Source: an uncultured Eubacteriales bacterium (lineage in GTDB: Bacteria; Bacillota; Clostridia; Christensenellales; Aristaeellaceae). From it: DNA of 50,189 nucleotides. The notes beneath the pieces were generated by a model. The model was not told the origin of the DNA and searched no databases. It saw only the letters and a list, made by a program, of their open reading frames with translations. The DNA lies in the NCBI GenBank assembly GCA_900320085.1, contig ONRC01000011.1, positions 1 to 50,189 of the forward strand, written 5' to 3'. The position numbers and the translations under genes are program-made. This document shows positions 1-50,189 of the stretch, piece by piece (position 1 is the stretch's first letter; each line of letters starts with the position of its first letter).

Positions 1-290
1 GAGCCTGCGGAGAACGCCGCCAACCCGGATGCTATGCATCCGGGGAAAGCCAGGGAATAATCCGTAGGGGAAAGTTTACTTTCCCCCTCGGATTTTCCCA
101 GGCTTTCTTGGACCAGAAGCCCACAAACTTTCCGTAACCCCAGCGCGGCAGGCGGAGGTTGTTGGTCTATTCCAACAACGTTATTTCGCCAGTTGTGGGT
201 CCAGGGTCCTCAGGACCCTGGTTGGGGTCTGGGGCGAACAGCCCCAGCGTAACCCCCAAGTGTATTAAAGCGTCCTTTCCTTCCCCAAAA
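1..290. repeat. cluster of intergenic hairpin modules
   Basis: No gene is supported here. The stretch is a run of separate inverted repeats: CCCGGATGC/GCATCCGGG near 25-43, GGGGAAAGT/ACTTTCCCC near 67-86, GTTGTTGG/CCAACAAC near 158-178, CCAGGGTCC/GGACCCTGG near 201-221, and GGGGCTGTTCGCCCC-like arms near 230-245. The linking bases resemble those of hairpin runs at 8575-8835 and 10443-10742, so I treat it as the edge of a dispersed palindromic repeat family. Some hairpins could end transcription from the left or from the gene at 324, but none has a clean T-tract. Confidence 0.55.
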
Positions 291-323
291 TCATTATACC
301 GATTCTTGGACGGAAAATCAATC

Positions 324-995
324 TCACAGCAAATAACTGTACACCGCCCAGAAGTGGCAGAAGGTGCCGATCAAGCAGAAAACATGGAACACGCAATGGA
401 TATATTTTTTCTTGGACCCGATCCCGTACAGGATGGAGCCGACGGTGTACGCCGCGCCGCCCGCGACGAGCCAACCGACGCCCGCCCGGCCCATGGTATC
501 CAGCAGCGCAGGGATACCGAACAGGATCGACCACCCGCATACCAGATGGCAGATCACGCTGGACACCTTGAATTTGTCCACGTTCACCCCGTTCAGCGAA
601 ATACCCGTGGCCGCGAAGGCGAACACCACCCCCAGCAGCGTCCAGCCCAGCCAGCCGCCCACACCCAGCAGGGCCACCGGCACATAGGTGCCCAGCACCA
701 GAAAAAACACGTTGCAATGGTCAATCACCCGCAGCACCTTTTTCCCCTTGACCCGCCTGCTCAGGGCGTGATAAACGCAGGAAATCACGTACAGCATGAT
801 CATGGCGAAACCAAAGATGGAGACGGACACCACTGCCAGCGGCGTTTTCGCTTTTAACAGCATCAGAATCAGCGCCGCCACGCTCAGCAGCGCTCCGATA
901 CCGTGGGAAATGGCGTTGAAGATTTCCTCCCCCAGGGTATAATTGGGAATCACAATACTGCGTTTTTCTGTTTTATTCTTTGTTTGGTCTCTCAT
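324..995 (-). CDS. hemolysin III / PAQR-family membrane protein
   Basis: A 223-residue polytopic membrane protein of the HlyIII/PAQR family, in the usual size range. The family marks are present: an early HxxxG motif (ISHGIGA), a YHALS motif after the second helix (VYHALSRR), and a C-terminal HVFCLIGTFCHFW segment. In the family these His residues bind a metal, normally zinc, in a seven-helix fold. The cellular role is poorly defined; 'hemolysin' is historical and I do not infer toxicity. The start follows AAAGGAG with 8-nt spacing. The gene stands alone behind its own promoter and an AT-rich leader containing ACTATATATAGT. Confidence 0.9.
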   Translation of the reverse strand: MRDQTKNKTEKRSIVIPNYTLGEEIFNAISHGIGALLSVAALILMLLKAKTPLAVVSVSIFGFAMIMLYVISCVYHALSRRVKGKKVLRVIDHCNVFFLVLGTYVPVALLGVGGWLGWTLLGVVFAFAATGISLNGVNVDKFKVSSVICHLVCGWSILFGIPALLDTMGRAGVGWLVAGGAAYTVGSILYGIGSKKKYIHCVFHVFCLIGTFCHFWAVYSYLL

Positions 996-1027
996 CTTTG
1001 ATGCTCCTTTATGTAAATTATAAAATT

Positions 1028-1078
1028 ACTATATATAGTTTTCATTACTATATTATATAATTATTTAAATTTTGTCAA
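1028..1078 (-). promoter_or_regulatory. promoter and candidate operator of the hlyIII gene
   Basis: On the minus strand TTGACA (1073-1078) is followed after 17 bp by TAATAT (1050-1055), or after 15 bp by TATAAT (1052-1057). Downstream, a perfect 12-bp palindrome ACTATATATAGT (1028-1039) and a partly matching ATTACTATAT copy lie in the leader, where a repressor could bind. The regulator is unknown. Confidence 0.55.
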
Positions 1079-1080
1079 GC

Positions 1081-1104
1081 AAAAAAGCCGCTATATCAGC
1101 GGCT
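1081..1104 (-). terminator. rho-independent terminator after the GNAT gene
   Basis: Read on the minus strand, AGCCGCT and AGCGGCT form a 7-bp stem (arms 98-104 and 86-92 of the 1000s block) with a 5-nt loop, followed by TTTTTT. It sits just beyond the GNAT stop at 1125 and abuts the -35 box of the next minus-strand gene. Confidence 0.85.
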
Positions 1105-1124
1105 CGTGCACATGGGTCAAATTG

Positions 1125-1691
1125 TTATAATCGTTTGTCTCCGCGCAGGATAGCGTACAACGCCACGTCCGTATAGCAGCCCTTGTTTTTGATGCGCTGA
1201 CGGAGGGTTCCCTCGTATTGCATCCCTACGTGCGCCATCACCTTGCCAGATGCGGGATTGCTGGTTTCATGCTGCGCCTCGATGCGGTTCAGGCCCAATT
1301 CCTCGAATCCGAAACGCACCACCTCCCGCAGCGCCTCAGTCATGATGCCGCGGTTCCAGTAGTCACGGCTGAGGCTGTAACCGACCTCAGCGCTCTTGTA
1401 ATCGGTGTTGATCCACATGAAGCCAATCGTGCCGATCATGCGGCCCGAATCCCGCAGCGTGATGGCAAAGGAGCCGGGCAGACCGCGTCGGTACTGGCGG
1501 ATGGCGGCGCGCAGAAACTGACGGGAATCGCGGATGCTCCGGTGGGCGTCCCACAGCACGTGGCGGCTGACCTCCGGGTCTTTGGCGTAAGCAAATAAAT
1601 CCTCCGCGTCACGCATCCGCATCGGTCGCAGCGTCAGCCGTTCCGTGTTCAGCACGGGCAGTTGGGAAAAAATCCCTTGAAAAAACTCCAT
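1125..1691 (-). CDS. GNAT N-acetyltransferase (RimJ/RimL type)
   Basis: A 188-residue acetyl-CoA-dependent N-acetyltransferase of the RimJ/RimL (Acetyltransf_3) subgroup. Visible marks are the N-terminal TERLTLRPMRMRDAEDLF signature, the AEVGYSLSRDYWNRGIMTEAL acetyl-CoA-binding region, and the RIEAQHETSNPASGKVM segment typical of ribosomal-protein alanine acetyltransferase relatives. I chose ATG at 1691 because AAAAAAGGA lies 7 nt upstream; an in-frame TTG at 1736 would add 15 residues but lacks a ribosome site. The substrate is unknown. It follows htpG by 88 nt on the same strand with no terminator seen between them, so it may be co-transcribed and share the heat-shock control. Confidence 0.85.
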   Translation of the reverse strand: MEFFQGIFSQLPVLNTERLTLRPMRMRDAEDLFAYAKDPEVSRHVLWDAHRSIRDSRQFLRAAIRQYRRGLPGSFAITLRDSGRMIGTIGFMWINTDYKSAEVGYSLSRDYWNRGIMTEALREVVRFGFEELGLNRIEAQHETSNPASGKVMAHVGMQYEGTLRQRIKNKGCYTDVALYAILRGDKRL

Positions 1692-1779
1692 GGCGATTCC
1701 TTTTTTCCTGAGTATGCGCTCCTGCTTCTCTTTCAATGTTCAGGATTCAAAGAGGAACAGGAGCGCAGCGGAATTGAAA

Positions 1780-3639
1780 TTACGCTTTTTCAGCCATCAT
1801 GGCCACGATTTCATTGCTGCGGGCAATGAAGTCCTTTAAGTCCTCCGCTTCCAGGGGACGGCTGGACAGGCGGGCCAGGTCGAACAGCTGCTTGCACAGC
1901 ATGTGGCTTACGTCCCCTTCCTCCATGGCGGCCAGGGCGCGGATGGTGGGGCACAGGCGGTTCAGCACCAGGGTGTACTTGGTGGGGAAGCCAAAGTCCT
2001 GGCCGTACATGGCGCTCATTTCCTTGTAGCGGCGCACCTGCTCTTCCTCGGTGAGCATGACCGGCAGATTGTGATCGCTGAGGGCTTCGATCTTCACGGT
2101 CAGCTCCTGATCGCCCAGAGCGTCCCGGAACAGCTTTTCCATGGAAGCCTGGTCGATGTCCTTGCCTTCTTCGCTTTCCTCGGTCAGACCAGATACATCG
2201 GCGTCCACGCGCACGAACTGCAAGCCTTCGTTGCCGCCGCCGAATTCCATGAAGCTCATGAAGTTCATGTCGATCAGGGTGTCCATCACGACCACGTCGA
2301 TGCCCTTGTCGGTGTAGAGCGCCACGGCCGCGGCCTGGCGGTTCGCTTCGGTGGTGTAATAGACCTTCTTTTCCGCCTTGCCCTCGTTGCGGGCGCGGTA
2401 TTCGTCCAGGGTCAGGTATTCGCCCTTGGTGGTCTTGAACAGCAGGCTGCCCTTCACCATATCATAGAACTTGCTGTCCCGCACGCAGCCGTACTTGACG
2501 AAGGGATGAATGTCGTCCCAGTAGGTTTCGTACTGCTTGCGCTCGGTGTTGAACAGGCCGTTCAGCTTGTCCGCCACCTTCTTGGTGATGTGGGCGGACA
2601 GCTTCTTCACATACCCGTCGTTCTGCAGGAAGGAACGGGAAACGTTCAGGGGCAGGTCGGGGCAGTCGATCACGCCCTTGAGCAGCATCAGGAATTCGGG
2701 AATGACCTCCTTGATGTTGTCGGCTACGAACACCTGGCGGTTGAACAGCTTGATTTCGCCCTCCTGGCCGCCGAAGTCGCGCTTGATGCGGGGGAAGTAC
2801 AGGATGCCCTTCAGGTTGAAGGGATAATCCACGTTCAGATGTACCCAGAACAGGGGCTCCTCAAAGGTGTGGAACAGCTTGCGGTAGGTTTCCTTGTATT
2901 CTTCCTCGGTGCAGTCCTTGGGGTTTTTGAGCCACAGGGGATGGGTGTCGTTGATGGGCTTTTCTTCCTTGGCTTTTTCTTCTTCCGCCGTGCCGGTGGG
3001 CTCGTCGGGGTCTTTCTTGGTTTCGTCCTTGTTCAGGTCCTGGAGGTAAATCGGCACGCTCATGTAGCCGCAGTACCGGTCCAGCACCTCCCGCACCCGG
3101 TAGCCGTCCAGGAATTCCTTTTCCTCGTCGGTGATGTGCAGGATGATGGTGGTGCCGCGCTCGGTGCGACCGCCGTCGCGCATGGTGAAGGCCATGCCGT
3201 CCTCGCTTTCCCACAGCACGGGGGTAGCGCCTTCCTGGTAGGAGAGGGTGTCGATGGTCACTTTATCGGCGGCCATGAAGGCGGAATAGAAGCCCAGGCC
3301 AAAGTGGCCGATGATGCCGCCCTTGTCGTCGCCGGTGTAGTTTTTCAGGAATTCCTCGGCGCTGGAGAAGGCCACCTGGTTGATGTACTTTTCCACTTCC
3401 TCGGCGGTCATGCCGATGCCGTTGTCGGTGAAGCGCAGCTCGCCCGCGTCCTTGTCCACGGTCACGGTGACGCGCAGGTCCTCGTCGGTATCGGCGTGGA
3501 GCATCTTATACTTGGTAATGGCGTCGCAGCCGTTGCTGACCATTTCGCGGATAAAAATGTCCTTATCGGAATAGAGCCAGCGCTTGATGACCGGCATGAT
3601 ATTTTGCGCGTGAATCGAAATATTGCCCTTGTTTTCCAT
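1780..3639 (-). CDS. htpG: chaperone HtpG (Hsp90 family)
   Basis: A 619-residue bacterial Hsp90, a cytosolic ATP-dependent chaperone dimer. The N-terminal GHKL ATPase motifs are intact: IREMVSNGCDAITK (with N replacing the more usual SNA.DA pattern only slightly), the DNGIGM loop near residue 73, and GHFGLGFYSAF near 112. The middle and C-terminal domains are complete. The start codon is preceded by GGAGG at 9-nt spacing. A charged, Glu/Lys-rich linker near residues 205-235 separates the N and middle domains and is longer than in many bacterial HtpG, recalling the eukaryotic charged linker. Expression is probably repressed by HrcA through the CIRCE element 105 bp upstream. Confidence 0.97.
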   Translation of the reverse strand: MENKGNISIHAQNIMPVIKRWLYSDKDIFIREMVSNGCDAITKYKMLHADTDEDLRVTVTVDKDAGELRFTDNGIGMTAEEVEKYINQVAFSSAEEFLKNYTGDDKGGIIGHFGLGFYSAFMAADKVTIDTLSYQEGATPVLWESEDGMAFTMRDGGRTERGTTIILHITDEEKEFLDGYRVREVLDRYCGYMSVPIYLQDLNKDETKKDPDEPTGTAEEEKAKEEKPINDTHPLWLKNPKDCTEEEYKETYRKLFHTFEEPLFWVHLNVDYPFNLKGILYFPRIKRDFGGQEGEIKLFNRQVFVADNIKEVIPEFLMLLKGVIDCPDLPLNVSRSFLQNDGYVKKLSAHITKKVADKLNGLFNTERKQYETYWDDIHPFVKYGCVRDSKFYDMVKGSLLFKTTKGEYLTLDEYRARNEGKAEKKVYYTTEANRQAAAVALYTDKGIDVVVMDTLIDMNFMSFMEFGGGNEGLQFVRVDADVSGLTEESEEGKDIDQASMEKLFRDALGDQELTVKIEALSDHNLPVMLTEEEQVRRYKEMSAMYGQDFGFPTKYTLVLNRLCPTIRALAAMEEGDVSHMLCKQLFDLARLSSRPLEAEDLKDFIARSNEIVAMMAEKA

Positions 3640-3707
3640 CTATGTTCGCCTCCAAATAAAATCGGGTATTCATTGCGCGAAGCGGGGATACCGCCGCGTT
3701 CAAAGGC

Positions 3708-3736
3708 ATTATAGCACGGTCAAAAGGAAAAAGCAA
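3708..3736 (-). promoter_or_regulatory. htpG promoter
   Basis: Minus-strand TTGCTT (3731-3736), 17-bp spacer, perfect TATAAT (3708-3713). The weak -35 and strong -10 lie just downstream of the CIRCE operator. Confidence 0.6.
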
Positions 3737-3743
3737 GCAAATT

Positions 3744-3770
3744 TTAGCACTCAATCAAAAAGAGTGCTAA
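3744..3770. promoter_or_regulatory. CIRCE element (HrcA operator)
   Basis: TTAGCACTC (3744-3752), nine bases, GAGTGCTAA (3762-3770): an exact match to the CIRCE consensus bound by the HrcA repressor. It lies between the divergent htpG and flavoprotein promoters, 7 bp upstream of the htpG -35 and 34 bp upstream of the flavoprotein -35. Control of htpG is the natural reading. Confidence 0.95.
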
Positions 3771-3804
3771 CAAATTTCAAGCTCCTTTTGCTGCAAAGAA
3801 GACT

Positions 3805-3834
3805 TTGACAGGCGGCAGGATTGTATTATATAAT
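3805..3834 (+). promoter_or_regulatory. promoter of the secreted flavoprotein gene
   Basis: TTGACA (3805-3810), 18-bp spacer, TATAAT (3829-3834): a near-consensus housekeeping promoter ending about 55 bp before the start codon at 3889. Confidence 0.85.
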
Positions 3835-3888
3835 AGAATCACTGGAATCCCGAGGGGTTTTCGGAATATCTGTCAGGAGGAATATGTT

Positions 3889-5778
3889 ATGCGCAAACGG
3901 ATCTTTTCAGTGCTGACCGCGCTGATGCTGCTGCTTTCCCTCGTGCCGGCGGCGATGGCCACCACAGTGGAAGTGACCGCCGTGACCGGCACCGCCACGG
4001 CGAAGGGCTTTGGCGGGGACGTGACCGTTTCTATCACGCTGGTGGACGGGGAAATCGCCTACGTGGAAATGACCGGCGACGGCGAAACCGCGGGCATCGG
4101 CGGCAATGTCATCAACGAATGGCCCGAAGCCTTCGTGAATGCCAACGGCATCGTGGACACCTACACCGGCGCCACCTTCGCCCAGATCACCCGTACCGGC
4201 GTGCTGGAAGCCGCAAAGGCCGCCCTGGCTAACGCGGGCGTGAACCCCGACGACTACCTGCGGGAAGCGGGCCAGGAAGCGGCGGAGGACGTGACCCTGG
4301 ACGCGGACATCGTGATCGTCGGCGCGGGCGGCGCGGGCATGACCGCCGCCATCGCCGCGGCGGACGCGGGCAAAACCGTGGTGGTGCTGGAAAGCCAGCC
4401 CGCCGTGGGCGGCAACTCCGTCAAAGCCACCGGCGGCATGAACGCCGCGAAAACCGTCTATCAGGACAAGAACGAATTCGGCGAAGCCGCGGGCGTGGAA
4501 AAGACCCTGACCGCCGCCGAATCCTACGCGGACAACGAATTCATTGCCAGCTCCGCCAGCATCGTAAAAACCCAGTGGGACGCCTGGCAGGCCGCGCTCG
4601 AGGGATACTTTGATTCCGTGCAGCTCTTCGCCCTGGACACCATGATCGGCGGCAAGGGCATCAACGATCCCGAGCTGGTCAAGACCCTGGTCAACGGCAG
4701 CGCGGACGCCATTGCCTGGCTGGAAGCCATCGGCATTGACCTGAACAACGTGGCGGCCTTTGGCGGCGCGTCCGTCAAGCGCATCCACCGCCCCGTGGAC
4801 GAAAATGGCAAGGTGGTTTCCGTCGGCGCGTACATCGTGCCCCGCCTGGAAGCGGCCATGAAGGAACGGGATAACATCACCCTGTGCCTGGACACCACCG
4901 CTACCGCCATCCTCACCAACGAAGCAGGCGCGGCTGTGGGCGTGCAGGCCACCGGCAAAACCGGCAACCACGTCACCGTGAACGCCCAGGCCGTCATCCT
5001 GGCCACCGGCGGCTTCGGCGCGAACCTGGACATGGTGGTGCAGTACAAGCCTGACCTGGCCGGGTTCATGACCACCAACGCCTCCGGCATCCAGGGCCAG
5101 GGCATCCTGATGGCCCAAGCCCTTGGCGCGGCCACCGTGGACATGGAGCAGATTCAGATTCATCCCACCGTCCAGGCCGACACCGCCTCCCTCATCACCG
5201 AGGGCCTGCGCGGCGACGGTGCAGTGCTGATCAACGCCAACGGTGAACGCTTCATCGACGAAGTGGGCACCCGCGACGTGGTGTCCGCCGCCGAAATCGC
5301 CCAGCCCGGCTCCTTCTCCTGGCTGGTGGTGGACCAGAAGATGGTGGACGCTTCCTCCGTCATTCAGGGCTACATCAAGCGCGGCCTGATGCTGAGCGGC
5401 GACAGCTACGAAGCCCTGGCCAAGGAACTGGTTATTCCCGCCGACGCCTTCGCCGCCACCATGGAAAAGTGGAACGGCTACGTGGCGGAAAAGAACGACC
5501 CCGACTTTGGCCGTACCTCCTTCGCCAACCCGCTGGATACCGCGCCGTTCTACGCGGTCAAGGTCACCGCGGGCATCCATCACACCATGGGTGGCCTGAA
5601 GATCGACCCCGAAACCCACGTGCTGAACGCTGACGGCGCGATCATCCCCGGCCTCTTCGCGGCGGGCGAAGTCACCGGCGGCGTCCACGGCGCGAACCGC
5701 TTGGGCGGCAACGCGGTGGCCGACATTATCGTGTTCGGCCGCATCGCCGGCGAACAGGCCGCGGCGTATGTGAAGTAA
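3889..5778 (+). CDS. secreted flavinylated fumarate-reductase-like flavoprotein
   Basis: A 629-residue exported reductase. Residues 1-24 are a signal peptide ending AMA. Residues about 34-113 form an FMN-binding domain whose D90-T-Y-T-G-A-T96 matches the flavinylation motif used by ApbE, so FMN is probably attached covalently to Thr96. From about residue 138 a FAD-binding fumarate reductase/succinate dehydrogenase domain follows (GAGGAG at 145-150). Residues equivalent to the catalytic set of Shewanella soluble fumarate reductase are present: H425 (HPTVQ), R441 (GLRGDG), H564/H565 (HHTMGG), R604 (GANRLGG). This favours fumarate, though related enzymes reduce urocanate, cinnamates and others. 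Start chosen by AGGAGG 8 nt upstream. No ApbE or electron-donor gene lies in the window. Confidence 0.92.
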   Translation: MRKRIFSVLTALMLLLSLVPAAMATTVEVTAVTGTATAKGFGGDVTVSITLVDGEIAYVEMTGDGETAGIGGNVINEWPEAFVNANGIVDTYTGATFAQITRTGVLEAAKAALANAGVNPDDYLREAGQEAAEDVTLDADIVIVGAGGAGMTAAIAAADAGKTVVVLESQPAVGGNSVKATGGMNAAKTVYQDKNEFGEAAGVEKTLTAAESYADNEFIASSASIVKTQWDAWQAALEGYFDSVQLFALDTMIGGKGINDPELVKTLVNGSADAIAWLEAIGIDLNNVAAFGGASVKRIHRPVDENGKVVSVGAYIVPRLEAAMKERDNITLCLDTTATAILTNEAGAAVGVQATGKTGNHVTVNAQAVILATGGFGANLDMVVQYKPDLAGFMTTNASGIQGQGILMAQALGAATVDMEQIQIHPTVQADTASLITEGLRGDGAVLINANGERFIDEVGTRDVVSAAEIAQPGSFSWLVVDQKMVDASSVIQGYIKRGLMLSGDSYEALAKELVIPADAFAATMEKWNGYVAEKNDPDFGRTSFANPLDTAPFYAVKVTAGIHHTMGGLKIDPETHVLNADGAIIPGLFAAGEVTGGVHGANRLGGNAVADIIVFGRIAGEQAAAYVK

Positions 5779-5861
5779 AAAAGCCTTCCTCTTGATGGTA
5801 ATGTTATCAATTGAAGGTAAAACAAAACCGACCAAGCGACTTTATCAGGACCAACCAACAC

Positions 5862-6004
5862 TGTCATCCCGACCGAAGCGAAGGTGAGAACCGCAGCGGA
5901 GTGGAGGGATCTGAGAGCCGGGTATCATGCTGCCTGGTGGCATGCGTTTCTCACAGATCCCTCGACTCCGTGTCGCCTCTGGCTCCACTTCGCTCGGGAT
6001 GACA
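5862..6004. repeat. 143-bp inverted-repeat element, family A
   Basis: The element begins TGTCATCCCGACCGAAG and ends CTTCGCTCGGGATGACA, so its termini are inverted repeats differing at one base. An inner pair (GGAGTGGAGGGATCTGAGA against TCTCACAGATCCCTCGACTCC) is also complementary. A second copy of the same length lies at 35567-35709 and half-copies at 37838-37945. It has no coding capacity and resembles a MITE or REP-type palindromic element. Confidence 0.8.
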
Positions 6005-6056
6005 TAAAGAGGTGCTTATATTATTCGGCTTCTAAATCATTGATTCAAAGGGCACC

Positions 6057-6243
6057 CCAAAAGCCTTCCCCTTGAGGGGAAGGTGGCCTGCGCGGAACTA
6101 ACTTCATCGGAGAGATCAAGCGGCTTCGCGCAGGACGGATGAGGTGATTTGCTGGGATGAAAGCAAGAAACTTGAATGAATACCAACATCACCTCATCAG
6201 TCAGGCTGCGCCTGACAGCTTCCCCTCCAGGGGAAGCCTTTTG
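6057..6243. repeat. paired CCTTCCCC palindromic repeat, family B
   Basis: Two halves in inverted orientation: AAAGCCTTCCCCTTGAGGGG with AAGGTGGC and GGATGAGGTGA on the left, then TCACCTCAT and CTTCCCCTCCAGGGGAAG with CCTTTTGG on the right. The same words recur at 30378-30601, 26843-26923 and, in shortened form, 9018-9112. It is a dispersed palindromic repeat between the flavoprotein and the acyl-CoA synthetase. Together with the family A copy it fills most of the gene-free 5779-6295 stretch. Confidence 0.75.
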
Positions 6244-6245
6244 GA

Positions 6246-6282
6246 AAACACCCCTGCTCCGATCATCGGAACAGGGGCGTTT
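6246..6282 (-). terminator. terminator of the XRE-cupin-synthetase gene
   Basis: On the minus strand CCCCTGTTCCGAT and ATCGGAGCAGGGG pair, with one internal mismatch pair, and are followed by TGTTTTCC. It lies directly after the stop at 6296. Confidence 0.75.
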
Positions 6283-6295
6283 GTTGTTATATCTA

Positions 6296-8569
6296 TTACA
6301 GCAAATTTCTTTGAATCTTACCGCTGATGGTCTTGGGCAGCTCGTCGCGGAAGACCACGATGCGGGGGTATTTATACGGCGCGGTGCGCTGCTTGACGTA
6401 GTTCTGAATTTCTTTCTTGAGCTCCTCGGTGCCTTCCTTGCCCTTGACCAGCACGATGCTGGCCTTGACCACCTGGCCGCGGATGGGATCGGGCGCGGCG
6501 CTGACGCCGCACTCCAGCACGTAGGGCAGTTCCATGATGACGCTCTCGATCTCGAACGGGCCGATGCGGTAGCCGGAGGACTTGATCACGTCGTCCAACC
6601 GGCCCACATACCAGAAGAAACCGTCCTCGTCGCGCCAGGCGGTGTCGCCGGTGTGGTAAAGCCCATCCTCGTGGTGATCCTCGATGCCCACGTAGCCCAG
6701 GTACAGGCCGCAGGCGGGCTTGCCTTCTCCCAGGCGAATGACGATCTCGCCCACTTCGCCGTCCGGCACCGGGTTGCCCTGGGTGTCCACGATGTCCACG
6801 TCGAACAGGGGAGAGGGCTTGCCCATGGAGCCGACTTTCGGCGTCATGCCCACCAGGTTGCCGATGGACAGGGTGGTTTCGGTCTGGCCGAAGCCCTCCA
6901 TCAGGCTCAGACCCGTGGCCTTCTGGAACTGATAGAACACCTCGGGGTTCAGCGCTTCGCCCGCCACCGTGGCGTGGTGGATGGAGCTGAGGTCGTACTT
7001 GCTCAGATCCTCCTTGATCAGCATGCGCAGCATGGTGGGCGGCGCACAGAAGGTGGCGATATTGTACTGCTTGAACAGCGGCAGGATCTCGTCCGCATGG
7101 AAGCGGTCAAAGTCGTACACGAACACCGCCGCCTCGCACAGCCACTGGCCATACAGCTTGCCCCACAGGGCCTTGCCCCAGCCGGTGTCGGAGATGGTCA
7201 GGTGCAGCCGCCCCGGCTCCACGCAGTGCCAGTATTTGGCGGTGATGAAGTGGCCCATGGGGTAGGTGTGGGCGTGGGCCACCAGCTTGGGATAGCCGGT
7301 GGTGCCGGAGGTAAAGAACATCACCATGGGCTCCTTGCCGCAGGCGGTGTCCTCGGTGCGCGGGAAGCGGGAGGAGAAGCGGGCGAAGTCGGCGTCAAAG
7401 TCGTGCCAGCCCTCCCGGCTGCCGCCGCAGAGGATCAGGGTCTTGACGGTGGGGCACTGGGGCAGCGCTTCCTCCACGTGCTCCGTTGCCTTGCCGTGGG
7501 CGGTGCACAGGATGGCGCTGACCTCGGCCTTGTTGAAGCGGTACTCGTAATCGTGGGCCAGCAGCTGGTCGGTGGCGGGAATGGCGATGGCCCCGATCTT
7601 GCACAGCGCCAGCATGCTCAGCCAGAAGTGGTATTGCCGCCGCAGCACCACCAGCACCTTATCGCCCTTCTTGATGCCCAGGGAGCGGAAATAGTTGGCC
7701 GCGCGATTGGATTGCTTCTTCATGTCCAGGAAGGTGAAGCGGCGCTCCTGCTTGTGCTCGTCCAGGTGCAGCATGGCCAGGGCTTCGGGCTTGGTCTCGG
7801 CCAGGGAGTCCACCACGTCGAAGGCGAAATTGAAGGTGTCCAGGTTGGTAAAGGAAATGGACTTGAGCGCGCCGGTTTCGTCCTCCACGGGATGGGCGAA
7901 CTTTTCGTACACGTAGTGCGCGTCCTCGGGCGTCTGGCTGGCCTTGATGGTCTCCATCACCTGGCGTTCTTCCACTTCCTCGCCGGGTAGGATGACGGCC
8001 AGGAACACGCAGTCGTGCCCTTCGGCGGCGATCATGCCGTGGGGGGTGGAGGAATCGTAGTAAATGGAATCGCCCTCCCGGAGCAGCTCGATGTTCTGGC
8101 CCACCTGCACCTTCATGGCGCCGGACAGGATATAGTCAAATTCCTGGCCGGAGTGGGTGGTGGTATGGATGGGCTTGTCCTGGAGCGCGGGGTCGTAGGA
8201 ATAGCGCACGAAGTAGGGCTCGGAAATCTTTTTGCGGAACATGGGGGCCAGGTTGCGGATGTCGATGCCCTGCTCCCGGGCGGTCACCTCGCCAGCGCCC
8301 TTGCGGGTGATGGTGTAGGAGGACAGCATGGCGCTGCGGCCTTCCAGCAGGTCGATCATTTCCACCTTGAAGGTCAGGGCACACTTGTGCAAAAAGGTAA
8401 AGGGCAGGTCCATCCGGGCGTCCTCATACGCCTGGTAGGTTTCCTCGGTCACGTCGGTCATCCGGGCCATTTCCGCCACGGAATACCCGCTGATTTCGCG
8501 CAGCTCCCGGATACGGGCCGCCACCTCGCGCACCTGGTCGGGAATGTGCTGGGCCTGGGCTACGTCCAT
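6296..8569 (-). CDS. XRE regulator-cupin-acyl-CoA synthetase fusion protein
   Basis: A 757-residue fusion. Residues about 12-70 are an XRE/Cro helix-turn-helix; about 120-195 a cupin with HTTTHSGQEFDYILSG and GDSIYYDSSTPHG metal-site motifs; about 245-757 a complete ANL-superfamily acyl-CoA/AMP-forming ligase closest in motif to medium-chain acyl-CoA synthetases. The ligase keeps the phosphate loop FFTSGTTGYPK (418-428), GFGQTET, YHTGDTAWRDEDG, GRLDDVIKSSGYRIG and the C-terminal lysine motif PKTISGKIQRNLL (K751). All three parts look intact. The XRE-cupin front is the usual architecture of small-ligand repressors, so the protein may sense a carboxylic acid or its CoA ester and also activate it. 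The substrate is unknown. Start: GGAGG ahead of ATG at 8569. A T-box leader lies upstream on the same strand. Confidence 0.9.
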   Translation of the reverse strand: MDVAQAQHIPDQVREVAARIRELREISGYSVAEMARMTDVTEETYQAYEDARMDLPFTFLHKCALTFKVEMIDLLEGRSAMLSSYTITRKGAGEVTAREQGIDIRNLAPMFRKKISEPYFVRYSYDPALQDKPIHTTTHSGQEFDYILSGAMKVQVGQNIELLREGDSIYYDSSTPHGMIAAEGHDCVFLAVILPGEEVEERQVMETIKASQTPEDAHYVYEKFAHPVEDETGALKSISFTNLDTFNFAFDVVDSLAETKPEALAMLHLDEHKQERRFTFLDMKKQSNRAANYFRSLGIKKGDKVLVVLRRQYHFWLSMLALCKIGAIAIPATDQLLAHDYEYRFNKAEVSAILCTAHGKATEHVEEALPQCPTVKTLILCGGSREGWHDFDADFARFSSRFPRTEDTACGKEPMVMFFTSGTTGYPKLVAHAHTYPMGHFITAKYWHCVEPGRLHLTISDTGWGKALWGKLYGQWLCEAAVFVYDFDRFHADEILPLFKQYNIATFCAPPTMLRMLIKEDLSKYDLSSIHHATVAGEALNPEVFYQFQKATGLSLMEGFGQTETTLSIGNLVGMTPKVGSMGKPSPLFDVDIVDTQGNPVPDGEVGEIVIRLGEGKPACGLYLGYVGIEDHHEDGLYHTGDTAWRDEDGFFWYVGRLDDVIKSSGYRIGPFEIESVIMELPYVLECGVSAAPDPIRGQVVKASIVLVKGKEGTEELKKEIQNYVKQRTAPYKYPRIVVFRDELPKTISGKIQRNLL

Positions 8570-8574
8570 CTTTT

Positions 8575-8835
8575 TTTCCTCCGTTTCATTTCGTCGCGGG
8601 CGGGTATTGCATACCCCCCGCGTGCCCCCCGCACAGATTTTCTTGTGAACCAGAGGTTCACGGGCAGAAAATCTGCAAGGTGAGAAAATTTCATCCGGTC
8701 ATCTGCGTTCCCTTCTGAAATTTTCCGTCCTCCCGGCGTACACGCCGCCGGTGCGGATTTCAGTCAAGGGGAGTTCCCCCTTGACAATCCCCCTTCTGTA
8801 CCGTTCCCTGAACGGTTTAATCAGAAGGCTTTGTT
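8575..8835. repeat. run of nested-hairpin modules upstream of the synthetase
   Basis: A gene-free stretch made of successive inverted repeats: GGGTATTGCATACCC, CAGATTTTCT with AGAAAATCTG around GTGAACC/GGTTCAC, GAAAATTTCA with TGAAATTTTC, CGGCGTACACGCCG, GTCAAGGGGAGTTCCCCCTTGAC, and ACCGTTCCCTGAACGGT. The linker GTACACGCCGCCG-GTGCGGATT recurs at 10650-10670, tying this to the element at 10443-10742. It separates the T-box terminator from the synthetase start and would form a heavily structured RNA leader. Confidence 0.65.
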
Positions 8836-8860
8836 GTATTTGGGAGTCGGGTTATCCGCA

Positions 8861-9283
8861 AAGAAAAGCCCGCCCCAAAGTGTTTTTGCTTTGAGACGGG
8901 CTGAATGTCAGCTCGCGGTACCACTCAAATTGCGCATTGCTGCGCCGCTCATGAGGCTCGTGTTCCAAGCCCGCTGCTCTGACGCGGCATCACGGAAGAC
9001 GATTAGTTCCGGTTTAGAACCCCTCCGGCGCTGCGCGCCACCTCCCCTGATAGGGGAGGCTCTCTAAGGCTCCCCTATCAGGGGAGCTGTCAGCGAAGCT
9101 GACTGAGGGGTTTCTTCGACCCTCTATGCCATGAACGCTGACTGAGAGGTTTCCCGGTTTCACCGCTTCGGCTCGGAAGGGATGGGCGCGTTGGGAACGC
9201 TCCGCCGCCGGTTTTCAGCTGCCCCGGCTCTCTGGATGCGGCATATTCCCCGCCGTCTTCGTCATCGCCTTTGATATGGAATT
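8861..9283 (-). promoter_or_regulatory. T-box riboswitch leader, divergent from asnA
   Basis: On the minus strand the T-box core GAGTGGTACCGCGAGC lies at 8911-8926. It is followed by a 14-bp terminator stem AGCCCGTCTCAAAG/CTTTGGGGCGGGCT (8867-8902) and TTTTCTTT. Upstream are Stem I hallmarks: GGCGATGACGAAGA near 9262, AGAGAG followed by GCTGAAAACCGG near 9200-9235, and a CCGAGCC closing strand. The specifier loop probably contains TTCCC-AAC-GCG, so an AAC (Asn) specifier is a tentative reading; CGC or GCC are alternatives. A family B-like repeat (9018-9112) seems inserted between Stem I and the T-box core, making the leader about 370 nt long before the core. The next gene in this direction is the XRE-cupin-synthetase 290 nt on. 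Confidence 0.82.
9018..9112. repeat. palindromic repeat inserted in the T-box leader
   Basis: It is bounded by AACCCCTC (9018-9025) and GAGGGGTT (9105-9112). Inside are CCTCCCCTGATAGGGGAGG, CTCCCCTATCAGGGGAG and GGCGCTGCGCGCC, words shared with family B repeats elsewhere in the window. It lies between the T-box Stem I and the antiterminator region. Confidence 0.7.
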
Positions 9284-9289
9284 GCATGT

Positions 9290-9318
9290 AGTGTATCACC
9301 GGCCGGGCGATTTGTCAA
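9290..9318 (-). promoter_or_regulatory. promoter of the T-box leader
   Basis: Minus-strand TTGACA (9313-9318), 17-bp spacer, TACACT (9290-9295). This places the start of the RNA at about 9283, just before the T-box Stem I. Confidence 0.75.
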
Positions 9319-9358
9319 GCTAAGCGATGCAAAAACAGGGGAAAAACAGCTTCGGGAA

Positions 9359-9387
9359 TTGACAAACAGGCCGCTTCTTGCTATCCT
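9359..9387 (+). promoter_or_regulatory. asnA promoter
   Basis: TTGACA (9359-9364), 17-bp spacer, TATCCT (9382-9387), divergent from the T-box promoter 41 bp away. The predicted asnA leader is only about 25 nt, too short for a riboswitch. Confidence 0.75.
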
Positions 9388-9417
9388 CTTTGGGTAATAA
9401 AAAGGAGGGAAATCCGC

Positions 9418-10425
9418 ATGAGCCATGTGATCGTGCCGAAAGGATATACGTCCAGCCTGAGCCTGTATGAAACCCAGGAAGCCATTGCGCTGATCAAAAA
9501 AACCTTTGAAAGCAACCTGAGCCACGCCCTGCATTTAAAGCGCGTATCCGCCCCGCTGTTCGTGGACGGGGCGTCGGGCCTGAACGACGATTTGAACGGC
9601 ATCGAGCGGCCTGTATCCTTTGATATGCTGGAAACCGGTGAGGAAGCCCAGGTGGTGCATTCCCTGGCGAAGTGGAAGCGCTACGCCCTGGCCCGGTATC
9701 ATTTCCCCGTGGGCGAAGGGCTGTACACCGATATGAACGCCATCCGCCGGGACGAGACCCTGGACAACCTGCACTCCGTGTACGTGGACCAGTGGGACTG
9801 GGAAAAGGTGATCGAGGAAAAAGACCGCACCATGGATTTGCTCAAGGACACCATGGAGCGCATCGTGACCGCTATCTGCATTACGCTGGACCGGGTGAAG
9901 TGGGAATATCCCAAGGTGAAAACCACCCTGTGCCGGGACGTTTCCTTCGTGACCACCCAGGAGCTGGAGGACATGTATCCCGACAAAACCGCCAAGGAGC
10001 GAGAGAACCTGTATTTGCAGGAGCACAAAACCGCCTGTATCCTGCAAATCGGCGGGAAGCTGAAATCCGGCAAGCCCCACGATGGCCGCGCCCCGGACTA
10101 CGACGACTGGGAGCTGAACGGGGATATCATGTTCTGGAATGACCTGCTGGGCTGCGCCTTTGAGATTTCCTCCATGGGCATCCGCGTGTCGCCCACATCG
10201 CTGAAGCGTCAGCTGAAATTGGCGGGTAAGGAAGAACGTCGCAAGCTGCCCTTCCACCAGGCGCTGATGAAGGGCGAGCTGCCCTTCACCATCGGCGGCG
10301 GCATCGGCCAGAGCCGCATGTGCATGCTGCTGCTGGGCAAGGCCCACATCGGTGAGGTGCAGTCCTCCTACTGGGACCCCGCCACCCATGAAACCTGCGA
10401 AAAAGCGGGCATCGTGCTGCTGTAA
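9418..10425 (+). CDS. asnA: aspartate-ammonia ligase (asparagine synthetase A)
   Basis: A 335-residue AsnA, which makes asparagine from aspartate, ammonia and ATP through an aspartyl-AMP intermediate; it is a class II aminoacyl-tRNA-synthetase-like fold. Family signatures span the protein: GYTSSLSLYETQEAI at the N terminus, VSAPLFVDGASGLNDDLNG, HSLAKWKRYAL, LHSVYVDQWDWEKVI, and the C-terminal GGGIGQSRMCMLLL ATP-binding motif. The length is typical. AAAGGAGGG precedes ATG at 9418. It is a single gene with its own promoter; the T-box next to it points the other way. Confidence 0.97.
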   Translation: MSHVIVPKGYTSSLSLYETQEAIALIKKTFESNLSHALHLKRVSAPLFVDGASGLNDDLNGIERPVSFDMLETGEEAQVVHSLAKWKRYALARYHFPVGEGLYTDMNAIRRDETLDNLHSVYVDQWDWEKVIEEKDRTMDLLKDTMERIVTAICITLDRVKWEYPKVKTTLCRDVSFVTTQELEDMYPDKTAKERENLYLQEHKTACILQIGGKLKSGKPHDGRAPDYDDWELNGDIMFWNDLLGCAFEISSMGIRVSPTSLKRQLKLAGKEERRKLPFHQALMKGELPFTIGGGIGQSRMCMLLLGKAHIGEVQSSYWDPATHETCEKAGIVLL

Positions 10426-10442
10426 TGCTCAATCAGATAACA

Positions 10443-10742
10443 AAACCACCGGTTGGGCCGGCGATTTCAGCGTGTCGAAAAAGAACTTTTCGACACGCTG
10501 CGAATGAAAGGCCGGTAAACCGTCCTTCCATTCGAAACATCAATTTGCTGTAAAATGGCATTTCAAGCATCAAAAGATGCTTGAAATGCACATTTTACGG
10601 TCGCAAATTGATAAAGGAAGCAACATTCTGTTGCTCCTCGGCGACGTACACGCCGCCGCCTGCGGATTGCAATCGAAGGACTGCGGTCCTTCGATGCATC
10701 CCGGGGACTTTGTCGACAGTCTGAAACCACCGGTTGGGCCGG
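10443..10742. repeat. nested-hairpin element flanked by a 19-bp direct repeat
   Basis: AAACCACCGGTTGGGCCGG occurs at 10443-10461 and again at 10724-10742. Between the copies lie about 260 bp of inverted repeats: CAGCGTGTCGAAAAAG against CTTTTCGACACGCTG, a very long stem from ATCAATTTGC (about 10544) to GCAAATTGAT (about 10612) with an inner TTTCAAGCATC/GATGCTTGAAA hairpin, and ATCGAAGGAC/GTCCTTCGAT near 10670-10694. The linker GTACACGCCGCCG-TGCGGATT is shared with 8725-8760. The arrangement suggests an insertion that duplicated part of the asnA terminator. Confidence 0.75.
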
Positions 10743-10755
10743 TGGTTTTGTTTTT
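10724..10755 (+). terminator. asnA terminator (displaced by the hairpin element)
   Basis: AAACCACCGG and CCGGTGGTTT pair around TTGGG and are followed by TGTTTTTG. The left half of the same stem also occurs directly after asnA at 10443-10461, but there the right arm is CCGGCGATTT and the hairpin is incomplete. Confidence 0.7.
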
Positions 10756-11118
10756 GCGCAATTCATGACAGAATAGAAGCTGCGGAAAAATGGATTGGTC
10801 AGGAAGAAGCCCCGCATTTTTTGGCTGGCGGATATGGGGTCATTGCCGATTATCCGCTCAGATGATTGGGCTGAATGCTGTCCAGCCGGCTTTGTAACTG
10901 AATCTTGAAATAATTCAAAAAGCCGCAATAATTAATTTAGAAAAATGTAACTATTATTTAATAAAGATATTAAAAAGAATTTGCAAATTATGAATTAAAG
11001 TTGTAAAGTATAAAAGAAAAATTGCATCATTTTGGGAAATCGCAATTTTGACAACGATTTTCCTTTGCCTGCGGCTGCTTGTCACAGAGAGAGGAAAATC
11101 CCGTAACAGAGGTGGACC
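10756..11118 (+). promoter_or_regulatory. AT-rich leader and possible promoter of the giant adhesin
   Basis: This stretch has no supportable gene. From about 10905 it becomes very AT-rich. A weak promoter candidate is TTGCAA (10981-10986), 17 bp, TAAAGT (11004-11009). Downstream an inverted repeat AAAATTGC/GCAATTTT (about 11019-11050) could be an operator. The leader to the ATG would be about 110 nt. The promoter is not convincing on sequence alone. Confidence 0.3.
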
Positions 11119-14100
11119 ATGAAACAGAGGGGAACTGGCTTGCCCAAGGTGCTGCTGGCCTTGCTGCTGGCATTCATTCTGACTGTCGCATCGGGCGTGT
11201 TTGCGCTGGCTGAATCCGGCACATCGGAAGGGCACAACAACGAGGGCGACGGCAACAAGATCGAAAGCATCCACATCCACTGGGTAACTGAAGATACGGT
11301 GGATGATCAGGAGCCGAACAACCTGTATCTGAGGACGCGGTCGGACACGGAGCTGACGATGCAGTATCAGATCGACGTCAGTTTCTCGGGACAGTACGAC
11401 TATGAGCCCGGGTCGATCCGGATCACGATCCCGCCGCAGATCTGGCATATGCGGCAACCGGGGAACGAGGACGGAGAGTCGCTGGACGCGGGATACGGCG
11501 GGCTGTCGCTGTCGGTGCCGGACGCGAGCTCGACGAAGACGGACTGGCATTACGAGATCAACGAGGACGGGACGTATTCCATCGTGAACACGAAAAACAT
11601 CGCGGCGACGAGCAAGGCGATGTTCCAGCTTACGGTGCACGGAATTATCCCCCACAACATCGTGGACGAGGACGATTCGGATGATCTGAATGCGCGCTGC
11701 GAAGTGGTGACGCACGAGGGGAACACGATCTGGCTGGATTCAAATACGATCACGGCGAAGATCGACACGGAAGAGACGCTGAGCCACGCGTACAAGAACA
11801 GCGTGTTCTATGAGGACGCGGAATCGGTGCCGGCGTCGCTGCTGGCGAACCTGCCGGAGGGAGCGGACCCGAAGAAGTACGTGTATGTGCGGTGGCGCAC
11901 CTACCCGCAGTACTCGGGGAACCAGAACTTCAGCCTGGACGTGGAGGACCGTGGCAGCGTGCAGGTGGACGGCGCGTATGACCCGGCGGCGGATCTGGCG
12001 CAGCACATCGGCTGCTACAAGGTGATCTACGATGAGGAAGGGCGCGAGGTCGACCTGGTGTGGACGGCGCCGGCAGTGATGCTGGGGGCGGAGAACGGCG
12101 GAACCACGGTAGACAACGTGTGGACAAAGGACGTGCTGACGAACACCTGGAACAACCAGGGCACGCAGCCGTACAACAACGTGTGCAACCTGTGGACGGC
12201 ATACAGCACGGAGGACATGGAGTGGGACACGACGTACCGGATGCTGAACCGGGCGACGTGGACGCTGACGGAGCAGGACCCGGAGGCGGAGTATCCTGAG
12301 AAGCTGGAGAAACCGAAACCGGACCAGAAGGAGGTGACCATAGCCGAAGCGAAGGACTCGACGACGTACACGCGGGCGAAGTGGCAGTACCCTCCGGGAC
12401 GCTTTATGGTGTTCAAATACACGGAGCAGTCCGAGACGCACAAGCACAGCACGATGAGTGCGGACTCGAGACGGTCGGGCAACTATCACCAGAAGAACTA
12501 CACATATGAGATGGCGCTGAACCGGCTGCGGAAGGGCATCGACGTGGAGATGCAGTACGAGGTCCTGACGGTGGGCTACGGCTACATCTTCACCTGCGGG
12601 CCACTGGCGAACGTGGTGGGCTGGGAGGACATCAACGGCAACGAGCACACCGCGCCGCTGGACGAAGGCATCGGGGGAGGCTACGACGACAATTGGGACT
12701 CGGCGGCATGGGCGGAGGACCCGGAACACTACCTGAACTGGTACTACGTGATGGACACGACGGACCGGTGGAACTGGTTCCAGGACGTGTCGGGAACGCC
12801 GGAGAGCCAGCTGATCAAGGCAAACTCGGACGACTATGAATTCAAGGGCGTGACGATCGCGTCGCCGGAGATGTTCGACTGGGACAAGTCGAAGAACCCG
12901 ACGTATTATTTCAATACCACGACCTTCGGCTTCATACCGGATGAAAGCATCCCGAAGCCGGCGGTGGAGCTGTGGGTGGAGCTGAACAACGACGCGGCGC
13001 CGGAGTCCGGGTATGCGGTGGACAAGGATGGCTGGGTGTATGTGGGCAGCTACACCGTGGAGAGCGGCAAGACCCAGTACATCGATTTTGCGGCGCTCGG
13101 CTTTGAGGGCGTCACGGGTTACCGCACGCGCATTGCCTCCAACCAGGCGGCGACGAAGCTGGCGGTGTATCCGCACATCCTGCTGAAGGCGTCGGACCGG
13201 GTCAAGGACATCGTGGAGAACCTGTTCGCGGAGAGCGAGACGCCGTCGACGACATACCGGAATGACGACATGATGTACGTGGACCTGTACCACCATGCGG
13301 AACGCACCGAGGTGGGCGAGGACAAGGACGTGCATCCCAACCAGGCGATTTTCCTGCCTGAAGAGAACTACACACACCTGTATATCTGGCAGGATAACTC
13401 CCGCGCGACCCTGACGGGCGCGGGCTACGGCGCTGTGCCGCACAAGTTTGTGGACTTTGACCGGTTCACGGACAACGATGTGGAGAACCGGCAGGTGGTG
13501 CTGCACTACAGCGCGTACGCGGACGAAATGACGAACCTGACGAGCGTGGCGAACTGGCGTGAGGCCGTGCAGCTGGGGGCCGTGAAGGAAGAAACGAGCG
13601 GCGTCTGGTACGACCTGCTGCCGGAGGGCGTGGTGCCGCTGATGGACACAGTGTCGCTGCGGCCGGGAGACACGCTGAAATCGAAGCGGACGATCGACAA
13701 CTATGAGGGCACGGGCCGGATCCTGCTGATCGTGGAGGCGGACCTGAAGGCGGCGCCCGCGAAGCAGTATATCCACGGGAGCTACAACAGCTATGTGAGC
13801 GACTGCCCGCGGCTGAGCTTCGACGCGACGTATACCTGGACGGACATCAACACGCTGGGCAGCCATCTGGTGAACTATGTGGCTTTCGAAAGCGGGGACG
13901 ACGAACGGCTGGGCACGCTGAGCGGACGAATCGGCGAGGCGGACGCCATGGTGCGGCAGAACAACAACTATACGCCGAACCGCGAGCCGCAGGACATCGT
14001 GAAGGCGATGACAAACCTTGATCCGAATTCGGACGAGGAACGCTTTGTGTACGCAAAAGCAGATGTGAACCTGACGGTGGACCAGATGGCGCAGACGGAA

Positions 14101-17100
14101 TACGTGAAGAACGTAAAGAACGATCTGGACGGCATCTGGACGCAGGGACTGGAAGGACAGCAGCAGGTGAACGTGTACGAAGGACAGTACTACACGTATC
14201 GGCTGCGGGTGGCGTCGGCGAAGGACACGGTCACCAGCAACATGGTGATGTACGACAGCCTGGAGAACTACCTGATCCCGGAAGGCGGCGGCGCGGAGCA
14301 TGACGCGACAAAGCAGGCGGACCACGACGAGGTTGAGTCCAAGAAGGACTGGGACGGCGATTGGGACCGGAAGACAGTCTCCGTGGGCGCCGAAGGGTAT
14401 GAACAGGAAATCGAAGTGGGTGGCCAGTGGCGTGGCCGGCTGCTTTCCATTGACGTAAGCGAATTTATGGCGAAGGGCTGCGCGCCGGTGATTTATTACG
14501 CGACGCAGCCGTGGCTGCAGTTCGGCGACACGACGGGCAGCGTGGTGGACGAGAGCATCTTCTTCAACTACGAAGGCCGGTACGACGTATCGGACGGCGG
14601 TACGTGGCAGCGGGTGACGCCCGGCGCGGACGGCGTGTGGACGGTGCCGGACGGGGTGGACGTGACAGCCATCGCGCTGGACCTGCGGAAACGGACGGAC
14701 GGCGGCGATTTTGAACTGAAGAGCCAGGAATCCGGGGCTGCGTACCTGCATATGGTAGCGCCGGACGACCACGGGGACGAGAATGCGTGGCACGCGAAAG
14801 GCGCGTATGCCCACGTGAACGCGGACGGCAGCGCAGACGGCTTCGAGGATATCGACTGGGATGCCGCGCTGAACCCGGCGAACAACATGCACGCGTACAA
14901 CAATACGCGTCTGATCTGTCAGGTGACCTATGAGGACGGCGGCGCGTTCTCCTTCATCACGATGATCCGGAACGACTACACGAAAGTGGGAATCATGCCG
15001 CAGATCATCAATGTGGAGAAGGTGTGGCAGGACGACGACAACCATGACGCGAAGCGTCCGGACGGCGTCACGGTGACGATGAAGCGGAAGGTGGCTGGGG
15101 CCGCGGGCGACTTCCAGGTCGTATACGACGAGGAGACCGGGAAACCGATCACCGTGACGCTGGATGAGGAACATGACTGGAAGGGAATCTTCTTCCAGGC
15201 GGACGTGGTGGACGAACACGGCAATCCGTACCAGTACAGCTTTGAAGAGGAAGAAATCGCAGGCTACACGGGCGTGGTGCAGAAGATTGACGACACGCAC
15301 TTCACGCTGATCAATACCCACGAGAACGAGAAGACGGAAGTCAGCGGCGAGAAGCAGTGGCTGATGCCGGACGGAAGCAACCTGTCGGATGAAGCGAAGG
15401 CGCTGATCCCGGCCAGCGTGAAGGTGGATCTGTACCGGACGGGGAGCAGCGGCGAGAAGGAGCTGGTGACGACCCAGACGGTGAAGCCGAACACCGACGG
15501 AGACTGGCACTATCTGTTCAGCGGCCTGGACAAGTACGAACGCGGCGGCTTTGAATACGTCTACAGCGTGGTGGAACAGCCGGTGGACTACTTCTGGTCC
15601 TCCACTCAGGACGCCAGCGATATGCCCGATGGGTATACCGTTCCCTTTGAGTACGATCCCGACGCTATCGACATCATCTATAACTTCTATATTCCCTATG
15701 GCGATCTGAGCGTGACGAAGAAGATCGAGCACGCCACCGCCGTGTCCGAGAGCCAGGTGTTTACCTATAACCTGAGCCTGCTGGTGAAAGACGCTGAGCT
15801 GGGCGAGGTGCCGGCGGACGGGAAGTTTGAATACATGATCTACGACGTGACCGGAGAGGGCGCGGAGGAAACGCTGACGGCGGTCAGCACCGGCGAGATC
15901 GGGCACGGGGACACCTTCGAGCTCAAAGGGAACCAGCGGATCATCATCAAGAAGATCCCGACGAAAGCTGTCTACACGATCACCGAGGATGACGAGATGG
16001 GCTGGACCCTGACGTCAAAGGTGAACGACAGCGGCACGGTTCCTACGGTGAAGGAGATGGCGGCGGAATTCACCAACCTGTACAGCGCCAGCGGCAACGT
16101 CAACGTGAAGGTGAATAAGAAGCTGACGGGACACACCATGATCCGGAACAAGTTCAAGTTCGATCTGGTGGACGACAACCCGGACAGCGCAACCTACGGC
16201 GATTCGATCCGGTCCGGCTACAGCCCGGCGGTGACCGGTGAGCGTGACCCGGTGGACAACAGCCTGGAAGTGATCGGGGAGATCGCGTTCCCGGCCCTGA
16301 CCTACACCGAGGCGGACGCGGGGAAGGAATTCTTCTACACCGTGCGGGAGCAGATCCCAGCGGAAGCGACGGACAACGGGAACGGCACCTATACCTACAA
16401 GGGGTATACCTATACCAAGAAGGACTACCCCGTGAAGGTGGAGGTCATCGACAACGGCGACGGCACGCTGAAGGTGACGCCCTACTATCAGGACGGCTCC
16501 GAGTGGAAGCCGGGGAGCGAATTCACCTATGAGCTGGTGAACACCTACGAGGCGAAGGGCGAGCTGAGCTTCCAGGCCTGGAAAGAGCTGGAGGTCTACG
16601 ACCTAAAGGAAGGCCAGTTCGAGTTCGAGCTGTACAAGTACGATACCAAGACTGGCGACAAGGTAGGCGAGCCCATCGAGACCGTGAGCAACGACGCGGA
16701 GGGCATCGCCCACTTCTCGGCGCTGACATTTAATCAGAACAACGTGTCGGATGACCTCGAGCATCCGACGGAGTTTGTGTACCTGATTCGTGAGAAGCGC
16801 GGGAATGATCCGACTGTGGTTTACTCACAGAAAGAATATATTATCCACGTGCATCCCTTCGACAACAACGACGGCACCATCTCCTTCGCCCAGGACAACC
16901 AGACTGCGGAAAGAGAATGGATCGAGACGGTGTGCCCGGAATGTAATGGCACCGGAGTAATCGAAACGAGGCAAGTCACTCAGTATTTGCATCCTACTAC
17001 TGGGCGCATTCGGCCTATAACAGATACAATGAAAGCGGCTTTATGCACGGAATGCAAGGGTATAGGCACCGTCAATGGAGCGCTGTGTGACAATTGCAAA

Positions 17101-20100
17101 GGCACTGGCTGGCCGATTGGCGCATCGTTCAGACTTGACAGCGAACGTGAGACTGTGACTGTAAGAAAGCATGCGTATTTGGATGCGCAGCAGAGATATG
17201 GCGCCTTCTATTCGAATTACCCCACGAATTGGACTAACTCCGGGCATGTTGTTACTATTGCCACTCATAACACGGTAAAGTGTCCTGCGTGTGATGGAAA
17301 AGGCATCACCTTGACTGAAGGCGCTATGACGATTACCGGCGAAACCGGCGGCCCGGTGTTCACCAACGGCTACCGGGACGGCAACCTGTCGGTGACGAAG
17401 CTGATCAAGAACGGTGATCCAAGCCAGACGTTCAACTTCCATATCCAGCTCACCGGCCCCAACCTGGAGGACAAGACGATCACCTACGAGCTGTCCCAGG
17501 TGGACAGCGGCACCGAGATCATCAACGGGCCTGCGAAGCTGGCGGCGAGACCGAAGGCCGTGCCCCTACTTGGGGCGGAAAGTGGTTCTTCCGGTCCATA
17601 CTATGCCACACCAGAAGAATTGGAAGGCGTTGGATATGCGGTACTGAATATAACAACAGGTGAAATGGTATTCTTCCGCTCAACAGCCTCAAATCCGGTA
17701 GACCCGTATGGTAATACCTTCACAATCTCTGGAAATAGAAGCGTCGAGGGCAACCTGAGATACTATAGAAATTTTGACACCTTCAAACCATCTTCAGCCA
17801 GCGGAGTTCCATGGTGGACTTCAGATAGAGAGTACATTAAAAAGGTTAGAATGGTAGGCGCAATACGCCCTGTAAGCGTTGGTTATTGGTTTGTTTATGC
17901 CGATAATTTGGAGTCTGTTGATCTTAGTAAATTGGACACCTCAAAGGCCACGTACTTCTGGAGCTTCTTTAATCGGAATGGAAAATTAAAGGAACTGGAT
18001 CTTTCCATGATAAGCACCGAAAAGGTGACTGACTTTAACTATATGTTTGGTCAGATGACCTCGCTGGAGACACTTAACATTGCAAACTTCGGTGACTTTA
18101 CTGCTGAAGGTGTCTTTGTGGGCAGCAAGCCGGGAGAATCTAACACAACAACAAAGATTTCAACAATTACAATTGGCGACAATACCAAGTTCAGAAACGT
18201 TTCACAGATCATTTTTACCCCGCCAACCACTGATCCTTATGACGGAAAATGGCATAATATCGATACCGGTGAAGCACTTACAACGCAAGAGCTGTTCACA
18301 GAGGGTGGTCATGGTGGTACTTGGTCCTGGGAGGATCCTGCGAAATATCAAATCAACTTTAATCACGGCGAAGGCGCTACCGGCACCATGCCCAGCGCAC
18401 TGGAGGTGCTTTGCAGGTCCGACTACACCTTCACGCCTGCCTTCTACCGCTTCGGCTATGAAGTGGTCAGCATGAAGGATGATGACGGCAACGTCTTCAC
18501 GGCGAATGAAGATGGCACGATCACCATCCCCGGCAGGACCTATACCAAGGATCAGGTGGTGAACCTGACCGCCCAGTGGGCGCCCAAGGACACCAGCACC
18601 GTCATGCAGAACGGCCGCATCGACATCACCCTGCACGGCGGGGAGATGGCGACCTTCAAGGACATCCCCGCGGGCACTGCGTATGAGGTCTGGGAGGATA
18701 CCCCCAAGGGCTGGATCCTGGTGAGCAAGGTGGACGATGCGGGTCGCATCGTGCCCCTGGAGACGGCGGACGCGGTCTTCACCAACGAATACGCGCCGAA
18801 TAAAGTCTCCGCCAGCCTTACCGCCAGCAAGTGGTTCGACGACGAGCTGTCGAAAAAAGAGTTCACCTTCCAGCTGTTCGAGAAGAAGAATGAAGAATGG
18901 GAGCTGATACAAGAAAAGGAGAATAACGAAGGCGGCGTTGCCAGCTTTGGTATCATTATCTATAATGTGCTTGAAGATGGTGTTGTTGGCGATCATTTCT
19001 ATATGATCAAAGAGATCGTTGGAAATGACCCAACGATCAAATATGACGAACATGTAGAATTTGTTAAAATCACCGTGACCGATGACGGGCAAGGCAATGC
19101 GGGTATACAAATCAAATACACGGATGAAAATGAGAACACGAGCAACGGCGTGTACAAGAATTACACGCAGCCCGGTTTCCTGACCATTGCCAAATCCATC
19201 AGCGGATCGACTGCTGCGTCCGAAAATCAGGAATTCACCTTCAAAGTGACTTTCACCGACAAGATGAACAGGCCCCCTGAATTCAAGCTGTTCGGTGAAA
19301 CGCTGACAGCGCTGAAGGCTGAGAAGACAAACAAGACGGGCAGCACGGAAGAAATTTCCCTGCAAATCGAAGACAGCGCGGTAACAGCAACGCTCAAGGG
19401 CGATGAACAAATCAAGATCACGGTTCCTGCTAATCTGAAATATCAGGTGGAGGAACTGGATATGCCCGACGGCTGGACGCTGACGGACAAGACCGGGGAC
19501 AGCGGAAATATCGTATCCACCGAAACCAGCAGTTCCACCTTCACCAACACCTACGCGGCCAGCGGCTACGCTGCGCTGAAAGCGGAAAAGCAGGTGGAGG
19601 GAGAGATCCCCGAGGGCTTTGCCTACACCTTCCACCTCTATGAGGCGGATGAGAACGGCGAGCAGAAGGGTGAAGCCCTGCAAACCAAGACCAATAACCC
19701 GCTGGATAAGGCGGAAAAGATCACCGTGGATGAGAAAGAGGAGAATAACCCGGACTACAACAAGTCCATGGTGCTCTTCGACCAGATCAAGTACACCGAA
19801 GAAGGAACGTATCGCTACGTCATCGTGGAAGATACGGAAGTGCAGGACGAGACCATCATCACCGACGCCCGCAGGATCCTGGCCACGGTCGAAGTGACCG
19901 ACAAAGAAGGCCAGGGCAAGCTGGTGACCGAGGTTACCTACACCGGCGGTGAAAACAACAGCAACATCTTCCTCAACAAGCGGGAGGACGGCTCCCTCAA
20001 GATCAGCAAGACGATCCTGGGAGCGACGGAAGTGTCCGAGGGAACGGAATTCACCGTAACGCTCCAGCTGACGGACAAGAACGACAAGCCCGTCGAAGGA

Positions 20101-23100
20101 ACCTTCGCGGCTGTGCGGACCAACGGAGACGGTGAAGAAACCGAAGAAACCGTGACGGTCACCGAAGGCCGGACCGAAATTGGCATCAAGGGCGCGGAAA
20201 ACGTCCTGATCCGGGGCCTGCCCCACGGATCGGCCTATGAAGCCGAGGAAGAAGGAGTCGATGGCTGGACGAACACCGATGCGTCCGGGGAAAGCGGCAC
20301 GATCATCGGCAAAGAAACCAGCGAAGTATCCTTTGAAAACACCTACGATGCCAAGGGCGAACTGACGCTGGAAGTGCAGAAGAAGATGGACCCCGCCGAT
20401 CTGGAGACCCCGGAGGGCGCCTTCTCCTTCATCCTGATGGAGGGCCGCAGCGAAGTGGAGCGCGCGCAGAACGACGCCAAGGGCCACGCCGCCTTCCATC
20501 CCATCCAGTACAGCCTGGAGGACGTGGGGAAGACCTTTACCTACACCATTCAGGAGCAAACCAGCACCAACTATGCCACTCCGGTGAGCTACGCCTTTGA
20601 CAGCACCCAGTACACCGTGACGGTGACTGTGAAGGACAATGGCGACGGTACGCTGGATGCGACGCCGGTCTTTACGAAGAACGGCGAAACGGTGGACGAA
20701 ATCGTCTTTGCCAACTCCACCCGTGTGGATATTCCCATCCGGAAGGTCTGGACGGAAGACGCGGATGTGGTTGGCGATGTAAGGCCGGCCCGTGTGCTGG
20801 TGCAGCTGCTGGCTGACGGCGAAGTGGTAGCCACCCGCGCCATCAGCACCGGCAACGCCACCGCTGAGGACAGCAATATCTGGGAGAGCAAGTTCACCGG
20901 CATGCCGGAATACAAGGACGGCAAGAAGATCGTGTATACCGTGCAGGAGGTGGCGCCTGCCAACTATTCCGCGTCCATCGACAATGGGGACGAGACCCTG
21001 GTGATCACCAACATCTACCTGGAAGCGCCTGTGACCGTGAGCGGCAAAAAGGTCTTGAAGGGTGAGCCGGTGACGGAAGGCGCGTACAGCTTCAAGCTGG
21101 AAGCCCCGTATGGCGGCGCGCCGATGCCGGAAAACGACGTGGTATCCTGCGATGCGGAAGGCAAATTCAGCTTCGGCGAAATGGTGTTCCGTCTGGAGGA
21201 TTTGGACCAGGACGATGAGGGCAACCTGATCAACGACACGGTGCTGACCTACAAGGTCCGTGAAGTGATCCCCGAAGAGGCTGTGCTGAACGAAGAAGGC
21301 ACCGTGTACGTGCTGGATGGCGTGAACTATGACGCCCATGTATACGAAGTGAACGTGACGCTGCATTACGATGAAAGCGCCAATACCTTCACCGCTGCCA
21401 AGGACAAGGAAGCCGACGATATTCTGTTCACCAACTGGAAGGATCAGATCTCCCTGAAGGTGATCAAGGAATGGAAGGGCGCCGAGGGCGGCAAGGTGGA
21501 GCTGACGCTGTACCGTGTACAGGAGGGCGAATACATCCGGGTGACCGACGCGCCGGAATTCAAGTTCATCGAGGAAGAGAGCGCCTACGTTTGCGAACCG
21601 CTTCCCTGCCTGGATGAGAACAACGAAGAAATCATCTACGCCGTGAAGGAAACGGGCATGGAAGGTTACCTGACCACGTACGTCAATACAGGCGCCCATG
21701 CCTCGGATACGGACGCGGCCTTCAACGGAGCGACGATCATCAACACCTTCGTAACCGAGGGCAGCTATCAGCCGGAGGCCAAGAAGGAACTCAGCGGCCG
21801 TGCGCTGAAGAAGAATGAATTCAGCTTCATCCTGACCGCGGTGGATAAAAACGGCGCTGCGCTGACGGGCGAAGATGCTTACAGCGAAACGGTAAGCAAT
21901 GACGCGGACGGCAAGGTGAAGTTTACGGAAATCCGGTATCAGATGGCGGATATGGATCAGGCCAACGGCCGTCTTGAAGATACCAGGAAATACTACCGCG
22001 TGAAGGAAGTAGTGCCGGAGGACGAATATAAGGAAGCCGGCATGATTTACAGCGCCAAGGAAAGCACCATTACCGTAACGCTGCACCTGAACGAGGAAGG
22101 AAAAATCGAAGCGACACCGGATAAGACGATCAGTGATCTGGTGTTCAACAACACCTATGTGACCGAAAAGCCGAAGACGACGCGGCTGAGCGTGATCAAG
22201 AACTGGGCGGACAATAACGACCAGGACGGCAAGCGCGGCAGCGTCGGCGCGACGGTGCAGCTGTACCGGAAGGTCGGCGACGGCGAAGCAGCGGCAGTAG
22301 GTGCGGCGGAGCAAGTCGGCACAGCGGATGGCTGGAGCAAGACCTGGAGCGGGCTGCCGGTCTACGAGAACGGTACGGCGATCAAGTACTACGTGGTGGA
22401 GACGCTGCCCGAGAACAGCGAATATACAAAGAGCGGCGACGGCGAAAGCACCGGCATCACTGCCAGCGAGAAAGAGAATCTTGGCACCATCACCATCACG
22501 AACAGCTACGAGGCCGAAAAACCGAAGACGACGCAGCTGAGTGTCACCAAGCTCTGGGCGGACAATAACGACCAGGATGGCAAGCGCGGCAGCGTCGGCG
22601 CGACAGTGCAGCTGTACCGGAAGGTCGGCGACAGTGAAGCAACGGCAGTAGGCGCAGCGGAGCAAGTCGGCACAGCGGATGGCTGGAGCAAGACCTGGAG
22701 CGAGCTGCCGGTCTACGAGAACGGTACTGCGATCAAGTACTACGTGGTGGAAACCCTGCCCGAGAACAGCGAATATACAAAGAGCGGCGATGGAGAGGGC
22801 ACAGGCATCACTGCCAGCGAGAAAGAGAATCTTGGCGCCATCACCATCACGAACAGCTACGAATCAAAGCAGACGAAGATCACCGTAACGAAGCTCTGGG
22901 AGGATAATAACGACCAGGACGGCAAGCGCGGCAGCGTCGGCGCGACGGTGCAGCTTTACAAGACCGTGGAACGCGAAGCCACAGAGCAGAAACCCGTGGC
23001 CGTGGGCGCGCCTGTGAAGGTGGGCACGGAAGATCGCTGGAGCTATACCTGGGAGAAGCTGCCGCTGTACGAGAACGGCAGAAAGATCAGCTATAGCGTG

Positions 23101-23925
23101 AAGGAATTGTTGCCCGAGAACAGTGAATACACGTCTGATGCCGGAGACGCGCCTGCAGAGGTTACGGAAAGCGAAGATGGGCTGATTGTGGAGATCACAA
23201 ACAGCTACAAGCCGGAGGTCACCGAGATTCCCGTAACCAAGGTCTGGAATGACAACAATGACGAAGATCAGGTGCGGCCCGCAAGCATTACGGTGAGCCT
23301 GCTGGCCAGCGGCGAAGTGGTGGCAGAGCAGAGGATCACCGCGAAGGACGGCTGGGCATACACCTTTGAAGAGCTGCCTGTGTACGCGGACGGTAAAAAG
23401 ATCACGTATACGGTAAGAGAAAAACCGGTTGCAGACTATGATATGCCTGTGATAACCGGCAGCGCAGAGAAAGGCTTTGAGATCAAGAACACGCATGAAT
23501 CGAAGCCGAAGCCGACGCCTGTACCCTACTACTTCAAGTTCACGTTCACCAAGATCTGGCAGGGCGAGCATGGAGACAGTATAGACTGGGTGCTGTATAA
23601 GCCGGATGGAACCGTGGCGCATAAGAAATTCGACAAGAAAGTCATTTCAGAGAACGAATGGTACTATGAAGCCTGGTTTGCCACGGACGCGGATTACTAT
23701 ATCCTTGAAAACGTACCGGAAGGGTACAAGGTGCGGTATGAAAACGTAGGGGCCCATGCGGGCGAGACGGATCGCTGTTACAATGGCGGAACGATCGTCA
23801 ACTACAAGGTGCCCAGGACGGGCGACAGCGCTAACCTGTGGCTGTGGGCAGTCATGGCACTGGCAGGCGCAGGGGCCGTGTGCGGCGTGGTGGTATACAG
23901 CAAAAAGAAAAAAGACAAGAGGTAA
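11119..23925 (+). CDS. giant sortase-anchored adhesin with CnaB/FctA-type stalk and inserted modules
   Basis: A 4268-residue cell-wall surface protein. Signal peptide 1-31 (ending FALA). Residues about 32-1290 are an unrecognised, Trp/Tyr-rich probable adhesive head. From about 1294 some 20 CnaB or FctA-like immunoglobulin-type domains follow, several with the start VTKxWxDxxDxDxxR and end ITNxY; such domains usually carry Lys-Asn/Asp isopeptide cross-links. Two domains are interrupted. One holds four CxxCxGxG motifs (C1939, C1976, C1990, C2055). The next holds a BspA/DUF285-like segment (about 2160-2340) and an InlB B-repeat-like segment (about 2410-2490). Three near-copies of a 114-117 residue domain lie at 3685-4030. 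The C terminus has VPRTGD (4231-4236), a hydrophobic helix and KKKKDKR, a sortase signal. No sortase or second pilin gene is adjacent. Start: GAGGTGG just before ATG. Confidence 0.93.
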   Translation: MKQRGTGLPKVLLALLLAFILTVASGVFALAESGTSEGHNNEGDGNKIESIHIHWVTEDTVDDQEPNNLYLRTRSDTELTMQYQIDVSFSGQYDYEPGSIRITIPPQIWHMRQPGNEDGESLDAGYGGLSLSVPDASSTKTDWHYEINEDGTYSIVNTKNIAATSKAMFQLTVHGIIPHNIVDEDDSDDLNARCEVVTHEGNTIWLDSNTITAKIDTEETLSHAYKNSVFYEDAESVPASLLANLPEGADPKKYVYVRWRTYPQYSGNQNFSLDVEDRGSVQVDGAYDPAADLAQHIGCYKVIYDEEGREVDLVWTAPAVMLGAENGGTTVDNVWTKDVLTNTWNNQGTQPYNNVCNLWTAYSTEDMEWDTTYRMLNRATWTLTEQDPEAEYPEKLEKPKPDQKEVTIAEAKDSTTYTRAKWQYPPGRFMVFKYTEQSETHKHSTMSADSRRSGNYHQKNYTYEMALNRLRKGIDVEMQYEVLTVGYGYIFTCGPLANVVGWEDINGNEHTAPLDEGIGGGYDDNWDSAAWAEDPEHYLNWYYVMDTTDRWNWFQDVSGTPESQLIKANSDDYEFKGVTIASPEMFDWDKSKNPTYYFNTTTFGFIPDESIPKPAVELWVELNNDAAPESGYAVDKDGWVYVGSYTVESGKTQYIDFAALGFEGVTGYRTRIASNQAATKLAVYPHILLKASDRVKDIVENLFAESETPSTTYRNDDMMYVDLYHHAERTEVGEDKDVHPNQAIFLPEENYTHLYIWQDNSRATLTGAGYGAVPHKFVDFDRFTDNDVENRQVVLHYSAYADEMTNLTSVANWREAVQLGAVKEETSGVWYDLLPEGVVPLMDTVSLRPGDTLKSKRTIDNYEGTGRILLIVEADLKAAPAKQYIHGSYNSYVSDCPRLSFDATYTWTDINTLGSHLVNYVAFESGDDERLGTLSGRIGEADAMVRQNNNYTPNREPQDIVKAMTNLDPNSDEERFVYAKADVNLTVDQMAQTEYVKNVKNDLDGIWTQGLEGQQQVNVYEGQYYTYRLRVASAKDTVTSNMVMYDSLENYLIPEGGGAEHDATKQADHDEVESKKDWDGDWDRKTVSVGAEGYEQEIEVGGQWRGRLLSIDVSEFMAKGCAPVIYYATQPWLQFGDTTGSVVDESIFFNYEGRYDVSDGGTWQRVTPGADGVWTVPDGVDVTAIALDLRKRTDGGDFELKSQESGAAYLHMVAPDDHGDENAWHAKGAYAHVNADGSADGFEDIDWDAALNPANNMHAYNNTRLICQVTYEDGGAFSFITMIRNDYTKVGIMPQIINVEKVWQDDDNHDAKRPDGVTVTMKRKVAGAAGDFQVVYDEETGKPITVTLDEEHDWKGIFFQADVVDEHGNPYQYSFEEEEIAGYTGVVQKIDDTHFTLINTHENEKTEVSGEKQWLMPDGSNLSDEAKALIPASVKVDLYRTGSSGEKELVTTQTVKPNTDGDWHYLFSGLDKYERGGFEYVYSVVEQPVDYFWSSTQDASDMPDGYTVPFEYDPDAIDIIYNFYIPYGDLSVTKKIEHATAVSESQVFTYNLSLLVKDAELGEVPADGKFEYMIYDVTGEGAEETLTAVSTGEIGHGDTFELKGNQRIIIKKIPTKAVYTITEDDEMGWTLTSKVNDSGTVPTVKEMAAEFTNLYSASGNVNVKVNKKLTGHTMIRNKFKFDLVDDNPDSATYGDSIRSGYSPAVTGERDPVDNSLEVIGEIAFPALTYTEADAGKEFFYTVREQIPAEATDNGNGTYTYKGYTYTKKDYPVKVEVIDNGDGTLKVTPYYQDGSEWKPGSEFTYELVNTYEAKGELSFQAWKELEVYDLKEGQFEFELYKYDTKTGDKVGEPIETVSNDAEGIAHFSALTFNQNNVSDDLEHPTEFVYLIREKRGNDPTVVYSQKEYIIHVHPFDNNDGTISFAQDNQTAEREWIETVCPECNGTGVIETRQVTQYLHPTTGRIRPITDTMKAALCTECKGIGTVNGALCDNCKGTGWPIGASFRLDSERETVTVRKHAYLDAQQRYGAFYSNYPTNWTNSGHVVTIATHNTVKCPACDGKGITLTEGAMTITGETGGPVFTNGYRDGNLSVTKLIKNGDPSQTFNFHIQLTGPNLEDKTITYELSQVDSGTEIINGPAKLAARPKAVPLLGAESGSSGPYYATPEELEGVGYAVLNITTGEMVFFRSTASNPVDPYGNTFTISGNRSVEGNLRYYRNFDTFKPSSASGVPWWTSDREYIKKVRMVGAIRPVSVGYWFVYADNLESVDLSKLDTSKATYFWSFFNRNGKLKELDLSMISTEKVTDFNYMFGQMTSLETLNIANFGDFTAEGVFVGSKPGESNTTTKISTITIGDNTKFRNVSQIIFTPPTTDPYDGKWHNIDTGEALTTQELFTEGGHGGTWSWEDPAKYQINFNHGEGATGTMPSALEVLCRSDYTFTPAFYRFGYEVVSMKDDDGNVFTANEDGTITIPGRTYTKDQVVNLTAQWAPKDTSTVMQNGRIDITLHGGEMATFKDIPAGTAYEVWEDTPKGWILVSKVDDAGRIVPLETADAVFTNEYAPNKVSASLTASKWFDDELSKKEFTFQLFEKKNEEWELIQEKENNEGGVASFGIIIYNVLEDGVVGDHFYMIKEIVGNDPTIKYDEHVEFVKITVTDDGQGNAGIQIKYTDENENTSNGVYKNYTQPGFLTIAKSISGSTAASENQEFTFKVTFTDKMNRPPEFKLFGETLTALKAEKTNKTGSTEEISLQIEDSAVTATLKGDEQIKITVPANLKYQVEELDMPDGWTLTDKTGDSGNIVSTETSSSTFTNTYAASGYAALKAEKQVEGEIPEGFAYTFHLYEADENGEQKGEALQTKTNNPLDKAEKITVDEKEENNPDYNKSMVLFDQIKYTEEGTYRYVIVEDTEVQDETIITDARRILATVEVTDKEGQGKLVTEVTYTGGENNSNIFLNKREDGSLKISKTILGATEVSEGTEFTVTLQLTDKNDKPVEGTFAAVRTNGDGEETEETVTVTEGRTEIGIKGAENVLIRGLPHGSAYEAEEEGVDGWTNTDASGESGTIIGKETSEVSFENTYDAKGELTLEVQKKMDPADLETPEGAFSFILMEGRSEVERAQNDAKGHAAFHPIQYSLEDVGKTFTYTIQEQTSTNYATPVSYAFDSTQYTVTVTVKDNGDGTLDATPVFTKNGETVDEIVFANSTRVDIPIRKVWTEDADVVGDVRPARVLVQLLADGEVVATRAISTGNATAEDSNIWESKFTGMPEYKDGKKIVYTVQEVAPANYSASIDNGDETLVITNIYLEAPVTVSGKKVLKGEPVTEGAYSFKLEAPYGGAPMPENDVVSCDAEGKFSFGEMVFRLEDLDQDDEGNLINDTVLTYKVREVIPEEAVLNEEGTVYVLDGVNYDAHVYEVNVTLHYDESANTFTAAKDKEADDILFTNWKDQISLKVIKEWKGAEGGKVELTLYRVQEGEYIRVTDAPEFKFIEEESAYVCEPLPCLDENNEEIIYAVKETGMEGYLTTYVNTGAHASDTDAAFNGATIINTFVTEGSYQPEAKKELSGRALKKNEFSFILTAVDKNGAALTGEDAYSETVSNDADGKVKFTEIRYQMADMDQANGRLEDTRKYYRVKEVVPEDEYKEAGMIYSAKESTITVTLHLNEEGKIEATPDKTISDLVFNNTYVTEKPKTTRLSVIKNWADNNDQDGKRGSVGATVQLYRKVGDGEAAAVGAAEQVGTADGWSKTWSGLPVYENGTAIKYYVVETLPENSEYTKSGDGESTGITASEKENLGTITITNSYEAEKPKTTQLSVTKLWADNNDQDGKRGSVGATVQLYRKVGDSEATAVGAAEQVGTADGWSKTWSELPVYENGTAIKYYVVETLPENSEYTKSGDGEGTGITASEKENLGAITITNSYESKQTKITVTKLWEDNNDQDGKRGSVGATVQLYKTVEREATEQKPVAVGAPVKVGTEDRWSYTWEKLPLYENGRKISYSVKELLPENSEYTSDAGDAPAEVTESEDGLIVEITNSYKPEVTEIPVTKVWNDNNDEDQVRPASITVSLLASGEVVAEQRITAKDGWAYTFEELPVYADGKKITYTVREKPVADYDMPVITGSAEKGFEIKNTHESKPKPTPVPYYFKFTFTKIWQGEHGDSIDWVLYKPDGTVAHKKFDKKVISENEWYYEAWFATDADYYILENVPEGYKVRYENVGAHAGETDRCYNGGTIVNYKVPRTGDSANLWLWAVMALAGAGAVCGVVVYSKKKKDKR
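22171..23215 (+). repeat. three tandem CnaB-domain repeats inside the adhesin gene
   Basis: Units start at 22171, 22522 and 22864, with periods of 351 and 342 bp. The first two are nearly identical in DNA over most of their length; the third shares the block GACCAGGACGGCAAGCGCGG and its surroundings but diverges afterwards. The likeness at the DNA level points to recent duplication or gene conversion, and copy number could vary between strains. Confidence 0.85.
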
Positions 23926-23943
23926 TTAACATAAGAAAGGCAA

Positions 23944-24126
23944 CAGGCCATATCGTTCTGACGATATGGCCTGCAGTCTGCAAATGCATCAGGGTGCCAG
24001 GCGACCGTGCATACGTGCCCGATTGACGTGGAGGTGAATGATCAGCTGCTGGTACTGGTCACCTATATGGAAAAGGACGAGTATCGCCGGGTGGTTGGCA
24101 CCCTGTGTCCGGGACGGAGAGGATGA
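23944..24126 (+). other. adhesin 3' flank: hairpin and short remnant reading frame
   Basis: A hairpin CAGGCCATATCGT/ACGATATGGCCTG (23944-23973) lacks a T-tract. After it, 23995-24126 reads open in the frame of the adhesin and ends TGA. It encodes a short peptide with CQATVHTCPIDVEVNDQLL and VTYMEKDEYRRVVGTLCPG. The only start is a GTG at 24007 without a clear ribosome site, so it may be the tail of a decayed gene rather than a gene. I do not recognise the sequence. Confidence 0.3.
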
Positions 24127-24175
24127 AGCCACGCTCAAAACCTGGTGAATATGAACCGGAAACGGTAAAGAACAA

Positions 24176-24218
24176 AAAGCCCGCAATTCTGACGGCAGTC
24201 AGAATTGCGGGCTTTTTT
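24176..24218 (+). terminator. strong rho-independent terminator after the adhesin
   Basis: AAGCCCGCAATTCTGAC and GTCAGAATTGCGGGCTT form a 17-bp perfect stem around GGCA, with A's before and TTTTTT after. It ends transcription from the adhesin. The 24219-24469 stretch beyond it shows no supportable gene. Confidence 0.92.
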
Positions 24219-24469
24219 GCCTATATCATTTTACCCCTTGACAAATGAGGGCTTATGCGGTGAATGGCCGCGACAGGACGAGGGTCTGTGTGATCCGCTC
24301 AATCGGGCATGTCTGCCTGATATGGATATTGCTCTATCGTTTGCTGGGATGCAAGGGATGCCCCCATTTCCGCAGGTCTGGGAGCGCTCAGTCCCCGGCG
24401 TATCCTCTGCGCTGGTCGTAAATTCACCCATGAGAACGTCACCATGGATAGTATACAAGACAAATAGTA

Positions 24470-24919
24470 TCAGCGATATTCAGCAAGCATTTCATCCAGG
24501 ATCGCCGCGGCTTCGCCCGCCAGCCGCAGGCAGGGACGGCGGGCGTAGAATTCCGGGGTGCGTTTTTCCGGGGTGTCCCCGGGCGTCACCGGCACATTCT
24601 TCAGCAGCTCCCGGCAGACGATGGTTCCGTTCTTTTCCCGGAAGCGGCGGGCATATTCCTGCACCAGATGGTAGTGGGCTTTTTTCAGCTCCGGGTCTGT
24701 CGGGTCGGCATAGCCCCGCAGGATACCCAGCGCCAGCAGCGCGCCGCTGACCGTGCCGCAGACCTCCCGCAGTCGGCCCATCCCACCGCCGAAGGAGGAA
24801 ACCATCCGTGCCGCAGTGTCAATGTCCAGCCCGGTTTCATCGCAGAACGCGCAGAACACCGCCTGGGCGCAGTTGTAGCCCTCCAGGAACAGCCGCTGCG
24901 CTTCCTCCGCGTGATCCAT
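24470..24919 (-). CDS. C_GCAxxG_C_C family protein
   Basis: A 149-residue protein of the C_GCAxxG_C_C family, defined by spaced cysteines around a GCAxxG-like motif. Visible are NCAQAVFCAFC near residues 18-27, SFGGGMGRLREVCGTVSGA near 44-62, and later single cysteines (VCRELL, RRPCLR). Members are thought to be redox- or metal-associated, but the function is not established. ATG at 24919 has AAAGGGG about 9 nt upstream; an alternative ATG at 24940 overlaps the stop of the preceding gene but lacks a ribosome site. It is the last gene of a tightly packed minus-strand run. Confidence 0.8.
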   Translation of the reverse strand: MDHAEEAQRLFLEGYNCAQAVFCAFCDETGLDIDTAARMVSSFGGGMGRLREVCGTVSGALLALGILRGYADPTDPELKKAHYHLVQEYARRFREKNGTIVCRELLKNVPVTPGDTPEKRTPEFYARRPCLRLAGEAAAILDEMLAEYR

Positions 24920-24939
24920 ATTGAATTGCCCCTTTCCCA

Positions 24940-26133
24940 TCAAATATGCACCAGCGTGACCGCATAGAAGGTGAACAGGAAGCATGCCCCCAGCAGCGCC
25001 CATTCCGCCCCGTGCACCCGCTTCTTTTCGGGCGTCAAAAGCAGGAACAGGAAGGTGTAGGGAATCAAGTCCACGGCGTAGCGCGCGCCCAGCTGGAAAC
25101 CGCCCATGGTGCGGTGGAACATAAGGAAAAAGGCATGCAGCAGGCAGGTGAACACCACCACGGCTTTTTCGGCGCTGGCTTGCCTTTTGACCAGGTCGAT
25201 CACGCCCTGAATCAGCATCAAAAGGAGCGTCGGACAGGCCAGCAGCATGGAATAGCCGAACCTGGGAATCTGCGCAGCCCCGTTTTCCCAGGAAATTGGC
25301 AGCCCCCACAGGAAGGTTTTCAGGTGGTTGCCCACATGGCGGATGGAAAACTGGATGCCGCCCTGGAAGGAAAATTCCGGCAGATAGTTGTGGCCGAATT
25401 CCAGCGGGTTCCCGAACCGGGCGAAGTTGTAGGCGCCGATCCCGAAGGCCACCAGCAGTCCCAGGCACACGCCGGGGATCAGGGGCTTGGCCGCGTTTTT
25501 CCAGGAAAATCCCGCCTGACGGGACAGGCTGAACCAGGTGAAAAACAGCGACAGGCCGTACAGCGCGTTGAAGGGGCGGCAGGCCACGGACAGGGCGTAG
25601 CACAGCAGGGCCAGGGTGGGCCGGTCCATGGTCAGCAGGCACACCGCCGCCATGGTGAGGAAAAAGGCCAGCACCTGGGCGTGATACCACACCGCGCCGT
25701 CCAGCGTCAGCGGCAGCAGCGACGAGGAAAAGCAGATGAGGAACGCCAATGCCGCCGCGGAAACGCGCTCGTATCCCGCGCGTTTGAGGGCGTAGTACAT
25801 CAGCACGCACGCGCCCAGGGCGTAGAGCTTCACCAGCAGCGCGTCCGGGGTGGCCATGCCAAAAAGACAGGTCAGCGGCAGCAGGATGACCGAGGGGAGC
25901 GGCGGGAAGGACACGTAATACTCGCCCTCAAAGATCGCCAGTTCCAGGTGCGGCACGTCCTCTGGCAGATGCAAAAGCCCCTGCCGCCAGGCCAGCGCCT
26001 GCCGGGTGTAGGTGTTGTAGGGCGTTGGGCCAAAAAAGCTGGTGCCCAGCACCGTGTGCAGCAGCGCCCACATCAGGCACATGGCCCCGATCAGATACAG
26101 CGGCGTTTGATCCCGTCGGCGGGATGGATTCAT
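24940..26133 (-). CDS. polytopic GT-C-like membrane protein (putative glycosyltransferase)
   Basis: A 397-residue membrane protein with about ten hydrophobic helices. After the first helix there is an extracytoplasmic loop with PYNTYTRQALAWRQG and EGEYYVSFPPLPSVILLPL, resembling the first loop of GT-C/ArnT-PMT-type transferases that use lipid-linked sugars. A clear acidic catalytic pair is not certain, so the activity is inferred from topology only. Its ATG overlaps the hepT stop (ATGA), and its own stop overlaps a possible start of the next gene, so the run is probably translated as one unit. Confidence 0.65.
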   Translation of the reverse strand: MNPSRRRDQTPLYLIGAMCLMWALLHTVLGTSFFGPTPYNTYTRQALAWRQGLLHLPEDVPHLELAIFEGEYYVSFPPLPSVILLPLTCLFGMATPDALLVKLYALGACVLMYYALKRAGYERVSAAALAFLICFSSSLLPLTLDGAVWYHAQVLAFFLTMAAVCLLTMDRPTLALLCYALSVACRPFNALYGLSLFFTWFSLSRQAGFSWKNAAKPLIPGVCLGLLVAFGIGAYNFARFGNPLEFGHNYLPEFSFQGGIQFSIRHVGNHLKTFLWGLPISWENGAAQIPRFGYSMLLACPTLLLMLIQGVIDLVKRQASAEKAVVVFTCLLHAFFLMFHRTMGGFQLGARYAVDLIPYTFLFLLLTPEKKRVHGAEWALLGACFLFTFYAVTLVHI

Positions 26134-26450
26134 TCGGTCATCTCCTCGGAAAGTATCTTTTCACAAAAAGCACGCAAAGACGGAAGGTCATCCTGGAGAA
26201 TTTCCCAGGTGGTTTCCGCGTCAACCGCGCCGTAATGATGGGCGATAATGTTCCGCAAGCCTTTGATTTGCCGCCAGGGCTGCTGGCTGTGGTCGGCTTT
26301 GAAGCGCTCGGATAAGTGCCCCGACAGCTCGTCGATCTGGAGCAGACACATTGCAGCCGCGTTTTGGTACACCGTATCGGCTGAAAAGATGGAAAAATCA
26401 TTGCCGAACCGGGCGATCGTCGCCTCCGCCTGGTCGCAGTAAATCAGCAT
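26130..26450 (-). CDS. hepT: HepT-type toxin (5' end probably frameshifted)
   Basis: 106 residues of a HepT/DUF86 HEPN RNase toxin. The HEPN catalytic motif Rx4-6HxY is seen as RNIIAHHYG. Pairing with an MNT nucleotidyltransferase supports the call; in known systems MntA AMPylates the HepT tyrosine to neutralise it. Family proteins normally begin about 12 residues earlier. The missing part is readable in another frame: ATG at 26487 (overlapping mntA by 14 nt) gives MSNPDRDRNILRH, then the frame must shift to enter MLIYCDQAEATI at 26450. The gene is therefore either inactivated or restarts at 26450. The product would have lost its first helix. Confidence 0.8.
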   Translation of the reverse strand: MLIYCDQAEATIARFGNDFSIFSADTVYQNAAAMCLLQIDELSGHLSERFKADHSQQPWRQIKGLRNIIAHHYGAVDAETTWEILQDDLPSLRAFCEKILSEEMTE

Positions 26451-26473
26451 GCCGCAGGATATTCCGGTCCCGG

Positions 26474-26764
26474 TCAGGATTGCTCATAGAGCAGCTTTTC
26501 CTCCTTTCGGATGGAAGCAAGGAAGGCTTCGTTCAGCGCGCCTGTGGACAGCAAATCCACAGGACGATGCAGCGCGTCCTCCAATTCATCATGCAGGAAA
26601 GCCATTTGCAGCCCCTTTACCCGGCCTTTTTCGATCCGAAAATCAATATCGCTGCTTTCAGAATTATCGCCCCGGGCATAGGAACCGAACAGGTACAGAC
26701 GCTTTACGCCGTACCGCGCGGCAATCGGCGCGACGATTTGCTTGATTTCTTCCGGCTGATACAC
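26474..26764 (-). CDS. mntA: MNT-domain nucleotidyltransferase antitoxin
   Basis: A 96-residue minimal nucleotidyltransferase. The motif GSYARGDNSESSDID is the G-S-x10-DxD site that binds metal and ATP. In MntA/HepT pairs this protein is the antitoxin and transfers AMP to HepT. The start is GTG at 26764 with GGAGG at 9-nt spacing; an upstream ATG is out of frame. A promoter of TTATCA (26815-26820), 16 bp, TATAAT (26793-26798) lies upstream. It is the first gene of the coupled run that continues through hepT, the GT-C-like protein and the C_GCAxxG_C_C protein. Confidence 0.87.
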   Translation of the reverse strand: MYQPEEIKQIVAPIAARYGVKRLYLFGSYARGDNSESSDIDFRIEKGRVKGLQMAFLHDELEDALHRPVDLLSTGALNEAFLASIRKEEKLLYEQS

Positions 26765-26842
26765 CTGTTCATTCCTCCATAATAGATTGGCAATTATATT
26801 TGAATTGATAACCCTGATAATAGCTTTCTCGGAAGGGGGTCT

Positions 26843-26923
26843 GGGGGGACCGCTCTGAGCCTTCCCCTATTAGGGGAAGGTGGCGCGCAGCGCCGGATGA
26901 GGTTTCCAAAGAGCGGTTCCCCC
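26843..26923. repeat. family B palindrome within an outer inverted repeat
   Basis: Outer arms GGGGGACCGCTCT and AGAGCGGTTCCCCC enclose a family B unit (GCCTTCCCCTATTAGGGGAAGG, then GGCGCGCAGCGCC and GGATGAGGT). It lies between ppk and mntA and may end ppk transcription. Confidence 0.7.
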
Positions 26924-26938
26924 AGCGTACTTCTCCTG

Positions 26939-28990
26939 TCACTCCACCGGCGCGGCGATTTCGGCGGGGCCGAGAATGCGGGCTTCCTGAGCGTTGAGCA
27001 GGGGCTCTTCCCGCTTGACGCGCTTGTAGCGGCCGCTCTTTTTCATTTCCCAGGCCTTCATGTTGTCGTTCAGCTCATCCTGGAGGGAAGCGATGATGCG
27101 GTTTTGCAGGGCGGGGTCTTCGATGGGGAACATGAGCTCCACGCGCTTGTCCAGGTTGCGGGGCATCCAGTCGGCGGAGGAGAGGTAGACTTCCTTTTCG
27201 CCGCCGTTCTCGAAGACGAAGGCGCGGGTATGCTCCAGCAGACGGCCCACAATGGAGCGCACCCGCAGGTTGTCCCGCCCGCCGGTTTTGAGGCAGCAGA
27301 TGCCGCGTACGATCAGGTCGATTTCCACGCCCGCGTCGGCGGCTTTGTAGAGGAGCTTGATGATCTTTGGGTCCACCAGGGCGTTGATCTTGGCGGTGAT
27401 GCGGGCGGGCAGGCCGGCTTCGGCATGCTCGATCTCCCGCTTGATGAGGCGCTTGATTTCCTTGCGCAGGAAGGCGGGGGCAGCGACGAGCTTTTCCATC
27501 TCCACGGTTTCGCCGTAGCCCGTGACCATGTTGAAGAAATTGCCCGCGTCGCGGCCGATGATGTCGTCGCAGGTCATCAGGCCCATGTCGGTGTAGAGCT
27601 TCGCGGTCACGTCGTTGTAGTTGCCGGTGGCCAGGTGCACGTAGCGACGCAGGCCGTCGGCCTCTTTGCGCACCACCAGCGTGATCTTGCTGTGGGTTTT
27701 CAGCTTGGGCACCCCGTAGAACACGTGGCACCCCGCCTTTTCCAGCGCCTGGCACCAGTTGATGTTGTTTTCCTCGTCGAAGCGGGCGCGCACCTCCACC
27801 AGCACCGTCACCTGCTTGCCCTGCTGCCCGGCGCGGATCAGCGCCGCCACGATGGGCGACTTGCCGCTGACGCGGTAGAGGGTCTGTTTGATGGCCATGA
27901 CATTGGGGTCGTCCGCCGCTTCGCAGATGAAGCGCACCACGGGGTCGAAGCTGTCGTAAGGGTGGTTCAGCAGAATATCGCCGCCCCGGATGACCCGGAA
28001 GATGGAGCCCTCCTGGCGGAAGCGCTCGTCGATGCGGGGGGTGAAGGGGGGGAAGCGCAGCTCGTCAAAGCCCGGCAGGGAGGAAATCTGCTTCATGAAA
28101 TAGTCCAGGTTCAGCGGCCCCGGCACGGCGACCACGCCTTCCTCCGCCACGTCCAGGTATTTCTTGATGCGGGTCAGCAGCCGCGGGTCGCTGCCCACGG
28201 GCACCTCCAGCCGCACCACCCGGCCCCATTTCCGCTTTTTCAGGTTCTTCTTCATTTCGGTAATGAGGGCGTCGGCGTCGGAATCGTTGTAGATAAAGTC
28301 CGTGTTCCGGGTGATGCGGAAGGGCATGATGGCCAGGGGGTGGGTCTTGCCGAACATGCGGTGGGCGTACTGGGCGATCACGTCCTCCAGCAGCACGCCC
28401 CGGGCCTTGCCCCGGCCCATGGGCAGCAGCGTCACCCGGGGCAGGGAGGTGGGCACGTGAAGCAGCGCCATACGCGGCGTGTTGCCGCCCCGCACGCTGG
28501 GGGGCAACAGCAGCGCCAGGTGGATCACCTTGGCGGACAGAAGCGGGAAGGGGCGCCGATCGTCAATGGCGCGGGGCGTCAGAAGCGGCTGTACCGATTC
28601 GTCAAAGTAATGGCCCAGCCATTCCCGCTGCTCCTTGTTCAGCCCGTCGATGCGCTGGAAATGGATTCCCGCGTCGGCCAGGGTGGGCAGGTATTCCGCG
28701 TTCAGCAGCTCATACTGCCGGGCCACCTGCTCCTGTACGGCGGGAAAAATCGCGTCCAATTGTTCCCGGGGCGTCAGGTCGGAGGGGTCTTTCTTTTTAT
28801 CACCCGCCATGGCCGCCCGCACCAGCGAACCCACCCGCACCATGAAAAACTCGTCCAGGTTGCTGGAGCAGATGGAGATGAACTTTCCCCGCTCCAGCAG
28901 CGGATTGTCGGGATTTGCCGCTTCCTCCAGCACCCGGCGGTTGAAATTCAGCCAGCTCAGTTCCCGGTTCCAAATGTCGCTCTTCGCCAT
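26939..28990 (-). CDS. ppk1: polyphosphate kinase 1
   Basis: A 683-residue PPK1, which reversibly polymerises the ATP gamma-phosphate into polyphosphate. The N domain opens with NRELSWLNFNRRVLEEA; the middle SSNLDEFFMVRVGSL box is typical. The catalytic C1 domain contains KTHSKITLVVR, whose His corresponds to the phosphorylated active-site histidine, followed by YVHLATGNYNDVTAKLYTD. Arg-rich and C2 motifs (EIDLIVRGICCL) are complete. I take ATG at 28990; a GTG at 29002 sits only 1 nt from AAGGA and is less likely. A phosphatase-like gene lies upstream on the same strand, but a repeat separates them. Confidence 0.96.
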   Translation of the reverse strand: MAKSDIWNRELSWLNFNRRVLEEAANPDNPLLERGKFISICSSNLDEFFMVRVGSLVRAAMAGDKKKDPSDLTPREQLDAIFPAVQEQVARQYELLNAEYLPTLADAGIHFQRIDGLNKEQREWLGHYFDESVQPLLTPRAIDDRRPFPLLSAKVIHLALLLPPSVRGGNTPRMALLHVPTSLPRVTLLPMGRGKARGVLLEDVIAQYAHRMFGKTHPLAIMPFRITRNTDFIYNDSDADALITEMKKNLKKRKWGRVVRLEVPVGSDPRLLTRIKKYLDVAEEGVVAVPGPLNLDYFMKQISSLPGFDELRFPPFTPRIDERFRQEGSIFRVIRGGDILLNHPYDSFDPVVRFICEAADDPNVMAIKQTLYRVSGKSPIVAALIRAGQQGKQVTVLVEVRARFDEENNINWCQALEKAGCHVFYGVPKLKTHSKITLVVRKEADGLRRYVHLATGNYNDVTAKLYTDMGLMTCDDIIGRDAGNFFNMVTGYGETVEMEKLVAAPAFLRKEIKRLIKREIEHAEAGLPARITAKINALVDPKIIKLLYKAADAGVEIDLIVRGICCLKTGGRDNLRVRSIVGRLLEHTRAFVFENGGEKEVYLSSADWMPRNLDKRVELMFPIEDPALQNRIIASLQDELNDNMKAWEMKKSGRYKRVKREEPLLNAQEARILGPAEIAAPVE

Positions 28991-29059
28991 CGTGTATCGC
29001 ACATCCTTTTTCTATGGTGGTATAGGTTATTCAGTCAACTGCCAGGACAGAAGCATGAA

Positions 29060-29146
29060 CCGGAGAGTGCAGAGTTCAGAGTCCAGATCATTATGTCAAT
29101 CATAGACATCCACCGTTATATCACAGGCTGACTTCATCTGCACTCT
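29060..29146. repeat. short inverted repeat, family D
   Basis: GAGAGTGCAGAGTTCAGAG (29063-29081) is partly mirrored by ATCTGCACTCTGAAAAC near 29130-29146. A related word, ATCTGTACTCTGAACTCTGT, sits at 38146-38165 next to the argJ stop. It is a small dispersed repeat placed at gene 3' ends. Confidence 0.5.
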
Positions 29147-29151
29147 GAAAA

Positions 29152-30228
29152 CTACTTCGTCAGCCTCCCCGTCAGTGTCAGAATCGTGACGGCGGGGGTG
29201 TTGAAAATGCGGATGGGGGGCAGGTCGATCGCCGCGGAGGTACCCAGGCCGGGGCTGATGTATTGAGGAATACCCATCATGTTGTGCAGGCCGATGACCG
29301 CGTCGTCGCCCGGGAACCAGCCGTTGTTCCCTGTCCCGGCGGACAGCGGCGCGCGCACGGCGCCGATGCCGGGAATGCGCCATTGCCCGCCCACGCAGTG
29401 CCCCGCCAGCACCAGGGAAATGGCGCGGATGTAGCTGTCGTTGTCCGACGCCGTCCATTCCCGCAGGGCCTCCATCGCCGTGGGCAGCAGAGGATGGTGG
29501 GTCAGGGCGATGTGCACGTCTGTTTCCAGCGTTTCCCGGCGCACCTGACGGATACGGATCAATTGGTTGATTTGGTAATTGACGGCGACCAGCGCGGCCT
29601 CGCGCTCGGGGGACGGGTCCTCCGCTTTCAGCTCGGACAGCCGCTTGTAATACGCAGTTTCCGCCGCGTCGTAATCCAGCGTGTAAATCCATTCCGGGGC
29701 CAGCCATAGGGTATGCCTGCCGCGGGTGATTTTCATGGGCGCGTCCAGGTAAGTGGCCCCTGCCTGTTCCGCCTGAACGATGTAATCCGCCCGGGCGTCC
29801 GCGCTGCCGTGGGGGGTGGAAACCAGGGGAGTAGGGTCCTCGTCGCCGGGGATAAAGTACACGGGCTTGTCCTTGAACAGCTTCATCATTTCCAGGAACG
29901 CGCCCATATCGCCGTCCGGCCCGGTGATGTCGCCGGTGACGCACACGATGTCATACCGCGCGCTGCCCAACGCCGCCTTTAACTGCTCCTGGTGCTGGCC
30001 GAAGTACAGGCCGTGCAGGTCGCTGATATGCAGGATACGGAAATTTTCCAGGGAGGAGGGCAGGTTCGCCACCGTCACCGTTTCCCGCAGCAGATTGATG
30101 CGGCTGTTGTTGATACCGTTCACTACCGCCATCGTGGCAATGATCAATAGAATCAATAGCAGAAAAAAGCCGATCAGCGGATGCTTTCGCCTTTCCTCCG
30201 CAAAAAGAGGATCATGAGATTTGCTCAC
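29152..30228 (-). CDS. membrane-anchored metallophosphoesterase-like protein
   Basis: 358 residues with a single N-terminal membrane helix (about 19-40) and an extracytoplasmic calcineurin-like phosphoesterase domain of the YkuE/YaeI type. Motif I (HISDLHG) and II (GDITGPDG) are intact. Motif III, usually GNHD/E, reads PGDED. Motif IV is HHPLL, and motif V, usually GHTHGGQ, reads GHCVGGQ. Loss of the Asn-His pair and of a metal-binding His suggests altered or weak phosphatase activity. Start is GTG at 30228 with AAAGGAG 6 nt upstream. In relatives the substrate is UDP-diacylglucosamine or a phospholipid-like molecule, but here it is unknown. Confidence 0.85.
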   Translation of the reverse strand: MSKSHDPLFAEERRKHPLIGFFLLLILLIIATMAVVNGINNSRINLLRETVTVANLPSSLENFRILHISDLHGLYFGQHQEQLKAALGSARYDIVCVTGDITGPDGDMGAFLEMMKLFKDKPVYFIPGDEDPTPLVSTPHGSADARADYIVQAEQAGATYLDAPMKITRGRHTLWLAPEWIYTLDYDAAETAYYKRLSELKAEDPSPEREAALVAVNYQINQLIRIRQVRRETLETDVHIALTHHPLLPTAMEALREWTASDNDSYIRAISLVLAGHCVGGQWRIPGIGAVRAPLSAGTGNNGWFPGDDAVIGLHNMMGIPQYISPGLGTSAAIDLPPIRIFNTPAVTILTLTGRLTK

Positions 30229-30377
30229 GACATTCTCCTTTCTGTTCCAATGCTCCTATTATATATGAAAATTTCCCTTTCCGCAATCGGAAAACCGCGG
30301 GAAAAACAGAATTTACGATTGCGGCTGTACTGGCATTGTTCAGAAATAAAGAAGACTTTAAATCACAAACATTCTTC

Positions 30378-30601
30378 CAAAAAGCCTTCCCCTCACAGGG
30401 GAAGGTGTCAGGCGCGGAACCAAGACGGAAAGTGTGCTCCAGTCAATTCGCGCCTGACGGATGAGGTGCTCCTCCCTGTTGCATGTTCATATATTGTCGG
30501 GTGGGTTCACCTCATCCGAGCCGCGCGAAAACGCTGGATTTCTCTTTTATGATTGGTTCCGCGCGGCCCACCTTCCCCTGCGAGGGGAAGGCTTTTGGAG
30601 A
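30378..30601. repeat. paired palindromic repeat, family B
   Basis: Left half: AAAAAGCCTTCCCCTCACAG with GGGGAAGGTG and GGATGAGGTG. Right half, inverted: CACCTCATCC, then CACCTTCCCC, TGCGAGGGGAAGG and CTTTTGG. The layout is the same as at 6057-6243. It fills the gap between the phosphoesterase and radA; nothing else is visible there. Confidence 0.75.
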
Positions 30602-30674
30602 ATCTGTTAGTGATATAAAGCGCCCTTTTAGCCATTTCGCGCGAAAGGTTCCTATGGCGGGAACAGACAGAATA

Positions 30675-30683
30675 TGCTATAAT
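30675..30683 (+). promoter_or_regulatory. radA extended -10 promoter
   Basis: TGCTATAAT (30675-30683) is an extended -10 element about 38 bp before the radA start; no good -35 precedes it. Confidence 0.6.
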
Positions 30684-30720
30684 GATGAGCGGAATACGGA
30701 CGAAGAACGGAGACACGACC

Positions 30721-32103
30721 ATGCCGAAAAAAAAGACCAGCTACCAGTGCAGCGCCTGCGGCTACGAGAATCCCCGATGGATGGGCAAATGCCCGGAGTG
30801 CGGGGCGTGGAACACCATGGAGGAGATCCTGGCCGCGCCGGAGGAAGCCGCGCCGAAAGCCTACAAGCAGCGCGGCGGCACAGGCAGCAGCGCCAAACCC
30901 TTAAAGGACATTGAAACCGGAACCCAGGTATACATTTCCTCCGGCCTGCCGGAGCTGGACCGGGTGCTGGGCGGCGGCATCGTGGAAGGGGCGCTGATGC
31001 TGGTGGGCGGGGATCCGGGCATCGGCAAATCCACCCTGCTTTTGCAGGTGTGCCATCATTTGTGCCGGACGGGCAAGCGCGTGCTGTACGTCAGCGGCGA
31101 GGAAAGCGCCCGGCAGATCAAGCTGCGGGCCCAGCGCCTGGGCGTGGCGGACAGCGACATGATCGTGCTGACCGAAAACGCCATGGACCAGGTTGAGGAA
31201 AAGCTCCGCGCCGTGGCGCCGGACTTCTGCGTGATCGACTCCATCCAGACCATGTACCGTCCCGAGATGGGCAGCGCGCCGGGCAGCGTGAGCCAGGTCA
31301 GGGAAAGCGCGTCGTTGCTGATGCGCTACGCCAAGACCGAGGGCTGCGCCATTTTCCTGGTGGGTCACGTGACCAAGGAAGGCTCCCTGGCCGGGCCCCG
31401 GGTGCTGGAGCACATGGTGGACGTAGTGCTGTATTTCGAGGGCGACCACCAGCACGAATACCGCCTGCTGCGGGCGGTGAAGAACCGCTTCGGTTCCGTG
31501 AACGAGCTGGGCATTTTTGAAATGACCGGCACGGGCATGCGGGCGGTGCAGAACGCCTCCGAAACCCTGCTGTCTCAGCGGGCAAAGGGGGCCAGCGGCT
31601 CCTGCGTGTTCTGCGGCATGGAGGGCAGCCGCCCCATGCTGGTGGATATTCAAGCGCTGGTGACCCAGTCCTTCCTGGCCGCGCCGCGCCGCACGGTGGA
31701 CGGCATGGATTCCTCCCGCGTGATGCTGCTGCTGGCCGTGATGGAAAAGCGGGCCAGGCTCAAAATGTACAACCGGGACGCTTATATCAATGTGGCGGGC
31801 GGCCTGTCCCTGAACGAGCCCGCCGCCGACCTGGCCTTCTGTATGGCGGTCGCTTCCTCCTATGTGGACAGGCCCGTGCCCGGCGACTGGGCGGTGATGG
31901 GGGAAGTGGGACTGGCGGGCGAAGTTCGCGCCATTTCCCAGCTGGAGCGCCGGGTGTCCGAATGCCAGCGGCTGGGCTTTACCCACATCCTCTGCCCCCG
32001 GGACAGCGCAAAGCATGTGAAGGCTCCCGACGGTATCAGCCTCCACGGGGTGGACACCGTGGCCCAGGCCATGGCGGTGCTGGATCTGCTGCCCGGTAAT
32101 TGA
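30721..32103 (+). CDS. radA: DNA repair protein RadA/Sms
   Basis: A 460-residue RadA, a RecA-like DnaB-type helicase that promotes branch migration in homologous recombination. The order is complete: a four-Cys zinc finger (CSACG and CPECG, residues about 9-30), Walker A GGDPGIGKST, the RadA-specific KNRFGSVNELG motif, and a Lon-protease-like C domain (about 330-460). The ATG at 30721 has GGAG 8 nt upstream; an in-frame ATG 39 bp earlier overlaps the promoter and is rejected. It is followed by ileS after 111 bp with a separate promoter. Confidence 0.96.
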   Translation: MPKKKTSYQCSACGYENPRWMGKCPECGAWNTMEEILAAPEEAAPKAYKQRGGTGSSAKPLKDIETGTQVYISSGLPELDRVLGGGIVEGALMLVGGDPGIGKSTLLLQVCHHLCRTGKRVLYVSGEESARQIKLRAQRLGVADSDMIVLTENAMDQVEEKLRAVAPDFCVIDSIQTMYRPEMGSAPGSVSQVRESASLLMRYAKTEGCAIFLVGHVTKEGSLAGPRVLEHMVDVVLYFEGDHQHEYRLLRAVKNRFGSVNELGIFEMTGTGMRAVQNASETLLSQRAKGASGSCVFCGMEGSRPMLVDIQALVTQSFLAAPRRTVDGMDSSRVMLLLAVMEKRARLKMYNRDAYINVAGGLSLNEPAADLAFCMAVASSYVDRPVPGDWAVMGEVGLAGEVRAISQLERRVSECQRLGFTHILCPRDSAKHVKAPDGISLHGVDTVAQAMAVLDLLPGN

Positions 32104-32149
32104 GTGCAACGAAATTTTCCGAACAGAAAGAAAACCGGCAAGGCCGCAG

Positions 32150-32178
32150 TTGATTTTACGCGGCTGATATAGTATAAT
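32150..32178 (+). promoter_or_regulatory. ileS promoter
   Basis: TTGATT (32150-32155), 17-bp spacer, TATAAT (32173-32178). The leader to the TTG start is about 30 nt, so no T-box is present in front of ileS. Confidence 0.8.
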
Positions 32179-32214
32179 TGTCAGGATGCACCATCTAATG
32201 AAGGGGATGTAAGC

Positions 32215-35200
32215 TTGAAGTACGAAGAGCTGGACAGCAAACTGAATTTATCCGCTCTCCAGGAGGAAGTGCTTTCCTTCTGGAAGGAGAACCACACCTT
32301 TGAAAAATCCCTGGAAGGGAAAAACAGCGAGGTCGTGTTCTACGACGGCCCGCCCTTCCCCACGGGAAAACCGCACCATGGCACGGTGCTGGTTTCGTTT
32401 ATTAAAGATATGATCGCCCGGTACTGGACCATGCGGGGCAATTCCGTTCCCCGGGTCTGGGGCTGGGACTGCCATGGCCTGCCCATCGAGAACCAGGCCG
32501 AAAAGCTGCTGGAGATCGGGGACAAGAGCATCATCGAAAAATCCACCAGCATCGAAGCAGCCGACGAGGCGGCCAAGGTGGAGGGCAAGGTCAACGATAA
32601 GTGGCACCGCATGGTGCAGAACGCTTCCGACGAAGCCGCCCGGTTCCCCCAGTTCAAGGGCATGCACGTGGGCATGGCCGCGTTCAACAACGAATGCCGC
32701 GAAATCGTATCCAGCAACAACGAAGCCTGGCGCGAGTACATTGAGCAGATGGCCCGCTGGGTGGACTATGACCACGCCTATAAGACCATGACCCCCCAGT
32801 TCATGGAGAGCGTCATGTGGGCCTTCAAGACCTGCTATGACAAGGGCCTGATCTATTCCGGCTACCGTGTCACGCCCTACTGCATGCACTGCGAAACCAG
32901 TCTGTCCATTTCGGACACCCGCGAATCGGACTCCACCCGGCCCCGGCAGGACCGCTGGATCATCGCCAAGTTCCGCAGCGAATCCGAGCCCGAAATGAAC
33001 GGCAAGCCCGTTTATTACCTGGCCTGGACCACCACGCCCTGGACGCTGCCCTCCAACCTGGCACTGAGCGTGAATGAAAACCTGACCTACGCTTACGTGG
33101 ACGTGGGCGAGCAGATTTACGTGGCCTGCGAAAACACCCTGGCCAACTTCAAGAACGTGTTCGGCGAAACGCCCAACATCATCCAGCGCGTGCAGGGCAA
33201 GGACATGCTGGGCAAGCTGTATACGCCCCTGCTTCCTTACTTCGCCTTCATGCGCAAGGACGGCGCGTTCCGCATCATCCCCGCGGATTATGTGGACGCC
33301 GCCGAGGGCGTTGGCATCGTGCATACCGCCCCCGCCTTTGGCGAGGACGACTACTGGACCTGCCGCAAGAATAATATCCCCACCGACGTGGTGAACCCCG
33401 TGGACGCCAAGGGCCACTTCACCGAGGAAGTGACCGACTTCTTCGAGGACAGCAAGACCCGCAACGTGATCGAAATGAACCCGATCATCGTGCGTTTCCT
33501 CTACGCCAACGACAAGGCCGTGGCCGACGGCAGTCTGGTGCATAACTATCCCCACTGCTGGCGCTGCAAGAACCCCCTGATTTACAAGGCCATGAGCGCC
33601 TGGTACTTCAACATCGAAAAGATCAAGCCCCAGCTCATTGAGGAAAACGAAAAGATCAACTGGGTGCCCGAAGGGGTCAAGCACGGCCGGTTCGGAAACT
33701 GGCTGGAAAACGCCCGGGACTGGAACATTTCCCGCAACCGCTACTGGAGCACGCCCATCCCCATCTGGGAATGCGACTGCTGCAAGGAACGCCGGGTGCT
33801 GGGCAGCATCGCGGAAATCAAGGAGGTCAGCGGCATCGAGCTGACCGACCTGCACCGCCAGTACATGGACCAGGTCACCTTCCCCTGCAAATGCGGCGGC
33901 ACCATGCGCCGGGTGCCCGAGGTGCTGGACTGCTGGTTTGAATCCGGCTCCGTCACCTACGCCCAGAAGCATTATCCCTTTGAAAACAAGGACTGGTTCG
34001 AGACCCATTTCCCCTGCGACTTCATCGTGGAATACACCGGCCAGATCCGCTGCTGGTTCTATTACATGCATGTGATGGCCGTGGCGCTGTTTGGCCGCCC
34101 CGCCTTCAAAAACTGCATCGTGCACGGCACCCTGCTGGCCAAGGACGGAAAGAAGCTCTCCAAGTCCTCCAAGAACTACACCGACCCCATGGAGCTCATG
34201 CGCGGCTACGGTACCGACGCCTTCCGCCTGTACCTGTACCAGAGCAACGCCATGCTCATGGGCGACCTCAAGTTTGACGACGACGGCCTCAAGGACGCAT
34301 ACCAGCAGCTGGTGGCCCCTCTGTGGAACGCGGCGAACTTCTTCATCTCCTACGCCAACGTGGACGGCTATCATCCCGACAGCCTGAAAGAGCCCCAGAC
34401 CGACCATCAGCTGGACCGCTGGATTTTGGCGAAATTACAGCAGACCGAAAAGACCATCCGCGAAGCCATGGACGCCTACCAGGTGGACGGCTACGTGACC
34501 CCGCTGGTGTCCCTCATGGACGGCCTGACCAACTGGTACATCCGCCGTTCCCGCCGCCGCTTCTGGGGCTCAGATATGACCGAGGACAAGCAAGCCGCTT
34601 ACGACACGCTGTATTACGTCCTGGTGAACCTGATCAAGCTCTACGCGCCCGTGGCCCCCATCCTGAGTGAAAAGCTGTACCGCATCCTGACGGGCGAGGA
34701 ATCTGTGCATCTGGCCGACTGGCCCAGCATCCCGGAAGCCTACGCCGACGACAAACTGATCGCTGACGTGGAGCTGGTGCGGCGCGTCATTCGCCTGACC
34801 CGTTCCATCCGCGAAAAGCAGAAGGTGAAGAACCGCCAGCCTTTGAGCCTCATGCAGATCGCGCTGAACGACCCGGCGGGCGCGCAGGTGGTCGCCTCCT
34901 TCGCGGACATCATCAAGGAAGAATTGAACGTGAAGGAACTGGAGATTCTGGACGACGTGGACCACATCGCCACCGTGTCCTACAAGCCCTGCTTCCCCGT
35001 CATCGGCCAGAAGTATCCCGCCCAGCGCCCTGCCATCATCAAGGCGGTGCAGACCGGGAAATTCACTTTGGACGGCGGGAAGGTCATCCTCGACCTGAAC
35101 GGCGAAAAGCAGGCCTTTGACGAAGACATCCTGCTCATCTCCTACAACGCCAAGCCCGGCATGCACGTGGTCAGCGAAAGCGGCGCGGTGGTGTCCCTTG

Positions 35201-35466
35201 ACCTGAACATCACCGATGAACTGCGCCAGGAGGGCCTGGCCCGTGACATCGTGCGCAACATCCAGGACGCCCGCAAGGCCCAGAACTACAACATCACTGA
35301 CCGCATCACCATCGCCATCACCGGCGGCGCGCTGCCGGAGGAATGGGTCAGCTACATCTGCGGCGAAACCCTGGCGACTGTCGGCGAAGTTGCTTCCCCC
35401 GACGCCACCGTCACCGTGGAGGGCGAGGGCAAGGAAAACATCGAAATCGCCATCGCCAAACAATAA
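32215..35466 (+). CDS. ileS: isoleucyl-tRNA synthetase, type 2-like with altered HIGH motif
   Basis: A 1083-residue class I synthetase charging tRNA-Ile. The N terminus (EEVLSFWKENHTFEKSL, FYDGPPFPTGKPHHGTVL, MIARYWTMRGNSVPRVWGWD) follows the type 2, eukaryote-like IleRS pattern, as does the length. The HIGH signature reads HHGT, so its last His is Thr. The second signature is intact as KKLSKSSKNY. The editing domain contains WTTTPWTLPSN and the GIVHTAPAFGEDDY pocket. The start is TTG at 32215, with AAGGGGA at 8-nt spacing; the nearby ATG is followed at once by a stop. Type 2 enzymes are commonly mupirocin-insensitive, but this is inference. Confidence 0.95.
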   Translation: MKYEELDSKLNLSALQEEVLSFWKENHTFEKSLEGKNSEVVFYDGPPFPTGKPHHGTVLVSFIKDMIARYWTMRGNSVPRVWGWDCHGLPIENQAEKLLEIGDKSIIEKSTSIEAADEAAKVEGKVNDKWHRMVQNASDEAARFPQFKGMHVGMAAFNNECREIVSSNNEAWREYIEQMARWVDYDHAYKTMTPQFMESVMWAFKTCYDKGLIYSGYRVTPYCMHCETSLSISDTRESDSTRPRQDRWIIAKFRSESEPEMNGKPVYYLAWTTTPWTLPSNLALSVNENLTYAYVDVGEQIYVACENTLANFKNVFGETPNIIQRVQGKDMLGKLYTPLLPYFAFMRKDGAFRIIPADYVDAAEGVGIVHTAPAFGEDDYWTCRKNNIPTDVVNPVDAKGHFTEEVTDFFEDSKTRNVIEMNPIIVRFLYANDKAVADGSLVHNYPHCWRCKNPLIYKAMSAWYFNIEKIKPQLIEENEKINWVPEGVKHGRFGNWLENARDWNISRNRYWSTPIPIWECDCCKERRVLGSIAEIKEVSGIELTDLHRQYMDQVTFPCKCGGTMRRVPEVLDCWFESGSVTYAQKHYPFENKDWFETHFPCDFIVEYTGQIRCWFYYMHVMAVALFGRPAFKNCIVHGTLLAKDGKKLSKSSKNYTDPMELMRGYGTDAFRLYLYQSNAMLMGDLKFDDDGLKDAYQQLVAPLWNAANFFISYANVDGYHPDSLKEPQTDHQLDRWILAKLQQTEKTIREAMDAYQVDGYVTPLVSLMDGLTNWYIRRSRRRFWGSDMTEDKQAAYDTLYYVLVNLIKLYAPVAPILSEKLYRILTGEESVHLADWPSIPEAYADDKLIADVELVRRVIRLTRSIREKQKVKNRQPLSLMQIALNDPAGAQVVASFADIIKEELNVKELEILDDVDHIATVSYKPCFPVIGQKYPAQRPAIIKAVQTGKFTLDGGKVILDLNGEKQAFDEDILLISYNAKPGMHVVSESGAVVSLDLNITDELRQEGLARDIVRNIQDARKAQNYNITDRITIAITGGALPEEWVSYICGETLATVGEVASPDATVTVEGEGKENIEIAIAKQ

Positions 35467-35478
35467 GCAGTATAAAAC

Positions 35479-35515
35479 AGCCCGTGGAACAGAACGTGTT
35501 CCACGGGCTTTCTTT
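35479..35515 (+). terminator. ileS terminator
   Basis: GCCCGTGGAACA (35480-35491) pairs with TGTTCCACGGGC (35497-35508), followed by TTTCTTTC. Confidence 0.9.
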
Positions 35516-35566
35516 CGCTCATATGAATCATAAACAATCAACAGCCACATGATCAACCAAGAAGCA

Positions 35567-35709
35567 ATGTCATCCCGAGCGAAGGTGAGCGGGACGCGAA
35601 CCGCAGCCGAGGGACCTGAATGCTGGCTATCAAATTGTTTGGTTCAATATGTTTCTCTCAGATCCCTCGACTTCGTTTCGCTCTTGCTCCACTCCGCTCG
35701 GGATGACAT
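35567..35709. repeat. 143-bp inverted-repeat element, family A
   Basis: It begins TGTCATCCCGAGCGAAG and ends CGCTCGGGATGACA. Inner arms CCGAGGGACCTGA and TCAGATCCCTCGA are complementary. Same length and ends as the copy at 5862-6004. It lies between the ileS terminator and the 3' end of argD. Confidence 0.8.
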
Positions 35710-35751
35710 TGCCTGTGAGGGGAGGAAGGCTTTTGGTATGCCCTTATTCAA

Positions 35752-36918
35752 CTATCCTTCCGCGCAGACGGACTTGATGACCTCCGCGGCTTTTTTCAAT
35801 GTATCCATGGGGATATTCAGGGCGGGCAGGAGGCGCACCTTATCCTTGGCGGTCAGGCACAGCACGCCCTTTTCCATGCAGGCGGCGACGATCTGACCCG
35901 CGGGCTTTTTGGTTTTCAGGCCGATCATCAGGCCCAGGCCGGACACGGATTCGATGCCGGGCGCGTCCCGGAAGGTGTCGAACAGGTACGCGCTCTTTGC
36001 CCGGACATCCGAAAGCAGGGCGTCGTCGATGCGGGAAAGCACACTCAGCGCCGCTGCGCAGCTGACCGGATTGCCTCCGAAGGTGGAACCGTGGTCGCCG
36101 TAACCAAGTACATTTTGAACTTTTTCTCCCAGCAGCGTCGCCCCCAGCGGCAGTCCCCCCGCCAGGCCCTTGGCGGTGGAGACCACGTCGGGCTGCACGC
36201 CGTAATTCATATAAGCGTAGAGTTGTCCCGTGCGGCCATTGCCGGTCTGCACCTCGTCCACCATGAACACGATGTCCTTTTCTTTGCATAGCGCGGCCAC
36301 AGCCTGAACGTATTCCTTGGACAGCGGCACCACGCCGCCCTCCCCCTGGACGCACTCGATCAGGATGCCCGCGATCTTGATTTGCTCAGACAGCGCTTTT
36401 AGTTCGTCCACGTCCCCGGCGGTCACGTGGGCAAAGCCCGGGGTCAGGGGCTGGAACAGCTCGTGATAATGCTCCTGGCCGGTGGCGGAAAGGGTGGTCA
36501 GGGTGCGGCCATGGAAGCTGTTTTTCAGCGTCACGATGGTGAAGCAGTCCGGGCCGTGGGTGTCGGCGGCGTACTTCCTGGCCACTTTGATGGCGCACTC
36601 GTTGCTTTCCGCGCCGGAATTGGAGAAGAACACCTTCTTCATCCCCGTGCGCTTACACAGCATTTCTGCCAGCCTGGCGCAGGGCGCGGTGTAGTACAGG
36701 TTGGACATGTGCTGCACCTTGCCGATCTGGTCAATCACCGCCTGCTGCCAGATTTCATCCGCCACGCCGAAGCTGGTGACGGCGATCCCGCTGCCCAGGT
36801 CGATATACTCCTTGCCGGTTTCATCGTACACCAGCGAGCCCTTCCCGCTGACGATCTCCAGGGGAAACCGTTTATAGGTGCCCGCTACATACGTTGTATC
36901 CAGTTCTTTGATACTCAT
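35752..36918 (-). CDS. argD: acetylornithine aminotransferase
   Basis: A 388-residue class III PLP aminotransferase that converts N-acetylglutamate semialdehyde to N-acetylornithine, with glutamate as amino donor. Marks: GSGIAVTSFG near the N terminus, FFSNSGAESNECAIKVARKY for the cofactor phosphate, FHGRTLTTLSATG, VQGEGGV, MVDEVQTGNGRTG, and STAKGLAGGLPLGA with the Schiff-base lysine. ATG at 36918 has GGAGGG 6 nt upstream and overlaps the argB stop by ATGA, so the two are translationally coupled. It is the last gene of the arginine cluster; the repeat at 35567 follows. Confidence 0.96.
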   Translation of the reverse strand: MSIKELDTTYVAGTYKRFPLEIVSGKGSLVYDETGKEYIDLGSGIAVTSFGVADEIWQQAVIDQIGKVQHMSNLYYTAPCARLAEMLCKRTGMKKVFFSNSGAESNECAIKVARKYAADTHGPDCFTIVTLKNSFHGRTLTTLSATGQEHYHELFQPLTPGFAHVTAGDVDELKALSEQIKIAGILIECVQGEGGVVPLSKEYVQAVAALCKEKDIVFMVDEVQTGNGRTGQLYAYMNYGVQPDVVSTAKGLAGGLPLGATLLGEKVQNVLGYGDHGSTFGGNPVSCAAALSVLSRIDDALLSDVRAKSAYLFDTFRDAPGIESVSGLGLMIGLKTKKPAGQIVAACMEKGVLCLTAKDKVRLLPALNIPMDTLKKAAEVIKSVCAEG

Positions 36919-37784
36919 GCTTCGTCCCTCCGAATCCAGGTGCCCGCGCCTTCGTTGGTGAGCAGCTCCATCAGGATGGAGTGGGGTACCCGCCCGTCCA
37001 TGATGACCACGTTCTTGACCCCGGCGTGCAGCGCTGTCACGCAGCAATCGACCTTCGGGATCATGCCGCCGGAGATGACCCCGGAAGCGTACAGCTCTTT
37101 CGCCTTGCTCAGGGTGATTTCGGGGATCAGGGTGGAGGGGTCGTCCTTGTCCCGGAGGATGCCCGCGATGTCCGTCATCATGATCAGCCGCTCGGCGTTC
37201 AGCGCCCCGGCGATATGGGCGGCGGCGGTGTCGCCGTTGATGTTGTAGGCGTTGCCCTGCCGGTCGCACCCCACGGTGGACACCACCGGAATGTAGCCCT
37301 TATCCAACAAATCCGTCACCGGGCTGATGTGGATTTTCGTCACCTCACCCACGAAGCCCAGGCGCTCGTCCTTCATCTTCGCTTCGATCAGCCGTCCGTC
37401 CATGCCGGACAGGCCCACGGCCCGGCCGCCCTTCATTTCCAGCAGGTTCACCAGGGTTTTGTTCACCTTGCCGGCTAAGACCATCTGCACGATGTCCACG
37501 GTTTCCTGGTCGGTGACCCGCAGGCCGTCCACGAACTGGGGCTGCTTGCCCAGCTTCTTCATCAGCTCGCTGATTTCCGGCCCGCCGCCGTGCACCAGCA
37601 CCACCTTCACCCCGATCAGCCACAGCAGCACGATGTCCTCCATCACCTGCTGTTTCAGCTGCTCGTTCACCATGGCGTTGCCGCCGTATTTCACCACCAC
37701 GATCTTGCCCACGTACCGCTTGATGTACGGCAGCGCCTGGGTCAATACCTCCGCCCGCTGGGCGTTGGAGAAGTTTGTGTCCAT
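36915..37784 (-). CDS. argB: acetylglutamate kinase
   Basis: A 289-residue amino-acid kinase that phosphorylates N-acetylglutamate, step 2 of arginine synthesis. Marks: VVVKYGGNAM at the N terminus, VLVHGGGPEI for the substrate, NINGDTAAAHIAGAL, and the C-terminal GGMIPKVDCC. An N-terminal helix (residues about 1-20, NAQRAEVLTQALPYIKRY) is of the kind seen in hexameric, arginine-inhibited enzymes, so feedback inhibition is plausible. ATG at 37784 is preceded by GGAGG. Its stop overlaps argD. A 384-bp repeat-filled gap separates it from argJ upstream. Confidence 0.96.
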   Translation of the reverse strand: MDTNFSNAQRAEVLTQALPYIKRYVGKIVVVKYGGNAMVNEQLKQQVMEDIVLLWLIGVKVVLVHGGGPEISELMKKLGKQPQFVDGLRVTDQETVDIVQMVLAGKVNKTLVNLLEMKGGRAVGLSGMDGRLIEAKMKDERLGFVGEVTKIHISPVTDLLDKGYIPVVSTVGCDRQGNAYNINGDTAAAHIAGALNAERLIMMTDIAGILRDKDDPSTLIPEITLSKAKELYASGVISGGMIPKVDCCVTALHAGVKNVVIMDGRVPHSILMELLTNEGAGTWIRRDEA

Positions 37785-37837
37785 GTTTTCCTCCGATGTT
37801 TTACGCAAGTCAGTCATCCAATTGCCTGTACATGAAT

Positions 37838-38055
37838 GATCTCTCAGATTCTTCGACTCCGTTCCGCTCTCGCTCCACTTCGCTCAGAATGACAAATACG
37901 GTTTACTGTCATCCTGAGCGGAGCAGAGCGAGACAAACCAACGATTGTAGGGGCGGATATCATCCGCCCGTAAACCAGAATTGTTTAATCGGATCAGATG
38001 AAGGGAACGCAACGATTTACAGGACGGGCGGATCATATCCGCCCCTGCAATTGGC
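37838..38055. repeat. compound repeat between argJ and argB (families A and C)
   Basis: The argJ-argB gap holds two back-to-back half copies of family A (CTCCACTTCGCTCAGAATGACA, ending about 37894, and TGTCATCCTGAGCGGAGCAG-like bases from about 37907). Next comes family C: GTAGGGGCGGATATCATCCG followed by CCCG near 37948-37971, mirrored by CGGGCGGATCATATCCGCCC at about 38024-38043. The remainder to 38168 ends with the family D word near the argJ stop. No gene is supported in 37785-38168. Confidence 0.7.
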
Positions 38056-38168
38056 TGAATCCTTTGTGATTTACAGTGCCTTATCAGGTATCGACTGAAC
38101 AATTACTTCAATTGTTGATTCAGTTTGTTCATCTAACTTTATCTGTACTCTGAACTCTGTACTCTTTA

Positions 38169-39413
38169 TCAGGTTCGATAATCTCCATTGATCTTCACAT
38201 AATCATACGTGAGGTCGCACCCCCACGCCGTCGCCTCCGCGTCGCCCATGTTCATATTGCAGGAGAAACGCACATCGTGTTCGGAGAGGATGGACAGGGC
38301 CAGATCCTCGTCGAAAGCCTGGACGCAGCCGTCCTTATAGAAGCACAGCGTGTCCTTTTCCCCGTGGAGATACACTTCTATGACAGCCGGGTCAAAGTCC
38401 GGCCCGGCGTAGCCCAAGGCGCACAGGATGCGGCCGCAGTTGGCGTCCTTGCCGAACACCATGGCCTTCACCAGCGACGAGCCGATGACGGACTTGGCGA
38501 GGATTTTCGCGTTCTCCTTCGTGTCGGCGTTGTACACCCGCATTTCCAATAGGTGGGTGGCCCCTTCGCCGTCGCCCGCCATCTTCACCGCCAGGTCATG
38601 GCAGATGGAAAACAGCGCTTCGCAGAAAATGGCATAGCTTTCGTTTTCCTCTGTGATAGGCGCGTTGCCCGCCAGGCCGTTAGCCAGCACCAAAAGAGTG
38701 TCGTTGGTGCTGGTGTCGCCGTCCACAGAGATCATGTTGAAGGTATCCGCCACAACGGCGCTGACCGCCTTTTGCAGCAGAGCCTGGTCGATCGCACAGT
38801 CGGTGGTAATATAGCCCAGCATGGTGCACATGTTGGGGTGGATCATGCCAGAGCCCTTGCTCATGCCGCCCATGCGCACGGTGACGGGGGTTCCGTCCTT
38901 CCCGGGCAAGGCAAATTCCACGGCGAATTCCTTGTTCACCGTGTCGGTGGTCATGATGGCTTTGCTGGCCGCGGTGCCCGCGTCGAGGGTATCGGACAGC
39001 TTCGCCGCCATGTCCGCGATGCCCGCCGTAATGCGGTCGATGGGCAGGTTGGGGCCGATGACCCCCGTGGAACCCAGCAGCACCCGCTTTTCGGGGATGC
39101 CCAGGGTGTTGGAAGCAAACGCCGCCGTCTGCCCGCAAATGTCCAGGCCCGTTTTGCCGGTGGCGGCGTTGGCGATGCCCGCGTTCACCACCACAGCCTG
39201 GGCCGCTTTTTCTTTGTAAACCACGTCCATATCCCACAGCACCGGCGCGGCCTTGACCTTGTTGGTGGTAAACGTGCCCGCCACGGCGCAGGGAACGGCG
39301 CTGGTGATCATCGCCATATCCGTCCGGTTTTTATATTTGATGCCCGCCGCGCAGCACGCCGCCTGAAAGCCCTTCGGCGCGGTCACGCCGCCCGCAACCT
39401 TCTTGATGTTCAT
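38169..39413 (-). CDS. argJ: ArgJ: ornithine acetyltransferase / amino-acid acetyltransferase
   Basis: A 414-residue ArgJ, which moves the acetyl group from N-acetylornithine to glutamate and may also use acetyl-CoA. It self-cleaves into two chains; the cleavage site is visible as KAIMTTDT, where the first Thr becomes the nucleophile. Other marks: GVTAPKGFQAACCAAGIK, ANAATGKTGLD, GSTGVIG, GGMSKGSGMIHPNM, SVDGDTSTNDT. ATG at 39413 has AAAGGAG 7 nt upstream, preferred over the in-frame start 21 bp earlier. It lies downstream of argC and the small GNAT gene in the arginine cluster. Confidence 0.96.
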   Translation of the reverse strand: MNIKKVAGGVTAPKGFQAACCAAGIKYKNRTDMAMITSAVPCAVAGTFTTNKVKAAPVLWDMDVVYKEKAAQAVVVNAGIANAATGKTGLDICGQTAAFASNTLGIPEKRVLLGSTGVIGPNLPIDRITAGIADMAAKLSDTLDAGTAASKAIMTTDTVNKEFAVEFALPGKDGTPVTVRMGGMSKGSGMIHPNMCTMLGYITTDCAIDQALLQKAVSAVVADTFNMISVDGDTSTNDTLLVLANGLAGNAPITEENESYAIFCEALFSICHDLAVKMAGDGEGATHLLEMRVYNADTKENAKILAKSVIGSSLVKAMVFGKDANCGRILCALGYAGPDFDPAVIEVYLHGEKDTLCFYKDGCVQAFDEDLALSILSEHDVRFSCNMNMGDAEATAWGCDLTYDYVKINGDYRT

Positions 39414-39439
39414 CGTTTTTCTCCTTTGTCTCAACGCAG

Positions 39440-39565
39440 GATACAGTGTGGAGTTTGGAGTGTGGAGAGTGGAGTTTTGTTTAGTCTGAAGAGCGGAATA
39501 ATGCCTTACTTCCGGTCAATTCTATTGTCACTCCACACTCCACTCTTCACACTCCACCCTCTACA
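39440..39565. repeat. GGAGTGTGGAGT-type simple inverted repeat
   Basis: AGTGTGGAGTTTGGAGTGTG (39448-39467) and AGAGTGGAG are mirrored by CACTCCACACTCCACTCTTC and CACACTCCACCC near 39534-39559. The right arm runs into the stop codon of the upstream GNAT gene and encodes its last residues. It lies in the GNAT-argJ gap. Confidence 0.65.
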
Positions 39566-40008
39566 AACTGGGTAATGTTTTCTTCATTCAGGGTAAACGT
39601 ATAATAATTGACGTCGGACTTTTTCCATCCGATGCCGTTCCAGAAGGCGTTGCCCGCTTCGTTGCTGGTAAAGGCGATGAGGCCCACCTTGTTGATGCCC
39701 ATTTCCTTTAGCTGCTGCATACAGTAGCCCACCATGCGGGTGCCGATGCCCTGCCTGCGGTAGTTCTTCGCCACGCACACATGGTACAGCGCGCCCTGGC
39801 GTCCGTCGGAGCCGCAGAGGATGGAGCCGATGATGCTTCCGTCCATCTCCGCCACCACGCTGGTGGTGGGGTTGCGGCGGATGAATCTTACGATGTCCTC
39901 CCGGGAATCGTCCAGCGCCCGGATGCCGAAGCCCCGGATGGTGAGCCACAGGGCACGCACCGCGTCATAGTCCTGCTCGGTCATGGGCCGAATGCTTGCT
40001 TCGCTCAC
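39547..40008 (-). CDS. GNAT acetyltransferase inside the arginine cluster
   Basis: A 153-residue single-domain GNAT protein. The acetyl-CoA motif reads CVAKNYRRQGIGTRMV, with a following NKVGLIAFTSNEAGNAFWNGIGW segment. It starts 3 nt after the argC stop, at GTG 40008, so it is coupled to argC. Its place between argC and argJ raises the possibility that it makes N-acetylglutamate or modifies an arginine-pathway metabolite, but the sequence alone does not show this. Its last residues (VEGGV) are encoded by a dispersed repeat, so the natural C terminus may have been altered. Confidence 0.82.
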   Translation of the reverse strand: MSEASIRPMTEQDYDAVRALWLTIRGFGIRALDDSREDIVRFIRRNPTTSVVAEMDGSIIGSILCGSDGRQGALYHVCVAKNYRRQGIGTRMVGYCMQQLKEMGINKVGLIAFTSNEAGNAFWNGIGWKKSDVNYYTFTLNEENITQFVEGGV

Positions 40009-40011
40009 GGC

Positions 40012-40935
40012 TTACACCACCAGCCCCGTCATCTCGTCCGCGCCCATCAGCAGGTTCATGTTCTGGATGGCCGCGCCGCAGGCGCCTTTGCCCAGGTTGT
40101 CGAACCGGGCGGTGAGCAGGATGCGTTCCTCGTTGCCGGACACGGTGATTTCCATATCGTCCCGGCCCGCGAAGGCGCAGGCGGACAGGAAGCTGCCTTC
40201 GCCCGTTTCCTCCGCGAAATGTACCGCGCCCTGGGCGTAATACGCTTTGTAAATGGCCTTGATTTCCTCCATGGACGCCTTCGCCTGCCCAGCGAACAGC
40301 GGCACCGTCACCTCCATGCCCGCGTAATAGGGGGCTACGATGGGGCAAAAGATGGGAGCGGTATCCAGGCCGCAGACGGCTTTCATTTCCGGCAGGTGCT
40401 TATGCTTCTGGTTCAGGCCGTACTGCCGGGGCGCACTAAGCAGCGGGCTTCTGCCCTCGCCCTCGTACTCCGCGATCATCTTTTTCCCGCCGCCGGAATA
40501 GCCGGTGAGGGAAAAGCAGGTCAGCGCCGCGTCGGGGGCAATCGCCTTATTCTGCACCAGCGGCGCCACCAGCGCGATGAACCCGCTGGCGTGGCAGCCG
40601 GGATTGGCGATGCGTTTGCTGGCCTGAATCTTTTCCCGCTGGCCCTTCAATTCCGGGAAGCCGTAGACCCAGTCGGGAGAAGTCCGGTGGGCGGTGGAGG
40701 TGTCGATGACGGCGGTGTGGCTGTTTTCGATCATCGCCGCCGCTTCCCGCGCCGCATCGTCCGGCAGGCACAGGAACGCCACGTCCGCCGCGTTCAGCGC
40801 GTCCTTGCGGGCGGCGGGGTCTTTCCGCGTCTCCTCCGGGAGCGTCATCAACTGAATATCGTTTCGCTGGCTCAGCCGGGCCACGATGTTCAGCCCCGTG
40901 GTGCCCGCCCCGCCGTCAATGAATACTTTGATCAT
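40012..40935 (-). CDS. argC: N-acetyl-gamma-glutamyl-phosphate reductase, type 2
   Basis: A 307-residue type 2 ArgC, the short form, which reduces acetylglutamyl phosphate with NADPH. Marks: VFIDGGAGTTGLNI for NADP, FLCLPDDAAREAA, DTSTAHRT, and the active-site cysteine in ANPGCHASGFIALVAPL. The C-terminal part has the type 2 GYSGGGKKMI segment. It is the first gene of the arginine cluster, behind a strong promoter with candidate operator repeats. Confidence 0.95.
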   Translation of the reverse strand: MIKVFIDGGAGTTGLNIVARLSQRNDIQLMTLPEETRKDPAARKDALNAADVAFLCLPDDAAREAAAMIENSHTAVIDTSTAHRTSPDWVYGFPELKGQREKIQASKRIANPGCHASGFIALVAPLVQNKAIAPDAALTCFSLTGYSGGGKKMIAEYEGEGRSPLLSAPRQYGLNQKHKHLPEMKAVCGLDTAPIFCPIVAPYYAGMEVTVPLFAGQAKASMEEIKAIYKAYYAQGAVHFAEETGEGSFLSACAFAGRDDMEITVSGNEERILLTARFDNLGKGACGAAIQNMNLLMGADEMTGLVV

Positions 40936-40990
40936 CGCCGTCTGTCCTTTGCTTTTCCTCCCCTGATCGGATGTGAAAAGGGGTACGCAT

Positions 40991-41064
40991 ATTATACATA
41001 TTTATACAGAGAATGTCAAGAATAATTCTGCATATCAATGTATATTATGCAGTTATCAATGTAT
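40991..41064 (-). promoter_or_regulatory. arg cluster promoter with 21-bp-period direct repeats
   Basis: Minus-strand TTGACA (41014-41019), 17 bp, TATAAT (40991-40996). Just upstream, TATCAATGTAT occurs at 41033-41043 and 41054-41064, exactly 21 bp apart, and CTGCATA/TATGCAG arms (41028-41052) overlap the first copy. ArgR boxes are 18 bp with 3-bp gaps, the same 21-bp period, so these are candidate operators; the match to the ArgR consensus is only partial. Confidence 0.6.
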
Positions 41065-41083
41065 TCTTATTGTTTTTCGTATC

Positions 41084-41108
41084 AAAAAAGCCGCTTTTCT
41101 TTGCGGCT
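41084..41108 (-). terminator. terminator of the msr-CHAP operon
   Basis: On the minus strand AGCCGC and GCGGCT pair around AAAGAAAA and are followed by TTTTTT, 12 bp after the CHAP stop. Confidence 0.85.
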
Positions 41109-41119
41109 CTCTTTGAGGT

Positions 41120-42103
41120 TTAATACCAGGTTCTGCAAAATTCGGTCACATACCAGGTATCCTGGTGAGGTTCATACTGAATGTCCGGCTCCCGGGGAAC
41201 GCTGTCCGGGGCGGGGGACATATTCAGGTTGGCCTTGATATCCGGCTTGGCCTTGTTGGCGGGGGAATTGGAATCGTAGACGTAGGTGAAGCGCTTGATG
41301 CGGTTGGACAGGTTGCCCTCCACAGTGGAGATCAGGAATTTGCCCCCGCCCAGATCCTCCACCGCCGTCACGATGCCCACGTGCACGAAGGCGTAGGCGG
41401 ATACCCGGTTGCCGCTGCTGCTCTTGCTGTCGCGGCGGCCGTAGATCACCAGATAGCCGGGGCGCGGGTCGTCCTGGGTCACCCGGTCCATGTTGGAAAA
41501 GCCGGTGTCCAGCTTGGGCACGGCGGCCTCCCGCACACCATGGGGATCGCCGTTGCCCAGGGGCTTTAATTTTTTATAGGTGTCCGAGGGCTCCAGCGGC
41601 ACGCCGGCGGTGTCCATGCAGTAGTTGGCGAACGCGCCGCACCAGCCGCAGTCATAGCCCCACCAGACGCAATACTTGTTGCCCTTGGCGGGCTTGTTGT
41701 TATTGCTGCGGGGCAGGGCGCTGCCCAGGTTTTCCTGCCATTCCTGGATGCCGATGTCGATGGCCTTGCGGATGAGGGCGGGCACGGAGTCGTCCACTTC
41801 CGCTTCCTGCGCCGGCTGCATGGCTGTGCTTCCCCCTGCGGTCACTTCCACTTCCATCTGGAATTCATCGCCCTCTGGGCTGACCAGCGAAAGCACGGTA
41901 AAGCCTTCCCCATACGCGGTGACAATGTTCCCTTCGGCGGACGCCACGTCCGGGTCCTCGCTGTCCCAATAGCCCTTAAAGGGCAGGGCAAAGCGCATGC
42001 TGTCGCCGGGAGTCAGGGTCAGGCTTTCGGGCAGCGGACTGTCGGCCAGGGCCGCGATGGGCAGCAGCGCAAGCGCCAGAACGACGCAGATTAATCGTTT
42101 CAT
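41120..42103 (-). CDS. secreted CHAP-domain protein (putative peptidoglycan amidase)
   Basis: A 327-residue exported protein. Signal peptide 1-20 (MKRLICVVLALALLPIAALA). Residues about 21-95 look like a Big/Ig-like beta domain (SLTLTPGDSMRFALPF). The C-terminal half is a CHAP-like cysteine peptidase/amidase: catalytic Cys in YDCGWCGAFANYC, His in AFVHVGIVTAVED, then STVEGN. Such enzymes cut peptidoglycan stem peptides or cross-bridges. ATG at 42103 has AGGAGG 10 nt upstream. It follows msrA by 25 nt and is probably co-transcribed with the sulfoxide reductases; the link is not obvious. Confidence 0.85.
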   Translation of the reverse strand: MKRLICVVLALALLPIAALADSPLPESLTLTPGDSMRFALPFKGYWDSEDPDVASAEGNIVTAYGEGFTVLSLVSPEGDEFQMEVEVTAGGSTAMQPAQEAEVDDSVPALIRKAIDIGIQEWQENLGSALPRSNNNKPAKGNKYCVWWGYDCGWCGAFANYCMDTAGVPLEPSDTYKKLKPLGNGDPHGVREAAVPKLDTGFSNMDRVTQDDPRPGYLVIYGRRDSKSSSGNRVSAYAFVHVGIVTAVEDLGGGKFLISTVEGNLSNRIKRFTYVYDSNSPANKAKPDIKANLNMSPAPDSVPREPDIQYEPHQDTWYVTEFCRTWY

Positions 42104-42128
42104 GGAACTGTTCCTCCTCGAAATCCGG

Positions 42129-42599
42129 TCAGTCAAAATGAATGTGGCAGTAGCCGTCCGGGTGCTTTTCCAGATACTTTTGATGATAATCCTCGGCGGA
42201 GTAGAAGTTTTCCAAGGGCTTGTTTTCGACGGCCAGGGGCTTATCATAGTGCTTTGCCAGTTCATTCAGGGCATTTGTGATAACCGGCGCGTCTTCTTCC
42301 TCCACATAATAAATCCCGGTGCGGTACTGGACGCCGAAGTCCTCGCCCTGGTGGTTCACCGCCGTAGGGTCGATTACCTGGAAATATCGCCGCAGCAGTT
42401 CAGTCAGCGGCAGCACGGCGGGGTCGTACACTACCCGCACGGTTTCCGCGTGGCCCGCGTGATGCTTCACCTGTTCATAGGTGGGATTTCCCGTGGGGCC
42501 GTTGGCGTAGCCCACTTCGGTTTCCTGAACGCCCTCCATCAGGTCAAAATACTTTTGGCAGCCCCAGAAGCAGCCGCCCGCCAGATAAATCGTTTTCAT
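42129..42599 (-). CDS. msrA: peptide methionine (S)-S-oxide reductase
   Basis: A 156-residue MsrA, which repairs methionine-S-sulfoxide in proteins. The catalytic motif GGCFWGCQKYF starts at residue 8. Further marks are EVGYANGPTGNPTYEQV, HAETVRVVYDP, and FQVIDPTAVNHQGEDFGVQYR. Its ATG overlaps the stop of the upstream gene (ATGA), so they are coupled. Confidence 0.97.
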   Translation of the reverse strand: MKTIYLAGGCFWGCQKYFDLMEGVQETEVGYANGPTGNPTYEQVKHHAGHAETVRVVYDPAVLPLTELLRRYFQVIDPTAVNHQGEDFGVQYRTGIYYVEEEDAPVITNALNELAKHYDKPLAVENKPLENFYSAEDYHQKYLEKHPDGYCHIHFD

Positions 42600-43057
42600 G
42601 CTTCCAATCCTTTCATGGCCCGTTCGATTTCCCGGGCAAACGCTTCTAAGCCTTCTCTATCCGCGTCCGTAAAGCGGTTCAAAACAGGGCTGTCGATGTC
42701 CAGCACGGCTTTGACTTCGCCTGCTTCATCCCGCAAAGGAATCACGATTTCCGCGTTGGACGCGCTGTCGCAGGCGATATGGCCGGGAAACGCGTGCACA
42801 TCCGGCACCAGCATCGTCCTGTTTTCCCGGTAGGCCGCGCCGCATACGCCTTTCTCCCTGGGAATATGGACGCAGGCCACTTTCCCCTGGAAAGGGCCCA
42901 GCGTCAGCGCGCCATTCCGGACGAGATAGAATCCGGCCCAGTTTATGTCCAGCAGCGCTTCCCACAGCAGTGCTGAAGCGTTTGCCATCAAGGCCACATA
43001 CCAGCCCTCCGCCTCCGCCAGAGACCGCGCCTGGGCGCACAGCATGCCGTAATCCAC
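42596..43057 (-). CDS. msrC: GAF-domain free methionine-R-sulfoxide reductase
   Basis: A 153-residue GAF protein of the fRMsr type, which reduces free L-methionine-(R)-sulfoxide. Marks: INWAGFYLVRNGALTLGPFQ, VACVHIPREKGVCGAAYREN and HIACDSASNAEIVIPL, carrying the three cysteines expected of the family. The start is GTG at 43057 with GGAGGTGA upstream. Coupling to msrA gives a methionine sulfoxide repair operon covering free R and protein S forms. Confidence 0.93.
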   Translation of the reverse strand: MDYGMLCAQARSLAEAEGWYVALMANASALLWEALLDINWAGFYLVRNGALTLGPFQGKVACVHIPREKGVCGAAYRENRTMLVPDVHAFPGHIACDSASNAEIVIPLRDEAGEVKAVLDIDSPVLNRFTDADREGLEAFAREIERAMKGLEA

Positions 43058-43093
43058 CGCGCCTCACCTCCGTTTTCCAGTCACTGGGATTAT

Positions 43094-43122
43094 AGTATAT
43101 CACAAGGCTGATGAATTATCAA
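43094..43122 (-). promoter_or_regulatory. msr operon promoter
   Basis: Minus-strand TTGATA (43117-43122), 17 bp, TATACT (43094-43099), divergent from the tRNA promoter. Confidence 0.65.
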
Positions 43123-43144
43123 TTTAATAAATTGAAAAAAGGTA

Positions 43145-43173
43145 TTGACAAAGAGCTAAAATTGGTGTATTAT
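43145..43173 (+). promoter_or_regulatory. tRNA-Met promoter
   Basis: TTGACA (43145-43150), 17 bp, TATTAT (43168-43173), about 29 bp before the first tRNA. Confidence 0.75.
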
Positions 43174-43201
43174 AATTTCTGCACTGTGAAAGTGCGCATG
43201 A

Positions 43202-43278
<77 letters not shown>

Positions 43279-43282
43279 ACAT

Positions 43283-43359
43283 GGCTCCGTAGCTCAGCTG
43301 GCTAGAGCATTCGGTTCATACCCGGAGTGTCAATGGTTCGAATCCGTTCGGAGCCACCA
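43283..43359 (+). tRNA. elongator tRNA-Met (CAT)
   Basis: A 77-nt tRNA with acceptor GGCTCCG/CGGAGCC, anticodon loop TTCATAC in stem CGG/CCG, T arm TGGTTCGAATCCG, and encoded CCA. The CGGTTCATACCCG context is that of elongator Met rather than Ile2. Its 3' end is the probable attachment site of the element that follows. Confidence 0.93.
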
Positions 43360-43365
43360 ATGAAG

Positions 43366-43416
43366 AAAAGTGAGTGTTTACAAGGCTTTCATGGCTGTAA
43401 GCACTCACTTTTTTCT
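43366..43416 (+). terminator. terminator after the tRNA pair
   Basis: AAAAGTGAGTGTTTACA pairs with TGTAAGCACTCACTTTT, with one G-T-type change, and is followed by TTTT. It belongs to the tRNA transcript or to the inserted element, as it lies just beyond the tRNA 3' end. Confidence 0.85.
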
Positions 43417-43467
43417 TGCCTTTTTGGGGCCAAAAACCTTCTTAAGTGTCCTTTTTTTGCCCCAAAT

Positions 43468-43551
43468 ATTCCAAACTGATTCCAAGGGGTACGCTGAAAC
43501 CCTTATGGCATAAGGCTTCCAGCGCTTTTTTTCATTCCAAACCGATTCCAA
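43468..43551. repeat. direct repeats beside the integrase, candidate arm-type sites
   Basis: ATTCCAAACTGATTCCAA (43468-43485) and ATTCCAAACCGATTCCAA (43534-43551) differ at one base, and each contains two ATTCCAA words. They lie between the tRNA attachment site and the integrase, where arm-binding sites of tyrosine recombinases normally sit. Confidence 0.6.
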
Positions 43552-43645
43552 ACCCATCGATTTTTTGCCTTTTTTACCGTCTTTCTGGGCTTTTCTTCCA
43601 GCTTGAAAAGGTTCTCCTTATGCTTTCTCTTTTTCATCCGTGTAT

Positions 43646-44860
43646 TCAAAACTGGATAAATAGTCCTCCAGTTTCAGCATCTCTCTCCGTGTCTGTTTCA
43701 TCTGGGTATTTCATATACTGCTTCTGTGTGAAGCTGATGTCATAATGCCCAATTTGTCCTGTAATGCTCTTGTCATCCATTTCGGCGTTGTTCATGAAGG
43801 TTGCCATGGTGTGACGTCCCTGACGATTTCCAAAATGAAAATCCACGCCGTTTTTCGCGGCGATTTTGTTGATCCGCTCGCGCATACGCTTCATCACCTC
43901 ATGGGATGCGGGCTGGTCCCCCTGGGCGCGTACGCCATGAATGATGTACAGCCCATCTTTTTTGGCATTCTCCAGGATTTTCCGGAGTTGGCGGAGAATG
44001 ACGATACAGCGAATACCATTGGGGGTCTTTGTGGTTTTCAGCGTTCCTTGGTTCTTCGCAGGCCACTCTACGGACTTTGACACACGGATGACGCCGTTCT
44101 CCAGATCCACATCCTCCCAGGTCAGCGCGCAGATTTCGCCCAGCCGCATCCCGGTATACAGGGTAAATGCCGCGAACAGCAGTGTGCTGCCTGTAAGATT
44201 GTGCAAAACTTTTTCTTCAAACGTCTTGAATTCATCTTCGGTGTATGCCAGTACAGGTTCGCTATCTTTTCCATGCACGGTAATCCGGCTGCTTTTAAAC
44301 GGGTTTTTCTGGATGATGTCATCTTCCAGCGCGGAGTCGAATACCATCGACAGGAAATCAATGTGTTTCTTTATGGTTGCCGCTGCCAGCAGCTGCGATT
44401 TTTCATTGATGTACATTTGCACCGTGTCAACCGTCACAGCATCCACGCTCATTTCCCCCATGAACGGCAGAATGTGGTTCCTCAGATACCCCATATACCC
44501 GATCCTGGTATTATTTGCGACAGCTTCACCGCTTTTGTAGATTCTCATGAATTTGTTGCAGTACTGGGCAACTGTTATCGTTTGGGTCTGTTTCTCTTGT
44601 GCGTCGTGTGCTTCTTTCCTCTTTAACGCATTCTCCACCAACTGCTGCAAACTGTTCCCGGTCACCCATTCGTTGCCGATTTTTGCCTTGTACGTTGCCA
44701 TGTCGGTAGGTTCTCCTTCCGGCATGCACGCAGAATCATTTGTGCGGTTGTCAAGAGCCATGACCTCAGTTGCTGCGAAAACCTGTAAAATAGCGTTTCT
44801 TGCGGCTTCCTGCGCAACCTTCTGGAGATCTTCTTTAGTATAACCTGGAGTTTTCTCCAT
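43646..44860 (-). CDS. int: tyrosine recombinase (integrase) at tRNA-Met
   Basis: A 404-residue phage/ICE-type integrase. After a coiled N-terminal part, residues about 95-185 form the SAM-like core-binding domain; the catalytic domain follows. Catalytic residues seen are Arg in TGMRLGEICALTWED, the second Arg in NRQGRHTMATFM, His in GQIGHYDISFTQ and Tyr in QKQYMKY. The usual HxxR box reads RQGR, so its His is replaced. ATG at 44860 has GGAGG upstream; an in-frame TTG two codons earlier is less likely. The gene points toward the tRNA-Met 3' end 290 bp away, the normal layout of a tRNA-integrating element. Confidence 0.93.
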   Translation of the reverse strand: MEKTPGYTKEDLQKVAQEAARNAILQVFAATEVMALDNRTNDSACMPEGEPTDMATYKAKIGNEWVTGNSLQQLVENALKRKEAHDAQEKQTQTITVAQYCNKFMRIYKSGEAVANNTRIGYMGYLRNHILPFMGEMSVDAVTVDTVQMYINEKSQLLAAATIKKHIDFLSMVFDSALEDDIIQKNPFKSSRITVHGKDSEPVLAYTEDEFKTFEEKVLHNLTGSTLLFAAFTLYTGMRLGEICALTWEDVDLENGVIRVSKSVEWPAKNQGTLKTTKTPNGIRCIVILRQLRKILENAKKDGLYIIHGVRAQGDQPASHEVMKRMRERINKIAAKNGVDFHFGNRQGRHTMATFMNNAEMDDKSITGQIGHYDISFTQKQYMKYPDETDTERDAETGGLFIQF

Positions 44861-45086
44861 TGTCAACCTCCATCTCCAGCAGGGGTACAGATCAATAGGA
44901 TAAATGTTGAATCATTCCTTTATCATTCTGTACCTGCATTATTTTTGGCAATCTTCCCTGTTGATTGCGCTGATAGTATGCAAGAAATATAGTTGATTTG
45001 AAGAAAATGTCGATAATTATATGTATCGAGATATATATTCTGTTTTGCACTGTGTCTAGCGGTTGTAATTCTTTCCTTTTTGTAAA

Positions 45087-45626
45087 TTAAACAAACGATA
45101 ATTGTTCACCGCTCATTTTTTGCAGATGTGCTTCAATTACCTCGAGACATGCACGAATATCGGCTTCATAGGAGGACTGCGTTTGCGCAGCTTGGAGAGA
45201 AACGATTAACGCATCCTTCATACTGAGCTCTTTTTCCATTGCAGTAATCTTTTCGTTCAGCGCATCAATAGTAGTTTGAGCCTTATCCAGCATCATGGAT
45301 TCATTCGTTTTTTCCTGCCGGAGAGTCTTTATTTCTTCTTCTAATGCCACAATTTCATGATCTTTTTCGGCCAATGTGGTTTCATGTTCGACATCTGCTG
45401 TGGTCAGCGTGTTAATGAGCAAATCGAGCGTTCGAGCTTGTAATATACGCACTTTATCCACCATGGATTCATAAGATTTACCGTTCAGTTTTGCCGATTG
45501 CATTCCTGCATTGAGGCAGTATTCGAGCCGTTCTGCATCCGTTTCCCCAGGCATAGTTTTAAGCTTTGCCATCATTTCAATTTTGCTTTTTTCGTCTTTC
45601 ATGGCAATACCAATGGTGTTGGACAT
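45087..45626 (-). CDS. coiled-coil protein of unknown function
   Basis: 179 residues. The N-terminal 60 or so (KMPGETDAERLEYCLNAGM region) are predicted helical by eye and could bind DNA. Residues about 75-150 show a heptad-like pattern rich in Glu, Lys and Leu, typical of a coiled coil. I do not recognise a family. AAGGAGGT lies 9 nt before the ATG. Immediately upstream is a perfect palindrome and a cluster of ATTAAT words, so it may be an autoregulated DNA-binding or partition-type protein; this is inference from layout. It sits between two tyrosine recombinase genes on the same strand. Confidence 0.75.
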   Translation of the reverse strand: MSNTIGIAMKDEKSKIEMMAKLKTMPGETDAERLEYCLNAGMQSAKLNGKSYESMVDKVRILQARTLDLLINTLTTADVEHETTLAEKDHEIVALEEEIKTLRQEKTNESMMLDKAQTTIDALNEKITAMEKELSMKDALIVSLQAAQTQSSYEADIRACLEVIEAHLQKMSGEQLSFV

Positions 45627-45685
45627 AGTTTTTAGACCTCCTTAGATAGTTAATCAATATTGATGTTTATATGAACCCCTCGAAA

Positions 45686-45751
45686 CTGATTAATGAAATT
45701 AATTAGATTAATTTCATTAATCAGACATATTTATAGGATTAATTCGATTAA
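45686..45751. promoter_or_regulatory. perfect 39-nt palindrome and ATTAAT cluster
   Basis: CTGATTAATGAAATTAAT (45686-45703), TAG, ATTAATTTCATTAATCAG (45707-45724) are perfectly complementary. A further GGATTAATTCGATTAATTA follows at 45737-45754, reaching the stop of the recombinase gene. The site lies between that gene and the coiled-coil gene. It is a strong operator or centromere-like candidate; it is not a terminator, as there is no GC-rich stem. Confidence 0.7.
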
Positions 45752-46750
45752 TTACCACTGATTATGGATGTACGTATCCTGCAGCCGCTGGTTCCGTCCT
45801 TTGCCATGCCCCAATTGGTTCTGCGTCGCGTCCATAGCCTCTCTTTTATTTTTGCCTTTTCCTTTTTCGAGGTCATAAACCTCTTGCGCGAAATTTTTCC
45901 GCACAGCGTGCAGAGCGTTCCCCTTGTATTCCTCGTAGAGCCCTAATCGTTTGAGCGCATCTCGGAATTGTTTGTTGATGGCTTCGGCTGATACAGGTTC
46001 TCCGGGTTTGCGCATGTTCTCAATGAGATAGCCTGATGTTCTTCCTGAACACAGCGTTTGCAACAATTCGCGATCCTCTTTACTGTGAATCGGGATCCCT
46101 CTGGCCCTGTCGCCTTTTGCGTGGCCGCCCTTCGGCAGTTTATAGTAGCCAAACCCATATATATTGCAGGCATCGCCTTTTTCCGGCCGGAATTGAAATT
46201 TCTCGATTCGCACCCGGCTGCACTCATCCACACGTGTTCCCAGGCATTGACTCGCCAGTACGGCTTTCCATGTATTCGTTTTGGTGAATTTTTTGATGTT
46301 CTCCGCGATTTTGGTCGCTGTATCACGGTCAATCACCCTATTTTTTTCAAATTTGGGTTTTGCAGCCTTTTCTTCATAGGCTGCACTTTTGATCTCCTTT
46401 GTGCCCCAATCAATATTGGACCTTTTGTAAACAAATTGGGCAAGGCTCTCCAGCTTGCGGACATACGAAATTTCTTTTTTCATGGATTCAGGGCCGCAGG
46501 TCTTTGCCCGCATGTCCAGGTAGCCCTTGATATGCTCCGCCTTGACCTGATAGAGCATTTTCACGCCTTTTGTCTCTAAGAACGCCGCCAGTCGATGCGC
46601 AGCGTCCTCTAATGCTTCAAAATGCTTATCACCATAGATATGATTCGCCATTTGATTGTCAAATTTTGCGCTGCGTTTCGATCCGCCGCGCTGGTGCGCT
46701 TCACGGAGCATATGATCCATCTGGCGTCGAATTGATCTGGTTCTGGACAT
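45752..46750 (-). CDS. second tyrosine recombinase-like protein
   Basis: 332 residues with an N-terminal SAM-like region (about 30-130) and a C-terminal catalytic domain. Seen are Arg in LGTRVDECSRVRIEKF, the HxxR box as LHAVRKNFAQEVYD, His in NQLGHGKGRNQ, and the nucleophile Tyr in LQDTYIHNQW near the C terminus. It is close in motif to Integrase_1-type recombinases found on mobile elements. ATG at 46750 has GGAGGT upstream; an in-frame ATG 18 bp earlier overlaps that ribosome site. It is unlike the integrase at 43646, so the element holds two different recombinases. Confidence 0.85.
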   Translation of the reverse strand: MSRTRSIRRQMDHMLREAHQRGGSKRSAKFDNQMANHIYGDKHFEALEDAAHRLAAFLETKGVKMLYQVKAEHIKGYLDMRAKTCGPESMKKEISYVRKLESLAQFVYKRSNIDWGTKEIKSAAYEEKAAKPKFEKNRVIDRDTATKIAENIKKFTKTNTWKAVLASQCLGTRVDECSRVRIEKFQFRPEKGDACNIYGFGYYKLPKGGHAKGDRARGIPIHSKEDRELLQTLCSGRTSGYLIENMRKPGEPVSAEAINKQFRDALKRLGLYEEYKGNALHAVRKNFAQEVYDLEKGKGKNKREAMDATQNQLGHGKGRNQRLQDTYIHNQW

Positions 46751-46773
46751 TTGCAACCACCTCCGCATTTAGT

Positions 46774-46792
46774 ATGCAGAAAATGACTGCAT
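46774..46792. promoter_or_regulatory. candidate operator before the second recombinase
   Basis: ATGCAG, seven bases, CTGCAT: a perfect short inverted repeat 24 bp upstream of the start codon. A regulator is unknown. Confidence 0.4.
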
Positions 46793-46854
46793 TTGGATGA
46801 TTAAAATGTATTAATGTTTCTTCTGTGTTGACGCATTTTAAACAAAATCCGCCG

Positions 46855-47002
46855 GCAGGAGGGCTGACGCCCTCCTGCACCTCCCGCCCTTTAACCTTTA
46901 TGATTTTTTTTAACCTTTCTAATAATTTTTTTAACCGTTTTGATAAGTATATTTCCCGTGGTTGCCAGTAACCGAGCCTTCGGCTCGCTTACTGGCAACC
47001 AC
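46855..47002. repeat. hairpin pair with TTTAACC iterons
   Basis: A hairpin GCAGGAGGGC/GCCCTCCTGC (46855-46878) is followed by three TTTAACC words at 46890, 46909 and 46930, 19 and 21 bp apart in T-rich DNA. Then comes a long hairpin (46958-47002): GTGGTTGCCAGTAA against TTACTGGCAACCAC, with an inner CGAGCC/GGCTCG. The iterons and hairpins resemble protein-binding or replication-type sites. No gene lies in 46793-47098. Confidence 0.6.
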
Positions 47003-47166
47003 AACTAAATCCGTTTTTGATTATATCCTTCATAATAAACAAGACCACCATTCTAATGATTGCTTTTATTTTTCAGTTCTTGCAGAGCTGATGGCAAATC
47101 AGCTCCGAAAATGTTCCTCCCCAGGCGTTAGCCCATGAGGAACCGCCCTGTTTTGCCTCCGCGCAA

Positions 47167-47295
47167 TCAGCGTTGGAAAAACACAGCACACAACTTCTCC
47201 CATTCGGCGGGACCGGCTGCGAAAATCCGGGACCCATTGGGTCTGCCTTGCGAAAATATGTCTGATCCTGTCAGCACATATCCTTTTCTGCCCAT
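47167..47295 (-). CDS. candidate small protein, 42 residues
   Basis: ATG at 47295 is preceded by AGGAGG at 8-nt spacing. The predicted peptide contains MGRKGYVLTGSDIF and GPAEWEKLCAVFFQR and is more balanced than the overlapping 89-residue frame at 47099-47368, which is Arg-rich. A 20-residue frame (MKHAGVHAGDPAKK start) ends just before it and would share the ribosome site. I do not recognise it. It may be real or the remnant of a decayed gene. Confidence 0.3.
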   Translation of the reverse strand: MGRKGYVLTGSDIFSQGRPNGSRIFAAGPAEWEKLCAVFFQR

Positions 47296-47399
47296 TTTTC
47301 AGGCCTCCTCCTTTTTTTCTTTTTTGGCGGGATCTCCAGCATGTACGCCCGCGTGTTTCATAAGGCATATTCGTAAGACAGATGGACGTTGTGAATGAA

Positions 47400-48035
47400 T
47401 TGTTAGGTGGACTGATTGAAAAGTATTATCGGTCATTCACCATATTTGGAAGTAGCGGTTAAGAACTGTAGTAAGACGCTCTATCCAGTGATTTCTGCGG
47501 TACATGGCGCAGTTGTTGGAATCATTCCTCAGGTGTCATGGGCTTGCCAATCCATAGCACCATCCAAATGAACCACGTTTTGAGTAAAATGCGCTCCATA
47601 GAGCGGTTGATATTTCCTCCTCCAGATACCTCTTTAATATTTACTCGTTTGATATTATGAAATAGGAAAAGATAAACATAATCAAAAAATAAGGAAAATT
47701 GTAATTTTGAATAGGAAGAACGAAAAATGAATACGTTCTTTGAAATCAGTAAATCCAGAAGAATGGATACCTAAATCCAAACATTCAAGTTCGATAGAGC
47801 TGCCGAAAAATCAAAAAGCTCAAAAAGTTTTCATGAACAGATTTGGATTATATATACCAATTAGCGGGTGATACGAGATAATACACATATTATTGATATC
47901 AATCATAGTTTTCCAACCATATATGGTATCTCATAAGTATGAAATTGAATTATTTGGCCATGACTTCGTTGAGAATTGAATGGTTTTTCCAGATATAGCG
48001 TATTGACAGCACGGCTCTGTCGTGCACTCATGCAA
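47400..48035. other. AT-rich stretch with no supportable gene
   Basis: Only broken frames are seen. On the minus strand a frame near 47440-47600 reads MERILLKTWFIW and GKPMTPEE, then a stop, then FQQLRHVPQKSLDR in the same frame, which looks like a decayed gene. From about 47640 to 48000 the DNA is very AT-rich and has no coherent frame. Confidence 0.5.
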
Positions 48036-48068
48036 ACAAAAATGGCTTGGACGTTACATCCAAGCCAT
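48036..48068 (-). terminator. terminator of the HigBA-type pair
   Basis: Minus strand: ATGGCTTGGA and TCCAAGCCAT pair around a 7-nt loop, followed by TTTTTG. It lies about 27 bp after the antitoxin stop. Confidence 0.8.
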
Positions 48069-48094
48069 GTTAATTGATCCCAAGAAACGTTTCC

Positions 48095-48424
48095 TTATCT
48101 TACAATAATTCCTGCTTCATCCGCGAAATGCGGATTGGCATTCAAAAGTCCGATCATGCGCCGTGCCGCGCCGTCTGGGCGGCTTCTGCCGCCTTCCCAG
48201 GCTTCTACAGACTTTTGCGATACGCCGATGACCTGCGCAAACATCCACTGCGGCATTTTTGCCGCCAGTCTGGTTTTTTTGATTTCTTCGGGCGTAAATT
48301 CACGCACTTTTTCGCAGGTGAGACGATGGACGGTTACTTTGTCGGTATTTTCTCCCCTGGAATAGGCGATTGCTTCCTGCAATCCCTGGACAATACCCTC
48401 GTAGAATTCACTCACATCAATCAT
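48095..48424 (-). CDS. HigA-type XRE antitoxin
   Basis: A 109-residue antitoxin with a C-terminal XRE-type helix-turn-helix (about 42-98: TRLAAKMPQWMFAQVIGVSQ then KSVEAWEGGRSRPDG). The toxin-first order and an 8-nt overlap with the toxin gene match HigBA-type systems. The N-terminal 40 residues probably hold the toxin contact. It likely represses its own operon by binding the inverted repeat in the promoter. Confidence 0.88.
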   Translation of the reverse strand: MIDVSEFYEGIVQGLQEAIAYSRGENTDKVTVHRLTCEKVREFTPEEIKKTRLAAKMPQWMFAQVIGVSQKSVEAWEGGRSRPDGAARRMIGLLNANPHFADEAGIIVR

Positions 48425-48761
48425 CTCCTTCCAAGGAAAGCTCCAAGAGCTTCACGAGCTTTTTCACTTCGTTTTTCTCTCCGCTCGTCAGGTTGCTCTT
48501 ATCGGACTTTTGAAATACATTGATGAAAAAGATTTTCTCATAGACTTCAAAGTCGATATAAATCACACGAACGGAGCCGCTCTTGCCACGATTTTCAAAT
48601 GCGAACCGCATCTTCCGAACGCCGCCAGTGCCAGACATGATATCCCCCAACTGCGGATCAGCCAGCAGCTCGTTTTCCAAGCGGCGCATATCGTTGTCAT
48701 CCAATCCCAATCCCTTCCACTTCAGCGAAAAGGACGGAAGTATGATGAACTCTCTCGTCAT
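48417..48761 (-). CDS. HigB/RelE-type toxin
   Basis: A 114-residue RelE-superfamily mRNA interferase of the HigB2-like kind. Visible are LGDIMSGTGGVRKMRFAFENRGKSGSVRVIYID, the region holding the RelE-fold basic and catalytic residues, and FFINVFQKSDKSNLTSGEKNEVKKL at the end of the fold. It would cleave mRNA at the ribosome when unneutralised. The start is behind GGAGGAG. The toxin gene is first in the operon. Confidence 0.87.
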   Translation of the reverse strand: MTREFIILPSFSLKWKGLGLDDNDMRRLENELLADPQLGDIMSGTGGVRKMRFAFENRGKSGSVRVIYIDFEVYEKIFFINVFQKSDKSNLTSGEKNEVKKLVKLLELSLEGDD

Positions 48762-48786
48762 TGGTACTGCTCCTCCTTCTATTATT

Positions 48787-48815
48787 ATAATACCCTTAAT
48801 TCAAGGGTTTGTCAA
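48787..48815 (-). promoter_or_regulatory. toxin-antitoxin promoter with internal operator
   Basis: Minus strand TTGACA (48810-48815), 17 bp, TATTAT (48787-48792). The spacer itself is an inverted repeat, ACCCTT and AAGGGT around five bases (48792-48808), so a bound antitoxin would block RNA polymerase. Confidence 0.75.
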
Positions 48816-48881
48816 TCATTCCCTGAGTCGTGATTAAAAATGTAAAATTTATAGAATTAGTCTCATTTTTAATGTAGGCTG

Positions 48882-48890
48882 TGTTATAAT
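48882..48890 (+). promoter_or_regulatory. extended -10 promoter of the 48924 gene
   Basis: TGTTATAAT (48882-48890) is an extended -10 element 33 bp before the start codon. No convincing -35 was found. Confidence 0.55.
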
Positions 48891-48923
48891 ACAAGATGAA
48901 TCTGAATTACGGGGAGGATCATT

Positions 48924-49991
48924 ATGAAAAGAACAATAGGATATCCTTTATTGTTTTCGCTAACCAAATGTATTGAAAGACGTCAGATGGGAAACAAAAA
49001 AAGCAGTAATCTCAAGGTGTATCTTGTTGCTTTTATGGTATTTTTGATATTATTATCCTTTTTTCAGGTATCGTATGGAGAAACAATATCTTCTTCTGAA
49101 TTATTTGATATCTATACCCATAGTTATGGGGATGCAAAAGAGTTCTGGGATATCGACATTATTCATAAGCTGCAAAACCATCTTTCGTATGTTGACTGGG
49201 CTTCTGACATGAATGCAGAATTGGCCACGCTTACTCTTTTTCAATATGAAGCGTTAGAAGATGAAAAACTGAATGAATTAGCTGAAAAGTTGGTGAAGGA
49301 GAATATTGATTTAACAGATTGTGTATACCATACTTATGCCATTCATTCTATTGCAAATATCTTCATGGATTATAAATGCATATTGTTCGTAAAAAACGAT
49401 AGCTGCAAGCTTTTCTATTATTCTTATCATGAAGACCCTTCTTACAGGAGTACAGTCACATGGGATAAAAACGATGAGAATTGGTTAAAGGCGTATGTGC
49501 CTTATCAGTTTGAAAAGTGTGATCAGTTGATAACGGATATATGGGGAAACGATTTTGCGCCTCCAGCGTATTGGAAAGCACTGGAGACTATGACAAAGGG
49601 GAGGGAACATTGGCAAATCGAATTGGCCAAGACGCTGCAATTATACGGAAATGATGTGATGTTCTGGCCCGTAGAGGATCAATCATTATTTCGCTTGATA
49701 AAAGATAACATACCGCGTGAACCTTCGGAATACGATCTTTATAGCTTCATTCCTTTGAATGGTGAAATGGATGAAGACGAAATGCTGCGGTTCATCGAAA
49801 TGGAAATGAAGGAAATGAATATAGGTGATTATGCTGTTTCAAAAGAGTATCTGAGACTGTTTCTTTTCGAGGGCATTGTATACGATCGGGTTTGGTTGGT
49901 CAACGTACACCCGTTGGATCGGAAGAATAGCTTCCGCAGTCTCTTAATCAACGCCATAACTCGGGAAATAATAGCGGATATCAGTCATTAA
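48924..49991 (+). CDS. signal-anchored protein of unknown function
   Basis: 355 residues. A hydrophobic segment at about 31-50 (VYLVAFMVFLILLSFFQVSYG) looks like a signal peptide or anchor after an unusually long basic N terminus; an internal start (MGNKKSSNLK, residue 22) would give a normal signal peptide, but the ribosome site GGGGAGG fits ATG 48924. The rest is an acidic, Tyr/Trp/Leu-rich, mostly helical extracytoplasmic domain with only a few Cys and no motif I recognise. The gene is AT-rich compared with the core genome, matching an acquired region. It stands alone behind its own promoter and terminator. Confidence 0.75.
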   Translation: MKRTIGYPLLFSLTKCIERRQMGNKKSSNLKVYLVAFMVFLILLSFFQVSYGETISSSELFDIYTHSYGDAKEFWDIDIIHKLQNHLSYVDWASDMNAELATLTLFQYEALEDEKLNELAEKLVKENIDLTDCVYHTYAIHSIANIFMDYKCILFVKNDSCKLFYYSYHEDPSYRSTVTWDKNDENWLKAYVPYQFEKCDQLITDIWGNDFAPPAYWKALETMTKGREHWQIELAKTLQLYGNDVMFWPVEDQSLFRLIKDNIPREPSEYDLYSFIPLNGEMDEDEMLRFIEMEMKEMNIGDYAVSKEYLRLFLFEGIVYDRVWLVNVHPLDRKNSFRSLLINAITREIIADISH

Positions 49992-50056
49992 CAACCAAAT
50001 ATACGAAAAGGCAATAAGGCATATTGTTTTATCTTTCTGATCCAAGTATCAAAAGA

Positions 50057-50089
50057 GAGAGGGACTGTTCGCGAAGAAACAGTCCCTCT
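50057..50089 (+). terminator. terminator after the 48924 gene
   Basis: AGAGGGACTGTT pairs with AACAGTCCCTCT around a short loop, followed by GTTGTCT. The T-tract is weak. Beyond it, to the window end, only a small ACCACC/GGTGGT hairpin (about 50117-50133) and a minus-strand TATAAT near 50174-50180 are seen. Confidence 0.7.
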
Positions 50090-50189
50090 GTTGTCTACTT
50101 TAGTGTAAAAAGAAAACCACCACGAGAGGTGGTGAGAGGGAAAAACTTAAGATACAAGAACGCCTCCTTTGCTTATAATAGAAGCAGGT

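Follow-up and report, generated by a model that had tools for sequence, protein, structure and literature searches.

A four-knuckle cysteine insert in a stalk domain of a predicted giant clostridial adhesin, and its possible role as a metal-clasped loop holder

The cysteine-rich domain of DnaJ (PF00684; 1exk, 6jzb) carries four CxxCxGxG motifs, as does the locus described here. An excerpt of PMC8262869 reports that the DnaJ quadruple mutant C147,C150,C200,C203, named Zn1, loses one of two zincs; the cysteines concerned are those of the first and last motifs, the same nested order that we propose below for our insert. Anti-TRAP RtpA (PF15777; 3lcz) has a single ribbon in which two CxxC units are spaced 14 residues apart, like knuckles II and III of the insert. 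Additionally, CnaA/CnaB-fold pilins such as RrgA and Spy0125 likewise carry an extra domain in the loop between the isopeptide-bond strands, and such cargo insertions are described in an excerpt of PMC12617251.

Here, we analyzed a window of 50,189 nucleotides, meaning the whole stretch of DNA presented, which encodes a giant protein, P0001. Its translation, inspected by eye, shows a signal-like stretch at the N-terminus and a sorting-like signal at the C-terminus, and it is predicted to be a surface protein of the wall-anchored adhesin type. Three sortase matches over the cut-off were found in the same genome, all on contigs other than that of P0001. The features of P0001 are as follows.

11119..23925, + strand: open frame of giant protein P0001, 4268 aa, with predicted secretion and wall anchoring
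16573..16887, + strand: host stalk domain of FctA type, N-terminal part (residues 1819-1923)
16582..16584, + strand: Lys1822, the lysine predicted to form the isopeptide bond in the host domain (invariant, 12/12 rows of alignment A3)
16792..16794, + strand: Glu1892, predicted catalytic glutamate of the host domain (invariant, 12/12 rows)
16879..16932, + strand: rising strand of the arm, residues 1921-1938 (model strand E122-139; DGTISF and knuckle I are 15 residues apart)
16933..16956, + strand: knuckle I, motif CPECNGTG, residues 1939-1946 (model block 21-30, pLDDT 89)
16957..17043, + strand: variable loop between knuckles I and II, 29 residues (A3 rows share a mean pairwise identity of 0.09)
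17044..17109, + strand: inner ribbon of knuckles II and III by their motifs, residues 1976-1997, spacing 14 (weak matches to PDB chains of DnaJ and anti-TRAP)
17110..17280, + strand: variable loop III-IV, 57 residues (mean pairwise identity 0.08 in A3)
17281..17304, + strand: knuckle IV, motif CPACDGKG, residues 2055-2062 (model block 141-150, pLDDT 89)
17305..17343, + strand: returning strand of the arm, residues 2063-2075 (model strand E264-276)
17356..17367, + strand: VFTN strand that closes the host domain, with Asn2083 as the predicted partner in the isopeptide bond (model strand E281-284; Asn nearly invariant in A3)
17380..17538, + strand: next stalk domain, first half of DUF7601 (profile 1-57; 21 bits alone, below the cut-off of 27)
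17539..18399, + strand: second inserted cargo, DUF285/BspA-type repeats (PF03382, 25.1 bits, cut-off 25; TIGR02167 PARCEL repeat, 27.8 bits, cut-off 30)
18550..18792, + strand: second half of DUF7601 (profile 35-116; 39.6 bits)
23812..23922, + strand: C-terminal sorting-like signal (PRTGD, hydrophobic stretch, KKKKDKR)

The four CxxCxGxG motifs begin at C1939, C1976, C1990, and C2055 (nucleotides 16933, 17044, 17086, and 17281) with a spacing of 37/14/65, exactly where the initial annotation had placed them. Their occurrence exceeds chance: only 3 of 5000 shuffles of P0001 contained at least one such motif, and at the DNA level the window holds 7 matches against 0.53 expected, 4 of the 7 falling in this insert. 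The insert is approximately 140 residues long and lies inside an FctA-type stalk domain, as had been claimed from the sequence; the FctA match (PF12892, 37.5 bits, cut-off 22.1) runs up to residue 1923, immediately ahead of the insert, and the VFTN closing strand comes after it. The AT-rich codon composition noted earlier is also borne out, with a GC3 of 0.51 in the insert against 0.79 for the host domain. Among segments of the same length taken from the gene, 4.4% are as low. GC3 is lower in the insert than in the host at 13/13 loci, though barely so in L033 and L035.

The host domain matches the CnaB/FctB-like fold. The Lys/Glu/Asn isopeptide triad, with roles as outlined in an excerpt of PMC12617251, is present: Lys and Glu occur in all 12 rows and Asn in all but P0004, whose sequence ends before the closing strand. 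A predicted isopeptide bond between Lys1822 and Asn2083 of the host domain would fasten the hairpin at its base. A second AT-rich insert with DUF285 repeats splits the stalk domain that directly follows, a feature absent from the initial annotation; DUF285 repeats are found in the next domain of 14 of 19 relatives scanned.

We then compared the corresponding slot across 26 related giants. Sixteen have four cysteine pairs (a count that is partly definitional, as forms were named nested from having four CxxC), six are compact two-pair forms, one retains only the outer pairs I and IV (L035), one only the inner pairs II and III (L030), and two are empty (L031 and L034). The two half-losses thus rest on one protein each. 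All eight cysteines are invariant in the 12 aligned relatives (A3), while GxG is missing from some knuckles (e.g., L015). The compact forms place their cysteines level with I and IV and have almost no loop, and four of the six (L033, L131, L164, and L179) show the II-III-type spacing of 14. Judged by sequence, the insert is a conserved module in related giants.

The initial annotation had made its reading hinge on the motif spacing being conserved in homologous adhesins, and this holds in part. The II-III spacing is 13-16 in 12 of 14 four-pair members (7 in L027 and 37 in L165) and knuckles I and IV sit at matched heights; in contrast, the I-II and III-IV spacings range over 35-82 and 47-160 in these 14 members. 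Arm lengths, given as residues in and out, are (15,29) in four rows, (13,27) in eleven, and (14,27), (13,28), (15,30), and (11,26) in one each, so that the difference is 13-15 residues in 19/19 even though insert length runs from 48 to 296. The two lengths covary with r = 0.91, a value reached in 0 of 20000 permutations, although the rows share ancestry and the figure overstates their independence. On the tree, arm lengths depart in the window's clade and in two rows that are sisters, L033 (15,30) and L035 (11,26), and in each case both arms shift the same way. L179, a later find of profile A4, has 13 residues in and 28 out, counted by eye and with the caveat that the profile itself includes the rising arm.

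Because I and IV sit at matched heights on the hairpin arms, it is likely that one metal ion is shared between them at the base, with a second bound by II and III, a pairing to which the half-losses also point. The spacing differs between members exactly in the stretches that would be displayed as loops, which shifts the interpretation away from a metal-binding cargo and closer to a loop holder clasped by metal. We favor, with a probability of roughly 55%, a module of four cysteine pairs that likely binds two zincs in nested fashion and would hold two fast-changing loops out from the predicted adhesin stalk as a probable ligand-contacting arm. The blocks of the insert model that contain the knuckles are its most confident ones (87-89), although the model as a whole has no significant fold match. 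Knuckles I and IV would clasp one zinc at the base of the arm and II and III a second, nested inside; the clasped arm would display its two loops beside the second cargo of BspA-type repeats, and the loops may bind a partner such as a glycan, a host protein, or a protein of a neighboring cell. The metal and its pairing, the host isopeptide bond, the surface display, and the loop binding are inferences.

The inter-knuckle loops are the least conserved part of the module, with mean identity below 10% and lengths of 26-73 (I-II) and 38-151 (III-IV) in A3. Between the window and its nearest row, P0004, host identity is 0.76 and loop identity 0.22 and 0.12. Such variability could instead reflect relaxed constraint, which would speak against loop display. 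Variability is not uniform among pairs: in L012 and P0005, the closest of nine pairs compared (host 81% identical), the loops keep 53% and 46% identity.

The same loop data suit a reading in which the module is a structural or decoy ornament, the clasp steadying a loop of variable length and without a specific ligand, which changes under immune or phage pressure or by drift. The occasionally empty slot, the nearly loopless compact forms, and the low GC3 of the insert agree with this as well. We nevertheless consider it rather unlikely, as eight cysteines and matched arms kept over this divergence suggest that the held-out part is used, and as adhesin-type repeats occupy the neighboring slot in most relatives scanned. 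Loop divergence also bears on whether the module works as DnaJ's zinc domain does in the cytosol, here binding unfolded peptides or exchanging thiols outside the cell: a chaperone site is expected to show conservation, but it is the sequence between the knuckles that is conserved least. Resemblance to DnaJ lies in the motifs themselves, in profile A4, which also picks up DnaJ-type genes in other genomes (best E 1.7e-6; DnaJ pattern checked), and in an hhalign comparison, in which 33 DnaJ domains align over 64 columns with a probability of 96.7, although the latter pairs I-II-III of the window with I-III-IV of DnaJ, which is not the nested order. The top Foldseek row for the insert model is Ydj1, which is not significant (E 0.33, probability 0.30). 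ZnJ2, a protein with a DnaJ-type zinc domain, is described as a chaperone in an excerpt of PMC5818400. Given the different spacing, the score below the family cut-off, and the lack of J and DnaJ C-terminal domains, a working chaperone module is improbable.

Rubredoxin also has CPxC knuckles, and the site would be extracellular, where disulfides can form; the cysteines might hold iron or form disulfides, which in an anaerobe could provide electron transfer or redox sensing at the cell surface. This is very improbable in our view. Anti-TRAP and BSD2 are zinc proteins, and those metal-binding families and chains to which the insert is similar all bind zinc; DnaJ, anti-TRAP (also with spacing 14), and BSD2 are the PDB sequence matches of the insert at E 0.1. 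Furthermore, the half-losses drop whole pairs together, as for a four-cysteine metal site, and disulfides within each CxxC would not require matched I and IV.

If the loop-holder reading is true, a metal-clasped arm would join the known ways in which bacteria mount cargo on isopeptide-locked stalks, and DnaJ-type knuckles would occur in an unexpected place, outside the cell. The series of empty, one-clasp, and nested-clasp slots would suggest a stepwise route to a DnaJ-like nested zinc domain, and a scaffold whose metal sites stay fixed while the loops between them range from 26 to 151 residues could find use in display. A broader view is possible, if on the doubtful side: giant adhesins of gut Clostridia may use a zinc-clasped scaffold for hypervariable loops, in which a nested two-metal clasp grew inside a one-metal hairpin and loops are swapped while metal sites and locked stalk stay fixed, antibody-like for changing ligands and paired with a swappable repeat cargo next door.

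In comparison with known families, the insert reached no Pfam or NCBIfam entry at its cut-off. The initial annotation had called it a DnaJ zinc module in a stalk domain; the DnaJ-like motifs, the inserted cysteine module, and its conservation in related giants stand, while membership in DnaJ_CXXCXGXG (PF00684) is not supported. The profile check it proposed gave 29.2 bits on residues 1800-2085 and 19.9 on the whole protein, with 22.8 also recorded, against a curated cut-off of 32.7, and the 7 Pfam matches that P0001 has at E 0.01 include neither a J domain nor DnaJ C-terminal domains. In DnaJ the motif spacing is 17/22/14 for this genome's own copy and 17/26/14 for another five (six shown of 33), whereas here the motifs are spaced 35-82/7-37/47-160 in a setting that is probably extracellular. 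The anti-TRAP scores also fall short of their cut-offs, with PF15777 at 31.4 of 32 bits and NF058604 at 49 of 65; RtpA is a 53-residue TRAP inhibitor and not part of a stalk, unlike the insert embedded here. In Aap and SasG, staphylococcal adhesins with stalks, zinc acts in G5-repeat assembly and not via cysteine knuckles in an insert; the title of a paper on Aap likewise points to zinc mattering in a surface adhesin. BspA/DUF285/PARCEL surface proteins share the repeat cargo of the neighboring domain, a companion of the cysteine module only. According to an excerpt of PMC12617251, cargoes of CnaA/CnaB pilins are usually isopeptide or adhesion domains, unlike a cysteine module, and the word zinc is absent from the main text of that survey. 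The insert represents a further form of a known kind of cargo, placed within a CnaB-fold stalk and built from DnaJ- and anti-TRAP-type knuckles.

The cysteine-rich insert of this study lies in a giant protein, P0001, and a scan of 10 frames identified three housekeeping neighbours:

11119-23925, forward strand: P0001, an open frame of 4268 residues
1780-3639, reverse strand: HSP90 match
30682-32103, forward strand: AAA/Lon-C protein with a LapB-type zinc ribbon, which we read as RadA-like
32215-35466, forward strand: class I tRNA synthetase

A tandem pair of tRNA-Met (CAT) genes, separated by 4 bases, occupies window positions 43202-43359. P0001 contains stalk domains of the Cna_B, FctA, DUF7601, and DUF5979 types. 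Inspection by eye shows that the N-terminus is signal-like and the C-terminus of the PRTGD type, and the protein is probably displayed at the cell surface. Three sortase matches exceeded the cut-off in the genome, all outside the contig that carries P0001. The first 1301 residues (window 11119-15021) have no Pfam match at E 0.01, align with the related protein P0003, and are possibly the tip region. P0001 has 21 cysteines, eight of them between residues 1939 and 2058, arranged as four CxxCxGxG knuckles (I–IV); at least one such motif arose in just 3 of 5000 shuffles. P0002, a 4268-residue protein from a separate public source, has an identical insert and a 99.1% identical host part.

We sought relatives of the insert using a protein query and profiles, and read the insertion slot in 26 distinct proteins. 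Four CxxC were present in 16 slots, some with additional CxxC, a count that is partly by definition because four CxxC was the criterion for "nested."

States of the slot in 26 proteins
Nested: window, P0003, P0004, P0005, L011, L012, L013, L014, L015, L024, L027, L132 (= L029), L133, L134, L165, L166
Compact, two CxxC (6/26): L028, L033, L131, L162, L164, L179
I and IV only: L035
Inner ribbon (II and III) only: L030
Empty: L031, L034

In L166 (genome G163) and L134 (G066), the host domain of the nested module is divergent; L166, which has an additional CxxC within loop III-IV, lies on a contig of 3.39 Mb. L143 (G178) is a different protein, a 587-residue frame with three units of two CxxC knuckles (spacings 14, 11, and 14) in a P/A-rich chain, each unit followed by a stretch that looks DnaJ C-terminal-like by eye. 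One relative search found 125 places, of which 80 were kept; scanning all 80 gave 7 matches with at least three clustered CxxC, and slot readout covered just 15 of the 80. The module or its compact form occurs in 12 of 308 genomes of the window's family (frame of at least 2400 residues, E 0.001). An order-wide sample gave 3 positives among 297 genomes, every one from that family, and a class-wide sample of 391 genomes (E 1e-5) gave, besides the window's own, only G825, outside the order. Ruminant or horse gut or faeces is the titled source of 10 of the 14 slot-bearing loci that have record titles (L021-L031, L033-L035).

Next, we measured arm height in residues: "in" is the distance between DGTxSF and the first knuckle, and "out" runs from the last knuckle through the final residue of PVFxN. 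This covered 19 of 24 proteins, leaving out L031 and L034 (empty), L030 (without I and IV), L134 (closing strand missed by the script), and P0004 (ends early); in L131, where two CxxC overlap, we used the second. The (in, out) values were (13,27) in 11 proteins, (15,29) in four, and (14,27), (13,28), (15,30), and (11,26) in one each. Across insert lengths of 48 to 296, out minus in was 13–15 in all 19 and 14 in 15. The two lengths correlate at r 0.91, and none of 20,000 permutations was as high, although this overstates independence because the rows share ancestry. Departures on the tree fall in the window's clade and in the sister rows L033 and L035, whose values differ. L179, matched later using a profile that included the rising arm, gave in 13 and out 28 when counted by eye. 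Since the lengths are matched, I and IV would lie opposite one another on the two strands of an arm. The two CxxC of each compact form have these heights too, so we read them as I+IV lacking the inner ribbon; in L035, I and IV are 142 residues apart. A host-domain tree of 24 rows requires at least three changes of compact label on starred branches, and the inner ribbon was therefore gained or lost more than once.

The frame is conserved and the loops are variable. Mean pairwise identity in a 12-row alignment is 0.53 for the host, 0.47 for knuckle I, 0.38 for the inner ribbon, and 0.55 for knuckle IV, versus 0.09 for loop I-II (26–73 residues) and 0.08 for loop III-IV (38–151 residues). P0004, the row closest to the window, shares 76% identity with it in the host but 22% and 12% in the loops; L027 and L133 are 79% identical in the host and 16% in both loops. 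Turnover is not uniform, as L012 and P0005, the closest of nine compared pairs (host 81%), keep 53% and 46% in the loops. GC3 is lower in the insert than in the host in 13 of 13 loci, with a small gap in L033 and L035.

The next stalk domain, DUF7601 (window 17380-18792), is also split; the interrupting segment, roughly 1 kb long and AT-rich, has PARCEL-like repeats of the DUF285/BspA type (DUF285 25.1 bits, cut-off 25). Its two halves are:

17380-17538, forward strand: first half of DUF7601 (profile 1-57)
18550-18792, forward strand: second half of DUF7601 (profile 35-116)

By eye, a Listeria-Bacteroides-type repeat follows the DUF285 segment; this repeat gave sub-cut-off Pfam matches in L012 and L033. 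DUF285 occupies the neighbouring position in 14 of 19 relatives scanned and was not found at E 0.01 in L012, L030, L134, L164, or L165; L164 has a weak LRR_5 match. Because slots with this neighbour may be nested, compact, or empty, coupling between the two cargoes is not strict.

In the most likely mechanism, an outer clasp of I and IV, presumably metal-bound, would anchor the hairpin arm at its base, immediately above a stalk domain locked by a putative isopeptide bond, with the inner ribbon as a second fixed point. The two loops between these points would then be presented outward beside the repeat cargo, contacting a ligand. Rival explanations are that the knuckles serve iron or disulfide chemistry, that the variable insert is a passive ornament or decoy, or that it has a DnaJ-like chaperone or thiol function. 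Sequence profiles matched DnaJ (6jzb, E 1.3e-5; 1exk, 0.0058), anti-TRAP (3lcz, 0.017), and BSD2 (9ci1, 0.071), and insert profiles also match DnaJ-type genes of other genomes. We nevertheless rejected the module as a DnaJ domain, as it fell below the DnaJ family cut-off (29.2 of 32.7). An hhalign alignment against 33 DnaJ domains (probability 96.7) placed insert I, II, and III on DnaJ I, III, and IV, which argues against simple one-to-one descent.

Pfam and NCBIfam scans of the insert found no family at its cut-off. A model of the insert, built from 11 of 12 rows (without L029), had a pLDDT of 76.6, highest in the knuckle-holding blocks (87–89), and a Foldseek search with it gave no significant match (top row Ydj1, E 0.33). 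Our literature search, which covered few subscription papers, found no such module described, including in the accessible portions of PMC5818400, PMC8262869, PMC12617251, PMC5481349, and PMC9704523. Judged from sequence, the insert knuckles are of the DnaJ and anti-TRAP kind. The arm heights, the compact forms, L030, and L035 support pairing of I with IV and of II with III, which would be the nested order of DnaJ, whose quadruple mutant of C147, C150, C200, and C203 (Zn1) lost one of two zincs according to PMC8262869.
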